Origin: Hydrogenophaga sp. | Lineage (GTDB): Bacteria > Pseudomonadota > Gammaproteobacteria > Burkholderiales > Burkholderiaceae_C | Length of the DNA: 64,000 bases | Direction of reading: 5' to 3' | Assembly: GCA_016790705.1 (NCBI GenBank) | Contig: JAEUOT010000059.1 | Location: 1 to 64,000 of the forward strand | Shown here: piece by piece, positions 1 to 64,000 of the stretch | How positions within the stretch are numbered: the stretch's first letter is position 1 | Layout: each line of letters starts with the position of its first letter | Position numbers and translations under genes: made by a program | The notes under the pieces: generated by a model | Databases searched by the model: none | What the model was told of the DNA's origin: nothing | What the model saw: only the letters and a program-made list of their open reading frames with translations

Positions 1-2118
<2,118 letters not shown>

Positions 2119-2168
2119 CCCTTGCAGGGTCAGGCGCTCCCTCCAGCGGCCAACCACTCCGCGTCCAA

Positions 2169-2200
2169 CAAAAAAGGCAGGTCGATGACCTGCCTTTTTT
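2169..2200. terminator. Bidirectional intrinsic terminator
   Basis: An almost perfect inverted repeat, AAAAAAGGCAGGTC / GACCTGCCTTTTTT, has a T-run on both strands. It sits between the convergent ends of the hybrid kinase (+) and the unknown protein at 2232-2930 (-) and should stop transcription from both sides. Confidence 0.9.
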
Positions 2201-2231
2201 GTTGCTGCCCCGAGCGGGGCCCTGATCCCGC

Positions 2232-2930
2232 TTACACCCGCTGGCTGAACAGGCTGCCCGCTTCCATCGGCGCCCAACTGCTGGCGCCCTGCTCGTTGTA
2301 GGCCACCGGTTCCTGCTCCCGGCGCAGGCCGGCCGGCAGGGGCTCGATACCCGGCAGCTCGGCCTGGACGGCGGTCTGCGGTTCGCTGGCGGCCGAGCCG
2401 GTGGCGACCGCCGCGGAGGGGGCGGCACCCGTGGCCGGCGAGGCGGTCGCGCCTTCGGCGGCGCCGGCCGTCAGGCCTTCCGCGCTGTCGCGGCCCAGCA
2501 CCACTTCGACCACGGCCGCACTGGCCTTCCACACGGTCGCGATCACGTCCTGCAGCGGCACCCGCTGTTCGGCCTTCTCGCGCGCCTTTTGGTCTTCCGC
2601 CTTGCGCTGCTCGGCCTCGATGCGCGCCTGGGCCACCTCGTCGGCCAGCGACGAGGACTCGCCCTGGGAACCATCGCGTGGCAGCAGGGGCGCCGGGTCG
2701 ACACTGGGCGCGCCCGTCTTGGGCTGCTGCTCGGTCGAGCGCAGGCTGACCGTCGTGGACGGCACACCGGCGCCACCCCGGGACGATCCCTGACCGTTCC
2801 GGCCGGAATCGTTTTGTGCATCGCGCGAGGACTGGGCCGAACCGACCGCGTGCACGGACGGAACCGGCGCTGTGGGCTGAGGCGGTGCGGTTGGCCAGCT
2901 CACGGACTGGCTTGAACTGATGCTCATCAT
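2232..2930 (-). CDS. Hypothetical low-complexity protein
   Basis: I do not recognise this 232-residue protein. It starts MMSISSSQSV with an AAGGGG-like ribosome site about 9 bases upstream. The first half is rich in Ser, Pro, Gln and Ala; the middle (about residues 85-120) is a charged, probably helical stretch rich in Ala/Glu/Lys/Arg, followed by the least repetitive segment, PLQDVIATVWKASAAVVEVV, then an Ala-rich tail. There is no signal peptide or membrane segment. It is read convergently with the upstream hybrid kinase and shares its terminator. Codon use looks normal for the window, and the minus frame is preferred over a shorter plus-strand frame opposite it because it has a plausible start and fills the gap. 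Function unknown. Confidence 0.6.
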   Translation of the reverse strand: MMSISSSQSVSWPTAPPQPTAPVPSVHAVGSAQSSRDAQNDSGRNGQGSSRGGAGVPSTTVSLRSTEQQPKTGAPSVDPAPLLPRDGSQGESSSLADEVAQARIEAEQRKAEDQKAREKAEQRVPLQDVIATVWKASAAVVEVVLGRDSAEGLTAGAAEGATASPATGAAPSAAVATGSAASEPQTAVQAELPGIEPLPAGLRREQEPVAYNEQGASSWAPMEAGSLFSQRV

Positions 2931-2955
2931 GACAAAACCCCTTATCGATGGGTCC

Positions 2956-2976
2956 AGCGGAAGAGACTATTCCGCT
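2956..2976. other. Stem-loop between the VOC gene and the unknown gene
   Basis: AGCGGAA (2956-2962) and TTCCGCT (2970-2976) form a 7-bp stem with a 7-base loop in the 104-base gap. It lies downstream of the VOC gene on the minus strand, but no T-run follows, so it is only a candidate terminator or mRNA-end structure. A second short palindrome, GGGTGATTCACCC, lies near 3015-3028. Confidence 0.35.
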
Positions 2977-3034
2977 GTTCCCCGGGGTTTTCGACCACCT
3001 AAACCGAAACTTGAGGGTGATTCACCCCCCAATT

Positions 3035-3574
3035 TCAACTGGCGGCGAATTCTTTTTCGTGCATCCAGGCCGCATGCTTGGGCGCGCGCTTGGTCTGGCT
3101 CCATTCGTTGAGCATGTCCCACTTCACGTCGTCGAGCTTCTTCATCATCTCGGGCGTGGCGGTGTTGGCGGCCAGCTCCAGGCGGTGACCGTTGGGGTCG
3201 AAGAAATAGATCGACTTGAAGATGGTGTGGTCGGTCACGCCCACCACCGGCACGCCGGCCGCCTCCAGCCGCGCCTTGGTCGCTTCGAGCTCGGCCACGG
3301 TGTCGACTTCCAGCGCGATGTGCTGCACCCAGTCGGGGGTGTTGGGGTCGCGGCCCATCTCGGGCGAGTTCGGCAGCTCGAAGAAGGCCAGGATGTTGCC
3401 GCCGCCCGCGTCCATGAACAGGTGCATGTAGGGGTCGGGCGCGTGGGTCGACGGCACCTGGTCTTCGGCGATGGCGAGCACGAAGTTCATGCCCAGGTGC
3501 TTCTGGTACCACTCGACCGTGGTCTTGGCATCCTTGCAGCGATAGGCGACGTGGTGGATCTTGCGGATGTTCAT
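3035..3574 (-). CDS. VOC (glyoxalase/bleomycin-resistance fold) family protein
   Basis: A 179-residue protein whose start MNIRKIHHVAYRCKDA is typical of the vicinal-oxygen-chelate fold. It has two beta-alpha-beta-beta-beta modules: residues about 4-65 (WYQKHLGMNF) and 85-135 (VQHIALEVDTVAEL, then YFFDPNGHRLELA, which carries the metal-binding Glu position). Candidate metal ligands are His8/His50-type, His in VQHIALEV and Glu in HRLELA. It is the third gene of an operon behind a flavin monooxygenase and a DUF2783 protein, so an extradiol dioxygenase-like or glyoxalase-like step on the ring-hydroxylated product is plausible. Known family members include both, and the sequence alone does not decide which. 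Confidence 0.85.
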   Translation of the reverse strand: MNIRKIHHVAYRCKDAKTTVEWYQKHLGMNFVLAIAEDQVPSTHAPDPYMHLFMDAGGGNILAFFELPNSPEMGRDPNTPDWVQHIALEVDTVAELEATKARLEAAGVPVVGVTDHTIFKSIYFFDPNGHRLELAANTATPEMMKKLDDVKWDMLNEWSQTKRAPKHAAWMHEKEFAAS

Positions 3575-3608
3575 GGAAGTCTCCTTGTGGTCCTTGCGGG
3601 TTCCGGGT

Positions 3609-3833
3609 TCAGACGCCCTCCCGGGCGATGGCCAGTGCCTGTTTCAGCACCGAGATGTCGCCGACCTGGTTGGCCAGCAGCAGGATCAGCTTGGCGTTGA
3701 GCATCTCGCTCTGTTCGTCGCTGAGTTCGCGGTGCGCCTCGATCAGCGCCTCGTAGAAATCGTCGCCGGGCGTGAAGTCGCGGAAGTAGCGCTGGCCGGG
3801 CTCGGCGAGGTTGGGTTGCAGTTGCAATGGCAT
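3609..3833 (-). CDS. DUF2783 domain-containing small protein
   Basis: A 74-residue protein with the DUF2783 pattern: FTPGDDFYEALIEAHRELSD, then NAKLILLLANQVGD. It is predicted mostly helical, with no signal or membrane segment. It lies between the flavin monooxygenase (19 bases upstream) and the VOC protein. This order is one I associate with Burkholderiales aromatic-degradation clusters. Its role is unknown; as a small partner encoded directly after the hydroxylase it may assist that enzyme (inference). Confidence 0.82.
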   Translation of the reverse strand: MPLQLQPNLAEPGQRYFRDFTPGDDFYEALIEAHRELSDEQSEMLNAKLILLLANQVGDISVLKQALAIAREGV

Positions 3834-3852
3834 GGGGGTCTCCTGGGCGGGT

Positions 3853-5550
3853 TCAGGCAGCGACGGCTTCGGGCTTTGCGGCGGCGTTCAGACCCTGCCC
3901 GGTGGCGCGGGCCAGCGCCGCACGCACAGCGGCCAGGTCGGCGCGGCGCCAGCGGGCGGCCACGTGCTGGTCGGGCCGGATCAGGTAGCTGGTGCCCGGG
4001 CGGGCGTCGTAGCGCTGGGCGAACAGGCCGTCGCGGTCCTGCATCACGGCAAACCCGGTCGCGGCGCCGGCGTGTGGCGTCACCAGCACCGTCTCGACCG
4101 GCACCGGACCGGCGGCCAGCGCCGTGGCCTGGGCGCGCAGTGCGGGTTCGAGCTGGCCCGGGTCGTCGACGAAGGCCAGCAGCACGAAGCGGTTGCCCAG
4201 TTGGTCGAGCAGCCAGGCATCCTGCCCGGCCACGCGCACCGGCGCATCGTCCATCGGCGCGCCGGGGACCATCTGCCCCTCGAAGGCATCGACGTCCGGC
4301 GTGTTCAGCGCCGAGTGGACCAGGAAGGCCGGCACCGAGAGGCGGCCGGAGTTGACCAGCTTGCGCGCGAACGGCTGGGTGCGCGCCAGCTCCAGCGCGG
4401 CGTTGCGGAACAGCTTGCTGACCTTGCTCTTGGGCGTGATGAAGTCGGTCGAACGGGTGGAGTTGCGGATGTTCTCGTCGGCCGCGTAGGTGCGGTCGGC
4501 GTCATACGTATCCAGCAGCGCCTCGGGCGCCTGGCCCTTCATCACCAGCGCGAGCTTCCACAGCAGGTCGTCGGTGTCCTGGAAGCCGGAATTGGCGCCG
4601 CGCGCGCCGAAGGGCGAGACCTGGTGCGCCGCATCGCCGACGAACAGCAGGCGGCCGTGGCGGAAGTTCTTCATGCGGCGGCACTGGAAGGTGTAGATGC
4701 TGGCCCATTCGAGCTCGAACTCGCGCTCGTCACCCAGCATGGCCTTGACGCGCGGAATGATTTTCTCGGGCTTCTTTTCTTCTTCCGGGTCGGCATCCCA
4801 GCCGAGCTGGAAGTCGATGCGCCAGACGTTGTCGCTCTGCTTGTGCAGCAGCACGCTCTGGTTGGGGTGGAACGGCGGGTCGAACCAGAACCAGCGCTCG
4901 GCCGGGAAGTCGGCCTTCATGATCACGTCGGCGATCAGGAAACGGTCCTTGAAGACGTGACCCTCGATGTCCAGGCCGAGCTGGCGCCGCACATTGGAGC
5001 GCGCGCCGTCGGCCACGATCAGCCAGTCGGTGTCGATATCGAAGTTGCCGTCCGGGGTTTCGAGGCTGACGCGGGCGCCATCGTCCAGCGGCGTCACGCC
5101 CGCCACCTTGTATTTCCAGCGCAGGTCGGCGCCCAGTTCGGTCGCGCGGTGCACCAGCGCCTCTTCGAGGTGGTACTGCTGCAGGTTGATCATGCCCGGG
5201 CGCTTGTGGCCGGCGTCGGGCACGAGGTTGAAGCGGTAGACCTCTTCCTCGCGCATGAAGGTGCGCCCGACGTTCCAGCTCACGCCCTTGTCGACAATGG
5301 GGTCGCCCACACCCAGGCGGTCGAGAATTTCCAGCGCGCGTTTGGCGTAGCAGACGGCGCGCGAGCCGAAGGAGACGCTGTCCTCCTCGTCGAACAACAG
5401 CACCTCCAGTCCCTGCAGCCGGGCATCGATGGCGGCGGCCAGGCCGACCGGACCCGCGCCGATGACGATCAGGGGTTTGCGCTGCGGGGCCCCGGCCATG
5501 AGGTCGTCGGGGGCGCGGTAGGGAAAGCTGGGGTAGGTGTACGTGCCCAT
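3853..5550 (-). CDS. FAD-dependent aromatic monooxygenase (PheA/TfdB/MhpA-like)
   Basis: A 565-residue flavoprotein hydroxylase. I chose the ATG at 5550 (MGTYTYPSFPYRAPDD) because homologous sequence begins there; the frame stays open upstream but that part is non-coding promoter DNA. Motifs: GxGxxG dinucleotide fold IVIGAGPVGLAAAIDARLQG (about residues 27-46), the DG motif DTDWLIVADGARSNVRRQLG (about 180), and the second FAD motif LLFVGDAAHQVSPFGARGAN (about 305), followed by a C-terminal thioredoxin-like domain. Enzymes of this group use NAD(P)H and O2 to hydroxylate phenols or related aromatic acids. It is first in the operon with DUF2783 and VOC genes and has a promoter with a palindrome upstream. 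The substrate cannot be deduced. Confidence 0.9.
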   Translation of the reverse strand: MGTYTYPSFPYRAPDDLMAGAPQRKPLIVIGAGPVGLAAAIDARLQGLEVLLFDEEDSVSFGSRAVCYAKRALEILDRLGVGDPIVDKGVSWNVGRTFMREEEVYRFNLVPDAGHKRPGMINLQQYHLEEALVHRATELGADLRWKYKVAGVTPLDDGARVSLETPDGNFDIDTDWLIVADGARSNVRRQLGLDIEGHVFKDRFLIADVIMKADFPAERWFWFDPPFHPNQSVLLHKQSDNVWRIDFQLGWDADPEEEKKPEKIIPRVKAMLGDEREFELEWASIYTFQCRRMKNFRHGRLLFVGDAAHQVSPFGARGANSGFQDTDDLLWKLALVMKGQAPEALLDTYDADRTYAADENIRNSTRSTDFITPKSKVSKLFRNAALELARTQPFARKLVNSGRLSVPAFLVHSALNTPDVDAFEGQMVPGAPMDDAPVRVAGQDAWLLDQLGNRFVLLAFVDDPGQLEPALRAQATALAAGPVPVETVLVTPHAGAATGFAVMQDRDGLFAQRYDARPGTSYLIRPDQHVAARWRRADLAAVRAALARATGQGLNAAAKPEAVAA

Positions 5551-5618
5551 CGTGGCATGGCTCCTTCGTTGTCTCCACCGGTGCAGCGCAGCCGGCCGGG
5601 TCTTCTGGTCCGGGGCGT

Positions 5619-5665
5619 ACTGTAGCTCAGAATTTCTTATTGGTAAATACGTTTCTCTAAACGTA
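5619..5665 (-). promoter_or_regulatory. Promoter and palindromic operator of the flavin monooxygenase operon
   Basis: On the minus strand a -35-like TTTACC (5642-5647) and a -10-like TACAGT (5619-5624) are separated by exactly 17 bases. Directly upstream of the -35 lies an inverted repeat TACGTTT-CTCT-AAACGTA (5648-5665) of the size bound by dimeric regulators. Its position upstream of -35 suggests activation. No regulator is adjacent, so the protein that binds is unknown. Confidence 0.55.
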
Positions 5666-5838
5666 ATTCGTAGAACCCAAAGACCACACCCGTATCGCGG
5701 TCTAAGCCCAGGAATGCACCCGTTTCGGCGCGCTGATGGGGCCATCGTGTGATTCAAGTTGCCGCACAGTGTTCCGATCCATTGCGGACGGCCATGCCGG
5801 CCTGCCCCGCCAACCGAGCACCACCCGAAGGGACCCCC

Positions 5839-7314
5839 ATGGCACTGACCCTGCGTCAAAAATTCCTGCTCGGCCTCGTCACGGCCGGCCTCATGACCGT
5901 GAGCATGGGTCTGAGCATTCGCCTGATGGGCAAGGCCGCGCTGTTCCACCACCTCGAACGCGACCACCTCAGCGTCGTGATGCAGGCCTCCAATGCCCTC
6001 GACCAGGTGCTCGACGGTGGCAAGTCATCGAAAAGCGTGTCGAAGGCGGCGTTCGGCGAGAACGTGCGCAAGGCCCGGGCCCTGGCCGAACAGGCGATGT
6101 CGGAACTGTTCCCGGTCGAACAGGCGGCGTTCGAGCTGATCGGTTTCGGCGAAATCCTGCGCCAGCCGCAGAACGTCATCACGGCCGCCACGCGCATCGA
6201 ACAGACGTTGGGGGCTGCCGGCGGCGAATTCCTCACGCCGGAACTGGCCGCGCAGACCGCGCCCGATCTGGCACAGATGCGTGCCGCCTCGGACCGTTTC
6301 GGACCGCTCGTGGCCGAAGCCACCCGCTTCATCCGCAAGACCACCCTGGTGCTGACCTTCGTGCCGCTGGCCTGCCTGCTGGGCGTTTTCGTCATGGTCA
6401 GGGCGGCCACCCTCAAGCCGATTGCCCGCGTCGTCGAAGCCGCCGAACGCATCGCACAAGGCGACCTTTCGGGCGCCGGTCTGCCGCACACCGACGACGA
6501 AATGGGACAACTGGCGCGCGCGATGGACACCATGCGCGGCAACCTTGCCGAGCTGGTGGCCCAGGTCAGGGACCGCTCGGCGGCGATGGACGTTGCCGTG
6601 CGCGAGGTCACGCAGGGCAGCAACGACCTGTCCGTGCGAACCGAGCGCCAGGCCGCCACGCTGCAGCAGACCGCCTCGGGCATCAGCGACCTGAGTGTCT
6701 CGCTGCAATCCAGCGCCGGCCGGGTGGACGAGGCCGAATCGGTTTCGACCCGCGCCCGCTCGCTGGCGGTCGGAGGCGGCAACGCGGCCCAGCGGGCGGT
6801 CGCACGCATGGACGAAATCCTGGCCTCATCCCGAAAGATCGCCGACATCAACGGCGTGATCGACGGCATCGCCTTCCAGACCAACATCCTTGCGCTGAAC
6901 GCCGCCGTGGAGGCCGCGCGCGCCGGCGAGATGGGCCGCGGTTTTGCGGTGGTGGCGGGTGAGGTGCGCAACCTGGCGCAGCGAAGCGCCGCCGCCGCGA
7001 AAGAGATTGCCGCGCTGATCGGCGACACGGTGGCCAAGGTGGAAAACGGCGCCCGGGAAGTCGGCGCCACGGGCGACACCATCCGGCAGGTCGTGGCCAC
7101 GGTCGAAGAGGTGTCCGTCCTGACCGGTGAACTCGCGCGAGGTCTTGGTTCACAGCGCGAAGGCATCGCGCAGATCGACCAGGCGATGCGGGACCTCGAC
7201 AGCGCAACACAACAGAACGCCGCGCTGGCCGAGCAGTCCTCGGCGGCGGCGGAGTCGGTGCGCAGCCAGTCGGGCGCGCTGGTCGAGGTGGTCGGCCGCT
7301 TCCGGGTGGCCTGA
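5839..7314 (+). CDS. Methyl-accepting chemotaxis protein
   Basis: A 491-residue transmembrane chemoreceptor. The ATG at 5839 follows GAAGGGAC and gives the usual short cytoplasmic start MALTLRQKF before TM1 (about residues 9-30). A periplasmic helical sensor of about 135 residues follows, then TM2 (about 168-190), a HAMP domain, and a long cytoplasmic signalling coiled coil with the conserved hairpin tip ([20 protein letters not shown], from residue 341). The periplasmic part resembles four-helix-bundle sensors, with no recognisable ligand motif. There is no C-terminal NWETF-like tether for CheR. It is monocistronic and divergent from the monooxygenase operon, so it could help the cell move toward the same aromatic compounds (inference). 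Confidence 0.93.
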
Positions 7315-7343
7315 GCCCGCTCAGCGCTGCCCGCCGGCGGCGG

Positions 7344-7793
7344 TCACTCGTCGGCCAGCGGCACCGGGTCGCGCACCACCGTGACCGGCACCGGCGCGTG
7401 ATCCACCAGGTGCTGCGTCACCGAGCCCAGCAGCGCCGCGCGCAGGCCGCCGCCCGTGCCGGCGGCCATCACCACCGCGTCGCAGGCGTGGCGTTCGGCG
7501 ATCTCGATCAGCACATGGGCCGGGTCGCCGGTCGCCACCTCGGTCTCGACCTTCTGGCCAGCCGACTCCAGCAACGCCACCGCGGGCCGCATCAGGTCCT
7601 GGCCCGCCTCGGTGCTGACCTTCTCCAGCACGGCCGGGTCGTGCGCCACCACCATCTCGTACAGAGACGCGGACTCCTGCACGTTCGCGACCACGAAGCG
7701 CGCCCGCAGCCCTGCGTGGACCATGCGCATGGCGTGATGCACGGCCAGCAGCGCATGCGATGAACCGTCGACCGGAATCAGGATCTTGATCAT
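7344..7793 (-). CDS. Universal stress protein (UspA family)
   Basis: A 149-residue single-domain protein beginning MIKILIPVDGSSHALLA, the standard first strand and loop of the UspA fold. Near the C-terminus it carries the ATP-binding pattern G-x2-G-x9-G-S (AGTGGGLRAALLGSVTQHLV) and ends VPVTVVRDP. ATP-binding members act in survival under growth arrest or stress. The start at 7793 is supported by the fold; upstream codons are non-coding. It is convergent with the chemoreceptor, with about 29 bases between stops. Confidence 0.92.
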   Translation of the reverse strand: MIKILIPVDGSSHALLAVHHAMRMVHAGLRARFVVANVQESASLYEMVVAHDPAVLEKVSTEAGQDLMRPAVALLESAGQKVETEVATGDPAHVLIEIAERHACDAVVMAAGTGGGLRAALLGSVTQHLVDHAPVPVTVVRDPVPLADE

Positions 7794-7874
7794 GGCGTGG
7801 ACCTCCAGGCTGTTCCCGCACCGACAATGCACCGGTGCGTGGGGCCATGATGCCACGCCGCTTTTCTGCACACC

Positions 7875-9029
7875 ATGACCTCCCTCAACGACTCTCCCCA
7901 ACGCACCGACGTCGTCGTGATCGGTGCCGGCATCGCGGGCGCCTCGGTCGCCTACTGGCTCGCGCCGCATCTGCGCGTCGTGCTGCTTGAGCGCGAATCC
8001 CAGCCCGGCTACCACTCGACCGGCCGCTCGGCGGCGCTCTACATGGCCAGCTACGGTTCGGCCCAGGTGCGCGCGCTCACGCGGGCCAGCCTGGCCTTCT
8101 ACACCGCGCCGCCGCCGGGCTTTGCCGATCACCCGCTGCTCTCGCCGCGTGGCGCCATGATGGTGGCCACGCCCGAACAGATGCCCGAGCTGGAGGCCCA
8201 CTGGGCGATGCTCTCGCCGATCAATCCACTTGCGCAGCGACTGGACAGCGCCGCCGCCTGCGCCCGGGTGCCGGTGCTGCGGCCGGCGTGCGTTGCCGGC
8301 GCGGTGTACGAGCCTGATGCGGCCGACATGGACGTGCACGCCATCCACCAGGGCTTCCTGCGCGGGGTGCGGCGCCATGGCGGCCAACTGGTCTGTGGTG
8401 CCGAGGTGACCGCGTTGCGCCGCGACGGCGCGGTCTGGGAGGTGCAGACCCCCAACGGCCGCTGGCAGGCGCCGCTGGTCGTCAATGCGGCCGGCGCGTG
8501 GGCCGAGGTGGTGGGCCAGCTCGCCGGCGCAGCACCCATCGGCCTGGTGCCCAAGCGGCGCTCGGCCTTCGTGTTCCGGCCGCCGGCGGACCTCGCGGTC
8601 AGCGACTGGCCGCTGGTGTTCGGCGCCGCCGAAGACTGGTACATCAAGCCCGACGCCGGCGTGCTGCTGGGTTCGCCGGCCAACGCCGACCCGGTGCCGC
8701 CGCAGGATGTGCAACCCGAGGAACTGGACATCGCCCTGGCCATGCACCGCATCGGCGAGATGACCACGCTGCAGGCTACGCGCCCCCTGCGCACCTGGGC
8801 GGGACTGCGCTCCTTTGTCGCCGACGGCGGGCTGGTCGGGGGATTCGACACGCAGGCCGAGGGCTTTTTCTGGGTGGCCGGACAGGGGGGTTACGGCATC
8901 CAGACGGCGCCGGCGATGGGCGAGGCCTGTGCCGCGCTGCTGCGCGGGATGCCGCTGCCGGGGCCGATTGCCGGCGAGGGTCTGACGGCGGCCGATCTCG
9001 GTCCCGCGCGGCTCGTCGCGGGGGGCTGA
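7875..9029 (+). CDS. DAO-family FAD-dependent oxidoreductase
   Basis: A 384-residue flavoenzyme with an N-terminal Rossmann motif, VVVIGAGIAGASVAYWLAPH (about residues 13-32), an acidic ending LLERE, and the conserved HSTGRSAAL loop typical of D-amino-acid-oxidase/glycine-oxidase relatives. The late motif RTWAGLRSFVADG and FFWVAGQGGYGIQTAP form the second half of the FAD site. No signal or membrane segment is seen. Such proteins oxidise amino acids or secondary amines; the substrate is not evident. It starts 81 bases from the divergent universal stress gene, and the unknown gene at 9113 follows on the same strand. Confidence 0.88.
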   Translation: MTSLNDSPQRTDVVVIGAGIAGASVAYWLAPHLRVVLLERESQPGYHSTGRSAALYMASYGSAQVRALTRASLAFYTAPPPGFADHPLLSPRGAMMVATPEQMPELEAHWAMLSPINPLAQRLDSAAACARVPVLRPACVAGAVYEPDAADMDVHAIHQGFLRGVRRHGGQLVCGAEVTALRRDGAVWEVQTPNGRWQAPLVVNAAGAWAEVVGQLAGAAPIGLVPKRRSAFVFRPPADLAVSDWPLVFGAAEDWYIKPDAGVLLGSPANADPVPPQDVQPEELDIALAMHRIGEMTTLQATRPLRTWAGLRSFVADGGLVGGFDTQAEGFFWVAGQGGYGIQTAPAMGEACAALLRGMPLPGPIAGEGLTAADLGPARLVAGG

Positions 9030-9112
9030 CTGTCAGACCTGACAGGGGTCTGCTGAAGTGGCGCCTGTAGATTGCCGATATCCACACACCACCTCAGTGA
9101 TACCGAACGCCG

Positions 9113-9469
9113 ATGACCCATCAGACGCTGGAGTTGTTCACCGAATCCGCCTGGGGCGGACTCGCGCCCGTCAAGGCACGCCCGGCCCAGGAGCCTGAGA
9201 ACGCCTGGCAGCGCCCGACCCCGCCCGCGCTGAGCTTTGTCGAGACCCTGGGTTTTCCGAAAGGGACACCGCCCAGGCTGCTGGCCGAGGTGCTGGCGCG
9301 CATCCATGCCGCGCCCCCCGGTTCGCGCGTCGACCAGTTGATGCGCCCGGGCATGCTCAGCCGCTTGTTCAGCCAGTCGGCCGCCGAGGCTTCCTACGCC
9401 CTGGCCGTGCTCTCGGTGGTCGAGTCGCCGGACTTCCAGCACACCCTCGACCGGCTGCGGGACCTCTGA
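9113..9469 (+). CDS. Conserved hypothetical protein, 118 residues
   Basis: Not assigned to a family. The N-terminal 40 residues are Pro/Ala-rich (KARPAQEPENAWQRPTPP). The C-terminal part is helical and contains SFVETLGFPKG, RLLAEVLARIHAAPPG and ESPDFQHTLDRLRDL. No signal peptide, membrane segment or metal motif is visible. Upstream, 'gatat' and 'gtgata' elements may serve as a promoter region, but no convincing Shine-Dalgarno is seen. It lies between an oxidoreductase and a MarR regulator, all on the same strand. Confidence 0.7.
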   Translation: MTHQTLELFTESAWGGLAPVKARPAQEPENAWQRPTPPALSFVETLGFPKGTPPRLLAEVLARIHAAPPGSRVDQLMRPGMLSRLFSQSAAEASYALAVLSVVESPDFQHTLDRLRDL

Positions 9470-9513
9470 GCGGGGGCGTAAGATCGCGGCAGCTCCCCGC
9501 CGCCCATCCCATC

Positions 9514-9975
9514 GTGAACCCGGAAACCCGGACCGTGTTGCCCCTTCAGGCCGAGCCCGGCCACCTGATCCGTCGCGCCCACCAGCTTGCGGTGTCGACC
9601 TTCCATGACACCCACGGCCGACAGGTCACCCCGGTGCAGTACGCCGTGTTGCGCGCCCTGCAGGACGCGCCCGGCATCGACCAGGTCACCCTGGCCGAGA
9701 AGGTGGCGCTGGACACCTCGACCACCGCCGACATCGCCTCCCGGCTCGATGCCAAGGGCTGGATCGTGCGCGAGCTGCTGCCCCGCCGCCAGCGGGCCCT
9801 GCGACTGACCGCCGAGGGGGAGGCGGTGCTGGCCGAGATGCTGCCGCGGGTGCTGCCGATGTACGCGCAGTTGCTCGACCGGCTGGATGCGCAGGAGCGC
9901 GACGAACTGCTGCGCCTGCTCCACAAACTGGTGGGGCTTGGCAGCGACGCCCCATCGGGTAATCCCGGAGCCTGA
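9514..9975 (+). CDS. MarR-family transcriptional regulator
   Basis: A 153-residue winged-helix protein starting at GTG 9514. Helix-turn-helix segments: TPVQYAVLRALQDAPGIDQV, then LDTSTTADIASRLDAKGWIV, and the wing RRQRALRLTAEGEAVLAEM; flanking helices make the dimer interface. MarR proteins usually repress catabolic or resistance genes and release DNA on binding aromatic acids. The next gene is a Rieske oxygenase of the vanillate-demethylase type with a palindrome at its promoter (10017-10032), so this is the likely regulator of that gene (inference). Confidence 0.92.
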   Translation: MNPETRTVLPLQAEPGHLIRRAHQLAVSTFHDTHGRQVTPVQYAVLRALQDAPGIDQVTLAEKVALDTSTTADIASRLDAKGWIVRELLPRRQRALRLTAEGEAVLAEMLPRVLPMYAQLLDRLDAQERDELLRLLHKLVGLGSDAPSGNPGA

Positions 9976-10003
9976 CCCCCTCGATTTCCTGCCGCCGCCT
10001 GAC

Positions 10004-10032
10004 TAGAATTTCTCATATTCAGCATACTGAAT
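10004..10032 (+). promoter_or_regulatory. -10 element and MarR-type palindrome before the Rieske oxygenase
   Basis: TAGAAT (10004-10009) is a good -10 box. Eight bases later ATTCAG-CATA-CTGAAT (10017-10032) is a 16-base inverted repeat around the expected transcription start, the usual place for a repressor. The MarR gene ends 28 bases upstream of the -10, so it is the prime candidate to bind here. Confidence 0.55.
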
Positions 10033-10069
10033 GAATGCCACCCACCGGTCGGCCACCCGAGGAGTCCCC

Positions 10070-11128
10070 ATGTTTCCCGTCAACACCTGGTATGTCGCCT
10101 GCTCCGCTGGCGAACTCGGCGATGCCCCGCTGGGACGCACCATCTGCAACCGGCCCATGGTCTTCTACCGGGCGCAGGCGGGCCGGGTGGCGGCGCTGGA
10201 GGACTTCTGCCCCCACCGTGGCGCACCGCTGTCGCTGGGACGCGTCTGCGAAGGCAAGCTGGTCTGCGGCTACCACGGGCTGGAAATGGGCTGCGATGGC
10301 AGGACGGTGGCGATGCCGGGCCAGCGGGTCGGCGGATTTCCCGCCATCCGCAGCTACCCCGCCGAGGAGCGCTACGGCTTCGTCTGGGTCTGGCCGGGCG
10401 ACCCCGCCCGCGCGGATGCCGCCCTGATCCCGCACATGGAATGGCACAACCATCCCGACTGGGCCTACGGCGGCGGCCTGTACCACGTGAAGGCCGACTA
10501 CCGGCTGATGATCGACAACCTGATGGACCTGACGCACGAAACCTATGTGCACGCCACCAGCATCGGCCAGAAGGAGATCGACGAAACCCCTTGCGTCACC
10601 ACCACGGACGGTGACGAAGTGGTGACCAGCCGCTTCATGCAGAACATCTCCGCCCCACCGTTCTGGCGCGCCGCGCTGCGCGCCCGCGGCCTGGCGGACG
10701 ACGTGCCGGTGGACCGCTGGCAGATCTGCCGCTTCACGCCGCCGAGCCACGTGATCATCGAGGTCGGCGTGGCCCATGCCGGCCACGGCGGCTACGACGC
10801 CCCGGCCGAGCACAAGGTCTACAGCAAGGTGATCGACTTCATCACCCCCGAGACCGACCGCTCGATGCACTACTTCTGGGGCATGGCGCGCAAGTTCAAT
10901 CCGCAGGACGAGGCGCTGACCGCCCAGATCCGGGAAGGCCAGGGCAGGATCTTCGCCGAGGACCTCGAGATGCTCGAACGCCAGCAGAAGAACCTGGACA
11001 CCCACCCCGAGCGCCGTCTGCTGGCGCTCAACATCGATGCGGGCGGGACGCGCTCGCGCAGCGTCATCCGGCGGCTGATCGCGGCGGAAACCGCAGCGGC
11101 GACGGAGGCCGCGCCACCGCCCGCCTGA
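10070..11128 (+). CDS. Rieske non-heme iron oxygenase, vanillate O-demethylase oxygenase-like
   Basis: A 352-residue oxygenase subunit. The ATG at 10070 is preferred because GAGGAG lies just upstream and MFPVNTWYVACSAGELG is the standard start of VanA-type proteins. The Rieske [2Fe-2S] ligands are Cys47-x-His49 (CPHRG) and Cys66-x2-His69 (CGYHG). The mononuclear iron site motif is DLTHETYVHATSIG. Family members demethylate vanillate or hydroxylate related aromatic acids using electrons from a VanB-type reductase. No reductase gene is nearby, so it must be supplied from elsewhere. Vanillate as the substrate is likely but unproven; related demethylases share this length and architecture. Confidence 0.87.
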   Translation: MFPVNTWYVACSAGELGDAPLGRTICNRPMVFYRAQAGRVAALEDFCPHRGAPLSLGRVCEGKLVCGYHGLEMGCDGRTVAMPGQRVGGFPAIRSYPAEERYGFVWVWPGDPARADAALIPHMEWHNHPDWAYGGGLYHVKADYRLMIDNLMDLTHETYVHATSIGQKEIDETPCVTTTDGDEVVTSRFMQNISAPPFWRAALRARGLADDVPVDRWQICRFTPPSHVIIEVGVAHAGHGGYDAPAEHKVYSKVIDFITPETDRSMHYFWGMARKFNPQDEALTAQIREGQGRIFAEDLEMLERQQKNLDTHPERRLLALNIDAGGTRSRSVIRRLIAAETAAATEAAPPPA

Positions 11129-11131
11129 GAC

Positions 11132-11572
11132 TCAGAAGCGGCTGGGACGCTCGTTGAGCACGCACCAGTACAGCTCGATCTGCTCGGCCACCTCCATGAA
11201 CTTGTTGAAGTTCACCGGCTTCTCGATGTAGGAATTCACGCCCAGGTCGTAGGCCTGCGCCAGGTCGCGGTCCTCCCGCGACGAGGTCAGGATCACCACC
11301 GGTATGCGACGGAACTGCTCGCTTTCCTTGAGCTGGCGCAGCACCTCCAGGCCACTGACCTTGGGCAGGTTGATGTCCAGCAGGATCACCGCCGGCAACG
11401 GCTCGCCGGCCGCCCAGCGGCCCATGTAGGCCAGCGCTTCCTCGCCATCCCGCGCGATCTGCACGTGGTTGGTCAGGCGCTTGCGGCTGAAGGCGCGCAG
11501 CGTCAGGTCCAGGTCCATCGGGTTGTCCTCGACCAGCAGGATCGGCGGAGGCTGCAGCGGTGTGCTCATCAT
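11132..11572 (-). CDS. Single-domain response regulator (Rcp1-like)
   Basis: A 146-residue receiver without an output domain: ILLVEDNPMDLDLTLRAF (acidic pocket), phosphorylated Asp in VILLDINLPKVSG, Thr in VVILTSSRED and Lys in YIEKPVNF. The insert after beta-2 (IARDGEEALAYMGRW) and the VNFNKFMEVAEQI ending are typical of regulators paired with phytochrome-like or multi-PAS kinases. It overlaps the kinase gene stop by 4 bases (ATGA), so it is translationally coupled and almost certainly its partner. With no DNA-binding domain it must pass the signal by protein contact or phosphotransfer. Confidence 0.93.
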   Translation of the reverse strand: MMSTPLQPPPILLVEDNPMDLDLTLRAFSRKRLTNHVQIARDGEEALAYMGRWAAGEPLPAVILLDINLPKVSGLEVLRQLKESEQFRRIPVVILTSSREDRDLAQAYDLGVNSYIEKPVNFNKFMEVAEQIELYWCVLNERPSRF

Positions 11573-14500
11573 GTCGGGAACTCCAGATAGAAGGTGGCAC
11601 CGGCGCCCGGTGCGCTCTCGGCCCAGACGCGGCCACCCATGCGCTGCACCGCCTTGGCCACCAGGGCCAGACCGACGCCGGTCCCCGGAAACTCCTCGGC
11701 CCGGTGCAGTCGCTGAAAAATGCCGAACATGCGGTCGTGGTAGCGCATGTCAAAGCCCACGCCGTTGTCGCGCACCCAGAGCAGGCGCCGTCCCGCGTCT
11801 TCGCGGGAACCGATGTGGATCTGCGGCGGCTTGCAGTCGCGGCTGAACTTCAGCGCGTTGCCGATGAGGTTGCGCAGCACCACCGCCATGCCCTCGCGGT
11901 CCAGCGCCAGCTCGAAATCGTCCATCTCGACCTGCACCTGCGCCTGCTGGCGCACGATGTCGGCTTCGTAGCCTTCCAGGATGCGCTGCACCAGGCCACG
12001 CACGGCCACCTTCTCCGCAGCCATGTCGCGCCGCTCCATGCGCGAGTACTCCAGCAGATCGGAAATCAGCTCACCCATCTGCTGCACGCCGTGGCGAATG
12101 CGCCGCACGAACTGCCGGCCTTCCTCGTTGAGCTTGTCGCCGTACTCCTCGACCAGCAACTGGCTGTAGCCATCGATGCCGCGCAGCGGCGCCTTGAGGT
12201 CGTGCGACACGGAGTACGAAAACGCCTCCAGTTCCTGGTTGGCCTGGCTGAGCTGGGCCGTGCGCTCGGCCACCCGATGCTCCAGCTCGTGGTTGGTCTG
12301 GCGCAGTTTTTCCTCCGCCTGGACCGACTCGGTGATGTCCAGCAGCGTGCCGATGTAGCGCGGTTTCAGACCATCGCCGTCGCGGTCGATGCGCCGTGCC
12401 GTGCGCCGCATCCAGCGGACCGGTCCGTGCTCGGGATTGGTCCGGAACACGAGGTCCTCGGGCGGCCCGCCGTCCCGGATGGTCTGCATGTCGGCGGCGA
12501 CATGCGCACGGTCGTCGGGGTGGATGCGTTCCAGGTACTGCGCCTCGGTCGGCGGATGCGGCGACGGCTCGAGTCCGAGGTTGCGGAACAGCTGCGCCGA
12601 CACGTTCAGACGCTGCGTCTGCGCATCCGCCGCCCAACTGCCCAGCAGCGACACCGTCTCGGCCTGCTCCAGCATGTCCTTGAGGTCCACCACCGCCTGC
12701 GATGCCAGCACCCGCTCGGTGATGTCCATGCTGGTGCCGTAGACGCGGACCACCTTGCCCTCGCCATCCGTCTCGACCCCGGCACGCTCTTCGACCCAGC
12801 GCACCCCGTCCGGCGTCAACAGGCGGTGCTCGAACCGGTTGACACCGCCGCCCTGGCGGGCCATGTCCCGTTCGACGTGTTCGCGAACCCAGGCGCGATC
12901 GTCGGGATGCACCCGATCGAGATAGGCCTCCAGGCTGGGTGCGACGCTGCCCGGCGCGTAGCCCAGCACCCGGAAATGCTCGTCCGACCAGCTCACCGCG
13001 CCGGACGGCATCTCGATGCTCCAACTGCCGATGTGCGCCACCGCCTGGGCCTCGGCCAGTTGCTCGCGCTGGCGCCTCAGGGTCGCCTCGGTGGCCTTGC
13101 GCTCGGAAATGTTGCGCAGGATGGTCGAGACGTACTGAACCTGCCCGTCGGCACTGCGGTGCGCGACGATCATCTGCGACATCGGCAGCTCCCGGCCCTG
13201 GGCGTCATACACCGCCGTCTCGCCCATCCACTGGCCCTGCGCGATGGCGGCGGGGATGCCCTCCTCCCGCACCTTCCTGCCGGCCCACTCGGGATGCACG
13301 CGCGCGATCACGTCCGCGAGCGGCGTGGTGGGCGAGAGCCCCAGCGTCTCGTACCCGGCCCGGTTGAAATAGAACACCTGGCCCTGAAGGTCGGCCATGC
13401 TCACGATGTCCGGCGTGGCCTCCAGCACCGAGACCAGCCGGTCCCGCTCCAGTTGTGCCTCGACCAGCTCGGTCTCGTCCAGCACCATGCCCACGCTGCG
13501 CGCCGGCTGCCCGTCCACACACTCGAACTCGCCGCGCACGTGCAGATGGCGCACCCCGCGCTGCGGGTTGCGGATGCGGTAGCGAATGTCGTAGGGCTGG
13601 CCGCTCTCGATGCACTGCCGGTAGACGCGATTGACCCGCTCGGCGTCCTCCGGCAGCAGGATCGAAAGGATCCGGTCCAGGCTGAGCGTGGCTTCCGAGG
13701 GATCGGTTCCGTGGATGACATGCGTCTGCGGCGACCAGGTGAACAGGCCACTCGCCAGGTCCTGCGACCAGCTGCCCATGTGACCGATGCGCTGGGCCTT
13801 GAGCAACTGGTCCTGCATGTGCTGCAGTTCCTGCTCGTAACGCTTGCGCTCGCTGATGTCCTGCACCGTCGTGAACAGCCGCTGCAGGGCGCCGTCCGGC
13901 GCGCGCACGGCGCGCACGTTGATCTCGGTGTGCACCAGCGACCTGTCCTTGCGAATGAACCGCTTCTCGAACTCGTAGCCATCGCGCTGGCCCGCCAGCA
14001 GCTCCCCGAACAGCGTGAGGTTGCGCGTCAGGTCCTCGGGCGGCGTGATCTCCGACCAGGTCAGGTTCAGCAGTTCTTCGCGCGGATAGCCGAGGATCTC
14101 GCACAGCCGGTCGTTGACCTGCAGCCAGCGCTTGGATTCGGGCGAGGTGATGGCCATGCCGATGAAGGGCAGCTCGTAGAACAGGCGCAGCAGCTCGGCC
14201 TGCTCGCGCTGCGCCTGCTGCGCCAGCTTGCGTTCGGTGATGTCCAGCAGGATGCCGCTGATGGCGACCACCCGCCCTTGCGCATCGCGCTCCTGCCGCG
14301 TGTGGTCATGCACCCAGACCCAACGCCCGTCGGCGCACATGACACGGTATTCCTGGCGGTATTCGTCCGGACCCTGCGCCAGGTAGCGGTCCACCTCGTC
14401 CCCGACCCACGCCGCATCGTCCGGGTGCAGCAGGGACGCAAAGCGGATGCGGTTCTCGATCAGTTGCTGCGGCTCATAGCCCCACTGCCGGATGTTGTCG

Positions 14501-15363
14501 TTCACATACCGCACCGGCCATCCGGGCTCATACCGCCACTCGATCACCACCAGCGGCGAGCGGTTGACCAGGTCGCTCATGTGCAGCGCCACCGCGCGGT
14601 CGTTCTGCAACTGCACCGCCATCTTGTCGGCGGCGCGGCCGATCAGCGCCAGCTCATCGCTGCCATCCAGACCGGTGCGCACCGACAGGTCACCCGCGCC
14701 CATCACCGCCAGGGCTGCGGCCAGCCGCTGCGCCCGCCGGAACCACATCAGGTGCAGCAGCAGCGCCAGCAGGGCCGCCGCCACCATCGCCCAGAGCGCC
14801 TCCAGCGCCAGCTCCCGCTGCAGCGCCAGACGCTGGCGGGTCATGGGCAGATCGATGTCCACCAACACCCCCAACCGATGCCCATCGAGCAACGGCACCT
14901 GACCGCCGAGCAGGTGTCGCCCGGGCACGCCCTGGACCCGGATGGACGACACACCCTGGGGATCGAACAGCCCCTGAAGGACGGGCGCATCCTCGGCCGA
15001 CGCCGACTGGACCACGTCGTAAAGGGTCCGGCCGGTGTCGATCCGGGACAGTGAGGCCAGCACCCGGCCCGCCGGGTCCACCAGGTAGGCCCGGTTGAGT
15101 CCGTCATACAGCCCCAGGGAGCCGACGATGCGGCGCAAGGCCAGCGGATCGGTGTTGCCCAGCCGGATGTCCAGCCGGCCTTGCTCGATGCTCAGCCGGT
15201 CGCGCAGACGCTCCAGCTCCTGCTGCTCGACCTCGCCCTCCATGTTGTGCATCTGGTAGGCGTAGTTGATCGCCAGGGAGACGAGGGCCATCAGGAAGAT
15301 CATCAGCGGCACCAGCCGGTGCCCGGCCATCGCCAGCAGCAGGCGGCGCATCGTCGCCTTCAC
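11569..15363 (-). CDS. Membrane sensor histidine kinase with six PAS domains
   Basis: A 1264-residue kinase starting at GTG 15363, overlapping the upstream gene stop (an ATG 12 bases later is possible). Order: TM1 (about residues 14-36), periplasmic loop of about 150 residues, TM2 (about 185-207), HAMP, then six PAS/PAC units (starting near SPLVVIEW, ELPFIGMAI, GHMGSWSQD, ATPDIVSMA, AHIGSWSIE, SLLGSWAAD), coiled coil, HisKA with His in FSYSVSHDLKAPLRGIDGY, and HATPase with NLIGNALKFS, DNGVGFD and GTGVGLALV. This DHp type is typical of bacteriophytochrome-like kinases paired with Rcp regulators. Its periplasmic loop is a natural docking place for the binding protein encoded just upstream. Confidence 0.94.
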   Translation of the reverse strand: MKATMRRLLLAMAGHRLVPLMIFLMALVSLAINYAYQMHNMEGEVEQQELERLRDRLSIEQGRLDIRLGNTDPLALRRIVGSLGLYDGLNRAYLVDPAGRVLASLSRIDTGRTLYDVVQSASAEDAPVLQGLFDPQGVSSIRVQGVPGRHLLGGQVPLLDGHRLGVLVDIDLPMTRQRLALQRELALEALWAMVAAALLALLLHLMWFRRAQRLAAALAVMGAGDLSVRTGLDGSDELALIGRAADKMAVQLQNDRAVALHMSDLVNRSPLVVIEWRYEPGWPVRYVNDNIRQWGYEPQQLIENRIRFASLLHPDDAAWVGDEVDRYLAQGPDEYRQEYRVMCADGRWVWVHDHTRQERDAQGRVVAISGILLDITERKLAQQAQREQAELLRLFYELPFIGMAITSPESKRWLQVNDRLCEILGYPREELLNLTWSEITPPEDLTRNLTLFGELLAGQRDGYEFEKRFIRKDRSLVHTEINVRAVRAPDGALQRLFTTVQDISERKRYEQELQHMQDQLLKAQRIGHMGSWSQDLASGLFTWSPQTHVIHGTDPSEATLSLDRILSILLPEDAERVNRVYRQCIESGQPYDIRYRIRNPQRGVRHLHVRGEFECVDGQPARSVGMVLDETELVEAQLERDRLVSVLEATPDIVSMADLQGQVFYFNRAGYETLGLSPTTPLADVIARVHPEWAGRKVREEGIPAAIAQGQWMGETAVYDAQGRELPMSQMIVAHRSADGQVQYVSTILRNISERKATEATLRRQREQLAEAQAVAHIGSWSIEMPSGAVSWSDEHFRVLGYAPGSVAPSLEAYLDRVHPDDRAWVREHVERDMARQGGGVNRFEHRLLTPDGVRWVEERAGVETDGEGKVVRVYGTSMDITERVLASQAVVDLKDMLEQAETVSLLGSWAADAQTQRLNVSAQLFRNLGLEPSPHPPTEAQYLERIHPDDRAHVAADMQTIRDGGPPEDLVFRTNPEHGPVRWMRRTARRIDRDGDGLKPRYIGTLLDITESVQAEEKLRQTNHELEHRVAERTAQLSQANQELEAFSYSVSHDLKAPLRGIDGYSQLLVEEYGDKLNEEGRQFVRRIRHGVQQMGELISDLLEYSRMERRDMAAEKVAVRGLVQRILEGYEADIVRQQAQVQVEMDDFELALDREGMAVVLRNLIGNALKFSRDCKPPQIHIGSREDAGRRLLWVRDNGVGFDMRYHDRMFGIFQRLHRAEEFPGTGVGLALVAKAVQRMGGRVWAESAPGAGATFYLEFPT

Positions 15364-16403
15364 GACGGGTCCTCCGTTCCATCCGCCAGCCGCTGGGGCC
15401 AGTCCTCCTCCAGCAAACGCCCCCAGTCCGGCCGGTCGCGCAACAGACCCATCATCTGCAGCGTCAACGCAAGCCCCTCGACCCGCTGGCCCAGCAGGCG
15501 GGGCCGCCCTCCCAGCAAGGCCCGGTTCTCGTGATCGTCGACGAATCGCAGTCCTTTCAATGTCGACAGATAGTCCGCAGGCGAGAGATCCACCCCGGCC
15601 GACAGCAGCTCGGCACTGAGTTGCGGCTCCTTCTGGAAGACCTCCAGCCCCCGACGCCAGCCTCGGGCCAGCTCCAGCACCTGGTCCGGACGGGACGCCA
15701 GCGTGCGGGCGTGCACCACGATCACGTCGGCGATCTCGCCCGGCATCTGCCGGCTGTCAAACACGGACCGGAAGCCCTCGACCCGCATGGTGCCCGCCAG
15801 CGGCTCAAAGGTCACCGCCGCCTCGACCAGTCCGCTGCGCAAGGCCGAGAGATGCTGCGACGCCTCCATGTTGTGCACAAACACATCGCCCATGGCCAGC
15901 CCGCCGGCCTGCAACAAGCGCTGCAGCATCAGCGCACCCACGGTGGTCCGCTCCACCGCGATGTGCCGCCCCCGCAGCTCGGCCGGCGACCGGATGTCCT
16001 GGCGCGCCATCACCACATCGGCCCCGGCCGACATGCTGAGGACCGCGATGATCCGGATGTCTTCGCCGGCATCGGCCAGCCGGAGGGCTTCGTCCAGTGT
16101 CAGCGCTGCGGCATCGAGCTGCCCGTTGCGGAACTGCCGCAGGGAGTCGGAACTGGACGACAGCTCGACCACCTTGACCTTGCGGGCGTCCACCAGACCC
16201 TTGTCGCGCGCCAGCACCAGCGGGTCGTAGCCGACCCAGGGATTGAGGCCGACCTTCAGAGGCCCCACGGGTGCCGGCCCACATGCGACCAGCAATGTCG
16301 CCAGCAGCACCCAGACGAGGCGCCACAACGCCAACACCCGTGCGCCGCCCCCGCCGAAGCCGGGGCGCACGCTTCCCCACCCTGCTGGCACCTGTGACGG
16401 CAT
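15360..16403 (-). CDS. Lipoprotein substrate-binding protein (NMT1/SsuA-like), sensor partner
   Basis: A 347-residue periplasmic type-2 binding protein. After a lipoprotein signal (WVLLATLLVAC, lipobox Cys41) the mature part begins KVGLNPWVGYDPLVLARDKG, typical of the NMT1/ThiY/SsuA group, with the ligand-binding TLDEALRLA and ERTTVGALML segments. The ATG at 16403 gives a long n-region; a GTG at 16337 would give a more usual 18-residue signal. No permease or ATPase gene is present. Instead its stop overlaps the kinase start by 4 bases, so the protein most likely works as the ligand sensor of that kinase rather than in transport (inference). The ligand could be a small organic sulfonate, nitrate-like or thiamine-precursor-like molecule; the sequence does not tell. 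Confidence 0.87.
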   Translation of the reverse strand: MPSQVPAGWGSVRPGFGGGGARVLALWRLVWVLLATLLVACGPAPVGPLKVGLNPWVGYDPLVLARDKGLVDARKVKVVELSSSSDSLRQFRNGQLDAAALTLDEALRLADAGEDIRIIAVLSMSAGADVVMARQDIRSPAELRGRHIAVERTTVGALMLQRLLQAGGLAMGDVFVHNMEASQHLSALRSGLVEAAVTFEPLAGTMRVEGFRSVFDSRQMPGEIADVIVVHARTLASRPDQVLELARGWRRGLEVFQKEPQLSAELLSAGVDLSPADYLSTLKGLRFVDDHENRALLGGRPRLLGQRVEGLALTLQMMGLLRDRPDWGRLLEEDWPQRLADGTEDPS

Positions 16404-16668
16404 ACGTTGAGCGACTGGCTTGAGGTTTGAAGCATTTTGTCACCAACAGGTCCGCCACACCCTTGCCGGACCCGGGAGAAAAAGCAGCGTCCGGCGTCAC
16501 CCGCCAGCCAGGCGAACTTAAGTACTGGCGAACTGACCGGACAGCGCCAACCAGAAAGACGAAAGCAACAGTCGTCGCCGCAGGCCCGGGATGGTCGCTG
16601 TTGCAGGCCCGTCACAGGCCTGCGATCGACCCGAGGCCATCAGCCCCTCGACTCAGGCCCCTGCCGCC

Positions 16669-18531
<1,863 letters not shown>

Positions 18532-18579
18532 GTTGCTGCACTCCGTTGTTGAATCGATCCGGCATGGTATGTGGTCGCG

Positions 18580-18628
18580 TGAGAAATTAATGATCTCAAA
18601 CTAGATACATATGACCGATAATTTCTCA
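18580..18628. promoter_or_regulatory. Long-spaced inverted repeat in the glmS-lrp gap
   Basis: TGAGAAATT (18580-18588) and AATTTCTCA (18620-18628) form a 9-base perfect inverted repeat with 31 bases between. The gap is strikingly AT-rich for this chromosome. A second small repeat, GATTT-CA-AAATC (18649-18660), lies just before the regulator start. Lrp-type octamers commonly bind such spaced AT-rich sites, so the divergent Lrp protein could autoregulate and affect glmS from here (inference). Confidence 0.45.
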
Positions 18629-18669
18629 AAAGAATCGAAAAGACATCTGATTTCAAAATCTAATCTAAT

Positions 18670-19173
18670 ATGGAACCAGATTCCCTTGATCCCATCGATC
18701 TGCGTCTGCTGGACCTGATGCAGGCCGACGCCAGCCGTCACAACCAGGCCCTGGCCGCATTGGCCCACATCTCTCCGCCGACCAGCCTGCGGCGCATCAA
18801 GCGCCTGCGCGACCTGGGGGTGATCGAACGCGAGGTTGCCCTGCTGCAGCCGGACCGGCTGGCCTCGCTGACGGGGCATGGGCTGACCGCGCTGGTGGAG
18901 GTGACGCTGGAACGGCAGGGTGCGGAACAGATGGACGCGTTCGAGGCCCATGTGGTGGGCGACCCGGCGGTGCAGCAGTGCTATCGCGTGAGTCCGGGAC
19001 CGGATTTCATGCTGGTGGTGTATGCCCGCGACATGCCCGGATACCTGGCGCTGGCGCAGCGCCTGTTCACCGCCCACGCCAACGTCCGCAACGTCAAGGT
19101 GTTTTTCAGTGTCAAGCGGGCCAAATTCGAGCCGCGCATCCCGCTGACCGACCCGTCCGTCCCGGTCAAGTAA
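18670..19173 (+). CDS. Lrp/AsnC-family transcriptional regulator
   Basis: A 167-residue regulator. The N-terminal winged helix-turn-helix (LDPIDLRLLDLMQADA, then PPTSLRRIKRLRDLGVIERE) is followed by a RAM/AsnC ligand-binding domain (LVEVTLERQGAEQMDAFEAH, VQQCYRVSPGPDFMLVVYA). The start ATG has no Shine-Dalgarno; the TAATCT a few bases upstream may be a -10, which would make the transcript nearly leaderless. It is divergent from glmS and 81 bases upstream of a DUF2726 gene. The ligand is probably an amino acid, as in the family, but unidentified. Confidence 0.92.
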   Translation: MEPDSLDPIDLRLLDLMQADASRHNQALAALAHISPPTSLRRIKRLRDLGVIEREVALLQPDRLASLTGHGLTALVEVTLERQGAEQMDAFEAHVVGDPAVQQCYRVSPGPDFMLVVYARDMPGYLALAQRLFTAHANVRNVKVFFSVKRAKFEPRIPLTDPSVPVK

Positions 19174-19254
19174 CAAATGGTTTTTAGAGCACTTTTTCAG
19201 TAACGCACCCCTAGAATCGCTGCACAAAAATTCCGATAGCAGCCAGGAGGTTTC

Positions 19255-19959
19255 ATGTTGCCCTTGTGGATCGCGTTCATGATTGCCGTCGCCCTCGTGG
19301 CCGCCGGCGTCTGGGCCTACCGACGGTATTTCCGAAGAGCGTCCGGCCGCGAGGACCGGTACACCCCCGAGCGCATCCTCTCGCCGGAGCAGGTGGCCAT
19401 GCTCGACTACCTGCGCGACACCTTCCCCGACCAGGTGGTGCTGCCCAACATCCCCCTCAAGGACATGCTCTCGGTCCGTCGCTCCTCCGACCATCAGCGG
19501 GCCCGGGAGCGCCTCCAGAGCCATAAGGTGGACTTCGTGGTGTGCGATGCGGAAGGGCGGGCGGTGTTCGCCTTTGACGTGGAGCAATACCACCTCAGCG
19601 ACGCCAAGTCCAAGGCCCACCAGATCAAGATCAAGAACCGGATCCTCAAGACAGCCGGCGTGCGCTTCGTGTTCCTCAAGAACAGCATCCACCGCATGCC
19701 CGCACCCAACGACTTCCGCGCGCAGCTCGATCTCGCCGCTCTGGCCCGCCCCAAGGCACAGGAAGCGGAAACCAACGAAAGCGTGCGCCAGCAGCTCGAA
19801 TCCCGGATGTCGGAGTACGACAACCTGATCTATCCGAGCACCGGCTTTCGGGAGTCGGAGGTCATGGGCCTGAGCGGCCTGATGGGACTGGGCGATGCAA
19901 AGGCCGCCCGCAAGGCGGATCACGACCGGCAGATCGAGGCGGTGCGTCGCCGCGCCTGA
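19255..19959 (+). CDS. DUF2726 domain-containing membrane-anchored protein
   Basis: A 234-residue protein with an excellent ribosome site (AGGAGG before ATG 19255). Residues about 4-22 form an N-terminal membrane anchor (WIAFMIAVALVAAGVWAY), followed by a DUF2726 domain: LDYLRDTFPDQVVLPNIPLK, then KVDFVVCDAEGRAVFAFDVE and TAGVRFVFLK. DUF2726 resembles the PD-(D/E)xK nuclease fold; here the second acidic motif reads FDVE where other members have IELD, a conservative swap. The C-terminal part is a loose helical tail ending EAVRRRA. Substrate and role are unknown; DNA or RNA binding is possible. Confidence 0.85.
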   Translation: MLPLWIAFMIAVALVAAGVWAYRRYFRRASGREDRYTPERILSPEQVAMLDYLRDTFPDQVVLPNIPLKDMLSVRRSSDHQRARERLQSHKVDFVVCDAEGRAVFAFDVEQYHLSDAKSKAHQIKIKNRILKTAGVRFVFLKNSIHRMPAPNDFRAQLDLAALARPKAQEAETNESVRQQLESRMSEYDNLIYPSTGFRESEVMGLSGLMGLGDAKAARKADHDRQIEAVRRRA

Positions 19960-19978
19960 CCGCCAGGTCGTCTCCCTG

Positions 19979-21388
19979 TCAGCCCTTCTTCTTCGCGGGC
20001 CGCTGCCAGTTGGCGATCACGGTCTGCCGCCCCCGCGCCACGCTCAGCGCGCCGGCCGGCGTGTCCTTGGTGATGGTCGAGCCACCACCGACCGTGCCCC
20101 CCGCGCCGATGGTGACCGGCGCGACCAGCACACAGTTGCTGCCGACGTGCACATCGGCCTCGATCACGGTGCGGTGTTTGTTGGCGCCGTCGTAATTGGC
20201 TGTGATGCTGCCGGCGCCATAGTTCACGCGCTCGCCCACGGTCGCGTCGCCCAGATAGGCCAGGTGGTTGGCCTTGGCGCCATCGGCGAGCGTCGAGTTC
20301 TTGACCTCAACGAAATTGCCGATGTGCACCTCGCGGCCGAGCTTCGCACCCGGGCGCAGGCGGGCAAACGGCCCGACCAGCGCGCCCGCGCCGACCGACA
20401 CGCCCGCCTTCTCGCCGTCGATGTGGGTGAACGGATGGATCACCACGCCCTCGCCGATCACCGCGTTGGCAATGACACAGTTGGCGCCGATGCGCGCACC
20501 GGCACCGATCTCCACCCGGCCTTCAAACACGCAGTTGACGTCGATCTCGACGTCCTGCCCGCAGACCAGCGTGCCCCGCACGTCCAGCCGCGCCGGGTCG
20601 GCCAGACGGACGCCCTGCTCCATCAAGCGGTCGGCCACCCGACGCTGGTAGGCCCGCTCCAGTTCGGCCAACTGCACGGGGCTGTTCACACCGGCCACCT
20701 GCAGCGCGTCGGCGATGCGGTGCGCGGCCACCTTCAGGCCGTCGGACACCGCGAACTTCACCACGTCGGTCAGGTAGTACTCGCCCTGGGCGTTGCGGTT
20801 GTCCAGCCGCGCCAGCCAGCCCCGCAGCAGGCGGGTGGGCACGGCCATGATGCCGCTGTAGATCTCGGTGATCGCACGCTGCGCCTCGCTGGCGTCCTTG
20901 TGTTCGACGATGGCCGCAACGGAGCCGTCGGCAGCGCGCACGATGCGGCCATAGCCGGTCGGGTCGGGCATGTCCAGGGTCAGCAGCGCCAGGTGGTGCC
21001 CGCCGCACAGATCGAGCAAGGCCTGCAGCGCTTCGGGACGGGTCAGCGGCACATCGCCCGACAGCACCAGAGTCACCCCGTCGTCCGCCAGCACCGGCAC
21101 CGCCTGCTGCACCGCATGACCGGTGCCCAACTGCGGCTCCTGCCGCACAAACTGCAACTCCAGCGCCGCACCGGAGTCCACCACCGGTGCGACCAGCCCG
21201 GCTTCCACCTGTTCTGCCCCATGGCCGGTGATCACCACCACCGATCGCGCCGATACCCGGGCAGCCGTGTCGATCACATGCTGCGCCAGTGCACGTCCGC
21301 CCAGACGGTGCAACACTTTGGGTTTGCTGCTCTTCATGCGCGTGCCCTTGCCGGCCGCCATCACCACCACATCCACAGGGAATGACAT
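19979..21388 (-). CDS. glmU: Bifunctional GlcNAc-1-P uridyltransferase / GlcN-1-P acetyltransferase
   Basis: A 469-residue enzyme for the last two steps to UDP-GlcNAc. The ATG at 21388 follows AGGAAAGG and gives MSFPVDVVVMAAGKGTRMKS, the pyrophosphorylase signature (G-x-G-T-R-M). The N-terminal half is the Rossmann-type uridyltransferase (HVIDTA, SGDVPLTRPE, the Asn/Asp sugar site near EYYLTDVV); the C-terminal half is a left-handed beta helix of hexapeptide repeats (IGANCVIANAVIGEGVVIHP) with the acetyl-CoA/catalytic His region NHLAYLGDATVG and NYDGANKHRT. It ends with KKKG. The start codon overlaps, by two bases, the start of the divergent lipoprotein gene. Confidence 0.97.
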   Translation of the reverse strand: MSFPVDVVVMAAGKGTRMKSSKPKVLHRLGGRALAQHVIDTAARVSARSVVVITGHGAEQVEAGLVAPVVDSGAALELQFVRQEPQLGTGHAVQQAVPVLADDGVTLVLSGDVPLTRPEALQALLDLCGGHHLALLTLDMPDPTGYGRIVRAADGSVAAIVEHKDASEAQRAITEIYSGIMAVPTRLLRGWLARLDNRNAQGEYYLTDVVKFAVSDGLKVAAHRIADALQVAGVNSPVQLAELERAYQRRVADRLMEQGVRLADPARLDVRGTLVCGQDVEIDVNCVFEGRVEIGAGARIGANCVIANAVIGEGVVIHPFTHIDGEKAGVSVGAGALVGPFARLRPGAKLGREVHIGNFVEVKNSTLADGAKANHLAYLGDATVGERVNYGAGSITANYDGANKHRTVIEADVHVGSNCVLVAPVTIGAGGTVGGGSTITKDTPAGALSVARGRQTVIANWQRPAKKKG

Positions 21389-22295
21389 GTCCACCTTTCC
21401 TGAGGCCACGACGGGCACTCTCTTGAATCGAACAATTATCGCCCGGGGTCTGGCCGTGATCCTGCTGGCACTGGCGCTCGCCGGATGCAGCATGCTGCGG
21501 CTGGCCTATGGTCAGGCCGACAGCCTGCTGTACTGGTGGATCGACGGCTATGCCGACCTCCAAGAGCCGCAGACGGCGCAACTGCGACGCGACATCGACG
21601 CCTATCTGGCCTGGCATCGGGACAGCGAGTTGCCCGGTTATGTCACCCGACTGCAGGCGTGGCAGCAAATGGCCCAGTCCGAGAGCACCCCCGAGATGGC
21701 CTGCCAGCAGTTCGACGTGCTGCGCGCCGCATATCTCCGGCTGATCGAACGGGGCCTCGAACCGATGGCCAAACTGGCGCTGTCGCTGTCACCGCAGCAA
21801 CTGCAGCACATGCAGCGCAAGTACGCCAGGAACAACCGCGAATTCGAGCAGGACTTCATCCGGGTCAGCGACGAAGAGCGGCTCGACCACCTGACGGACA
21901 AGGCGCTGGAACGTTATGAAACGCTGTACGGCCGGCTGAACCCGGCGCAGGTCAGGCTGCTGCGCGAACGCATCCGCGCCTCGGGTTTTGACGCCGCCCG
22001 GATCAACGCCGAGCGTCTGCGGCGACAAGGGGACCTGCTGCGCACGCTGCGTGACCTGCAGGCGGACCGGGGCACCACCACCGCCACCGCGGTGATCGCG
22101 CTGCGGCGCTGGCACGAGCGCGTGATGCAGTCGCCGATCCCCGGCTTCGCGGCCTACAGCGAGTCCCTGATCCGCAACGGCTGCGAGCAGTTCGCGGCCG
22201 TGCACAACAGCACGACGCCCGAACAGCGTGCGCACGCGGTGCACCTGCTCAAGGCGTACGAAAGCGACTTCCGCATCCTGCTGGCCCGCGACTGA
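21387..22295 (+). CDS. DUF6279 family lipoprotein
   Basis: A 302-residue predicted outer-membrane or periplasmic lipoprotein. The signal ends VILLALALAGC (Cys34 from this ATG). A TTG at 21423 would give a more typical 21-residue signal starting NRTIIARGL, so the start is uncertain. The mature protein begins MLRLAYGQADSLLYWWIDGY, which I recognise as the DUF6279 pattern, and is almost entirely helical with repeated Leu/Gln/Arg heptads (RLIERGLEPMAKLALSLSPQ). Function unknown. It is divergent from glmU, so both genes must share a promoter region inside one another. Confidence 0.8.
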   Translation: MSTFPEATTGTLLNRTIIARGLAVILLALALAGCSMLRLAYGQADSLLYWWIDGYADLQEPQTAQLRRDIDAYLAWHRDSELPGYVTRLQAWQQMAQSESTPEMACQQFDVLRAAYLRLIERGLEPMAKLALSLSPQQLQHMQRKYARNNREFEQDFIRVSDEERLDHLTDKALERYETLYGRLNPAQVRLLRERIRASGFDAARINAERLRRQGDLLRTLRDLQADRGTTTATAVIALRRWHERVMQSPIPGFAAYSESLIRNGCEQFAAVHNSTTPEQRAHAVHLLKAYESDFRILLARD

Positions 22296-22299
22296 GCGC

Positions 22300-23559
22300 T
22301 CAGACCAGCAACCAGACCACCGCCAGCGACGCCAGCGTGACCGGAATCCCGGTGCGCGCATGCAGGCGCCAGTCCAGCCGCACGCCCTCCTTGGCCGCCA
22401 GGTCCGAGACGATCAGGTTGGCGATGGAGCCGACCAGCAGCAGATTGCCGGCGAAGGTGCTCACCAGCGCCAACTGCGTCCCCGCGCGCACCGGATCGAG
22501 GCCCAGGTGAGGCAGGAGCAGCATCACCGCCGGCACGTTGGACACCAGGTTCGACAGCAGCGTCCCCGCCAGCAGCAGGCTTCCCGGATCGCTCACCCGG
22601 ATGTCGTGCGCGGCCAGCCAGGTCACCGCCTGGGCCGCCAGCCCGGTCTGCGCGAAGGCGTGGTTCACCACGAACAGGCCGACAAACAGCAGCAGCAACG
22701 GCCAGTCCACCAGCCCCATCACATCGGCCGAATGCAGGCGCCGACTCAGCAACAGGACGCCCGCCCCGACCAGCGCCGCCACATCACGGTCCCAGCCCGA
22801 GAACAGGAACACCGCCATCAGGACCAGCGCCACGGTCAGGCCCTTGAGCGTCTGCCATCTGTCGAATGCGGGGTCCCCGGACGGGGTCGTCTCCTCTGAA
22901 GGAGCCAGCGCAAGATCCCGCCGACCGCCCGCACCCGGTCCCGCGACCAGCCAGAGCCACAGCAGCAGCAGGCTGATCCCCACCGGCAACAGCGCGGCAC
23001 GCGCGTAGCCACCGAAGGGCAGTTGTAGCACCGAGCCGATCAGCATGTTCTGCGGGTTGCCGATCAGGGTGGCCGCCGAACCGATGTTGGCCGCGCAGCA
23101 CAGGCCCAGCAGGAACGGCACCGGATCGAAGCCCTTGCGCAGACACAGGCGCACCACCATCGGGGTCATGGCCAGGCAGATGATGTCGTTGGAGAACACC
23201 GCAGACAGCGCACCCGCCACCCCGATCAGCACCGCCAGCAGGCCGCCGCGCGACAGCGGCAGGACCCCGACCAGGCGCGTCACCTCGGCATAGAACCCCC
23301 CCATGCGCATCTGCGCCGAGATCACCATGAACGCAAACAGCAGCACGATGGTCGGCAAGTCCACCGCCCGCGCGGCGTCCTCCAGCGGCATGCCGGTCAA
23401 CGCGATCACGGCGATCGCCCCCAGCACCGCCACACCCGATCGGTCCAGCCGCAGCCTCGGCAGCCCGCCCAGGAACATGCCGAGGTAGACCACGGCGAAG
23501 ACCGCGACCACGCCCCAGCGGGCGGACAGGTCTGACATGGAAGACACGGTGCTGGACAT
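22300..23559 (-). CDS. SLC13/ArsB-NhaD superfamily anion transporter
   Basis: A 419-residue integral membrane protein with about eleven hydrophobic segments. The start at 23559 (MSSTVSSMSDLSARWG) is a choice; MSD at 23538 is possible and neither has a strong ribosome site. Family features are the repeated re-entrant loops: SAVFSNDIICLAMTPMVVRL with GNPQNMLIGSVL in the first half, and LLSNLVSNVPAVMLLLPHL with VGSIANLIV in the second half; the matching S-N-D / S-N-V-P motifs show the inverted-repeat architecture. Members carry dicarboxylates, arsenite or Na+/H+. The substrate is not evident, and no arsenic genes are adjacent. Confidence 0.88.
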   Translation of the reverse strand: MSSTVSSMSDLSARWGVVAVFAVVYLGMFLGGLPRLRLDRSGVAVLGAIAVIALTGMPLEDAARAVDLPTIVLLFAFMVISAQMRMGGFYAEVTRLVGVLPLSRGGLLAVLIGVAGALSAVFSNDIICLAMTPMVVRLCLRKGFDPVPFLLGLCCAANIGSAATLIGNPQNMLIGSVLQLPFGGYARAALLPVGISLLLLWLWLVAGPGAGGRRDLALAPSEETTPSGDPAFDRWQTLKGLTVALVLMAVFLFSGWDRDVAALVGAGVLLLSRRLHSADVMGLVDWPLLLLFVGLFVVNHAFAQTGLAAQAVTWLAAHDIRVSDPGSLLLAGTLLSNLVSNVPAVMLLLPHLGLDPVRAGTQLALVSTFAGNLLLVGSIANLIVSDLAAKEGVRLDWRLHARTGIPVTLASLAVVWLLV

Positions 23560-23658
23560 GACGCAATCGTTCAAAAGCGACGGATTGTCACCGCTTTGCC
23601 ATGCATCGCCACCGGCACAGCCGAGTACCATTGAACGACCCAGCCAGGAGACCCGCCC

Positions 23659-24057
23659 ATGTTCCCCAGACGCCTGTTCCTGCTCAAGGCCCTGTTGGCC
23701 ACCCTGCTCGTGACCGCGTTGACCGGCTGCCTGCCGGTGCCGATGTTCGATGTCACCCCGACCACGGCACGCGCCGGCACCGAGCTGAGCTTCGACGCCT
23801 CCGGTTCGGTGGTGTCCAACGTCCCGGAAGGCAACGTCGCGGTCGGCTGGTCCTGGAGCTTCGGCGATGGCGACACCGGCAAGGGACAAACCGTGACCCA
23901 CACCTATGACAAGGCGGGCACCTACACCGTCAAGCTCACGGTGACCGACAGCGCCGGCCGCTCCGCCTCGATCGAAGAGCCGCTGGTGGTCAAGGAAGCG
24001 CTGGCGACCACCACCACAGACACCACATCCTCCGACACCACCACGACCAGCGAGTAG
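23659..24057 (+). CDS. PKD-domain lipoprotein
   Basis: A 132-residue exported lipoprotein: signal MFPRRLFLLKALLATLLVTA ending in lipobox LTGC (Cys24), then one PKD domain with the hallmark WSFGDGDTGKG and HTYDKAGTYTVKLTVTD (about residues 75-105). The C-terminus is a Thr/Ser/Asp-rich tail (TTTTDTTSSDTTTT), perhaps unstructured. PKD domains mediate surface protein or polysaccharide contacts. It stands alone between a transporter and a metallo-hydrolase-like gene on opposite strands. Confidence 0.88.
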   Translation: MFPRRLFLLKALLATLLVTALTGCLPVPMFDVTPTTARAGTELSFDASGSVVSNVPEGNVAVGWSWSFGDGDTGKGQTVTHTYDKAGTYTVKLTVTDSAGRSASIEEPLVVKEALATTTTDTTSSDTTTTSE

Positions 24058-24063
24058 GCCCGC

Positions 24064-25053
24064 TCAGCCCTGCAGCGACTTCCACATCTCCATGTCGCGC
24101 TCGGCGGTCCAGATGCGCGGGTTCTTGATGCCCTTGGCCTCGTCGTAGGCGCGGCTGACGTCGAACGGCAGGCAGTGTTCGTAGATGAACACGTGGCCGA
24201 ACACCGGGTCCATGCTCTTGCGGGTGTGTGCCATGGCGGCCTTGAGGTCCATGCCGGCGGCGGCGGCTTCCTTGCCGGCCTGGAACAGCGTCGTGACCCA
24301 GCGCTGGGTGTAGTCCAGCGCCTTGTTGACGTCGGCGTTGCCCTTCATGGCTTCGCCGCGGCCGGGCACGATGAACTCGGCCTCGAGCGCACGCAGGGCT
24401 TCGAGCGTGGCGGGCCACTCCTCGAGCTGGGCATCACCGGTGTAGACGCCGGCCTCGTACTCGACCAGGTCGCCGCTGAACAGCACCTTCTCTTCCTCGA
24501 CCCAGGCGATGGTGTCGCCGCGCGTGTGGCCATGGCCCGGGCTCCAGATCTGCACCACCACGCCGCCCAGGTTGATCGACAGCTTGCCGGGCTTCTCGCC
24601 CTTGGTCGGGTCGCCGCCACCGATCACCATGCTCGGCCAGGTCAGGCCGGGGATGGAATCCGCGCCGCGGAACAGGCGCGGGAAACGCTCCATCTCGCTC
24701 TTCATGTCCTGTTCGCCACGCTCCTGGATCAGCTCCAGCGTGCCCTGGCTGGCGATGATCTCGGTCGCGCCTTCGGCGAAGTAGGCGCTGGCGCCGAGCA
24801 CGCGCACCGCGTGGTAGTGCGTCAGCAGCACGTACTTGATCGGCTTGCTGGAGACCTTGCGGATCTGCTTGATCAGGTCGCGCGCCATGGCCGGCGTGGC
24901 GGTGGCGTCGCTGACCATGATGAACTCGTCACCGATGATCACGCCCGAGTTCGGGTCGCCTTCGGCGGTGTAGGCCCAGCAGTGTTCGCTGAGCTGTTCG
25001 AAGGTGATCTTCTTGTCTTGCAGGTCGGCCTGGGAGGCGAAGGCTTTGCTCAT
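24064..25053 (-). CDS. Metallo-beta-lactamase-fold protein with degenerate zinc site
   Basis: A 329-residue protein with the MBL fold: GVIIGDEFIMVSDATATP, then LLTHYHAVRVLGASAYF, IWSPGHGHTRGDTIAW, VLFSGDLVEYEAG and FIVPGRGEAMKGN. The usual HxHxDH motif reads H79-Y-H81-A-V83-R84, so the Asp and third His are missing, and the late GxGH position is GRGE rather than GHG. The first-site ligands (two His, His of SPGHGHT, Asp of SGD) remain, so a mononuclear enzyme is conceivable. The C-terminal region from about residue 230 is helical, as in alkylsulfatase-like or quinoprotein-linked relatives. It is encoded just behind a TetR regulator with an inverted repeat between, so it is likely under that control. 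Confidence 0.85.
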   Translation of the reverse strand: MSKAFASQADLQDKKITFEQLSEHCWAYTAEGDPNSGVIIGDEFIMVSDATATPAMARDLIKQIRKVSSKPIKYVLLTHYHAVRVLGASAYFAEGATEIIASQGTLELIQERGEQDMKSEMERFPRLFRGADSIPGLTWPSMVIGGGDPTKGEKPGKLSINLGGVVVQIWSPGHGHTRGDTIAWVEEEKVLFSGDLVEYEAGVYTGDAQLEEWPATLEALRALEAEFIVPGRGEAMKGNADVNKALDYTQRWVTTLFQAGKEAAAAGMDLKAAMAHTRKSMDPVFGHVFIYEHCLPFDVSRAYDEAKGIKNPRIWTAERDMEMWKSLQG

Positions 25054-25081
25054 GGATGGGTCTCCTGTGGAATGCCGAGAT

Positions 25082-25115
25082 TTTACTTAAACGAAATCGA
25101 TTACGGATAAGTAAA
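25082..25115. promoter_or_regulatory. Inverted repeat in front of the MBL-fold gene
   Basis: TTTACTTA (25082-25089) and TAAGTAAA (25108-25115) form an 8-base inverted repeat with an 18-base centre containing ATCGAT. It lies 29 bases upstream of the MBL gene start on the minus strand and directly downstream of the TetR gene. The TTTACT arm could double as a -35 element. It is a good candidate binding site of the adjacent TetR protein. Confidence 0.45.
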
Positions 25116-25140
25116 CAAAAGACCCCGAAGCCTGACCGCC

Positions 25141-25740
25141 TCAGGTGGACAGGCCGCGCTCCAGGACCGCCACCACCTCGTCGGCGAACGCGGCATAGCT
25201 CATCGCACCGCCCGGGCGCAGCCAGGTGAAGGTCCAGTTGATCATGCCGAACAGCATCATGGTCAGCGCGGTCTGGTTGGCCGGCGTCACGCGCTCGGGA
25301 TAGGCGCGCTTGAGGAAACGGGTGAACGCCGCCACCACATCGCGCTGGCGGTTGAGGATCAGCTCGCGCTGCACCTCGCCCAGGAACTTGGTGTCGGACA
25401 CCAGCGCCACGTGGCGCGTCGCCGAGGTTTCGTACTCGGAGAGGAACGCCCGCACCAGCTCGTTGAGCGCGTCGCGCTCGGACAGGTTCTTGCGCTGCGC
25501 CCGCGCTTCGGCCTCCCCGATCAGCGCCAGCAGTCGCTGCGTGTAGCGGTCCAGCAGGTCGAACAGGATCGCTTCCTTGCTCTCGTAGTAGTGGTAGAGC
25601 CGCGCCTTGCTGGTGCCGCAGGCGGTGGCGATGTCGTTCATGCTCGCCGCCGGAAAACTCTGGCGGGCGAAACACTGCGCCGAGACATCGAGGATTTCCT
25701 CGCGCCGGAGGTCATGGGAAGCGGACTTGGGACGGGCCAT
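25141..25740 (-). CDS. TetR-family transcriptional regulator
   Basis: A 199-residue regulator: MARPKSASHDLRREEILDVS, then the helix-turn-helix FPAASMNDIATACGTSKARL with YHYYESKEAILFDLL, typical of TetR. The C-terminal helical ligand domain (TMMLFGMINWTFTWLRPGG) resembles regulators of fatty-acid or aromatic acyl-CoA metabolism, a weak clue. It is upstream of and co-oriented with the MBL-fold gene, with an inverted repeat in the 87-base gap. It is divergent from the TfoX-like gene across 43 bases. Confidence 0.92.
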   Translation of the reverse strand: MARPKSASHDLRREEILDVSAQCFARQSFPAASMNDIATACGTSKARLYHYYESKEAILFDLLDRYTQRLLALIGEAEARAQRKNLSERDALNELVRAFLSEYETSATRHVALVSDTKFLGEVQRELILNRQRDVVAAFTRFLKRAYPERVTPANQTALTMMLFGMINWTFTWLRPGGAMSYAAFADEVVAVLERGLST

Positions 25741-25783
25741 GAAAACATTGTCCCATCCCCGCAGCGCTGGCTACCATCGGGCC

Positions 25784-26161
25784 ATGGCGACCAAACCCAT
25801 CTCCGATCCGCTGGTGCTGCACGCCTGCGAGCTGCTGTCCTGTCTCGGCCCCGTGCAGGCCAAGCGCATGTTCGGCGGCTACGGCCTGTCGGTGGACGGG
25901 ATGAACATCGCCATCATTGCGTACGACACCCTGTTTCTCAAGTCCAACGAGCAGACCCTGCCGACCTGGCTGGCGGCCGGCGCGCGGGCATTCGAGTACG
26001 AAGCCAAGGGTGAGCGGCGCCAGACGCACTACCACACGCCGCCGGACGAGGCGCTCGAATCCCCGGCGCTGATGGCGCCCTGGGCGCGACTGGCGCTGGA
26101 GGCTGCGGTGGCGGCACGCCAGCCCAGTCCGCGCCGCCGACCCGCCTCAGGAACGCAGTGA
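25784..26161 (+). CDS. TfoX/Sxy N-terminal domain protein
   Basis: A 125-residue protein with the TfoX N-terminal pattern: AKRMFGGYGLSVDGMNIAII, then DTLFLKSNEQT and FEYEAKGERRQTHYHTPPDE. Only the N-terminal domain is present; the C-terminal helix-hairpin-helix domain of Sxy competence regulators is absent, as in many short beta-proteobacterial members. In gamma-proteobacteria Sxy works with CRP on competence genes; whether this short form does so is unknown. The start at 25784 is set by homology. The last 15 bases overlap the convergent DUF2917 gene. Confidence 0.85.
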   Translation: MATKPISDPLVLHACELLSCLGPVQAKRMFGGYGLSVDGMNIAIIAYDTLFLKSNEQTLPTWLAAGARAFEYEAKGERRQTHYHTPPDEALESPALMAPWARLALEAAVAARQPSPRRRPASGTQ

Positions 26162-26623
26162 CTCCAGTGGTGTGAGCACCCGTCCGCGGCCCGCGACCAG
26201 AAACTCCGCGTAGCCGAGCAAGCCGCGCATCACCCGCGCGAGTGCGAGACCGGCCTGCACGAGTGCCGCGGCCGACTCACGCGCCGGCGCCAGGACCTCC
26301 CGTCCGAACCGCCCCGCGCCCGCCGGCGACGCGTCGGACCAGTCGAAACAGACCGGCGGCGCATCCGCCGACAGGTCCAGCGACTCCATCACCAGGCGCG
26401 CGCCGGACGGCACCAGCAGGGCGTCACCCGGTTGCAGGAACCGGTCTCCCGATCCCTCCGGAGAGGCCACACCGGGCACACCCAGCGTCACCCACACGCG
26501 ACCACGCCGGATGCGCAGCACCGCCGCATCCCGGGGGCGCAGGCTCATCGCGCAACCGGGATGCAGACGCCAGGCACCGGCGCGGGACCAACGGTCGGAA
26601 ACGGGAATTCGGGCGGCGGACAT
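26147..26623 (-). CDS. DUF2917 domain-containing protein
   Basis: A 158-residue protein with a good ribosome site (AAGGAG) before ATG 26623. The DUF2917 core is WRLHPGCAMSLRPRDAAVLR, IRRGRVWVTLGVPG and FLQPGDALLVPSGARLVMES, a small cupin-like beta domain without obvious metal ligands. The C-terminal 45 residues form an Ala-rich helix. It is divergent from a LysR regulator with a LysR-type box between, a context I associate with Burkholderiales genomes. The function is not known. Confidence 0.85.
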   Translation of the reverse strand: MSAARIPVSDRWSRAGAWRLHPGCAMSLRPRDAAVLRIRRGRVWVTLGVPGVASPEGSGDRFLQPGDALLVPSGARLVMESLDLSADAPPVCFDWSDASPAGAGRFGREVLAPARESAAALVQAGLALARVMRGLLGYAEFLVAGRGRVLTPLESLRS

Positions 26624-26701
26624 GGACCTCTCCTTGTGCATCAAACTGGCCGTCATCTTGCGGCTGCCTTGCCTCACAGTCCAATGAAATGGGGCTAAGC
26701 T

Positions 26702-26724
26702 ATTGATTCGATGAACGCATCAAT
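26702..26724. promoter_or_regulatory. LysR-type box (T-N11-A)
   Basis: ATTGAT (26702-26707) and ATCAAT (26719-26724) are perfect inverted half-sites with exactly 11 bases between T26707 and A26719, the classic LysR recognition pattern. It lies in the 128-base gap between the divergent DUF2917 and LysR genes, 27 bases before the LysR start, so it probably controls both directions. Confidence 0.65.
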
Positions 26725-26751
26725 GGCCCGCTCCTGAAAGACCCGAACACC

Positions 26752-27768
26752 ATGGCCCTGACCCCCAGCCACCCCCGCACCCGCCCGATTTCGGCCGGCC
26801 ACCTGCGCGCCTTCGAGGCCGTCGCGCGCCTGCTCAACTTCCGTGCGGCCGCCGAAGAGCTGTCCCTCACGCAAAGCGCCGTCAGCCGCCAGATCCAGGC
26901 GCTGGAGGACGAGGTCGGCTCGGCGCTGTTCCTGCGCCATACGCGGGCCGTCGAACTCACCAGTGCGGGCTCGATCCTGCTGCGCGCCACCGGCGCCGCA
27001 CTCGACCGGATTGATGCGGCCGTGCGCCTGATCCGGCAGAGCGCGGGACGGCGCAGCGTCGCCATCACGACCTGGGCCTCGTTCGCCTCGATGTGGCTGA
27101 TTCCGCGCCTGGAAGCCTTCCAGCGCGAGCATCCGGACATCGACATCCGCATCGACGCCACCGACGCCGCCGTGGACCTCTCGACGGCCGATGTCGACCT
27201 GGCGATCCGCTACGCCTCGCCGGAGACCATTGCCGCCGGAGCGGTCCGTCTCTTCGGCGAGCAGCTCACGCCGGTGGCCAGCCCCTGGCTGCTGCGCGAA
27301 CACCGCATCGCCAAGGTCGACGACCTGGCCAAGGTCACCCTGGTCGAGGCCGGCGACGCCCACCGCACCCGGCACCTGGAGTACCTGACCTGGCAGCGCT
27401 GGCTCGACCACTTCGCCCCCGCGCCCGCCGGCGGTCCGCGGGCGCGCGCCAAGGCCCGCCTGTCGCCGCAGCGCTGGCTGTACTTCAACTACGCCAGCCA
27501 GATCGTGCAGGCCGCACTCACCGGCCAGGGCGTGGCGCTGGCGCGGCTGCCGCTGGTGGCCGAGAGCCTGGCCAACGGCGACCTGGTCGAGCCGCTGCCG
27601 CAGATGCGGCTGGACTCGCCCCTGGTCTACTGGCTGGTGCTGGCGCCGCGCACCCACCTGCGCCCCGAGGTCAAGGCCTTCTGCGACTGGCTGCTGCGCG
27701 AGGCCGAGCGCACCCGCCAGGCCATCGGCGATGTCCCCGACCCGGACACCGTCGACAACATCGACTGA
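26752..27768 (+). CDS. LysR-family regulator (GcvA-like)
   Basis: A 338-residue LysR protein. The N-terminal helix-turn-helix is AFEAVARLLNFRAAAEELSL followed by TQSAVSRQIQALEDEVGSAL; the C-terminal co-inducer domain starts after about residue 95 (VAITTWASFASMWLIPRLEA) and includes DIDIRIDATDAAVDL, typical of the GcvA subgroup. The C-terminus is about 20-25 residues longer than usual (AERTRQAIGDVPDPDTVDN). The downstream DMT transporter starts 5 bases after its stop, and the divergent DUF2917 gene is across a LysR box, so these are the likely targets. Confidence 0.93.
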   Translation: MALTPSHPRTRPISAGHLRAFEAVARLLNFRAAAEELSLTQSAVSRQIQALEDEVGSALFLRHTRAVELTSAGSILLRATGAALDRIDAAVRLIRQSAGRRSVAITTWASFASMWLIPRLEAFQREHPDIDIRIDATDAAVDLSTADVDLAIRYASPETIAAGAVRLFGEQLTPVASPWLLREHRIAKVDDLAKVTLVEAGDAHRTRHLEYLTWQRWLDHFAPAPAGGPRARAKARLSPQRWLYFNYASQIVQAALTGQGVALARLPLVAESLANGDLVEPLPQMRLDSPLVYWLVLAPRTHLRPEVKAFCDWLLREAERTRQAIGDVPDPDTVDNID

Positions 27769-27772
27769 ACGC

Positions 27773-28690
27773 ATGACCCACGCAGCCCAACACGCCCGAG
27801 GCAACCTGCGCAGCATCGTCAACATGATGCTGGCGGTGATGTTCTTCTCGCTCATGGACGCCGTGCTCAAGACGCTGTCGGCGCACTATCCGCCGCTGCA
27901 GATGGCCTGCCTGCGCGGGCTCACCGCGCTGCCGCTGGTGCTGGCCTGGATCCAGTGGCGCCGCGGCTGGGGGCGGCTCAAGCACCTGCGGTGGTCGCTG
28001 CACATCCTGCGCGGTTGCCTGGGCATCACCATGCTCTCGCTGTTCACGCGCGGCGTGAGCGAGCTGCCGCTGTCGGCGACCTACACCATCTTCTTCATCG
28101 CACCACTGCTGATCACCGCGCTGTCGGTGCCCGTCCTCAAGGAACGTGTGCCCCGGGCGCACTGGTGGGCCATCGGGGTCGGTTTCATCGGCGTGCTGGT
28201 GGCGATCCGGCCCAGCGGCGGCGACCTGCAGGCCGGCTTCGCCACCACCGGCGGACTGGCAGTGATGACCGCCGCCTTCTGCTACGCGGTCGCGGCGGTC
28301 GCCGGGCGCCTGCTCAGCCGCACCGACAGCACCGAGTCGCTGATCCTGACCATGATGCTGTTCATGACCGTCGGCGGCGGGCTCATGGCCTGGTCGAACT
28401 GGAAGCCGGTCTCGCTGGACCACGCCGGGCTGCTGCTGGCGCTGGCGGTCACCGGTTTCCTGGGTCAGCTCACCATCAACGAGGCCTTCCGCAGCGGCCA
28501 GGCCAGCGCGGTCGCGCCGTTCGAATACACCGCCCTCGCGTGGGGTGTGGGGCTGGACTGGCTGATCTGGCACACCCTGCCGGCGTCTCACACCTGGCTG
28601 GGTGCGGCGATCATCATCGGCAGCGGTCTCTACCTCGTGCGCCGGGAAAAGCGCATCAGCGAGGTTCACGCCTCAGCGGAACACCCCTAG
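27773..28690 (+). CDS. DMT-superfamily (EamA) transporter
   Basis: A 305-residue membrane protein with ten hydrophobic segments arranged as two EamA repeats (MLAVMFFSLMDAVLKTLSAH first, AVMTAAFCYAVAAVAGRLLS sixth). The pattern LKERVPRAHWWAIGVGFIGV at the end of the first repeat is typical. The family exports amino acids, nucleosides or related metabolites; the substrate is unknown. The start at 27773 (MTHAAQHARGNLR) lies 5 bases after the LysR stop, so the two are co-transcribed. Its stop overlaps the convergent folate gene by 4 bases. Confidence 0.9.
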   Translation: MTHAAQHARGNLRSIVNMMLAVMFFSLMDAVLKTLSAHYPPLQMACLRGLTALPLVLAWIQWRRGWGRLKHLRWSLHILRGCLGITMLSLFTRGVSELPLSATYTIFFIAPLLITALSVPVLKERVPRAHWWAIGVGFIGVLVAIRPSGGDLQAGFATTGGLAVMTAAFCYAVAAVAGRLLSRTDSTESLILTMMLFMTVGGGLMAWSNWKPVSLDHAGLLLALAVTGFLGQLTINEAFRSGQASAVAPFEYTALAWGVGLDWLIWHTLPASHTWLGAAIIIGSGLYLVRREKRISEVHASAEHP

Positions 28691-29331
28691 CCCTTGAGCG
28701 GCCACATCACGCCGGTGTCGGCGAGGATCGCGTCCAGCGGAACGTCGTGGATTTCCGGTTGCAGATCGGGCAGGTAGGCGAAGTCGTAACCCAGTCCCAC
28801 CGTGAACGGCTTGGGGCGCAGCGACGCCAGGGTGCGGTCGTAGAAGCCGCCGCCATAGCCCAGCCGGAATCCGCCGGGGCCGAAACCGACGCAGGGCACG
28901 AAGATCAGGGTCGGCTCGATGATCTCGGTGTCCTTGGGCTTGGGAATGCCGTAGGCGTCCTCTTCCATCGGGCAGCCCGGGTACCAGCTGTAGAAGGTCA
29001 GGGTCTTGTCGACCTTGTTGACCACCGGCAGGCCGATGCGGCGGTGGCGAGCGGCGCTCTGCGCGTCCTCCTCCAGACCGGCCTCCTGCCAGCGGAACAG
29101 CGCCGGCAGCGGGTCGAACTCGCCCTTGATCGGCCAGTAGGCACCGATCACGGTGTCGGGCCGGTGGATCAGCCAGACCCGCATCACGCGCTGCAACAGG
29201 TCGTTGCGCCACGCCCGGTCGGCCAGGTTCTGGCGCTTGTCGATCAGCTGTTTGCGCCAGGCGGCCTTGGGTCCGGGAGACGCAGGATCCGCGGACGGGT
29301 TTTTCGTGGTGCGTGAGGGCTTGTTGTCCAT
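28687..29331 (-). CDS. 5-formyltetrahydrofolate cyclo-ligase
   Basis: A 214-residue enzyme that converts 5-formyl-THF to 5,10-methenyl-THF with ATP (FAU1/YgfA family). Signatures: AAWRKQLIDKRQNL at the start of the fold, YWPIKGEFDP, and the nucleotide-binding VPCVGFGPGGFRLGYGGGFY followed by DRTLASLRPKPFTVGLGYDF. The first 20 residues (MDNKPSRTTKNPSADPASPG) are likely unstructured. The start is only 9 bases from that of the divergent transglycosylase gene. Confidence 0.95.
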   Translation of the reverse strand: MDNKPSRTTKNPSADPASPGPKAAWRKQLIDKRQNLADRAWRNDLLQRVMRVWLIHRPDTVIGAYWPIKGEFDPLPALFRWQEAGLEEDAQSAARHRRIGLPVVNKVDKTLTFYSWYPGCPMEEDAYGIPKPKDTEIIEPTLIFVPCVGFGPGGFRLGYGGGFYDRTLASLRPKPFTVGLGYDFAYLPDLQPEIHDVPLDAILADTGVMWPLKG

Positions 29332-29340
29332 AATCGCCGC

Positions 29341-31335
29341 ATGACACTGATGCGCGTGAAACTGGGGCTGTTGCCCATTATGGCCGCGCTGCTGATGCAG
29401 GGACCTGTCCGTGCGCAAGGCAGCGCCGACAACACCCTGCTGGAGATGCGGGACGCCTTCCGCCGCACCCAGACGACGGTGCTGACGAGCCTGCTGCCGC
29501 GGATGCGCGGGCACGTCCTCGAACCGATGGCCATCTACTGGGAAGCCAGGGCACGGATGGACACCGCCACCCCGTCCGAGCTGCGTGCGGCCATGGCCCG
29601 GATGGCGGGAAGCTACTGGGAAGACCGCCTGCGCAACGACTGGCTGCTGCAACTGGCCCGCCAGCGCGACTGGGCCGGTTTCGAGATCGAGCTGCCGCAG
29701 TACCGGATGAACGACGACCGGCAGGTCCAGTGCTATGCGCTGCTGCTCGACGCCTCGGCCCGGCGCAAGCCGTCCGACGAGGCAGCCCGGCAGGTGGCCA
29801 GTCTGTGGCTGGCGCAGCGCGACGCCGACGACGGCTGCACCACGGCCGCCAAAGCCTTCCTCGACAGCGGCCACCTCAAACCCGAGGTCGCCTGGCAGCG
29901 GGCCCGCCTGGCGATGGAGTCCAACCGGCCGGCCGCAGCGGCGCAGGCGGTGCAGCAACTCAACCCGGAGTGGGCGACGATGGCGGACACCATCGCGTCC
30001 AACCCCGCGCGTTACCTGGACGAGAAGATCACCGCGTTCCGCCACCGCACCAAGGAGCTGGTCACGCTGGGCATCATTCGCCTGGCCAGCCTGGACCCGG
30101 CGGCGGCGGCGCGAGAGCTGGACCACACCCGCTGGAAGGCGCAACTGACCGAGGAGGAGCGGAGCTGGCTCTGGGGCGTGATCGGCAAGCGCATGGCGCA
30201 GACCGCCGGCCTGCAGGACCAGGCGCTGGCCGCCTTCGCCAATGGCCAGGACCGCCACATGCACGCCGACCACCTGGCCTGGAAGGCGCGCGCGGGACTG
30301 CGCGCCGGCGCCTGGGGTCATGTGCGGGATGCAATCAGCGCCATGGGCGACGCCCAGCGCCAGGAACCCGTCTGGGTCTACTGGCGGGCCCGCGCGACCC
30401 AGGCCCTCAAGGAGCCCGACGTGCTCACCGCCCAGATCGTGGCCAGCGGTCTCTACCGGTCCATCGCCGGCGGCACCGGCTTCTACGAGCAACTGGCGCA
30501 AGAGGAACTGGGGCGCCCGGTGAGCGCGCCGCCCGCGCCCGCGCCGGTCAGCCCGCAGGAACTGGCCACGGCGCAGGCCCAGCCCGGCCTGCAACGCGCC
30601 CTGGCCGCGATCCGGCTGGGCCTGCGGGCCGAAGGCGTGCGCGAATGGAACTACACCACCAACCTGCACACCCGCGGTGGCATGAACGACCGTGAACTGC
30701 TCGCGGCGGCGACCCTGGCCTGCCAGAACGAAATCTGGGACCGTTGCATCAACACCAGCGACCGCACCCGCGAGGTGCAGGACGCCAGCCAGCGCTATCC
30801 GATGCCCTTTCGCGCCCAGGTCCTCAAGCGGACCGGCGAGATCGGCCTCGACCCCGCCTACGTCTACGGGCTGATCCGGCAGGAGAGCCGCTTCATCACC
30901 GATGCGCGCTCCGGCGTCGGCGCGTCGGGGTTGATGCAGGTGATGCCGGCGACCGCGCGCTGGACCGCCCGCAAGATCGGCCTGACCGACTACCAGACGC
31001 ACCAGATCGGCGACCGCGACACCAACATCCTGATCGGTACCGCCTATCTCAAGCTGGCGCTGGACGACCTGGACGGTTCGATGCCGCTGGCGGCGGCGGC
31101 CTACAACGCCGGCCCGGCGCGCGCGCGCGCCTGGCGCATGGGACCGGTGCTGCCCGGCGAGGTCTGGGCCGAGAACATCCCGTTCGAGGAGACCCGCGAC
31201 TACGTCAAGAAGGTGCTGGCCAACACCACGCAATACGCGGCCCTGATCACCGGCCAGCCCCAGTCCCTGCGTGCGCGCCTCGGGGTCGTGGGACCCTCGA
31301 CCCACCCCGAGAGCTACACCCGAGACCTGCCGTAA
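29341..31335 (+). CDS. Soluble lytic murein transglycosylase (family 1, Slt-type)
   Basis: A 664-residue periplasmic enzyme cleaving the MurNAc-GlcNAc bond with 1,6-anhydro product. An N-terminal signal peptide (about 25 residues, LGLLPIMAALLMQGPVRAQG) is followed by a large helical superhelix (the ring-forming U domain) and a C-terminal SLT catalytic domain: YGLIRQESRF with the catalytic Glu, GASGLMQVMPATA, NILIGTAYLKL and AAAYNAGPARARAW. Length matches the Slt70 family. The start codon is 9 bases from the divergent folate gene. An ATG 9 bases later (MRVKLG) is an alternative start. Confidence 0.94.
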   Translation: MTLMRVKLGLLPIMAALLMQGPVRAQGSADNTLLEMRDAFRRTQTTVLTSLLPRMRGHVLEPMAIYWEARARMDTATPSELRAAMARMAGSYWEDRLRNDWLLQLARQRDWAGFEIELPQYRMNDDRQVQCYALLLDASARRKPSDEAARQVASLWLAQRDADDGCTTAAKAFLDSGHLKPEVAWQRARLAMESNRPAAAAQAVQQLNPEWATMADTIASNPARYLDEKITAFRHRTKELVTLGIIRLASLDPAAAARELDHTRWKAQLTEEERSWLWGVIGKRMAQTAGLQDQALAAFANGQDRHMHADHLAWKARAGLRAGAWGHVRDAISAMGDAQRQEPVWVYWRARATQALKEPDVLTAQIVASGLYRSIAGGTGFYEQLAQEELGRPVSAPPAPAPVSPQELATAQAQPGLQRALAAIRLGLRAEGVREWNYTTNLHTRGGMNDRELLAAATLACQNEIWDRCINTSDRTREVQDASQRYPMPFRAQVLKRTGEIGLDPAYVYGLIRQESRFITDARSGVGASGLMQVMPATARWTARKIGLTDYQTHQIGDRDTNILIGTAYLKLALDDLDGSMPLAAAAYNAGPARARAWRMGPVLPGEVWAENIPFEETRDYVKKVLANTTQYAALITGQPQSLRARLGVVGPSTHPESYTRDLP

Positions 31336-31358
31336 CACAGGAAGTCCCTGACGACGCG

Positions 31359-31376
31359 CCGGTGTGCCGGTTTTTT
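31359..31376 (+). terminator. Weak intrinsic terminator-like hairpin after the transglycosylase
   Basis: CCGG-TGTG-CCGG (31359-31370) followed by six T. The stem is only 4 pairs (5 with a G-T), so termination would be partial. Confidence 0.35.
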
Positions 31377-31413
31377 GGCACACTTCACGGCTACCCCCCA
31401 TCCCGAGCCCACC

Positions 31414-31734
31414 ATGCCCAAGACGCCCGACCAGCCGACCGCTCCCGCACGTGACCTGCCCGCGTCCCATTTCCGCGCCGAACACCAGCGTGACGTGGTC
31501 AACCGCCTCAAGCGCATCGAAGGCCAGGTGCGCGGCCTGATCGAGATGGTCGAAGGCGGCCGTCCCTGCGAAGACATCGCGCAGCAGATGTCGGCCGCGC
31601 GCAAGGCCATGGACAAGGCCTTCTACCGGATGATGGCCTGCACCGTGCTGGAGGCCGTGACCGTCTCCGGCTCCGAAGAGCAGGCGGTGCGTGAGGTCGA
31701 GCGGTCGACCCGCATCCTCGAGAAGTACGCCTGA
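31414..31734 (+). CDS. CsoR/FrmR (DUF156) family transcriptional repressor, variant ligand set
   Basis: A 106-residue all-helical DUF156 protein: RDVVNRLKRIEGQVRGLIEM, then GGRPCEDIAQQMSAARKAMD and a C-terminal helix ending RILEKYA. ATG 31414 is preferred over a TTG at 31375. CsoR copper sensors bind Cu(I) with Cys-His-Cys at spacing 0/+25/+29; here Cys52 is followed by Thr at +25 and Ala at +29, with a second Cys at +24. The copper His and Cys are therefore missing, so it is not a classical copper sensor; sulfide/persulfide, aldehyde or another ligand is possible. No metal transporter is adjacent. Confidence 0.87.
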   Translation: MPKTPDQPTAPARDLPASHFRAEHQRDVVNRLKRIEGQVRGLIEMVEGGRPCEDIAQQMSAARKAMDKAFYRMMACTVLEAVTVSGSEEQAVREVERSTRILEKYA

Positions 31735-31818
31735 TCGCGCGAATCAATCCCGCCGCGCTTTGTCATCAATCGGGGCGGCCGTGCCCCGTAACATGGCCCT
31801 TCTCAACCGGAGGTCCCC

Positions 31819-32502
31819 ATGTCACTGCAGCTCTACATCGGCAACAAGAACTACTCGTCCTGGTCCATGCGCCCCTGGGTGCTGATGACCCAGGCCGGCA
31901 TTGCGTTCGAAGAAATCATGGTGCGCTTCGACGCGTTCGATGCGCAGTCGACCTTCAAGACCACGGTCTCGGCGGTCAATCCGGTCGGCAAGGTGCCGGT
32001 GCTGGTCGACGACGGCTTCGCCGTCTGGGACACGCTGGCGATCGCCGAGTACCTGGCCGAACGCTTTCCTGAGAAGGCGCTCTGGCCCGCCGATCCCCAG
32101 GCCCGGGCACGGGCCCGCAGCGTCTGCGCCGAGATGCACAGCGGGTTCGGCGCCCTGCGCAGCCACTGCGCGATGAACATCGAGGCCTCGTTGCCCGAGG
32201 TCGGCCGCATCGTCTGGCGTGACCAGGCCGGGGTTCGCGCCGACGTGGCGCGACTGAGCGACATGTGGAGCGCCCTGCTGGACGCGCACGGCGGTCCCCT
32301 GCTGTTCGGCGAGTTCAGCATCGCGGACGCTTTCTTCGCCCCGGTCTGCTCGCGCCTGCGCACCTATGCGCTGCCGCTGGCGCCCCAGGTCCAGGCCTAT
32401 GCCGACCGGGTACTCGCCCTGCCGGCGGTGCAGGCCTGGGTCGCGCAGGCGCTGGCCGAACACGACTTCGTCGCGTTCGACGAGCCCTATCGAGCGAGGT
32501 AA
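31819..32502 (+). CDS. Glutathione S-transferase family protein
   Basis: A 227-residue two-domain GST. The N-terminal thioredoxin-like domain starts SLQLYIGNKNYSSWSMRPWV, where the Ser of NYSSWS is the likely glutathione-activating residue, followed by the gamma-Glu motif NPVGKVPVLVDDGFAVWDTL; the C-terminal helical domain contains CAEMHSGFGALRSH and DLWSALLD-like segments (MWSALLDAHG). This resembles the YfcF/maleylacetoacetate isomerase-like group of single-copy GSTs. The stop is immediately followed by the GC-rich repeat array. Substrate unknown. Confidence 0.9.
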   Translation: MSLQLYIGNKNYSSWSMRPWVLMTQAGIAFEEIMVRFDAFDAQSTFKTTVSAVNPVGKVPVLVDDGFAVWDTLAIAEYLAERFPEKALWPADPQARARARSVCAEMHSGFGALRSHCAMNIEASLPEVGRIVWRDQAGVRADVARLSDMWSALLDAHGGPLLFGEFSIADAFFAPVCSRLRTYALPLAPQVQAYADRVLALPAVQAWVAQALAEHDFVAFDEPYRAR

Positions 32503-32761
32503 GGCCCCCACGCTCCGCCGCTGCGCGGGTCGCTGCCCCCCGAGGGGGCTGATCCGGCTTGGGGCGGCCCGGCGCCGGATCTCTGGGCCCCCACGCTTCG
32601 CCGCTGCGCGGGTCGCTGCCCCCCGAGGGGGCCGATCCGGCTTGGGGCGGCCCGGCGCCGGATTCACAGACCCCCACGCTCCACCTCTGCGCGGGTCGCT
32701 GCCCCCGAGGGGGCTGATCCGGCTTGGGGCGGCCCGGCGCCGGATCTCTGGGCCCCCACGC
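32503..32761. repeat. Tandem 83-bp GC-rich repeat, three copies plus a stub
   Basis: Units start at 32503, 32586 and 32669 (83, 83 and 82 bases) and a fourth begins GGCCCCCACG at 32751. Each unit begins GGCCCCCACG, then GCTGCGCGGGTCGCTG, a CCCCCCGAGGGGG hairpin and CGGCTTGGGGCGGCCCGGCG with a GATCCGG...CCGGAT stem. Copies differ by a few substitutions and one C deletion. They fill the whole 278-base gap between the GST and CCA genes. Such palindrome-bearing units are typical of dispersed extragenic repeats in Comamonadaceae. No CRISPR-like spacers are present. Confidence 0.85.
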
Positions 32762-32780
32762 GCCGTCCTACACTCTCCGG

Positions 32781-34070
32781 ATGGATATCTTTCTGGTGGG
32801 TGGCGCGGTGCGCGATGCCCTGCTGGCACGGGACACCGACCGTGCCGCGCACGTCGATCGGGACTGGGTGGTCGTGGGTGCCACCCCTGAGGCCATGGCC
32901 GCGCAGGGTTTCCTGCCGGTGGGCAAGGACTTCCCGGTGTTCCTGCACCCGCAGACCCGCGAGGAGTACGCGCTGGCCCGAACCGAGCGCAAGACCGCTC
33001 CGGGCTACCACGGCTTTGCGTTCCACACCGACCCTGGCGTCACGCTGGAGGACGACCTCGCCCGGCGCGACCTGACCATCAATGCGATGGCGGTGGCGCA
33101 GCGTGACGCGGACCGTGTGAACGCGGCCGAACTGGTCGACCCCTACGGCGGCCTGCGCGACCTGCAGGCCCGTGTGCTGCGCCACGTCACCGGCGCCTTC
33201 GCCGAGGACCCGGTGCGCATCCTGCGTCTGGCGCGGTTTGCCGCGCGGTTCCCCGATTTCTCGGTGGCCCCCGAGACCCTGGACCTGATGCGCGCGATGG
33301 TCGAGGACGGTGAAGTGGACCATCTGGTGCCCGAGCGCGTCTGGCAGGAGCTGTCGCGCGGACTGATGGAGCAGCGCCCGAGCCGCATGCTGGAGGTGTT
33401 GCGAGACTGCGGCGCCCTGGCGCGCCTGCTGCCCGAGGTCGACCGGCTCTGGGGCGTGCCTCAGCGGGCCGACTACCACCCCGAGGTCGACACCGGGGTG
33501 CACCTGCTGATGGTGCTGGACATGAGTGCCCGGCTGGGCGCCGGTCTGCCGGTGCGCTTTGCCTGCCTCTGCCACGACCTGGGCAAGGGGACGACGCCGG
33601 CCGACGTGCTGCCGCGCCACATCGGGCATGAGGAACGCAGCGCACACCTGCTCAAGGGGCTGTGCGAACGCTGGCGGGTGCCACGCGAGTGTCGCGAGCT
33701 GGCGGACGTGGTGGCGCGCGAACACGGGAACATCCATCGCAGTCCGGGACTGAACGCGACCGCCGTGCTGCGGCTGCTCGAACGCTGCGACGCGCTGCGA
33801 CGGCCGCAGCGGTTCGACGAGGTCCTGCAGGCCTGCGAATGCGATGCCCGCGGACGGCAAGGTTGCCAGGAGCAGCCCTACCCGCAGCGCCCGCGCCTGA
33901 GGGCCTTGCTGGACGCTGCCCTGTCGGTCGACAGCGGCGAGGTGGCGCATCGAGTGGCCCAGGCGCACCCGGGCGCCAGCGATCTCGGCGCCCGCATCGC
34001 CCACGCCCTGCACGACGCGCGCTGCCGCGCGATGGTGCCCGCGCTGCAGACGATGGCCGACGCCGGATAA
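32781..34070 (+). CDS. cca: Multifunctional CCA tRNA nucleotidyltransferase
   Basis: A 429-residue enzyme that adds or repairs the 3' CCA of tRNA. It begins MDIFLVGGAVRDALLARD (polymerase beta superfamily GG...RD motif), then DWVVVGATPEAM with the catalytic Asp residues, RRDLTINAMAV, the neck/body pattern EDPVRILRLARFAARFP and PERVWQELSRGL. The C-terminal HD domain (FACLCHDLGKGTTP) fits the class with 2',3'-cyclic phosphodiesterase and phosphatase activity. The start follows the GC-rich repeats, which may affect its expression. Confidence 0.96.
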   Translation: MDIFLVGGAVRDALLARDTDRAAHVDRDWVVVGATPEAMAAQGFLPVGKDFPVFLHPQTREEYALARTERKTAPGYHGFAFHTDPGVTLEDDLARRDLTINAMAVAQRDADRVNAAELVDPYGGLRDLQARVLRHVTGAFAEDPVRILRLARFAARFPDFSVAPETLDLMRAMVEDGEVDHLVPERVWQELSRGLMEQRPSRMLEVLRDCGALARLLPEVDRLWGVPQRADYHPEVDTGVHLLMVLDMSARLGAGLPVRFACLCHDLGKGTTPADVLPRHIGHEERSAHLLKGLCERWRVPRECRELADVVAREHGNIHRSPGLNATAVLRLLERCDALRRPQRFDEVLQACECDARGRQGCQEQPYPQRPRLRALLDAALSVDSGEVAHRVAQAHPGASDLGARIAHALHDARCRAMVPALQTMADAG

Positions 34071-34078
34071 TCCCGCCC

Positions 34079-34785
<707 letters not shown>

Positions 34786-34789
<4 letters not shown>

Positions 34790-36153
34790 CGCCCGCCACC
34801 ACCCGTCTGTCTTTGCGCCGCCAGTTGCTGCTGTGGCTGCTGTTGCCGCAACTGGTGCTCTGGGCCGGAGGGGGCCTGCTGGCGTACCGCATCGCCTTGT
34901 CCTACGCCGAAAAGGGCATCGACCAGTCGCTGACGCAGTCGGTGCGTGCGCTGGCGCGCCAGGTCAAGCCGGTGGGCTCCGGCCTGCTGATCGACTTTCC
35001 GCGGGCGGCGCAGGACGTCCTGGAGCAGGACCCGCAGGACCGCATCAGCTACATGGTCTCGTCGCCGCCGGGCCAGTTCCTGCTGGGCAACAAGACCCTG
35101 CCCCAGCCCGGGACCGGCCAGGTCGCCTCCGGCGAGCCCTTGCTGTATGCGGCGACGGTGGACGGCAAACGCCTGCGCATCGTCGCGCTGGACGTGAACT
35201 ACGGCGAAAGCCATTCGCCGCAGACCTTGCGCGTCCAGGTCGGCAAGAGCCTGGCCGTGCAGGAGCGCATTGCGCACGAGCTGATCGCCGACATGCTGGC
35301 GCCGCTGCTGGCCGCAGGCGTGCTGCTGAGTCTGGCGGTCTACGGCGGCATTCAGCGCGGACTGGCGCCGCTGACGCGCCTGACGGCGCAACTGGAGAAC
35401 CGTTCGGTGAACGCGCTCTCGCCCATCGGCATGACCCAGGCGCCCAACGAGGTGCACGCGCTGGTGTTGGCGATCAACGGGCTGCTCGGCGAGGTCGCAC
35501 GCAACGTTAACCAGGAAAAGCGCTTCATCAACGACGCGGCGCACCAGTTGCGCACGCCGCTGGCCGGGCTGATCAGCCAGGTGGAGCTGGCGCAGCGCGA
35601 GAACACCGACCCGGTGCTGGGCGCCCGCCTGACCAAGGTGCTCACCGGGGCGGAGCGCAGCGCCCACCTGGTCCACCAGTTGCTCACGCTGGCGCGCACC
35701 GAAACCACGGCACGGCGCGAGCCGCTGGACCTGGCGGCACTGGCGCGCGATGTGGCGCGCGAATGGACGCCGCGCGCCGTCGCTGCCGGTGTCGATCTCG
35801 GGTTCGAGGGCGTGGAGCACCGGACCGTGCAGGCAGACGCGCTGCAACTGCGCGAGGCCATGGCCAACCTCATCGACAACGCCCTGCGCTATACCCCGCG
35901 CGGCAGCGCCGTGACGCTCAAGGTCGAGGCCGACGGCGACAGCACCCGGCTGCTGGTCGAGGACAACGGGCCGGGACTGTCGGAAGAGGACATGACCCAC
36001 GTCTTCCAGCGCTTCTGGCGCGCCAGCGAACTGCCCGGCGGCTGCGGCCTGGGACTGGCCATCGTCAGGGAGATCGCCCAGCGCCACGGCGGCGATGCCC
36101 GCGCCGAACGGGTCCACCCGCATGGTTTGCGGGTGGTGCTGACACTGGTCTGA
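34786..36153 (+). CDS. Sensor histidine kinase (TctE/QseC-like)
   Basis: A 455-residue membrane kinase. TM1 is residues about 13-33 (LLLWLLLPQLVLWAGGGLLA), followed by a periplasmic 2CSK_N-type sensor of about 130 residues, TM2 (about 165-187), a HAMP-like linker, HisKA with His in FINDAAHQLRTPLAGLISQV, and HATPase with NLIDNALRYT, DNGPGLS and GCGLGLAIVR. Family members TctE and QseC respond to tricarboxylates, metal or catecholamine-like signals. The partner is the regulator overlapping upstream. Its stop is flush against the stop of the convergent ABC gene. Confidence 0.93.
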
Positions 36154-37227
<1,074 letters not shown>

Positions 37228-37232
37228 GTGTT

Positions 37233-38093
37233 TCAACCTTTGACGGCACCGGCCGTCAGACCCTTGACGAAGTACTGTCCCGCGAGGACGTAGACCAGCA
37301 TGGTGGGCAGGCCGGCGATGATCGCCGCGGCCATGTCCACGTTGTAGTTCTTGACGCTGCTGGTGGTGTTGGCCATGTTGTTCAGGCCCACGGTCACCGG
37401 CTTGCTGTCGGCGCCGCTGAAGGCGACACCGAACAGGAAGTCGTTCCAGATGTTGGTGAACTGCCAGATCAGCGTGACCATCATGATGGGCGTCGACATC
37501 GGCACCACGATGCGCCAGAAGATGCGCCAGAAGCCCGCGCCGTCGATGCGCGCGGCGTTCACCAGTTCGCGCGGCACGGCCGTGTAGTAGTTGCGGAAGA
37601 ACAGCGTGGTGCCGGCCATGCCGGCCAGGCAGTGCACCAGCACCAGGCCGCCGATGGAGCTGGACAGGCCGAGGTAACCCAGCACCTGGCTCATCGGCAG
37701 CAGCACCACCTGGAACGGCATGAAGACGCCGAACAGCAGGAAGCCGAACAGCACTTCCGAGCCCTTGAATTTCCACATCGACAGCACGTAGCCGTTGACC
37801 GCGCCCCAGGCGGTGGAGATCAGCACCGCCGGCACCGCCATCACCACCGAGTTCATGAAGTAGGGCTTGAGGCCGCGGCAGTCCACGCCGGTGCAGGCGC
37901 TGTTCCAGGCCAGTGCCCAGGACTCGAAGTTCAGCGCGGTGGGCAGGCTCAGCAGGTTGCCGTTGCGAATCTGGTCGGAGTCCTTCAGGGACGTCACGAC
38001 CATCACATACAGCGGCGCCAGGAAGAACAGCGCTGCCACCAGCAGCAGGCCGTAGGTGAACACGCGGCCGGGCGTCAGGGATTTAGCGGTCAT
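37233..38093 (-). CDS. Sugar ABC transporter permease (MalG-type)
   Basis: A 286-residue inner-membrane permease with six predicted TM helices. It begins GRVFTYGLLLVAALFFLAPL, carries the substrate-recognition loop MVVTSLKDSDQIRNGNLLSL, and has the EAA motif in LVNAARIDGAGFWRIFWRIV, which docks to the ATPase. It follows the ugpA/malF-type permease with 11 bases of overlap. The gap to the ATPase gene is 5 bases. Confidence 0.93.
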   Translation of the reverse strand: MTAKSLTPGRVFTYGLLLVAALFFLAPLYVMVVTSLKDSDQIRNGNLLSLPTALNFESWALAWNSACTGVDCRGLKPYFMNSVVMAVPAVLISTAWGAVNGYVLSMWKFKGSEVLFGFLLFGVFMPFQVVLLPMSQVLGYLGLSSSIGGLVLVHCLAGMAGTTLFFRNYYTAVPRELVNAARIDGAGFWRIFWRIVVPMSTPIMMVTLIWQFTNIWNDFLFGVAFSGADSKPVTVGLNNMANTTSSVKNYNVDMAAAIIAGLPTMLVYVLAGQYFVKGLTAGAVKG

Positions 38094-38961
38094 TGGGCTT
38101 GCTCCGCAGTTCGCTGTAGAGGTAGGGCACCACGATCGCCGCGACGGTGGCCAGCATCATGGTGGCGCTGGCCGCGCCCAGGCCGATCTGGCCGCGCGTG
38201 AAACTCATGGTGTACATGAAGGTGGCGGGCACGTCGGTGGCGTAACCGGGGCCGCCGGCCGTCAGCGCCATCACCAGGTCGAAGCTCTTGATCGACAGGT
38301 GCGAGAGCACCAGGATGGTCGAGAACACCACCGGGCGCAGGATCGGCAGGATGATGCGCCAGTAGATCAGTGGCAGCGAGGCGCCGTCGATCTGGGCGGC
38401 CTTGATGATGCTGTCGTCGATGCCGCGCAGGCCGGCCAGGAACAGCGCCATCGCGAAGCCTGCCGACTGCCAGATGCCCGCGATCACCACGCAGTAGATC
38501 GCGTAGTCGGACTGCACCAGCCAGTCGAAGTTGAACGAGGTCCAGCCCAGGTCGTGCATCAGCTTCTGCAGGCCGTCGCTGGGGTTGAGGATCCACTTCC
38601 AGGCCGTGCCGGTCACGATGAACGACAACGCCATGGGGTAGAGGTAGATCGTGCGCAGCCAGCCTTCGGCGCGGATCTTCTGGTCCAGGAAGATCGCCAG
38701 CACCATGCCGATCAGCATCGAGCCGCCGACGTAGAGCACGCTGAAGATGCCCAGGTTTTTCAGGGCGACGTACCAGCGGTCCATGGACCAGAGCTGCACG
38801 TACTGCTCCAGGCCCACGAAGTTCTCGTAGTTGGGCAGCATGCGCGAACCGGTCATCGACAGCACGCCGTTCCAGATCATCAGCCCGTAGATGAACGCGA
38901 AGCCGAGCACGAAGCCGGGCGCGATCACCAGCTTGGGCAGCAGGTTCTCGAAGCTTTTCAT
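38083..38961 (-). CDS. Sugar ABC transporter permease (MalF/UgpA-type)
   Basis: A 292-residue permease with six TM helices: LVIAPGFVLGFAFIYGLMIW (TM1), FSVLYVGGSMLIGMVLAIFL, YLYPMALSFIVTGTAWKWIL and others. The EAA cytoplasmic loop is IIKAAQIDGASLPLIYWRII. Position 2 in the operon, behind the binding protein. A stem-loop terminator lies just upstream of its start, so it is expressed less than the binding protein. Confidence 0.93.
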   Translation of the reverse strand: MKSFENLLPKLVIAPGFVLGFAFIYGLMIWNGVLSMTGSRMLPNYENFVGLEQYVQLWSMDRWYVALKNLGIFSVLYVGGSMLIGMVLAIFLDQKIRAEGWLRTIYLYPMALSFIVTGTAWKWILNPSDGLQKLMHDLGWTSFNFDWLVQSDYAIYCVVIAGIWQSAGFAMALFLAGLRGIDDSIIKAAQIDGASLPLIYWRIILPILRPVVFSTILVLSHLSIKSFDLVMALTAGGPGYATDVPATFMYTMSFTRGQIGLGAASATMMLATVAAIVVPYLYSELRSKPNDR

Positions 38962-38969
38962 GGGAGTTC

Positions 38970-39003
38970 CAAAAACAAGCCCATCCGCCGGGGATGGGCT
39001 TGT
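38970..39003 (-). terminator. Intercistronic stem-loop (partial terminator) between binding protein and permease
   Basis: ACAAGCCCATCC (38975-38986) and GGATGGGCTTGT (38992-39003) make a perfect 12-pair stem with a 5-base loop. Read on the minus strand the stem is followed by TTTTTGG. It lies 21 bases past the binding-protein stop, the classic place for an attenuator that lets binding protein exceed permease. Confidence 0.8.
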
Positions 39004-39024
39004 GCCGGCGTCAACAGACGGGAC

Positions 39025-40275
39025 TTACTTGGTGGTCGCGGCCTTGGCGATGTTCTTCACACCGTCGGCAACCGAGATCTTGTCGTCGTTCCAGAACTGG
39101 CTGACGGCGTCCTTGATGGCGCCTTCGGCGGCGGGGCTCACAGCCATGCCGTGGGCGATCGAGGGCACCAGGCCACCGCTCTTGGCGGTGTCGACGAAGT
39201 CCTTGCTGGAGAGCTTGGCGCAGTCGTCGAACTTGTCCATCTTCATGCCCAGGCGGACCGGGATGGAACCCTTGTTCAGGTTGAAGACTTCCTGGAACTC
39301 GGTGCCCATGATGGAAGCAGCCAGATCGGCCTGGGCCTTCTGGGCGTTGGCGTCCTTGAGCTTGAACATCGCGAACGAGTCGACGTTGAAGGTGTAGGCG
39401 TTGGCCGTGCCCGGGGCGGCGGCGCAGATGTAGTCCTTGCCCGGCGCCTTGCCGGCGGCGGCGAACTCGCCCTTGGCCCAGTCACCCATGAACTGGAAGC
39501 CGGCCTTGCCCTGGATCACCATGGCGGTGGCCAGGTTCCAGTCGCGGCCCGGTGCGGCGGGGTCGGTGTAGGACTTGATCTTGCGGAAGGTCTCCAGCGA
39601 CTTGGTCATGGTCGGGCTGGTCAGGGCCTTCTGGTCCAGCTTGATCAGCGCGTCCTGGTAGAACTTGGCACCGCCGACACCCAGCACCACCGATTCGAAG
39701 GTGGTGAAGTCCTGCCAGTTCTGGCCACCGTGGGCGACGGCAATCAGACCCGCCTTCTTGACCTTGTCGGCGGCGGCGAAGAACTCGTCCCAGGTCTTGG
39801 GGGCGGCGGTCACGCCGGCCTTCTTCAGCACCTCGGCGTTGGCCCACATCCAGTTGACGCGGTGCACGTTGACCGGCGCGGCGACGTAGTTGCCCTTGTA
39901 CTTCATCACGTCGGCGACCACGCCCGGCAGCAGGCTGTCCCACTTCTCGGCCTTGGCCACGTCGTTCAGATTGGCCAGCACGCCTTCGTTGGCCCATTCC
40001 TGGATGGCCGGGCCCTTGATCTGGGCGGCGGCGGGCGGGTTGCCGGCAACGACGCGGCTCTTGAGCACGGTCATGGCAGCGTCGCCACCACCGCCGGCCA
40101 CGGCGAAGTCCTTCCAGGTGTGGCCCTTGCCCTGCATGATCTTCTTGAGCTCGCCCACCGACTTGGCTTCACCACCCGAGGTCCACCAGTGCAGCACTTC
40201 CACTTCGCCAGCCATCGCGGCGGAGCCGGCCACGGCAAAAGCAACAGCAGCGGCGAGTTTCGAGAGTTTCATCAT
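39025..40275 (-). CDS. Extracellular sugar-binding protein of ABC transporter (GtsA-like)
   Basis: A 416-residue periplasmic binding protein with a signal peptide (MMKLSKLAAAVAFAVAGSAA, cut near AMA-GEVEVLHWW). The start EVEVLHWWTSGGEAKSVGEL and the motifs MQGKGHTWKDFAVAGGGG, APVNVHRVNWMWANAEVLKK and GFQFMGDWAKGEF are those of family-1 sugar-binding proteins like the Pseudomonas glucose-binding GtsA. With a glucokinase upstream and family-matched permeases downstream, glucose (or mannose) is the expected substrate. Cys in CAAAPGTANAYTFN and DDCAKLSSKDF could form a disulfide. Confidence 0.93.
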   Translation of the reverse strand: MMKLSKLAAAVAFAVAGSAAMAGEVEVLHWWTSGGEAKSVGELKKIMQGKGHTWKDFAVAGGGGDAAMTVLKSRVVAGNPPAAAQIKGPAIQEWANEGVLANLNDVAKAEKWDSLLPGVVADVMKYKGNYVAAPVNVHRVNWMWANAEVLKKAGVTAAPKTWDEFFAAADKVKKAGLIAVAHGGQNWQDFTTFESVVLGVGGAKFYQDALIKLDQKALTSPTMTKSLETFRKIKSYTDPAAPGRDWNLATAMVIQGKAGFQFMGDWAKGEFAAAGKAPGKDYICAAAPGTANAYTFNVDSFAMFKLKDANAQKAQADLAASIMGTEFQEVFNLNKGSIPVRLGMKMDKFDDCAKLSSKDFVDTAKSGGLVPSIAHGMAVSPAAEGAIKDAVSQFWNDDKISVADGVKNIAKAATTK

Positions 40276-40374
40276 CGTGTCTCCAGTACAGAAGAGAGAG
40301 GTTGACGCCAGCCGCCAGGGAGGCGATGGCGCGGGGAGGTCCTAACGACACCGTGTCATTGGATTCATTAATTT

Positions 40375-40390
40375 TTCATTAATTAATGAA
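40375..40390. promoter_or_regulatory. Perfect 16-bp palindrome upstream of the sugar-binding protein
   Basis: TTCATTAATTAATGAA is a perfect palindrome about 100 bases before the binding-protein start, in an AT-rich island (40355-40395) that includes a second copy of the left half (ATTCATTAAT). It suits a dimeric regulator of the RpiR/LacI or GntR type controlling sugar uptake. None is encoded nearby. Confidence 0.5.
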
Positions 40391-40426
40391 TTATGACATC
40401 CGGACTTACCCGCATGCCTCCCCCCC

Positions 40427-41413
40427 TCAGTGCCTGTCCAGCGACCGTGCGGCGCCAAGCAGGGCCGGAGACTGTGCCGAGGTGATCACCAGCACTGGCA
40501 TCGACTGCAGCAGCGGCGTGAAGCGCCCCTTGTTCTCGAACCGCTGGCGAAAAGGTGATTGGTCGAACCAGGCGCCCAGGCGCGGCACGATGCCGCCCCC
40601 GACGAAGACGCCGCCGCGCGCACCCAGCGTCAGCGCCAGATTGCCGGCCACCGAGCCCAGCATGGCGCTGAAGATGTTCAGGGTTTCCAGCGCCTGCGGA
40701 TGGCCGGCCCGCAAGGCGGCCTCGCTCACGGCCTGCGCACTGTCCAGGCCGTGCGCGGTCGCCCCGTCGGCCTGACAAAGGATCGCGCAGGTGTCGACCA
40801 GGCCCTGGCCGCTGCAGACGCGCTCGGCCGAGGCGTGGCCGTAGCGCGCGATCAGGCCGTCCATCACGATGCGCTCGCGCGCGGTGGTCGCGGGCAAGGT
40901 CACGTGCCCGCCCTCGCCTTCGAGCGGCACCCAGCCACCCGAGCCGTCCGGCAGCAGACCCGAGACGCCCAGACCGGTCCCTGCGCCGACCAGGCCGATG
41001 GCCACGCCGGGCACCGCCGCCGCGCCACCGAGCTGACGCAACTCGGTCGCCGGAATGTCCGGCAGCGCCAGCGCCAGCGCCGTGAAGTCATTGAGCAGCC
41101 TCAGGGTGTGGAGGCCGAATTCGGCTTTCACCGCCGACTGGGAAAACGCCCAGTCGTGGTTGGTCATGCGCACCATGTCGCCGGTGATGGGGTTGGCGAT
41201 GGCGATGGCGGCGGTCTTCGGCTGCCCTTTGCCCAAGCCGTCGACATAGGCGTGCATGGCCGCCTGCAGGGTCGGGTATCCGGCGCCGGGCAGCACCTGG
41301 ACATCGGAGATCGGCGCCCCGGGCGCGTCCTGCCAGGCAAAGCGGGCGTTGGTGCCGCCGACGTCGGCGAGCAGGCGGGGAAACAGGGGTGTGGAGGAGG
41401 AGGATGGCTGCAT
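40427..41413 (-). CDS. glk: Glucokinase
   Basis: A 328-residue ATP-dependent hexokinase of the ROK-less Glk family. The ATG at 41413 gives MQPSSSSTPLFPRLLADVGG. Signatures: LLADVGGTNARFAW (phosphate 1), IAIANPITGDMVRMTNHDWA with the catalytic Asp in LLNDFTALALALP, LVGAGTGLGVSGLL (phosphate 2) and EGEGGHVTLP for glucose binding. It feeds glucose taken up by the ABC system into glycolysis or the Entner-Doudoroff route. It is first in the operon, with a 151-base gap before the binding protein. Confidence 0.95.
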   Translation of the reverse strand: MQPSSSSTPLFPRLLADVGGTNARFAWQDAPGAPISDVQVLPGAGYPTLQAAMHAYVDGLGKGQPKTAAIAIANPITGDMVRMTNHDWAFSQSAVKAEFGLHTLRLLNDFTALALALPDIPATELRQLGGAAAVPGVAIGLVGAGTGLGVSGLLPDGSGGWVPLEGEGGHVTLPATTARERIVMDGLIARYGHASAERVCSGQGLVDTCAILCQADGATAHGLDSAQAVSEAALRAGHPQALETLNIFSAMLGSVAGNLALTLGARGGVFVGGGIVPRLGAWFDQSPFRQRFENKGRFTPLLQSMPVLVITSAQSPALLGAARSLDRH

Positions 41414-41533
41414 GACAACGGGTCCCGAACGATGCGCCGGCCCAGGCCGGCTCAGACATTGCGACACCCGCGATTATCGCGCCGAAGTAACTTGGTTACC
41501 TGATTTTCCGGATTGCTGTAACCGCCAGCGGCC

Positions 41534-41980
41534 TCAGACGCCGTGCGAGCGAACCCAGCGCACGATGTCGGCGGCGCCCATGGCACCCGGCTGGCGGGCG
41601 ACCTCCCTGCCGTTGACGAACAGCGCCAGCGTCGGAATGCTCCGGATGTTGTAGCGCGCAGCGACCGACTGCGCCTCTTCGGTGTTGAGCTTGGCCAGCC
41701 GCACCTGCGGTTCGAGCTGGCGCGCCGCCGCCTCGAACTGCGGGGCCATCATGCGACAGGGACCGCACCAGGGCGCCCAGAAGTCGACCAGCACCGGCAC
41801 CTGGGAGCGACCGACGTGCTTGTCGAACGAGCTGTCGTCGAGCGCCACCGGATGTCCTGCAAACAGCGGCTGGTGGCACTTGCCGCAATCGGGCGAAGAC
41901 GACAGGTCGGTGGTCGCGACACGGTTGGTCGTGTGGCAGTGCGGACAGACAACGTGCAGGGATTCGATGGCGACGCTCAT
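41534..41980 (-). CDS. trxC: Thioredoxin 2 (zinc ribbon thioredoxin)
   Basis: A 148-residue thioredoxin with an N-terminal zinc ribbon (CPHC at about 12-15 and CGKC at about 33-36) and the active site VDFWAPWCGPCRMMAPQFEA. This combination identifies TrxC, a cytoplasmic disulfide reductase used in oxidative stress. The start at 41980 (MSVAIESLHVVCPHC) is clear. The cis-Pro loop RSIPTLALF is intact. It is followed on the minus strand by glk after a 120-base gap, and a DUF2905 gene lies upstream. Confidence 0.95.
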   Translation of the reverse strand: MSVAIESLHVVCPHCHTTNRVATTDLSSSPDCGKCHQPLFAGHPVALDDSSFDKHVGRSQVPVLVDFWAPWCGPCRMMAPQFEAAARQLEPQVRLAKLNTEEAQSVAARYNIRSIPTLALFVNGREVARQPGAMGAADIVRWVRSHGV

Positions 41981-42048
41981 GACAGGCTCCAGAGTTCTCT
42001 CGCATCTGGGGCCACGGCAGCGGCTTTCAAGAGACACCCCAAGGGGTA

Positions 42049-42243
42049 TCAGACGTACTTGCTGATCAGGCTCGCCACGAAGCTCAGCAGGATCGTGGTG
42101 GTCAGCGGAATGAACCAGTCGCGGCCGAAAGCCCGGAAGCGCAGGTCGCCCGGCAGCTTGCCGAAACCCAGGCGGTGCAGCAGCGGCGAGAACCAGCTGA
42201 TCAGCATCAGCGCCAGGAAGATGACGATCATCCAGCGGATCAC
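42049..42243 (-). CDS. DUF2905 small membrane protein
   Basis: A 64-residue protein with two hydrophobic helices: MIVIFLALMLISWFSPLLHR and PLTTTILLSFVASLISKYV. The central GFGKLPGDLRFRAFGRDWFI is the DUF2905 signature. The inner-membrane role is unknown. It is 8 bases from the midA-like gene and 68 bases from trxC, so likely co-transcribed with one of them. Confidence 0.9.
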   Translation of the reverse strand: MIRWMIVIFLALMLISWFSPLLHRLGFGKLPGDLRFRAFGRDWFIPLTTTILLSFVASLISKYV

Positions 42244-42251
42244 GGCGGGTC

Positions 42252-43403
42252 CTATAGGCGGTGGGTGCGGTCGCCGCTGGCGAACCCCATCGGGTGCCAG
42301 CCTTCGGCACTGGGCGCCGGCGCCAGGCCGATCACCTTGAACAGCTCACCCATTTCGTGTTCATTGACCAGCTTGCCCAGCATCGCGTGGTCTCGCGGCC
42401 CGGCATCCCTGGCCACGTCCAGCAGGCCGCAGTTGATCAGGAAGCGTCCCTGCGAGGTGTAGCCCAGCACCGCCATGCCGGCATCCTGCGCGGCCAGCGC
42501 GATGCCGGTGAAATTCACATGCGCGGTGATGTCTTTGAGGCCGACATCTGCCAGCGGATCGTCGTCGCTGCGGTGCCCGCGGTGGCAGATCAGCGTGCCC
42601 ATGTGGCGCTGCGGGTGGTAGTACTCGGCTTCCGGAAAGCCGTAGTCGATGAAGAACGCCGCGCCACGCACCAGCCGTTCGGCCAGCGTGCGGACGAACG
42701 CCTCGCCCTGCGGGTGGATCTCGGTCAGGTAGTCGTGCGGACCCTCGATGTCCAGCGGTGGTCGCAGCGCAGTCGGCCGGTCGGCCCAGGCCAGGCGACC
42801 GTCGCCGGCCAGCGCCACGCCACGCTCGTGCCAGACCCCTCCGTCCTGTCCACCCCGGCGCTGCAACAACTGCACCGGCATCGCGTCCAGCACCTCGTTG
42901 CCGATCACCACGCCGTCGAACACCTCAGGCAGCCGATCGGCCCAGACGACGCGGTCCGCATGCCGTGCCAGCGTGACCTGCTGGCGCGCGCGCAGGCTGC
43001 CCGAGAGGTCGACGATGGTGTAGCGCCGTGGTGCCTTGCCCTGGGCGGCCAAGGCATCGAGCACCTGCAGCGCCAGTGCGCCGGTGCCGGCGCCGAACTC
43101 CCAGACCTCGTCCGTGCCGGTGGCCTCCAGCGCCTGCGCCACCTGGCGCGCCAGCGTGTGCCCGAACAGCGGGGACAGCTCGGGCGCGGTGACGAAATCA
43201 CTGCCCTGCCCGGCCACGCCCTGCGGCATCTGGCCGAACTTTGGTGTGTCGTTGGCGTAATAGCCCAGCCCCGGCTGGTAAAGGGCCATGGCCATGAAGC
43301 GGTCGAAAGGCAGCCAGCCGCCGGCGGCGCGTATCGCCTCGTGCAGCGCAGCCGCAAGGGCGCTCGTTAAACTGCTGGTCTCAGTCACAGTGTCGGTGCT
43401 CAC
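42252..43403 (-). CDS. MidA/NDUFAF7-family protein arginine methyltransferase-like
   Basis: A 383-residue SAM-dependent methyltransferase (DUF185). I placed the start at GTG 43403, with AAGGA about 10 bases upstream. Signatures: FMAMALYQPGLGYYANDTPK (N-terminal), then SAM motif EVWEFGAGTGALALQVLDAL, VVIGNEVLDAMPVQLLQRRG and FFIDYGFPEAEYYHPQRHMG. In eukaryotes NDUFAF7 dimethylates Arg of complex I subunit NDUFS2. The bacterial role is not settled, but complex I assembly is the likely parallel. It is divergent, only 30 bases from the folM-like gene. Confidence 0.9.
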   Translation of the reverse strand: MSTDTVTETSSLTSALAAALHEAIRAAGGWLPFDRFMAMALYQPGLGYYANDTPKFGQMPQGVAGQGSDFVTAPELSPLFGHTLARQVAQALEATGTDEVWEFGAGTGALALQVLDALAAQGKAPRRYTIVDLSGSLRARQQVTLARHADRVVWADRLPEVFDGVVIGNEVLDAMPVQLLQRRGGQDGGVWHERGVALAGDGRLAWADRPTALRPPLDIEGPHDYLTEIHPQGEAFVRTLAERLVRGAAFFIDYGFPEAEYYHPQRHMGTLICHRGHRSDDDPLADVGLKDITAHVNFTGIALAAQDAGMAVLGYTSQGRFLINCGLLDVARDAGPRDHAMLGKLVNEHEMGELFKVIGLAPAPSAEGWHPMGFASGDRTHRL

Positions 43404-43433
43404 GCGCCGATTGTCCTTGATCGGCCATCCGAC

Positions 43434-44225
43434 ATGCCAGGATCTCCCGACCTCTCTTCCCCTCCGACGCGCACGGTGCTGGTCACCGGGGCCGGCAAGC
43501 GCCTGGGGCGCGAAATCGCGCTCGCCCTGGCGCACGCGGGCTGGAACGTCGCCGTGCACTTCCGCCACTCGGCCGAGGATGCGGCGCGCACGGTCGCCGA
43601 CTGCGTCGCGGCCACGCGCGGTGCCGGCACGGCCGTCAGCTTCTGCGCCGACCTCGCCGACGAATCGGCCGTGCGCTCGCTGGTGCCCGACGTCGTGGCC
43701 CGCTTCGGGCGGCTCGATGCGGTGGTCAACAGCGCCTCGCTGTTCGAGCACGACGACGCGTCGAGCTTCACCTTCGCCAGCATGGAAAACCACCTGCGCA
43801 GCAACACCGGCGCACCCATCCTGCTGGCGCAGGCGCTGCACACCCACCTGGCCTCACGCGACGCCGAGGGCGCGGTGGTCAACCTGCTGGACCAGAAGCT
43901 CTGGAACCTCAACCCCGACTTCCTGAGCTACACCCTGTCCAAGGCCGCGCTGGAGACCGCCACCGGCATGCTGGCGCTGGCGCTGGCGCCGCGCGTGCGC
44001 GTGGTCGGCGTGGCGCCGGGTCTGACGCTCACCAGCCACCTGCTGTCCGACGAGAAGTTCCAGGCCCTGCACCGGCAGTCGCCGCTGGGCCGCTCGTCGA
44101 CCCCGGAGGACGTCGCCGCCACCGTCGCCTTCGCCCTGGCCAACCGCTCCATCACCGGCACCACGCTCCTTGTCGACGGTGGCCAGCACCTGATGCGTTT
44201 TCCGCGCGATTTTTCGATGATGTAA
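43434..44225 (+). CDS. SDR-family oxidoreductase, FolM/pteridine reductase-like
   Basis: A 263-residue short-chain dehydrogenase with the cofactor motif TVLVTGAGKRLGREIALAL; the TGAGKRLG form (T-G-x3-R-x-G) is typical of PTR1/FolM pterin reductases. The active site has VNSAS, the Tyr-x3-Lys of SYTLSKAALETA and the Ser position in VVNLLDQKLW. The enzyme likely reduces dihydromonapterin or dihydrofolate/biopterin with NADPH. The next gene, 13 bases on, is a dihydroneopterin aldolase, which strongly supports a pterin function. Confidence 0.88.
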   Translation: MPGSPDLSSPPTRTVLVTGAGKRLGREIALALAHAGWNVAVHFRHSAEDAARTVADCVAATRGAGTAVSFCADLADESAVRSLVPDVVARFGRLDAVVNSASLFEHDDASSFTFASMENHLRSNTGAPILLAQALHTHLASRDAEGAVVNLLDQKLWNLNPDFLSYTLSKAALETATGMLALALAPRVRVVGVAPGLTLTSHLLSDEKFQALHRQSPLGRSSTPEDVAATVAFALANRSITGTTLLVDGGQHLMRFPRDFSMM

Positions 44226-44238
44226 GGCAGACCCAGCC

Positions 44239-44616
44239 ATGAACCACCCGAACTTCGCCGGCACCCAGATCCTGACGCTCACCGGTCTGCGCTTCGACGC
44301 CAACCTAGGCATCCTGGACCATGAGAAGACCGCGCCGCAACCCATCCAGGTCGACGCCGAACTCAACCAGGGGACCCAGCCCCTGCTGCCGCACGACGAC
44401 GACATCAGCCATGTGCTGGACTACCGCAAGGTGCGCCAGATCATCATCGACGAGTGCACCGCCGAACACGTCAACCTGCTGGAGAGCCTGATCGGCAAAC
44501 TCACGCGGCGCCTGATGCAGCTGCCGGGCGTGATCGGCGTACGGGTGAAGATCGCCAAGCTGGAGATCTTCGAGGACTGCGAGGTCGCGATCCGCATGGA
44601 GAGTGGCCAGTGGTGA
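44239..44616 (+). CDS. folB: Dihydroneopterin aldolase family protein (FolB/FolX-like)
   Basis: A 125-residue T-fold protein: ILTLTGLRFDANLGILDHEK, QPIQVDAELNQG, DYRKVRQIIIDECTAEHVNL with the conserved Glu and catalytic Lys of KIAKLEIFEDCEVAI. It cleaves dihydroneopterin to 6-hydroxymethyl-dihydropterin, the folate precursor, or epimerises dihydroneopterin phosphate to monapterin (FolX). With a FolM-like gene ahead, either folate or monapterin synthesis is possible. A terminator follows. Confidence 0.86.
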   Translation: MNHPNFAGTQILTLTGLRFDANLGILDHEKTAPQPIQVDAELNQGTQPLLPHDDDISHVLDYRKVRQIIIDECTAEHVNLLESLIGKLTRRLMQLPGVIGVRVKIAKLEIFEDCEVAIRMESGQW

Positions 44617-44656
44617 GCCGACCGTGACCGGCAGCGCGCGGCACACCCCAAAAGAA

Positions 44657-44680
44657 AAAAGGCCCCTCACGGGGCCTTTT
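44657..44680. terminator. Bidirectional intrinsic terminator
   Basis: AAAAGGCCCC-TCAC-GGGGCCTTTT forms a 10-pair stem with A/T tails on both strands. It separates the convergent folB and outer-membrane protein genes. Confidence 0.92.
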
Positions 44681-44704
44681 CGCTTCAGGACACCCCGGCG
44701 GGCA

Positions 44705-45763
44705 TCACTTGAAGTTGTACTGGACACCCACGCCGAGGTAGACCAGATCCTTCCAGTGCATGGCCTCATCCGAGCTCTTCTTGAGGAAGAGGTCCAGGTC
44801 GCCGCGCAGCGCGAGGTTCTTGCTAAAGGCGTGCGTCAGGCCCAGACCCAGGGTCGGACGGGTTTGCGAACCTTCGACATCACCGGTGTGCTTGACGCTG
44901 GCGATACCCAGCTTGCCGAACAGACGGGTGGTTTCGCTCAGGTCGGTGCCCGCAGTGGCGCGCAGGCCCAGGGCCCGCACCTTCGACTCGACGTGGTTCT
45001 CGAAATCGTGACCACGGCCGAACTGGGCGAAGGCTTCAGCGCCCCAGAGCTTGTCGATCTGGTAGCCCACGCCGCCCTGCAGTGCCAGCTTGGTGTCGTG
45101 GTCGTCGTGCTGGGCGATGCCGGCCACCGGACCATTGCTGATCAGGTCGCGCTGGGCGCCCAGGGTGCCGAACACGTACGGGAAGGTGATCACTTCGGCC
45201 GCCTTGAGCACAGGCGCCGCGACCGGTGCCGGCGCGGGGGCCGGTGCAGGCACCGGTGCGGGGGCAACGACAACAGGCGCCGGCGCGGGGGCCGGAGCGG
45301 GCACTGCCACCGGCGCGGGACGCGGCAGCAGGTCGGAGAAGTGGTTGTCGCACTGGCGCATGGTCACGCGCACCACCTTGCCGTCCTTGTCCTTGTAGCC
45401 GTTGATCTCCATGGCCGGGCTGAACGGGATCCACTTGCCCTGCAGCGCCTTGCTCACGCCACCACGGCCGCGGGCCGTGGCCACGCCCTTGTCACAGGCG
45501 CCCTTGGCGTAGCTGGGGCTCAGGTCCTTGAGCAGCATCGGGGTCACCGACACCTCGCCGGCCTGCAGCTTCGGCTTCTGCTTGGTCTGGGGTTTGTAGA
45601 ACTTGGCCTTGCCGCTCTGGATCGCGGCATCGCAGGCTTCGGGAGTGGCGTAGCCGGTGTTGCCGTCGTGGTCGGTAGTGACGCCGGCGGTCGCAGCCGC
45701 GGCAACGGAGGCGAGGGTAGCCAGCGCGGAGGCCAGGGCAACCCGGTGAAGGACGTGGGACAT
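44705..45763 (-). CDS. Outer-membrane beta-barrel protein with Pro/Ala hinge
   Basis: A 352-residue exported protein. ATG 45763 has GGAG upstream and starts a signal peptide (MSHVLHRVALASALATLASV, cut after AAA). The mature N-terminal domain (about residues 30-145) is cysteine-containing (ACDAAIQ, CDKG, RQCDNHF) and carries conserved-looking DHDGNTGYA. A Pro/Ala hinge (about 148-185, PAPVAVPAPAPAPAPVVVAP) leads to a small barrel: KLALQGGVGYQIDKLWGAEA, NVPV-type strands and the terminal aromatic YLGVGVQYNFK, which is the outer-membrane insertion signal. The barrel resembles OmpW/OmpA-like eight-strand types. It shares the 44657-44680 terminator with folB. Confidence 0.8.
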   Translation of the reverse strand: MSHVLHRVALASALATLASVAAAATAGVTTDHDGNTGYATPEACDAAIQSGKAKFYKPQTKQKPKLQAGEVSVTPMLLKDLSPSYAKGACDKGVATARGRGGVSKALQGKWIPFSPAMEINGYKDKDGKVVRVTMRQCDNHFSDLLPRPAPVAVPAPAPAPAPVVVAPAPVPAPAPAPAPVAAPVLKAAEVITFPYVFGTLGAQRDLISNGPVAGIAQHDDHDTKLALQGGVGYQIDKLWGAEAFAQFGRGHDFENHVESKVRALGLRATAGTDLSETTRLFGKLGIASVKHTGDVEGSQTRPTLGLGLTHAFSKNLALRGDLDLFLKKSSDEAMHWKDLVYLGVGVQYNFK

Positions 45764-45980
45764 GAAAGACTCCAAATAAAATCGTCTGCGGTCTTCGCCA
45801 TGACGACAAGCACTTGATTGTGCAATGCAACAGCCGGACGACGCCCCCGGCCTGTATCTTTTGAACTACTTTTGGCGTTGATGTACCGCAAGTTATGTTG
45901 CAACGCCACACCTTCGTGCGATCCCGCATGCCTGCGGCGCCACGGTGTTCTCCCGGCCACGCCTCCTGCCCGCCCAGACC

Positions 45981-46910
45981 ATGACCCCAGAAAAACTCGC
46001 CTTCGAAAACAAGAAACTCGAAAAGCGCCTGTGCCGCGAGGTCGGCCGCGCGATCGTGGACTACAACATGATCGAGGAAGGTGACCGCGTGATGGTCTGC
46101 CTCTCGGGCGGCAAGGACAGCTACGGCCTGCTCGACATCCTGATGAAGCTGCAGAAGCGCGCGCCCGTGAACTTCGAGCTGATCGCGGTCAACCTCGACC
46201 AGAAGCAGCCCGGCTTCCCCGACCACATCCTGCCCGAGTACCTCTCCAAACTGGGCATCAAGTACCACATCGAAACGCAGGACACCTACTCCATCGTCAA
46301 GGAGAAGATCGAGCCGGGCAAGACCATGTGCAGCCTGTGCTCGCGCCTGCGCCGCGGCATCCTCTACCGCGTGGCGCGCGAACTGGGCTGCACCAAGATC
46401 GCGCTGGGCCACCACCGCGACGACATGCTGCAGACCCTGTTCCTGAACATGTTCTTCGGCGGCAAGCTCAAGGGCATGCCAGCCAAGCTGGTCAGCGACA
46501 ACGGCGAGTTCATGGTGATCCGGCCGCTGGCCTACGTCCCAGAGAAGGACCTGATCCGCTGGGCCGAGGCGCGCCAGTTCCCCATCATTCCCTGCACGCT
46601 CTGCGGCAGCCAGGAAAACCTGCAGCGCAAGCAGGTGGGCAACCTGCTGCGCGACTGGGACAAGCAGTTCCCCGGCCGGCTGGAGAACATGCTGCACGCC
46701 CTGCAGCACGTGGTGCCCAGCCACCTGATGGACAAATCGCTCTACCCCTTCCAGACCCTCAGGACCACCGGCGCGCCGGTGGAAGACGGCGACCTGGCGT
46801 TTGACGAGGCGCCGCTGGAAGCGCCGCCCCGGGCGCTCGACGAGGACGCCGACGACGGGAACATTGCCGTCCCGCGCACGGTCATACCGATTGCCGCCGC
46901 CACGTCCTGA
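45981..46910 (+). CDS. ttcA: tRNA 2-thiocytidine(32) synthetase
   Basis: A 309-residue enzyme thiolating cytidine 32 of tRNA. ATG 45981 gives [20 protein letters not shown], the standard start. Motifs: PP-loop [16 protein letters not shown], CxxC in [16 protein letters not shown] and [16 protein letters not shown]; the three Cys hold a [4Fe-4S] cluster. The C-terminal tail after about residue 265 is acidic and not part of the family core. A 217-base gap separates it from the outer-membrane gene. The lipoprotein at 46951 follows after 40 bases. Confidence 0.96.
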
Positions 46911-46950
46911 TGGCGGCGCGCCGGCCTTGGCCGCCTTCCCCGGAGTCCGC

Positions 46951-47583
46951 ATGAAACGCACCGCCCTGGTTCTGTCCCTGCTGCTGATGCTGGCCGGTTG
47001 CGCCGGCACCTATCGGGTCGACTCCGCCGTCCAGAGCTACGCCCGCTGGGGTGGCGATATCGCCACCGGGCTCCCCGCCACCCGGCCTGCCGCGCCCGCA
47101 GCCCCCCAGACCTACCGCTTCGAACGCCTGCCCTCGCAGGCCAGGGGCCAGCCCGGCGAGTCACAGGACCGGTTCGAAGCCTGGGCCCAGGACGCCCTGC
47201 AGGCGCATGGCTGGACGCTGGCGTCGGGCGCCACGGCGCCGTGGCGGGTGGAGGTGGCCGGGATCGCGTTGCGGGCCGAGGACCCCTGGGCCGACGCGGA
47301 TGGCCGCTGGCGCTTTCACGGCCATTTCGTGACCGGCAACGGCCACGTCTTTCTCTCGCCGATGTTCGCCATGCCGCTGGACCGGCCCTGGGTGCAGCGC
47401 CAGGTGGTGCTGGTGATCCGGGACGCGGCCACCGGACAGGTGGTCTACGAGACCCGCGCCAGCCACGAAGGTCGCTGGAACAGCACGCCCGCCCTCTGGC
47501 AGGCCATGCTGCAAGCGGCGCTGCGGGACTTCCCGATGCCACCGGAAGGCACGCGGCAGATCGATATCGACCTGCCGTACTGA
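46951..47583 (+). CDS. DUF4136-like lipoprotein
   Basis: A 210-residue lipoprotein with signal MKRTALVLSLLLMLAGC (lipobox Cys17). After a Pro/Ala spacer the mature part has TYRFERLPSQARG, then HGWTLASGATAPWRVEVAGI and VVLVIRDAATGQVVYETRAS, with the two-layer pattern of DUF4136 proteins (beta-rich, conserved Y-F...P-s). Family role unknown, perhaps in envelope integrity. It lies 40 bases after ttcA and convergent with the hybrid kinase. Confidence 0.72.
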   Translation: MKRTALVLSLLLMLAGCAGTYRVDSAVQSYARWGGDIATGLPATRPAAPAAPQTYRFERLPSQARGQPGESQDRFEAWAQDALQAHGWTLASGATAPWRVEVAGIALRAEDPWADADGRWRFHGHFVTGNGHVFLSPMFAMPLDRPWVQRQVVLVIRDAATGQVVYETRASHEGRWNSTPALWQAMLQAALRDFPMPPEGTRQIDIDLPY

Positions 47584-47603
47584 CGCGCCACGGCGCCCCC
47601 CGT

Positions 47604-49958
47604 TCAGACGCCTTCGATCAGTTCCCGCACGGCATCCGCCAGCGCGTCCATGCTGTCCTGCTTGCCCAGCACGTCGGCGACCCCGGCGTCCGCCGCAGCC
47701 GCCAGCAACTGATCGTTCACATGACCCGAGACGATGGCCACGCGTTGCTGCGGACGCAGTTGCCGCACCGCCCGGGCCAGCTCGACCCCGGACAGCCCCG
47801 GCATGTTCTGGTCGGTCACCAGCAGGTCGACCGGCTCGAGGTGCTCACGCATCCAGCCCAGCGCCTGCTCGCCGGACACGAAGGTGTGCACCCGGTAGCC
47901 CTGCTTGCGCAGCAGGCGGCCGGCCAGAAACGACAAGGCCTCGTAATCGTCGACGTAGACGATCAGCCGGCCCTGCGTCGAGGGCGCGGGCGCTGGCCCG
48001 GTGGGGACCGGGGCGGTGACCGCCACCGGCACGTGCGAGGCCAGCGGCAGGTAGACGTCGAAGCGTGAACCTTCGCCGGGCGCGCTGTGCACCGCGATGG
48101 CGCCCTGGTGGGACTTCACGATCCCGTGCACCACCGACAGCCCCAGACCGGTTCCCGCACCCGGCGCCTTGGTGGTGAAGAACGGCTCGAAGATCCGGCG
48201 CTGCGTCTCCGCGTCCATGCCCGGGCCGTTGTCGGCCACGCTCAGGCAGGCGTAACGCCCCATCTCGATGCGGCTGAGCTGCAGCGCCAGCGACGCGTCG
48301 ACCTCGACCTCCCGCAGGGCGACCGTGATCTGCCCGGCCCGGGTACCCATCGCCTGCCAGGCGTTAGTACAGAGGTTCATCAGCACCTGCTGGACCTGGG
48401 TGGCGTCCGCCAGCACCGGAAGCGCGTCGCCGTCCAACTGGGTGACCAGTTGCACCCCCGCCGGAAGCAGCGAACGCATCAGGCCCAGCGTCTCCTCGAC
48501 CAGCGGGCGCAACGGCTGGTGCCGCAACTCCTGCGCCTGGCGACGGCTGAACGCCAGAATCTGCTGCACCAGTTGGCGCGCGCGGATCGCGGCCCGGTTG
48601 ATCTCCGACAGGCTTTCCTGGGCGATGTGGTCGGGTCCGACGTCTTCACGCGCGAGGGCGAGGTTGCCCAGGATCGCCGCCAGAAGATTGTTGAAATCGT
48701 GCGCCACGCCACCGGCGAGCGTGCCGATGGCCTCCATCTTCTGAGACTCTCTGAGCTGGGTCTCCAGCACCCGTTGCTGCGCCTCGGCCTGCTTGAGGTC
48801 CGAGATGTCCGTGTGGGTACCAACCATGCGCAGTGGCTTGCCCTGTTCGTCTCGCTCGATCACCATGCCGCGCGAGAGGACCCATTTCCACGACCCGTCC
48901 TTGCAGCGGATCCGGTGTTCGTTGCGGTACACCGGGGTCCGTCCCTCGAAATGCGCCTGCCGGTCGACGTGCATCTGGGGGATGTCGTCCGGGTGGGTGC
49001 GCGCGTCCAGCTCGACCGGGCTGTTGTCCAGCTCGCCCTGCGTGTAGCCATACATGGCCTTGATGCGGGACGACACGTATTCGTGGCCGGTCGCGATGTT
49101 CCAGTCCCAGACGCCATCGCCGGCGCTGTCCAGCGCCAGTTTCCACAGCGCCTCGCTCTGGCGCAGCGCCAGCTCCGCCTCCTTGCGCGCCGTGATGTCC
49201 AGCAGGATGCCCACGCGCACCTTGGCACCCGGCTCTTCGGCCACGGTGTCCGAGCGGCGGAACAGCCAGCGGATGCGTCCGTCGGGCAGCACGATCCGGA
49301 ATTCCATCCCCTGGTCCGGCTCACCCGCGTGGAGGCGCCGCACGTGTTCGACGAAATGACGGGCGTCGTCAGGGTGCCGGTAGCGCGCGAGGACGCCGGG
49401 ATCGCGCAGCACGTCGTCCGGCGTCAGGCCGTATATCTGGCCCACCCCGTCGCTGACGAACCGGTACTGGGTGTCGCCCTGATCGGTCACGCGCACCACA
49501 AAGGCCATCCCCGGCAGTTGCCCCGCGAGCAGCCGCAACTGCGCATTCGCTTCAAACTGCGCCTTCTGGGCCGCCACCCGGTCGGTGATGTCCTCGACGG
49601 TGCCTTCGTAGTACTCGAGACTGCCTGTCGGGCCATACACGCCGTGGGCGTTCTCGTTGACCCACAGGTGCGCGCCATCCCGCTGGCGAATCACCTCCGA
49701 CACAAAGCCGCGCACCACGCCATCACGTTCGAGCAGGGCCCGAAACTCGGCCCGCCGACCTGGCTGGACGTACCAGTCGCTGTTCGCCTGGTTCACACCC
49801 TCCAGCATGCTGCTTTCGTCCTGGTAGCCGTTGATCTGGACCAGGGCCGGGTTGGCGCGCAGCATCATGCCCTCACGGGAACTGCGATACGCCCCGATGG
49901 GAAGGAACTGGAACAACGACGAAAAATCCGCGGTCAGGGCGGCGCCATGCGCGTGCAT
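47604..49958 (-). CDS. Soluble PAS-domain hybrid histidine kinase with C-terminal receiver
   Basis: A 784-residue protein with no membrane segment. Three PAS domains (starts near [40 protein letters not shown] and [20 protein letters not shown], the last PAC ending [15 protein letters not shown]) lead to a HisKA-type dimer with His in [18 protein letters not shown], HATPase ([26 protein letters not shown]) and a receiver with Asp in [14 protein letters not shown]. The receiver's usual Lys-Pro reads LGKQDSMDA, so Lys is kept but Pro is lost. It is a stand-alone gene with no partner regulator, so its output is unclear. Confidence 0.92.
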
Positions 49959-50069
49959 CCCTGCATTGTCCGCGCATGGGCGCAGGCCAAACGCTCAAAC
50001 TGCCCGTGACAGAGGCGCCAATACGGCGCTACAGTGGCCTTTTCCCCGTTCAGCCAGAGCCTGTCAGCC

Positions 50070-50708
50070 TTGCACATCACCCGAATCCTTGCCGTTCGCC
50101 ACGGCGAAACCCCCTGGAACAAGGACACCCGCATCCAGGGCCACACCGACATCCCGCTGTCCGAGACCGGTCGCTGGCAGGCCGAGCGGCTGGCCCAGGC
50201 GCTGCGCGACGAACCCATCGCCGCGTTCTACGCCAGTGACCTCGGGCGCGCCGTCGAGACCGCACAGGTCTCGGCCCGTCACCACGGCAAACCCGTCACC
50301 TCGCACCGCGGCCTGCGCGAGCGCGCCTTCGGTCGGTTCGAGGGTCTGACCTGGGCCGAGATCGAGACCCACCACCCGCAGGACGCCCTGGCCTGGCGCA
50401 AGCGCGTGCCCGACTTCGCGCCGCCCGGTGGCGAGTCGCTGCTGCAGTTGCGTGAACGGGTGGTGGCCGCCGTCGACGAGATCGCCGCGCGACACCCGGG
50501 CGAACTGCTGATGCTGGTGGCGCACGGCGGTGTGCTGGACATCCTCTACCGCGCCGCCACCCGGCTGGAGCTGCAGGCGCCGCGCACCTGGGACCTGACC
50601 AACACCGCCGTCAACCGCCTGCTCTGGAGCCCCGAAGGACTGAGCCTGGTCGGCTGGGCCGACACCGGCCACCTGCAGGACGGCGCGCTGGACGAGAGCA
50701 GCACCTGA
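50070..50708 (+). CDS. Histidine phosphatase family protein (GpmB/CobC-like)
   Basis: A 212-residue protein from TTG 50070, chosen because homologous sequence starts near ITRILAVRHGETPWNKDTRI; a GTG at 50034 would add 12 residues. The phosphohistidine motif RHGETPWN, the second Arg-containing SDLGRAVETAQ, Glu in LRERAFGRFEGLTW and the late His in LMLVAHGGVLDIL are all present. Members dephosphorylate phosphoglycerate-like or alpha-ribazole phosphates. The sterol-desaturase gene follows after 7 bases, so they may be co-transcribed. Confidence 0.9.
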   Translation: MHITRILAVRHGETPWNKDTRIQGHTDIPLSETGRWQAERLAQALRDEPIAAFYASDLGRAVETAQVSARHHGKPVTSHRGLRERAFGRFEGLTWAEIETHHPQDALAWRKRVPDFAPPGGESLLQLRERVVAAVDEIAARHPGELLMLVAHGGVLDILYRAATRLELQAPRTWDLTNTAVNRLLWSPEGLSLVGWADTGHLQDGALDESST

Positions 50709-50715
50709 CTCCGCC

Positions 50716-52428
50716 ATGAGCCCCAACCAGATCATCGTGCTCGCCACGCCGGTGTTCCTGGCGCTGATCGTGGCCGAATTCGTCATCGGCCAACGGCGCG
50801 GCCGCAACACCTACGCCCTGGCCGACACCCTCAACAGCATCGGGCTGGGCATGCTCAGCCGGGTCGCCGAGGTCTTCAGCGTGCTGCTGCGACTGGGCAT
50901 CTACGTCTGGGTGCAGGACCACGCGGCGCTGTGGCGCAGCGACGGCTTCTGGACCTCGCCGGTCGGCTGGCTGGTCGCCCTGGTCTTCTACGACCTGCTG
51001 TATTACTGGTTTCACCGCATCAGCCACGAGGTCGGCATTTTCTGGGCCTCCCACGTGGTGCACCACCAGAGCCAGCACTACAACCTCTCGACCGCGCTGC
51101 GGCAACCCGCCACCGCCGCCCTGCTGGGCTGGGTGTTCTACCTGCCGATGGCGCTGGCGGGGGTGCCACCGCTGGTGTTCGCCGTGGTCGGGCTGATCGA
51201 CTTGCTCTACCAGTTCTGGATCCACACCGAACACGTCGGTTCGCTCGGCCGCTTCGACCGCTGGTTCGCCTCGCCGTCCAACCACCGGGTGCACCACGCC
51301 GTCAACGACCGCTACCTGGACAGGAACTACGGTGGCGTGCTGATGCTCTGGGACCGCCTGTTCGGCACCTTCGAGCCCGAAGACCCGAAGGAACCCTGCG
51401 TCTATGGCACGCGCAAGCCGCTGCGCAGTTGGGACCCGCTCTGGGCCAACGCCGAGGTCTACGCCAGCCTGGCCCAGGACAGTGCGCGCTGCGCCCGCTG
51501 GTCCGACCGGCTGCGCCAGTGGCTCCGACCGCCTGGCTGGCGCGCGGCCGATGTGGCGTCGAGATGGCCGGCCCCAGCGTTCGACATCGCGACCGTGCAG
51601 CGCTTCGATCCGGCCGCGCCCCGGGGCGCGCGGTGGCTGGCGATCCTGATCTTCCTGCTCCTGCTCGGTGGCATCGCGTTCTTCCTCTGGACCGCGGACG
51701 CACGCGGCGTGTCCGGCAACCTCGCCTGGGCCGCCGCGCTGACCACCCTGCTGTGGACCCAGGGCGCTTTGCTGCAGGGCCGCATCGGCTGCGGCATGGC
51801 GGCGATGCTGGTGAGCGCCGCGATCGCCACGCTGAGTGCCGCCGCCGGCTGGCCGGAGGTGCACCGCGTCTTCAAACCGCTGACCATGGTGATCGCACTG
51901 GCCATGGTCTGGCGCGCCGGGGCGCCCGGTCGCGGCTGGCTGCTCGCGGCACTGGGCGGTTCGCTGGCGGGGGACGTTTTCCTGATGTTCGACGGATTCT
52001 TCATCGCCGGGCTGGCGTCCTTCCTGCTGGCCCATGTGGCCTATCTGGTGAGGTTCCGCCGGGACGCGCCCTGGCTGGCGAACCGGCGCGCGGCGGGGTG
52101 CGTGGTCGTGGTGGCGGTCCTGATGTACGCCGTGCTCTGGAACGGGGGGCTGCCGGCCGGGCTGCGAGGTCCGGTGGCGGCCTATGTGCTGGCGATTGCG
52201 CTGATGGCCGCGCAGGCACTGGGCCGCGCCTCGGTGATCGGTGACCGGGCCGCCTGGCGGGTCGCGGCCGGCGCGCTGTGCTTCATGGTCAGCGACGCCC
52301 TGCTGGCGACCGACCGGTTCCTCATGCCGCTGCCGCTGCGCGACCTGCTGGTGCTCTCGACCTACTACGGCGCACAGTGCCTGATCGTCGGCGGCCTGCT
52401 CGTCAGACCGCCGGCCGCACGGGTCTGA
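50716..52428 (+). CDS. Fusion: fatty-acid hydroxylase (alkylglycerol-monooxygenase-like) + YhhN lysoplasmalogenase domain
   Basis: A 570-residue membrane protein made of two families. The N-terminal part (about residues 1-270) is a sterol-desaturase/fatty-acid-hydroxylase domain with the diiron His boxes H100-x3-H104, H113-x2-HH117 and H190-x2-HH194, plus the WIHTEHVGSL segment; this layout matches alkylglycerol monooxygenase. The C-terminal part (about 310-560) is a YhhN/TMEM86 domain of seven or eight helices: VFKPLTMVIALAMVWRAG, GGSLAGDVFLMFDGFF and SFLLAHVAYLV. TMEM86B cleaves the vinyl ether of lysoplasmalogen. Both halves therefore act on ether lipids in family members. ATG follows the phosphatase by 7 bases. 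Confidence 0.86.
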   Translation: MSPNQIIVLATPVFLALIVAEFVIGQRRGRNTYALADTLNSIGLGMLSRVAEVFSVLLRLGIYVWVQDHAALWRSDGFWTSPVGWLVALVFYDLLYYWFHRISHEVGIFWASHVVHHQSQHYNLSTALRQPATAALLGWVFYLPMALAGVPPLVFAVVGLIDLLYQFWIHTEHVGSLGRFDRWFASPSNHRVHHAVNDRYLDRNYGGVLMLWDRLFGTFEPEDPKEPCVYGTRKPLRSWDPLWANAEVYASLAQDSARCARWSDRLRQWLRPPGWRAADVASRWPAPAFDIATVQRFDPAAPRGARWLAILIFLLLLGGIAFFLWTADARGVSGNLAWAAALTTLLWTQGALLQGRIGCGMAAMLVSAAIATLSAAAGWPEVHRVFKPLTMVIALAMVWRAGAPGRGWLLAALGGSLAGDVFLMFDGFFIAGLASFLLAHVAYLVRFRRDAPWLANRRAAGCVVVVAVLMYAVLWNGGLPAGLRGPVAAYVLAIALMAAQALGRASVIGDRAAWRVAAGALCFMVSDALLATDRFLMPLPLRDLLVLSTYYGAQCLIVGGLLVRPPAARV

Positions 52429-53481
52429 TCACTCGCTGAACAGCGCGCCGTCGTTGGCCGGCGGCGCCACGCCCAGGTGGCGGTAGGCGGCCAGCGTCGC
52501 GGTGCGGCCGCGCGGCGTGCGCTGCAGATAGCCCTGCTGGATCAGGTAGGGCTCGATCACGTCTTCGATCGTGTCGCGTTCCTCGCCGATGCTGGCCGCA
52601 ATGTTGTCCAGCCCGACCGGGCCGCCGTCGAAGCGGTGGATCACGGCTTCGAGCAGCTTGCGGTCCATCAGGTCGAAGCCCTGCGGGTCGACGTCGAGCA
52701 TGGTCAGCGCACGCCCGGCGATGTCGGCCGTGATGCGGCCGTCGCCCTTCACATCGGCGAAGTCGCGCACACGGCGCAGCAGGCGGTTGGCGATCCGGGG
52801 CGTGCCGCGCGAACGGCGCGCAATCTCGAACGAGCCGGCGGCATCGATGGGCGCGTTCAGCAGCCCGGCGCTGCGCGTCACGATGCGCGAAAGCTCCTCG
52901 GCGCTGTAGAACTCCAGCCGCGCCACGATGCCGAAGCGGTCGCGCAGCGGGTTGGTCAGCATGCCGGCGCGGGTCGTCGCACCGACCAGGGTGAAGGGCT
53001 GCAGGTCGAGCTTGATCGAGCGCGCTGCGGGGCCCTCGCCGATCATGATGTCGATCTGGTAGTCCTCCAGCGCAGGGTAGAGGATTTCCTCGACGACCGG
53101 CGAGAGCCGGTGGATCTCGTCGATGAACAGCACGTCGTTGGGTTCGAGGTTGGTCAGCAGCGCCGCCAGGTCCTTGGGCTTCTCCAGCACCGGACCGCTG
53201 GTCTGGCGCAGGTTCACGCCCAGCTCCTGCGCAATGATGTGAGAGAGCGTCGTCTTGCCCAGGCCGGGCGGGCCGAACAGCAACACATGGTCCAGCGCCT
53301 CGGCGCGCTTCCTGGCGGCGCCGATGAAGATCTCCAACTGCTCGCGCACCTTGTGCTGACCGACGTATTCGTCCAGCAGCTTGGGCCGCAGGGCGCGCTC
53401 GATCGCCTCTTCCTTGGGCGAGGCGGCGGCGGCGGACACCACGCGCGGCGCGGGGGCGAAATCGTCGGTCTGGATGCTCAC
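52429..53481 (-). CDS. ruvB: Holliday junction branch migration helicase RuvB
   Basis: A 350-residue AAA+ motor. The start is GTG 53481 ([12 protein letters not shown]). Motifs: [20 protein letters not shown], Walker [21 protein letters not shown], Walker [21 protein letters not shown], sensor [20 protein letters not shown] and the C-terminal winged helix ending [20 protein letters not shown]. It drives branch migration with RuvA. The stop is flush with the stop of the convergent YhhN fusion. RuvA is 1.2 kb away on the same strand, separated by a gene on the opposite strand. Confidence 0.97.
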
Positions 53482-53591
53482 GGGGTGCGTCCGGTCGGGG
53501 AGAAACAAGGGAATCCGACTATACCCGTCGGCCCCGGGCTCAAGTCCTCGCGGGCGGGCACCGATATGGAGGACAGACCGACTCCGCAGCC

Positions 53592-54713
53592 ATGCCCCGT
53601 CTTGCCATGAAACACCACACGACCTCCCTTGCCCTGCCCGCGACGGGCCTGCTGGCCAGCCTGTTGCTGACCGCCTTGCCGGCCAGCGCCAACAGCGGCC
53701 ACGCGGCACCGGCGGCGCACGCCCCGGCAGCCGCAGCAGCGCCCGCAGCAACCCCACCGGCCGCCGCCGAACCCGCGTCCGCCGCCGCCCAGTCACCCCT
53801 GGTGCAGCAGGTGCGCGCCGCAGTCGCCGCGCACAAGTCGGGCCAGGTCAAGCAGGTGTCGCTGGTGATCAACCCGGCCGAGGCGCGCACCGCGTCGTCT
53901 GCGGCACCCCGCGTGGCGGCGGCCGACCACGGCGGCCACGGCGGCGGCACCTCGGGCACCAGTCGCGAGTACATCCGCGCCAAGGCCGCCGCGCTCGCCG
54001 GACACGCCGAACCCTCAGGCGGGGGGCATGGCGCCCACTGGGACTACGAAGGCGAAAACGGCCCGGACCGCTGGTCCCAGCTCAAACCCGAGTTCAACGC
54101 CTGCGCGCTGGGCAAACGCCAGTCGCCCATCCACATTCAGTCGACCGATGCCGTGCCGGGACCGGCCGAGCCGATCGAGTTCCACTACAGCGGCAGCGGC
54201 GGCAGCGTGGTCAACAACGGCCACACCATCCAGGTCGACATCCAGGGCCACAACTACATCAAGGTGCGCGGCACGGCCTATCAACTGGTCCAGTTCCACT
54301 TCCATCACCCGGCCGAAGAAAAGGTCAACTACAAAGGCTTCGCCATGGTGGCGCACCTGGTGCACAAGAACGAGGCCGGTCAGCTCGCCGTGGTCGCGGT
54401 CCTGATGGACGTCGGCGCCAACAACCCCTTCATGCAGAAGGTCTGGACCCGCATGCCGCTGGACACCAACGACCGTGTGCCCTTGCCCGATGAACTGCTC
54501 AACCTCAACGAGCTGCTGCCGCAGGACCAGCGCTACTACCAGTTCATGGGTTCGCTGACGACGCCACCCTGCACCGAGGGGGTGCTCTGGATGGTGCTCA
54601 AGCAGCCCGTCACCCTCGGCGCCGACCAGCTCAAGCTGTTCACACGCCTGTTCCCGATGAATGCGCGGCCGGTTCAGGCGGTGAACGGAAGGCTGGTGCG
54701 GGAAGGCATGTAA
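53592..54713 (+). CDS. Periplasmic alpha-carbonic anhydrase with long Ala/Pro-rich extension
   Basis: A 373-residue zinc enzyme interconverting CO2 and bicarbonate. A signal peptide ([20 protein letters not shown]) is followed by about 95 residues of Ala/Pro/Gly/His-rich linker, then the catalytic domain from [20 protein letters not shown]. Zinc ligands are the two His of [10 protein letters not shown] and His in [10 protein letters not shown]; the proton shuttle/active-site features QSPIHIQ and [16 protein letters not shown] are intact. The length (373) is well above the usual 220-270 residues because of the extension. It lies between ruvB and ruvA on the opposite strand. Start at 53592, or Met at 53607. 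Confidence 0.92.
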
Positions 54714-54723
54714 ACCCCGCCCG

Positions 54724-55302
54724 TCACTTCGCCAGCGACTTCAGCGCCAGCTTGATCCCCTCGCTCACCCCGACGCCGGCCGGCAATGCCTTGAGCGCGG
54801 CGGCCGCGTCCTTTTCGTTGTAGCCCAGGGCCATCAGCGCCTGCTGGATGTCGCTGGCCGCGTCGCCCACGGCGGCCGCCGCGCCCGGCAGCGGCAGGTC
54901 GGCGCCCAGCTTGCCCTTGAGTTCGAGCAGCAGGCGCTCGGCCGTCTTCTTGCCGATGCCCGGCACCTTGACGATGCGGCCGGCTTCCTGCGCGGTCACC
55001 GCCTGCGCCAGTTCCGCCACGCTCAGGCCCGAGAGCACGCTCAGGGCCGTGCGCGGGCCGATGCCGCTGATCTTGACGAGCTGGCGGAAGGCCTCGCGCT
55101 CGGCGGCGGTGCCGAAGCCGTAGAGGATCTGCGCGTCCTCGCGCACCACGAAGTGCGTCAGCAGCGACACCTTCTCGCCCGCTGCGGGCAGGTTGTAGAA
55201 GGTGCTCATGGGCACGTCCACCTCGTAGCCAACGCCGTGGCAGTCGATCAGGATCTGGGGCGGGTTCTTCTCCAGCAGCGTGCCGGTCAGCTTGCCTATC
55301 AT
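54724..55302 (-). CDS. ruvA: Holliday junction DNA helicase subunit RuvA
   Basis: A 192-residue protein from ATG 55302 ([20 protein letters not shown]). The OB-fold domain is followed by tandem helix-hairpin-helix motifs ([20 protein letters not shown] and [20 protein letters not shown], about residues 70-130) and the C-terminal UBA-like RuvB-contacting domain ([20 protein letters not shown]). It binds four-way junctions. No ruvC is in the window. It is divergent from phoH, with about 38 bases between starts. Confidence 0.97.
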
Positions 55303-55340
55303 TGGGGACCTTTGTTGCAATCTGCCCGGGATTATCCGTT

Positions 55341-56315
55341 TTGCTCCTCCGCCACACCTTCTCTCCGCCCGACAACACCCGCATGGCCCACCTCTGCGGA
55401 CCGATGGACAGCCACCTGCGCAGCATCGAGGCGGCGCTGCAGGTCAAGATCGCCCACCGCTTCGAGCAATTCCGCATCGAAGGCCCCAAGGTGAAGGCCA
55501 ACCAGGCGCTGGAGGTGATCCAGGCGCTCTATGAAATGGCCAAGCGCCCGATTCCCGAAGAGAAGGTGCAGCTCATGCTGGCCGGCGACACGGCACTGCC
55601 GACAGTTCCCGGAGAGGCGGCCGGCGTGCAGACCAAGCGCGGCGAGGTGCGCGGGCGCACCGCCAACCAGGCGCGCTACCTGGAGAACATGTCGACGCAC
55701 GACATCACCTTCGGCATCGGCCCGGCCGGCACCGGCAAGACCTATCTCGCGGTGGCCTGCGCGGTCGATGCGCTGGAGCGCAGCGCGGTGCAGAAGATCG
55801 TGCTGACCCGCCCCGCCGTCGAGGCCGGCGAGAAGCTGGGCTTTCTGCCCGGCGACCTGGGCCAGAAGGTCGACCCCTACCTGCGGCCGCTGTACGACGC
55901 GCTGTACGACCTGATGGGTTTCGACAAGGTCCAGAAGGCCTTCGAGCGCCAGCAAATCGAGATCGCGCCGCTGGCCTTCATGCGCGGGCGCACGCTCAAC
56001 CACGCCTTCGTCATCCTGGACGAGGCACAGAACACGACCGTGGAGCAGATGAAGATGTTCCTCACCCGCATCGGCTTCGGCAGCAAGGCCGTCGTCACCG
56101 GCGACGTGAGCCAGATCGATCTGCCGGCCACGCAGCTCTCGGGCCTGATCGACGCCGAGCGCGTGCTCAAGCGCGTGACCGGCATCGCCTTCAACCGCCT
56201 GACCAGCGCCGACGTGGTGCGGCATCCGCTGGTCGCCCGCATCGTCGACGCCTACGAGGCGCGCAGCCCCGGTGTGGCCGAGGCACCTGCCCGCGCCCGC
56301 CGCAAGTCCGCCTGA
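55341..56315 (+). CDS. phoH: PhoH-family ATPase
   Basis: A 324-residue protein (PhoH/YbeZ). The start TTG 55341 ([14 protein letters not shown]) fits homologues; ATG 55383 ([12 protein letters not shown]) is a shorter alternative. Motifs: Walker [41 protein letters not shown], Walker [21 protein letters not shown] and [20 protein letters not shown]. It is an RNA-linked nucleotidase whose partner is usually YbeY; ybeY follows 22 bases later, as in other proteobacteria. The divergent gene is ruvA. Confidence 0.94.
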
Positions 56316-56337
56316 TCCACCGCCGACGAAAGCCCCC

Positions 56338-56793
56338 ATGGCCCTGCCCGCCCTCTCCCTCTCGCTGCAGTTCGGTGACCTGAAAGACGCCGCCCGGCAT
56401 CGCGCCGCGCTGCCGCGCCACACCGTGATCCGCTGCATCCGCCACGCGCTGGACGCCGACGCCGAAATCACCGTGCGCATCGTCGACGCCGACGAAGGCC
56501 AGGCGCTCAACCGTGACTTCCGCAAGAAGGACTACGCCACCAATGTGCTGACCTTCGACTACGCGACCGAGCCGGTCGTAATGGCCGACCTGGTGCTGTG
56601 CGCGCCCGTCGTGGCCCGGGAAGCGAAGGAGCAGAAAAAGACCCTGGCCGCGCACTACGCGCACCTGCTGGTGCACGGCACCCTGCACGCCCAGGGCTGG
56701 GACCACGAGACCAGCGAAACCGACGCGGAAGAAATGGAAGCGCGCGAAATCGAGATCCTCGCTGGACTGGGGCTGAAGAACCCGTACCGCTGA
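56338..56793 (+). CDS. ybeY: rRNA maturation endoribonuclease YbeY
   Basis: A 151-residue metal-dependent RNase for 16S rRNA 3' processing and 70S quality control. ATG 56338 gives [20 protein letters not shown]. The zinc-binding motif H-G-x-L-H-x5-H appears as [20 protein letters not shown], with the conserved [16 protein letters not shown] upstream. It follows phoH by 22 bases. The usual next gene in many proteobacteria (corC) is not here; instead the CHAT cassette begins 81 bases later. Confidence 0.95.
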
Positions 56794-56810
56794 TACCCCC
56801 CAATGAGTGA

Positions 56811-56839
56811 TTGACGCCGCCAGCGCCCCGTCATACAAC
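56811..56839 (+). promoter_or_regulatory. Sigma-70-like promoter of the CHAT cassette
   Basis: TTGACG (56811-56816) and TACAAC (56834-56839) are spaced by exactly 17 bases, 35 bases before the CHAT start. A ribosome site GAGGAGG lies just before the ATG. The cassette can thus be transcribed independently of phoH-ybeY. No operator-like repeat is obvious. Confidence 0.55.
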
Positions 56840-56874
56840 CCGCGCAGGGCCCAACGCCCTGAGGAGGACGGCAG

Positions 56875-59751
56875 ATGGCGGGCATGGCGGCTGGCACACG
56901 CGAAACGGTCTTCGATCCGGGGCAACGGCTGCCGACCGCGACGCTGGCGCGTTTCGTGGCGCTGGCGGGGGCCATCCCCGATGCCGTCGAGCCGTTGCTG
57001 GCGGACGACGACGCCACGTCCCCCGACCTCGCTGCACTGGCCTCCACATGGTGGCGCATCGACCTGGATCAGGCGGTCGCGCTTGGCGCGCGGCTCGATG
57101 CGGTGCGGGACATCGACGGATTCGCTGTCCGGCTCGACCGGATCTGGGCGCAGGCGTGCGCCACGGGCCCGGTGCGCGCGGTGCTCACGGGCGGTCCGGC
57201 GGCGCTGGACGCTGTCTGGCTCGCCCGCTGGCTGGCGGATCAGGGTCCGCTGGAGACGGTGGTGTTCGACCATTCGCAGTGGCGCGCACCGCCGTTCGAC
57301 TGGCCGTTGCGGGTCGGCCTGCCGATGTCGGCCCAAGGACGGGGGCTCGCGCAGACGCTGCGGGCCGGCTGGTTCCGGGAGCTGTACGAACCGGTGGTGC
57401 TGCGTGGCGACGAGGTGATCGACCTCCTGCTGTATCCCGGCTCGCTGTCGCAGGCCCTGCGGTCGGCGCGCCGCAGCAGGCGGCGCCGCGCCGGCGCGGT
57501 GGTGGTGCTGGGCGCGTTCAACCACCCGGCCGGACTCGAAGCCTTGCGCGAGCTGGCGTGGCGCCTCGAAGCGGCTGCGGTGGTGGTGTGCGGGCTGGAG
57601 GCGTCCCATTGGCCGCAGTGGTTCTTCCAACTGGTCGCGGAGCTGTCGCACAACCTGCCGATCCCGCAGGCGGCGTTCGAGGCGCAGCGGCGCGCGGTCT
57701 TCACCGTCGAGCATCCCGAGCCACCGGTGGTGCTGTGCGACATGGACCACGCCGACCGCAGCCGGCCGATCGAGGTGGCCCGGCGCCTGGCCGACGCGCT
57801 GCGGCAGCAACCGGCAGACCACGCCGTGACCGCGCCGCCGGAGGTGGGGCCGGTGACGGATGCAACGCCCGAACGGAGCGCTGCAGGCGCCATCGCCGAC
57901 GCGCTGGAATCGGCCGCCGAACAATGGCCCTGGACCAGCGAAACCCAGGGCGCCTCCCTGCTGGTGCGGACCCGACACGCGCTGGAGCAACAACTGGGCG
58001 CCATCGAACTGAGGCGCGACCCGCGCTTCCATGCCGCGACGGCCCGCATGGAACCGCCAGAGGCCGAGACCGGCGCCGAGCCGCCCATCCCGGACACCCC
58101 GGCCGAACCGGCGCCACCACGGCACGTGAAGTTCGATCTCTGGCAGCTTGGCGCAACCGGGGCACCCGGCGAACCCGCGCCGTTGGCTCCCGACACCGAG
58201 CGCCGTCTGGAGGTGTTCATCGCCGAGGCAGCAGTGGCCGCCCAGGGCACGGCCGACCAGCCGCTGGACGAACGCCTGCTGCCCCCGAGCGCCGACGGGC
58301 ACACCTTGAGCATCGTGTACTGCCCCCTGTCGCCGATCAAAGCTGACAACGGCAAGCCACACATACCGCCGCCCGCCTCGGCCACGGTTCACCTGCCCCC
58401 GCGCGGAAGCAGCACCCGGGCGACGTTCGCGCTGCGATGCGGTGCCTCGGTGGCGGACTTCCGCGCGCGCCTGATCGTGCTGCATGCGCAGCGGGTGATC
58501 CAGTCGCTGCTGCTGCGGCCCGACGCCGGGGGCCTTCTCGGGCTGACGGTCGAGAACCGCTACGCTCCCGGCTTCGAGAGCCCGAGCGCCGACGCGCCCG
58601 CCGATCTGGCCTTCCTGATCAACGACAACGCGGACGGGGTGTCGGGACTGACCACGATGGCGCCCGACAAGGCCTCATTCCTCACACCCGACGGCCTCAA
58701 GGAATCGATCACGCAGATGCGCAAGATCCTCAACGCCGCGGTGCAGGCCGAGGCCGGCAGCACCGACCTCCGGCTGGACCGACCGGAGCTGCTGGATCTG
58801 ATGCGCCAGCTCGCCAACCACGGAGCCATGGTGGTGGAGGAACTGTCGATCCAGCATTCGCTGGCCCAGCTCGACGCGGCGCAGCGGGTTCAGGTCGTCG
58901 AGGCGGTGGACCAGGCCTACTTCCCGGTCGAGTTCCTGTACGCCGGTCCGGCGCCCGAGCCCGACGCGGCGCTCTGCCCGAACGCCCAGGCCGCACTGGC
59001 CGACGACAGCGGCGCGGTGCACGACCAGTGCCCGCACCGACACGACGAGGGCCACGTCTGCCCGGTCTCGTTCTGGGGCTTTCGCAAGTGCATCGAACGC
59101 CACGCCCCCAACGGCGAGGCCGCCACCGTGGTGTCGGTGCCGATGCCCGGACAGGAGCGCCTCGGACCCTTCTCCTCGGCCCTGCTGGCCGCAAGCGACC
59201 GGGCACACGACGAGATGGAAGGCCCGGCGGGTTTGCCGGCCGCCGTGGGCGCACGTCTGGCCGACGTGACCACGGTCACCTCCTGGGCCGACTGGAAGGC
59301 GCAGGTGATGGCGCGGCCCCGCGACCTGCTGCTGCTGATGCCGCACTCGGACAAGTCCAGCGTGTTCGTCGGCATGCCGTCGCTGGAGGTGTCCAAGGAC
59401 GAGCTGGCAGCCAGCAACCTGAGCGAAAAATACGTCCACACCGGCGAGGCCCACGGCCCGCTGGTGCTGCTGCTGGGCTGCAGCACCAGCTTCGCCGACC
59501 TGCCGTTCCTGAACTTCGTGCGCCGTTTCCACCTCAAGGGCGCTCCGGCGGTCGTCGGCACCCTGTCGGTGGTTCACGCGACGCAGGCCCACCGGGTGGC
59601 CGAACGGCTGCTCGAACTGGCCCTGTCACCCGATGCCGGGACCCTGCGGCTGGACGAAGCGCTGCTGCGGTTGCGCCGCGCCCTGCTGGCCGAGGGCAAC
59701 GGCGTCTCGTTCACCCTGATGGCCTACGGCCACAGCGCCTGGCGACTTTGA
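56875..59751 (+). CDS. CHAT domain (caspase-like) protease, 958 residues, first gene of cassette
   Basis: A large cytoplasmic protein with no signal or membrane segment. The C-terminal third is a CHAT caspase-like protease: PVEFLYAG (the family P-x-E-x-L motif), a Cys-rich insert (C701, C719, C729, C739), DLLLLMPHSDKSS with catalytic His824, and GPLVLLLGCSTSFADLPFLN with Cys869, then GAPAVVGTLSVVHATQAHRV. The first 300 residues contain a segment (GAVVVLGAFNHPAGLEALRE, then AAVVVCGLEASHW) that resembles the core of the same fold without the Cys, so a degenerate duplicate is possible (inference). CHAT proteases act in gasdermin, Craspase and metacaspase-type immunity. It is 9 bases ahead of the MBL gene. 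Confidence 0.85.
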   Translation: MAGMAAGTRETVFDPGQRLPTATLARFVALAGAIPDAVEPLLADDDATSPDLAALASTWWRIDLDQAVALGARLDAVRDIDGFAVRLDRIWAQACATGPVRAVLTGGPAALDAVWLARWLADQGPLETVVFDHSQWRAPPFDWPLRVGLPMSAQGRGLAQTLRAGWFRELYEPVVLRGDEVIDLLLYPGSLSQALRSARRSRRRRAGAVVVLGAFNHPAGLEALRELAWRLEAAAVVVCGLEASHWPQWFFQLVAELSHNLPIPQAAFEAQRRAVFTVEHPEPPVVLCDMDHADRSRPIEVARRLADALRQQPADHAVTAPPEVGPVTDATPERSAAGAIADALESAAEQWPWTSETQGASLLVRTRHALEQQLGAIELRRDPRFHAATARMEPPEAETGAEPPIPDTPAEPAPPRHVKFDLWQLGATGAPGEPAPLAPDTERRLEVFIAEAAVAAQGTADQPLDERLLPPSADGHTLSIVYCPLSPIKADNGKPHIPPPASATVHLPPRGSSTRATFALRCGASVADFRARLIVLHAQRVIQSLLLRPDAGGLLGLTVENRYAPGFESPSADAPADLAFLINDNADGVSGLTTMAPDKASFLTPDGLKESITQMRKILNAAVQAEAGSTDLRLDRPELLDLMRQLANHGAMVVEELSIQHSLAQLDAAQRVQVVEAVDQAYFPVEFLYAGPAPEPDAALCPNAQAALADDSGAVHDQCPHRHDEGHVCPVSFWGFRKCIERHAPNGEAATVVSVPMPGQERLGPFSSALLAASDRAHDEMEGPAGLPAAVGARLADVTTVTSWADWKAQVMARPRDLLLLMPHSDKSSVFVGMPSLEVSKDELAASNLSEKYVHTGEAHGPLVLLLGCSTSFADLPFLNFVRRFHLKGAPAVVGTLSVVHATQAHRVAERLLELALSPDAGTLRLDEALLRLRRALLAEGNGVSFTLMAYGHSAWRL

Positions 59752-59761
59752 GGAGGAATCC

Positions 59762-60832
59762 ATGTTCACCATCCAGATGCTCAACGCGGCCCACGGCGAT
59801 TGCCTGTGGATCGAGTACGGCGACGCGGCGAAACCCCACCGCATCCTGATCGACACCGGGCCCGGCGCCACCTACAAGGCCTCACTGGCCGACAAGGTGC
59901 AGGCGGTGGTCGACGCCGAGGGGCAATGCGTGTTCGAGCTGTTCGTGGTCACCCACATCGACGACGACCACATCGGCAGCTCGCTGCGTTTCCTCGACGA
60001 GCTGAATTTCGACACGGTGAAGATCAAGGACATCTGGTTCAACGGCTACTTCCACCTCTCCGACCTTGCGCCGGCCCAGCTCGGCGCAATGCAGGGCGAA
60101 CAACTGACCGAGCTGATCCAGCGCGGGCAATGGCCCTGGAACCGGCAATTCCACCGCAAGGCCGTGATGGTGCCGCGCGAAGGAGCGCTGCCCTGCCACG
60201 ACTTTGCCGGCATGCGGCTGACCCTGCTCTCGCCGACCTTCGAGAAGCTGCAGGATCTCAAGCCGGAGTGGGAAAAGACCATCCGTGAGGCCGGACTTGT
60301 GCCCGGAGAGGCCTTCCATGCCGAAGAGACCGTGTTGCCCCACGGCTTCCTCGGGGGCGATGTCGAAGATCTGGCAGCCTCCCGTTTCAAGGAAGACCAG
60401 ACCCACCCCAACGGCTCCAGCATCGCCTTCCTCGCCGAATTCGAGGGCAGGCGCGTGCTGTTCGGCGCCGACGCCCACCCCTCGGTGCTGCTGGAGAGTC
60501 TGCAGCGTGCACCGTTCCATGGCCAGCCGCAGACGCTGGACGCCTTCAAGCTCGCGCACCATGGCAGCACGCGCAACACCTCGCTGCCACTGCTCGAAGC
60601 CTTCCCCGCCACCCACTACCTGGTCTCGACCAACGGCGCCAAGTTCAAGCACCCGGACGAAGAGGCGATCGCGCGGGTGGTGGTGTCGGCTCGGGAGCGG
60701 TCGCCGGTGCTGCACTTCAACGTGGAGAGCGAGTTCAACAAGGTCTGGCGCAGCGCGTCCCGCCGCAGCGATTTCGGCTACCGATGCGAATACGGCACGC
60801 CGGAAGATGGCCTGCTGGTGACATTGGCCTGA
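59762..60832 (+). CDS. ComEC/Rec2-type metallo-beta-lactamase-fold hydrolase
   Basis: A 356-residue soluble protein: FTIQMLNAAHGDCLWIEYGD (the first strands of ComEC-type MBL domains), then VVTHIDDDHIGSSL (HxDDDH, with the second His replaced by Asp as in ComEC), VLFGADAHPSVLLESL (bridging Asp) and FKLAHHGSTRNTSLPL (late His). The metal site looks complete for this subfamily. It is soluble, without the ComEC membrane domain. Family members cut nucleic acids or phosphodiesters; nuclease activity is a reasonable guess. Ribosome site GAGGAGG overlaps the CHAT stop, so the two are translationally linked. The third gene starts 16 bases later. Confidence 0.86.
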   Translation: MFTIQMLNAAHGDCLWIEYGDAAKPHRILIDTGPGATYKASLADKVQAVVDAEGQCVFELFVVTHIDDDHIGSSLRFLDELNFDTVKIKDIWFNGYFHLSDLAPAQLGAMQGEQLTELIQRGQWPWNRQFHRKAVMVPREGALPCHDFAGMRLTLLSPTFEKLQDLKPEWEKTIREAGLVPGEAFHAEETVLPHGFLGGDVEDLAASRFKEDQTHPNGSSIAFLAEFEGRRVLFGADAHPSVLLESLQRAPFHGQPQTLDAFKLAHHGSTRNTSLPLLEAFPATHYLVSTNGAKFKHPDEEAIARVVVSARERSPVLHFNVESEFNKVWRSASRRSDFGYRCEYGTPEDGLLVTLA

Positions 60833-60848
60833 ACGCCGGGGAGCCGTG

Positions 60849-61934
60849 ATGAAGCGCATCGTGATCTGTTCGGACGGCACCTGGAACATCCGCGACCAGG
60901 TCGACAAGGTCTCGGGCAAGCGCCGCCCGACCAACGTCACCAAGCTGGCGCGCGGCGTGCTCGCCCGCGACCCGCATGGCGTCGATCAGGTGGTCGCCTA
61001 TTTCGACGGCGTCGGCACCGACGGTGGCCTGGACCGCTTCACCGGCGGCGCCTTCGGACGTGGCATGGAAGACAACGTGCGCGCGATCTACCGCTTCCTG
61101 ATCTACAACTACGTCGAAGGCGACGAGATCTACCTGTTCGGTTTCAGCCGTGGCGCCTTCACCGTGCGCACCCTGGTGGGCTTCATGCACAAGGTCGGTC
61201 TGGTGCGCAAGGGCGAGGACTACTTCGTGCCCGAGCTGTACGCGCTCTACGAAAGCCGCCAGGGACAGCATTCCGACGCCTGGGCACAGGCCTTCCGCAA
61301 GATCAGCCAACCCCGGCCGGCGCCGCCGGTCACCCTGCTCGGCGTCTGGGACACGGTGGGCGCGCTGGGGGCGCCGGGCCTGCTGGGCCATCTGTTCAAC
61401 GGCCGCAAGTACGAGTACCACGACGTCGGCCTGCACCCGGAGGTGCTGAACGCCTGTCACGCCATGGCGCTGGACGAGCGCCGCAAGCCCTTCAAGGTCA
61501 ATCTGTTCCACCGCCCCCCGGGATGGACCGGCGCGCTGGAACAGGCCTGGTTCGCCGGCGTGCACAGCGATGTCGGCGGCAGCTACCGGCCCGACGGCCT
61601 CGCCAACGAGGCGCTGCACTGGATGGTCGAGCACGCCGAACGCCTGGGCTTGGCCTTCGACCGCGACTACCTCGCGTTCTTCGAGCCGTGCTTCAACTCG
61701 ACGTTGCACGACTCCTCGTCGTGGTTCTACAAGCTCATCGGCGAGGTGGTGCGCCCGGTCGGTCGGCACCGGGACCACGGTGAGTGCCTGCACCGCTCGG
61801 TGCTCGACCGCATCGCGCACGCGCCCTGCGCCTATGCCCCACCGAATGTGGCCTCGCTCAAGAGCGCGTCGGCCTTGCCGGTCGTCGACACGGCCCGCAT
61901 CCCGCGCGGCACGCCCTGCGAGGCGACGGACTAG
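60849..61934 (+). CDS. DUF2235/Tle1-like alpha/beta-hydrolase (predicted phospholipase)
   Basis: A 361-residue protein starting at ATG 60849 (a GTG 3 bases before is possible). DUF2235 signatures: KRIVICSDGTWN, then VVAYFDGVGTDGGLDR, the nucleophile elbow LFGFSRGAFTVRTL with Ser100, LGVWDTVGALG, and AGVHSDVGGSYRPDGLANEA with Asp241. The later His is probably in HRDHGECLHRSVLDRIAH. Tle1 toxins of type VI secretion use this fold as phospholipases, but no VgrG, PAAR or immunity gene is adjacent. In this setting a lipase activated by the CHAT protease is plausible (inference). It ends by overlapping the convergent chorismatase gene by 4 bases. Confidence 0.87.
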   Translation: MKRIVICSDGTWNIRDQVDKVSGKRRPTNVTKLARGVLARDPHGVDQVVAYFDGVGTDGGLDRFTGGAFGRGMEDNVRAIYRFLIYNYVEGDEIYLFGFSRGAFTVRTLVGFMHKVGLVRKGEDYFVPELYALYESRQGQHSDAWAQAFRKISQPRPAPPVTLLGVWDTVGALGAPGLLGHLFNGRKYEYHDVGLHPEVLNACHAMALDERRKPFKVNLFHRPPGWTGALEQAWFAGVHSDVGGSYRPDGLANEALHWMVEHAERLGLAFDRDYLAFFEPCFNSTLHDSSSWFYKLIGEVVRPVGRHRDHGECLHRSVLDRIAHAPCAYAPPNVASLKSASALPVVDTARIPRGTPCEATD

Positions 61935-62938
61935 GCGGACAGCGTCCGCAGCGCCAGCCCCTCGACCTCGACCAGCAGGTCGCTGCGGCAGACATCGGCC
62001 TGCACGTACACCACCGGCGCACCGGCCACCCGCCGCTCCACCACCGAGCGCACGGCGTCGAGGTCAGCGGGGCGACGGACGTAGGCCCGATACCCCAGGT
62101 CGCCGAGCCCGAAGACCCCGCTGCGCGACTTCGCCGAGGCCTCGGCCAGCACGGCCGCGACGTTGTCCAGGCTCTCCGCCGTCTGCGCACGCACATCGCC
62201 GGCGTGCACCGTCTGGTGGCCCACGATGCTGGCGGTACCCGAAACAAACAGGATTTCCTGGCCCGGCGGGTACGCCAGCGCGGCGCGCGAGAAGGTCGGG
62301 CTGCGAGGCCCGTAGTGGCTCGGATAGAAAAAGGCGCTGACCTGGCGCGGGTTCTCGATCGTCACGGTCGGCGTCGAACTGGCCATGAAGGCGACCGTCA
62401 GCGGTCCGCTCGCCACCCCCAGCGCGCAGGCCGCCGGCACCCGGCCGATCACGCTGCGCGCACCATCTTCGAACGCATCGCCACGCCCCATGTTGAACTG
62501 GCGGTAGCGTTCCATGCCGTCGGTCTCGCCGTTGATGTCGGCCATGTAGTTCCACACCCGCCACAGGTGCGGCAGACCCTGTGCGTCGAGCAGGCGGAAG
62601 ACGCGCGCGTAGGCGTCGTAGGCGGCCTGGCGCAGGACGGTGTGGCCACCCTGCACCGTCACCGAGCCTTCGTCGATCTCGATCACGCCGAACAGCAGGT
62701 CCCCGCCGCGGCGCCAGGCGATGCCTTCGCTCTGTCCGGACGACAGCGGCTGCCCGCCGGGCAGCGCCCAGCACTCCTGCGACAGCGGCTGCGGCGCCAG
62801 CACCGGGGTCTGCAGGCACTGCAAGGGCCAGGGCGCCCGGGCCGCAGGCAGGTCGGCGCCGACCCACGCACCGCCCAGCACGGCGTGGCGGTCGGCGGAA
62901 AACGTCGGCGAACAGGACGTCAGGAGCGACAGGCTCAT
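61931..62938 (-). CDS. Chorismatase (Hyg5/FkbO/XanB2-type), makes hydroxybenzoate
   Basis: A 335-residue protein of the chorismatase family, a fold related to RidA/YjgF. The signature WNYMADINGETDGMERYRQF followed by NMGRGDAFEDG is the chorismate site motif; other blocks are YDAYARVFRLLDAQGL, ASSTPTVTIENPRQVSAFFY and FVSGTASIVGHQT. The C-terminal domain ends VVYVQADVCRSDLLVEVEGL. Family members cut chorismate to 3- or 4-hydroxybenzoate or trans-dihydroxycyclohexadiene-carboxylate with release of pyruvate. 3-/4-HBA feed aryl-polyene pigments or ubiquinone. The exact product is not readable from the sequence. The start is ATG 62938. It is convergent with the lipase gene. Confidence 0.88.
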   Translation of the reverse strand: MSLSLLTSCSPTFSADRHAVLGGAWVGADLPAARAPWPLQCLQTPVLAPQPLSQECWALPGGQPLSSGQSEGIAWRRGGDLLFGVIEIDEGSVTVQGGHTVLRQAAYDAYARVFRLLDAQGLPHLWRVWNYMADINGETDGMERYRQFNMGRGDAFEDGARSVIGRVPAACALGVASGPLTVAFMASSTPTVTIENPRQVSAFFYPSHYGPRSPTFSRAALAYPPGQEILFVSGTASIVGHQTVHAGDVRAQTAESLDNVAAVLAEASAKSRSGVFGLGDLGYRAYVRRPADLDAVRSVVERRVAGAPVVYVQADVCRSDLLVEVEGLALRTLSA

Positions 62939-62977
62939 CACGGACTCATCCAGACAGGAGAACAGGGGTTGGCGCGC

Positions 62978-63418
62978 TCAGGCCATGCGCATCGGAATCG
63001 TCACCGGACCGTCGTTGGTCAGATGCACCTGCATGTCGGCGCCGAAGCGCCCGGTGGCGACCACCGGGTGCTGCTCACGCGCCAGCGCCACGAAGCGGTC
63101 GTACAGCGCCTCGCCCAGCGCGGGCGGCGCGGCGCCGGTGAAGCCAGGCCGGTTGCCGCCCTTGGTGTCGGCGGCCAGCGTGAACTGGCTGACGATCAGC
63201 AGGCCGCCGGCCACATCCTGCACGCTGCGGTTCATCTTGCCCTGATCGTCGGAAAAGATGCGCAGCTTCAGGATCTTGGCCAGCAGCTTCTGGCCGGTGG
63301 CCTCGGTGTCCTGCGGCTCGGCGCAGACCAGCACCAGCAGGCCGTGGCCGATCTGGCCCACCGTCTCGCCCGCGATGTCGACGCGGGCCTGGGACACGCG
63401 TTGCAGCAATGCAATCAA
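62978..63418 (-). CDS. dtd: D-aminoacyl-tRNA deacylase
   Basis: A 146-residue editing enzyme hydrolysing D-aminoacyl-tRNA (and Gly-tRNA-Ala). Start is TTG 63418: [20 protein letters not shown]. Motifs: [20 protein letters not shown] contains the conserved Ser-Gln-x-Thr and the NRPGFT (Gly-cis-Pro) substrate cap, and [11 protein letters not shown] ends the fold. It overlaps the cation efflux gene by 4 bases (TTGA), so it is translationally coupled. The chorismatase is 39 bases downstream. Confidence 0.96.
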
Positions 63419-64000
63419 ATCAGGTCCTTCTCGTCGTGCAGGTGCGCCTCGACGTCGGTCGGCAGCAGCTGGATGCTGGCGCGCAGCCCCGGCACCGCAC
63501 TCATCAGGGCCTGCTCGACACTGATGCGCAGCGCCGCCGCGCGACCCAGGGTCCAGCCCGCAGGCATGTGCATGTGCATGTCGACAAAGCGGCGCTGGCC
63601 AGCCTTGCGGGTGCTCACGTGGTCGAAACGGATGATCGCGGTCTCGCCGCGCGTGAGCGCGAACCCGTCCAGGGTCTGCCGGATCGTGGCCAGCACCTCG
63701 GGCTCGACCGCCTCGTCCATCAGCCCCTGGGTGGAGCGCCAGATCAGGTGGAAGCCCTCCTTGAGGATGTTCAGCGCCACGCCGATGGCGACCACCGCGT
63801 CCAGCCAGAGCCAGCCGGTCAAGTGCACCAGCGCGATGCCCACCACCACGCCCGCCGAGGTCCAGACGTCGGTCACCAGATGCTTGGCGTCGGCCTCCAG
63901 CGCGATGGAACGGTGCGCCTTCGCAGCCCGGAACATCACCCAGGCCAGCAGGCCGTTGAGCGCCGAGCTCGCGATCGACAGCGCCAGGCCCCAGCCCACC
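63415..64000 (-). CDS. Cation diffusion facilitator (CDF) efflux protein, 5' part outside window
   Basis: The C-terminal part of a CDF transporter; the start lies beyond position 64000. It shows the last transmembrane helices ([20 protein letters not shown], then [20 protein letters not shown] with [14 protein letters not shown]) and the HxxxD-like [20 protein letters not shown], the metal site of TM5 (His and Asp). A cytoplasmic ferredoxin-like C-terminal domain follows ([40 protein letters not shown]). Members expel Zn(II), Co(II) or Fe(II) in exchange for H+. It ends in the TTGA overlap with dtd. Confidence 0.93.

What the first reader, a model, noticed from the sequence alone, without database searches (positions are those of the whole stretch)
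56811..61934. Three-gene CHAT-protease / MBL-hydrolase / DUF2235-lipase cassette: candidate undescribed defence or cell-death system
Seen: a promoter-like -35/-10, a 958-residue protein with C-terminal CHAT fold and His824/Cys869, then (9-base gap, ribosome site GAGGAGG overlapping the stop) a ComEC-type MBL hydrolase with HxDDDH, then (16 bases) a DUF2235 hydrolase with GFSRG Ser100. Known: CHAT proteases activate gasdermins and other effectors, Tle1-type DUF2235 proteins are phospholipases that break membranes, and MBL-fold proteins occur beside proteases in AVAST-type systems. I do not know of this exact trio being characterised. Inference: the CHAT protease is a sensor/activator, the lipase a membrane effector, and the MBL protein a nuclease effector or a signal-processing factor.
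Basis: partly seen in the sequence, partly recalled or inferred. Interest (0 to 1): 0.92.

Follow-up and report, generated by a model that had tools for sequence, protein, structure and literature searches.

The report
CHAT-protease, gated nuclease and lipase cassette
Three neighbouring genes look like a bacterial self-destruct switch against phages, in which a protease unlocks a dormant DNA-cutting enzyme next to a fat-cutting enzyme; it appears to be a new variant of a protease-nuclease defence described in 2025.

Summary
The three genes are real and in the order described. They fill a clean ~5.14 kb insertion between ybeY and a chorismatase gene; three same-genus genomes show the empty site, and 0 of 35 same-genus genomes have the protease. 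By sequence family the MBL protein is a 'gated' pro-nuclease like those of AVAST-1, Hachiman, Lamassu and Canu. Its model is disordered over 95-143 and 176-220, as expected for two gates. Both gates carry Leu-Gly, as in 10 of 10 nucleases examined that are paired with this CHAT family. Expected mechanism: the CHAT protease (His824/Cys869) cuts both gates and frees a DNase. The protease resembles neither CanA nor CanB, so this is a relative of Canu, not a Canu. The third gene is a recurrent lipase slot: DUF2235 in two, patatin in four of seven close loci; related patatins also sit beside caspase and subtilase versions, none beside six trypsin versions. What triggers the lipase is unknown. Phage defence is inferred; nothing was tested at the bench. 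I judge it a new variant of a known kind.

The parts
56790..61930 (+). Inserted cassette (about 5.14 kb) between ybeY and a chorismatase gene; the three ORFs fill it
   Evidence: blastn against G026, G008 and G024 loci: the match stops at 56787/56789/56771 and resumes at 61957/61931/61960
56794..56874 (+). Leader with weak -35/-10-like pair (TTGACG N17 TACAAC) and GAGGAGG
   Evidence: sequence; consensus scan found no promoter
56875..59751 (+). CHAT-type (clan CD-like) cysteine protease, 958 aa; N-terminal 740 residues of unknown fold, possible sensor part
58975..59061 (+). Cys-rich segment C701...C719...C729-P (possible zinc site) before the protease domain
   Evidence: all three Cys invariant in the 10 sequences; C719 is Ala in L072
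59344..59346 (+). His824, predicted catalytic
   Evidence: invariant in 11 of 11 family members
59479..59481 (+). Cys869, predicted nucleophile
   Evidence: invariant in 11 of 11 family members
59762..60832 (+). ComEC-like MBL-fold protein, predicted gated pro-nuclease, 356 aa
   Evidence: PADLOC LmuA 3e-71, Avs1a 1e-45, RTasMBL 3e-41; fold match to ComEC MBL domain 9ic4; sequence match to ComEC 9vc6
59954..59971 (+). Metal motif H65-x-D-x-D-H70
   Evidence: sequence; conserved in alignments
60044..60190 (+). Gate 1 (residues 95-143), predicted disordered; L107-G108 at 60080-60085
   Evidence: pLDDT < 50; LG aligned in 10 of 10 examined nucleases of this CHAT family
60287..60421 (+). Gate 2 (residues 176-220), predicted disordered; L197-G198 at 60350-60355
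   Evidence: pLDDT < 50; LG present in 10 of 10
60846..61934 (+). DUF2235 / Tle1-like alpha/beta-hydrolase (putative phospholipase); GFSRG Ser100 at 61146-61148
   Evidence: Pfam PF09994 3e-76; weak match to solved Tle1-type proteins, 3e-4; its stop overlaps that of the chorismatase gene on the other strand

Best explanation
It is a gated-nuclease defence system of the Canu/Avs1a/HamM kind in which the activating protease is a large CHAT-type cysteine peptidase. Proposed order of events (inferred): the N-terminal part of the 958-aa protein senses infection directly or assembles with a sensor; the C-terminal CHAT domain (His824/Cys869) becomes active; it cuts the MBL proenzyme at Leu-Gly sites in two disordered loops that cover the metal site (L107-G108 and L197-G198); the released nuclease degrades DNA, so the infected cell dies or stops growing. 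The DUF2235 protein, probably made from the same operon, is a second effector that attacks the inner membrane from inside. Shown here: gene order, insertion, conservation of the dyad, two insertions predicted to be disordered, the shared LG motif, recurrent lipase linkage. Inferred: protease activity, cleavage, DNase and lipase activity, phage trigger, and whether the lipase too is switched on by the protease.
For: MBL family match to LmuA/Avs1a/RTasMBL models. Two low-confidence segments at 95-143 and 176-220 in a model whose fold matches ComEC. Gate-1 column: Ile in 4 of 6 trypsin-paired nucleases, [Leu/Phe/Tyr/Met]-Gly in 7 of 9 caspase-paired, Leu-Gly in 9 of 9 paired with this CHAT family, and in a tenth found later. 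LG also in gate 2 of the same ten, against 1 of 9 caspase-paired and 1 of 6 trypsin-paired gate-2 stretches (rough cutting). H824/C869 invariant. Protease gene directly upstream of the MBL gene in 7 of 7 close CHAT loci and in the 4 distant plasmid loci fetched. Published precedent: trypsin and caspase partners activate such nucleases (PMC12799240). Clean insertion. Lipase linkage: patatin within about 5 kb in 6 of 16 MBL loci from genome samples, against 0.011 expected per locus.
Against: The CHAT assignment by family model is weak (0.014, below cut-off). Two homologues match gingipain C25 instead in their C-terminal part, also below cut-off; six homologues scanned whole match neither family. 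The model of the whole protein was useless (pLDDT 32). No sequence similarity to CanA or CanB. The MBL model rests on two sequences (mean pLDDT 58). I did not survey the window for a defence island. No PADLOC model matches the window's protease (best BovA, 0.095) or its lipase. An LG dipeptide in gate 2 is not rare by chance (shuffle P 0.06-0.79 per sequence; the product 2e-5 treats related sequences as independent). The nuclease in L030, whose CHAT protein is unrelated by profile, has Arg-Ser at gate 1. One close locus (G304) and all four distant CHAT loci fetched have no patatin or DUF2235. The tree of the nucleases leaves the deep branches unresolved.
Confidence: 0.68

Rival explanations
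1. The lipase is the main effector and the MBL protein is a regulator, for example a phosphodiesterase that degrades a signal; the CHAT protease activates the lipase.
For: Lipase genes of two unrelated folds occupy the slot. Kaur 2020 reports that caspases of VMAP systems always have a neighbouring alpha/beta-hydrolase gene (PMC7159879, passages). Pce phosphorylcholine esterase is the top Foldseek hit of the MBL model, just above ComEC.
Against: The MBL gene is present in each of the 11 CHAT loci looked at, while patatin and DUF2235 are missing in 1 of 7 close and 4 of 4 distant ones; the MBL has the sequence family and the two insertions of tested pro-nucleases.
Confidence: 0.17
2. DUF2235 is an unrelated passenger or a T6SS-type toxin gene that landed downstream of a CHAT-MBL pair.
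For: Pfam names the family after T6SS Tle1; DUF2235 genes are common elsewhere (79 plasmid records; of the 60 listed, 2 are also among the 51 MBL-bearing records); three unlinked DUF2235 loci looked at have no MBL or caspase annotated beside them; the exact order with DUF2235 last is seen only here.
Against: DUF2235 also accompanies the Dokdonella CHAT-MBL locus (60% identity to the window's, against 34-44% to four others) and the Bradyrhizobium caspase locus; patatins fill the same slot; no TssC in the genome.
Confidence: 0.12
3. Not defence but a stress or developmental cell-death module, with no phage trigger.
For: I found no phage assay for this protease; no match in 50,697 phage records and no relative confirmed in one scan of viral contigs, so no sign of a phage-borne life.
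Against: Patchy distribution, clean insertion, plasmid-borne relatives, and the same nuclease family in known antiphage systems.
Confidence: 0.1

Closest known systems
Canu (CanABC) of Klebsiella aerogenes, Tuck et al. 2025 (PMC12799240; parts 1-3 of 6 of the text and search passages read)
   Same: Protease gene upstream of an MBL pro-nuclease with two disordered insertions that each hold a conserved glycine
   Different: CanA is a C14 caspase with an Ig-like domain and CanB a separate partner; here one 958-aa CHAT-type protein with no detectable similarity to CanA- or CanB-like proteins, and an added lipase gene
AVAST type 1 (Avs1abc), nuclease-protease Hachiman (HamMAB), trypsin-type Lamassu
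   Same: Same MBL family and, by inference, the same gate principle
   Different: Trypsin-like protease fused to a STAND, HamA or ABC-3C protein and placed downstream of the MBL gene; gate residue Ile in 4 of 6 aligned here rather than Leu-Gly
VMAP/MoxR-vWA ternary systems, Kaur et al. 2020 (PMC7159879; passages only)
   Same: A caspase-superfamily peptidase next to an alpha/beta-hydrolase gene
   Different: Several further components (vWA, MoxR, VMAP) not found beside the cassette; no MBL nuclease mentioned in the paper (0 occurrences of 'MBL' and 'lactamase')
Tle1 T6SS phospholipases (DUF2235)
   Same: Catalytic domain family PF09994
   Different: No TssC found in the genome, no immunity or VgrG gene among the four flanking proteins scanned; sits beside a protease gene

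Membership tests
Gated MBL pro-nuclease with partner protease (Tuck 2025, general kind) | MBL of the Avs1a/HamM/CanC family encoded next to a protease gene | tested here: met
   PADLOC LmuA/Avs1a/RTasMBL hits; CHAT gene 10 bases upstream
Gated MBL pro-nuclease with partner protease (Tuck 2025, general kind) | Two insertions predicted to be disordered | tested here: met
   pLDDT < 50 at 95-143 and 176-220; from a two-sequence alignment
Gated MBL pro-nuclease with partner protease (Tuck 2025, general kind) | The insertions block the active site | not tested
   placement in the model was not measured, and those segments are of low confidence
Gated MBL pro-nuclease with partner protease (Tuck 2025, general kind) | Protease cuts the insertions and this activates the DNase | not testable with these tools
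   needs purified proteins
Canu | Conserved glycine in both gates | tested here: met
   LG in both gates in 10 of 10 examined nucleases of this CHAT family
Canu | CanA: C14 caspase with C-terminal Ig-like fold | tested here: not met
   no C14 match; profile comparison with six CanA-like plasmid proteins, probability 0.1%; the Ig-like fold could not be judged (model useless)
Canu | CanB partner gene | tested here: not met
   no CanB-like ORF in the window; probability 0.5% against the CHAT protein
AVAST type 1 | Avs1a at NCBI's curated score, with Avs1b trypsin-STAND protein | tested here: not met
   223.6 bits against a cut-off of 420; no trypsin or STAND domain in the neighbour
Lamassu | LmuB SMC-like ATPase beside LmuA | tested here: not met
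   none among the four flanking proteins scanned
CHAT peptidase (PF12770) | Family score above cut-off and His/Cys dyad | tested here: inconclusive
   18.7 bits against a cut-off of 24; dyad invariant in 11 of 11
T6SS Tle1 effector | T6SS in the genome, immunity gene nearby | tested here: not met
   TssC (PF05943) 0 of 1, E. coli control positive, genome 85% complete; neighbours are the MBL gene and a chorismatase gene

The most novel reading that the evidence does not exclude
A two-warhead bacterial death switch: one CHAT protease releases both a DNA-degrading nuclease and a membrane-degrading lipase, and the lipase is an exchangeable part (Tle1-like or patatin) that moves among systems with unrelated proteases (CHAT, caspase, subtilase), a second proteolytically gated effector class of the sort Tuck et al. 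say may exist.
Probability: 0.25. Interest if true: 0.82.

Novelty: new variant of a known kind. Interest (0 to 1): 0.6.

Why it matters
Proteolytic activation of dormant effectors is a recent theme in bacterial immunity. This locus adds a protease class to it, gives a concrete cleavage-site prediction (Leu-Gly in both gates), and points to lipases as a recurrent companion effector. If the same protease controls DNA and membrane killing, it would parallel eukaryotic caspases, which act on both a nuclease inhibitor and gasdermins (recalled).

Tried and rejected
Tried without result: full-length CHAT model (pLDDT 32), not used for fold search. Two viral-contig scans confirmed no relative; no phage-record match for the CHAT protein; no near-identical plasmid copy of the cassette. 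A suspected second, inactive CHAT domain at residues 136-290 was not supported by Pfam or by comparison with the C-terminal domain and was dropped. A conserved LG-type cut site in the lipases was looked for by eye in the alignments and not found consistently: GLLG occurs in the two CHAT-linked DUF2235 proteins but not in the caspase-linked one, and not in all patatins. A nuclease tree did not settle whether CHAT pairing arose once: CHAT- and caspase-paired nucleases are interleaved with weak deep support.

Corrected on the way: one search counted lipases in 6 of 9 non-trypsin and 0 of 7 trypsin loci before all proteases were checked. After, two loci (G461 at a contig end, with a patatin; G062, no protease found, without) were left out, giving 5 of 8 against 0 of 6 (Fisher P 0.028; 0.049 with two same-genus loci as one; 7 of 19 against 0 of 10 with plasmid loci, P 0.032). 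These P values are modest; one of the six trypsin assignments (L040) is below Pfam's cut-off. The plasmid count treats L025 (alpha/beta-hydrolase of no clear lipase type) as no lipase and leaves out L043 (broken), L045 (split MBL frame, patatin 2.1 kb away), L048 (protease not determined) and L052. In G232 and G262 a second patatin of another subfamily also lies within about 5 kb, so the uniform chance rate is rough. Loci with weak partial CHAT matches (G062, G761, G733, G722) were not counted as relatives.

Limits: the supplement of Tuck et al. was not available, so CHAT partners or lipases may be shown there; the statement that they are not mentioned covers the main text only (0 occurrences of lipase, patatin, CHAT).

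Full report
What is there. Window 56875-61934 holds three tightly spaced + strand ORFs: a 958-aa protein, a 356-aa MBL-fold protein and a 361/362-aa DUF2235 protein. Pfam puts the third firmly in T6SS_Tle1-like_cat (3e-76) and the second in Lactamase_B (6e-7). It gives only a sub-threshold CHAT match (0.014) for the first, which improves to 0.0013 for the C-terminal 216 residues. The C-terminal parts of two homologues match Peptidase_C25 at 3e-4 and 2e-3 instead, also below cut-off; six homologues scanned whole match neither. His824 and Cys869 are invariant in ten aligned family members (20-80% identical to each other; 20-32% to the window's) and in an eleventh found later, so a clan CD-like His/Cys peptidase is the best reading.

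An insertion. The flanks are ybeY and, tail to tail, a chorismatase gene, then dtd (recalled from its sequence). Of 13 other same-genus ybeY loci fetched, five were aligned to the window. In three (G026, G008, G024) the match runs up to the end of ybeY and resumes at the end of the chorismatase gene, with 12 to about 165 bases between; in the other two it resumes at dtd. None of 35 same-genus genomes holds the CHAT protein. The genes at the two edges are ybeY and the chorismatase gene, and no repeat at both edges is among the 20 of 43 direct-repeat families shown. G+C content does not mark the cassette out.

The MBL protein is a gated pro-nuclease by family and predicted anatomy. It matches PADLOC LmuA (3e-71), Avs1a (1e-45) and RTasMBL (3e-41), and NCBIfam Avs1a below the curated cut-off. 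Its predicted structure, from two sequences only (mean pLDDT 58, pTM 0.67), matches Pce and the ComEC MBL domain and is of low confidence over 95-143 and 176-220. Tuck et al. 2025 (PMC12799240; parts 1-3 of 6 and passages read) describe two disordered insertions at the active site of HamM, Avs1a and CanC. Trypsin-like partners cut after conserved isoleucines (sites mapped by mass spectrometry in HamM, supported by mutation and western blot in Avs1a). In Canu a caspase complex activates CanC, both gates hold conserved glycines, and changing either predicted site removes defence.

Gate motif. In an alignment of 27 nucleases the gate-1 position holds Ile in 4 of 6 trypsin-paired proteins, [Leu/Phe/Tyr/Met]-Gly in 7 of 9 caspase-paired ones (Tyr-Ser in two), and Leu-Gly in 9 of 9 paired with this CHAT family; the other three are L035 (Ser-Ala), L041 (Ala-Ser) and L030 (Arg-Ser), the last beside a CHAT protein unrelated by profile. 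Gate 2 of the same nine also has Leu-Gly, against 1 of 9 caspase-paired and 1 of 6 trypsin-paired (gates cut out roughly). G876, found afterwards, has both. The truncated MBL of L018 was not examined. I read Leu-Gly as the cut-site signature of this CHAT family; relatedness of the proteins weakens any P value. I had no HamM or K. aerogenes sequence, so the match of columns to published cut sites is by conserved residue. A tree of the 27 keeps Avs-type and Lamassu-type nucleases as groups (0.995, 0.963) and interleaves CHAT- and caspase-paired ones, with weak deep support.

Distribution. The close CHAT family was found with strong scores in five other genomes: four in the order sample (G040, G232, G262, G304; 6 of 399 genomes including the window's own and a weak fragment) and G876 in the class sample (2 of 248 with the window's own), plus one Dokdonella MAG. 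The phylum sample of 398 gave only the window itself and three weak partial matches. Five plasmid records carry a distant form; I fetched four, and each has CHAT then MBL. Profile comparison joins close and distant forms (probability 100%) but not CanA- or CanB-like proteins.

The lipase slot. Among seven close CHAT-MBL loci (window, L004, G040, G232, G262, G304, G876), two have DUF2235 (window, Dokdonella; 60% identical), four a patatin directly upstream of the CHAT gene, one (G304) neither. In Dokdonella the DUF2235 gene lies 3.3 kb upstream with a trypsin-like and other genes between. None of four distant plasmid loci has either. Patatins of the same subfamily (30-69% identical to each other, 20-25% to a patatin elsewhere in L015) also sit beside caspase loci (L022, divergent; L036, convergent, 730 bases away), a subtilase-MBL pair in the order protease-MBL-patatin (L041) and an MBL gene at a contig end (L035). 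A DUF2235 gene precedes a CanA-CanB-MBL operon in Bradyrhizobium. Other caspase loci fetched have no patatin or DUF2235 (L024/L049, L025, L042, L044, L046, L047).

Numbers. Of 16 MBL loci other than the window from the order and phylum samples, 6 have a patatin within about 5 kb. The 15 genomes searched hold about 1.0 patatin gene per Mb, the linked ones included, or 0.011 per such stretch; two of the six loci also have a second, unrelated patatin nearby, so the chance rate is rough. By protease class: 5 of 8 non-trypsin, 0 of 6 trypsin, two undetermined (P 0.028, or 0.049 with one genus counted once). G876 came from a later, CHAT-based search and is not in these counts. Lipases are therefore linked to these loci, but the contrast between protease classes is only suggestive.

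Mechanism. By analogy with HamM, Avs1a and Canu: sensing by the large N-terminal part, CHAT activation, cutting of both gates, DNA degradation, death or arrest. The lipase would act on the inner membrane from inside. TssC was not found in the 85%-complete genome. PADLOC matches neither the window's lipase nor four of five patatins scanned; the fifth has a weak match to 'Effector/Phospholipase' models (8e-6). Whether the lipase is also cut is open: I found no consistent site.

Known or new. Searches of the open-access library (listings and abstract starts seen) showed no paper on CHAT-MBL-lipase loci; the main text of Tuck et al. contains none of the words lipase, patatin or CHAT, but says that related nucleases occur with other protease families. 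Kaur 2020 (passages) reports caspase/alpha-beta-hydrolase pairing in other systems. I file it as a new variant: it works like Canu by inference, and it is not a Canu by its protease and missing CanB.

Noticed in passing
L041 7613-12262 (G746): Subtilase (PF00082, 1e-38) - gated-type MBL - patatin operon: a further protease class with an MBL and a lipase in the same order as the window.
   Followed up: partly
L031 8930-14240 (G304): Gated-type MBL followed by one protein that fuses a CHAT domain, a STAND-like NTPase and a subtilase domain.
   Followed up: no
L042 3473-9174 (Bosea vestrisii plasmid): An 838-aa protein matching both CanA and CanB profiles (fused), an MBL and a second caspase protein, near TIR-domain genes.
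   Followed up: no
L030 8792-12375 (G284): MBL gene divergent from a small CHAT protein, a nucleoside deoxyribosyltransferase-like protein and a weak TIR/GAF protein.
   Followed up: no
L039 7747-10364 (G780): MBL beside a trypsin-HamA fusion, an example of nuclease-protease Hachiman.
   Followed up: no
L036 6472-9085 (G642): A second, different MBL gene next to the patatin, convergent with a CanA-CanB-CanC-like operon.
   Followed up: no
L004 1935-5354 (Dokdonella MAG): Trypsin-like protein and further genes lie between DUF2235 and CHAT, possibly a longer version of the system.
   Followed up: no
window 61931-62941: FkbO/Hyg5-like chorismatase gene on the - strand, present in some same-genus genomes and absent in others between ybeY and dtd.
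   Followed up: no
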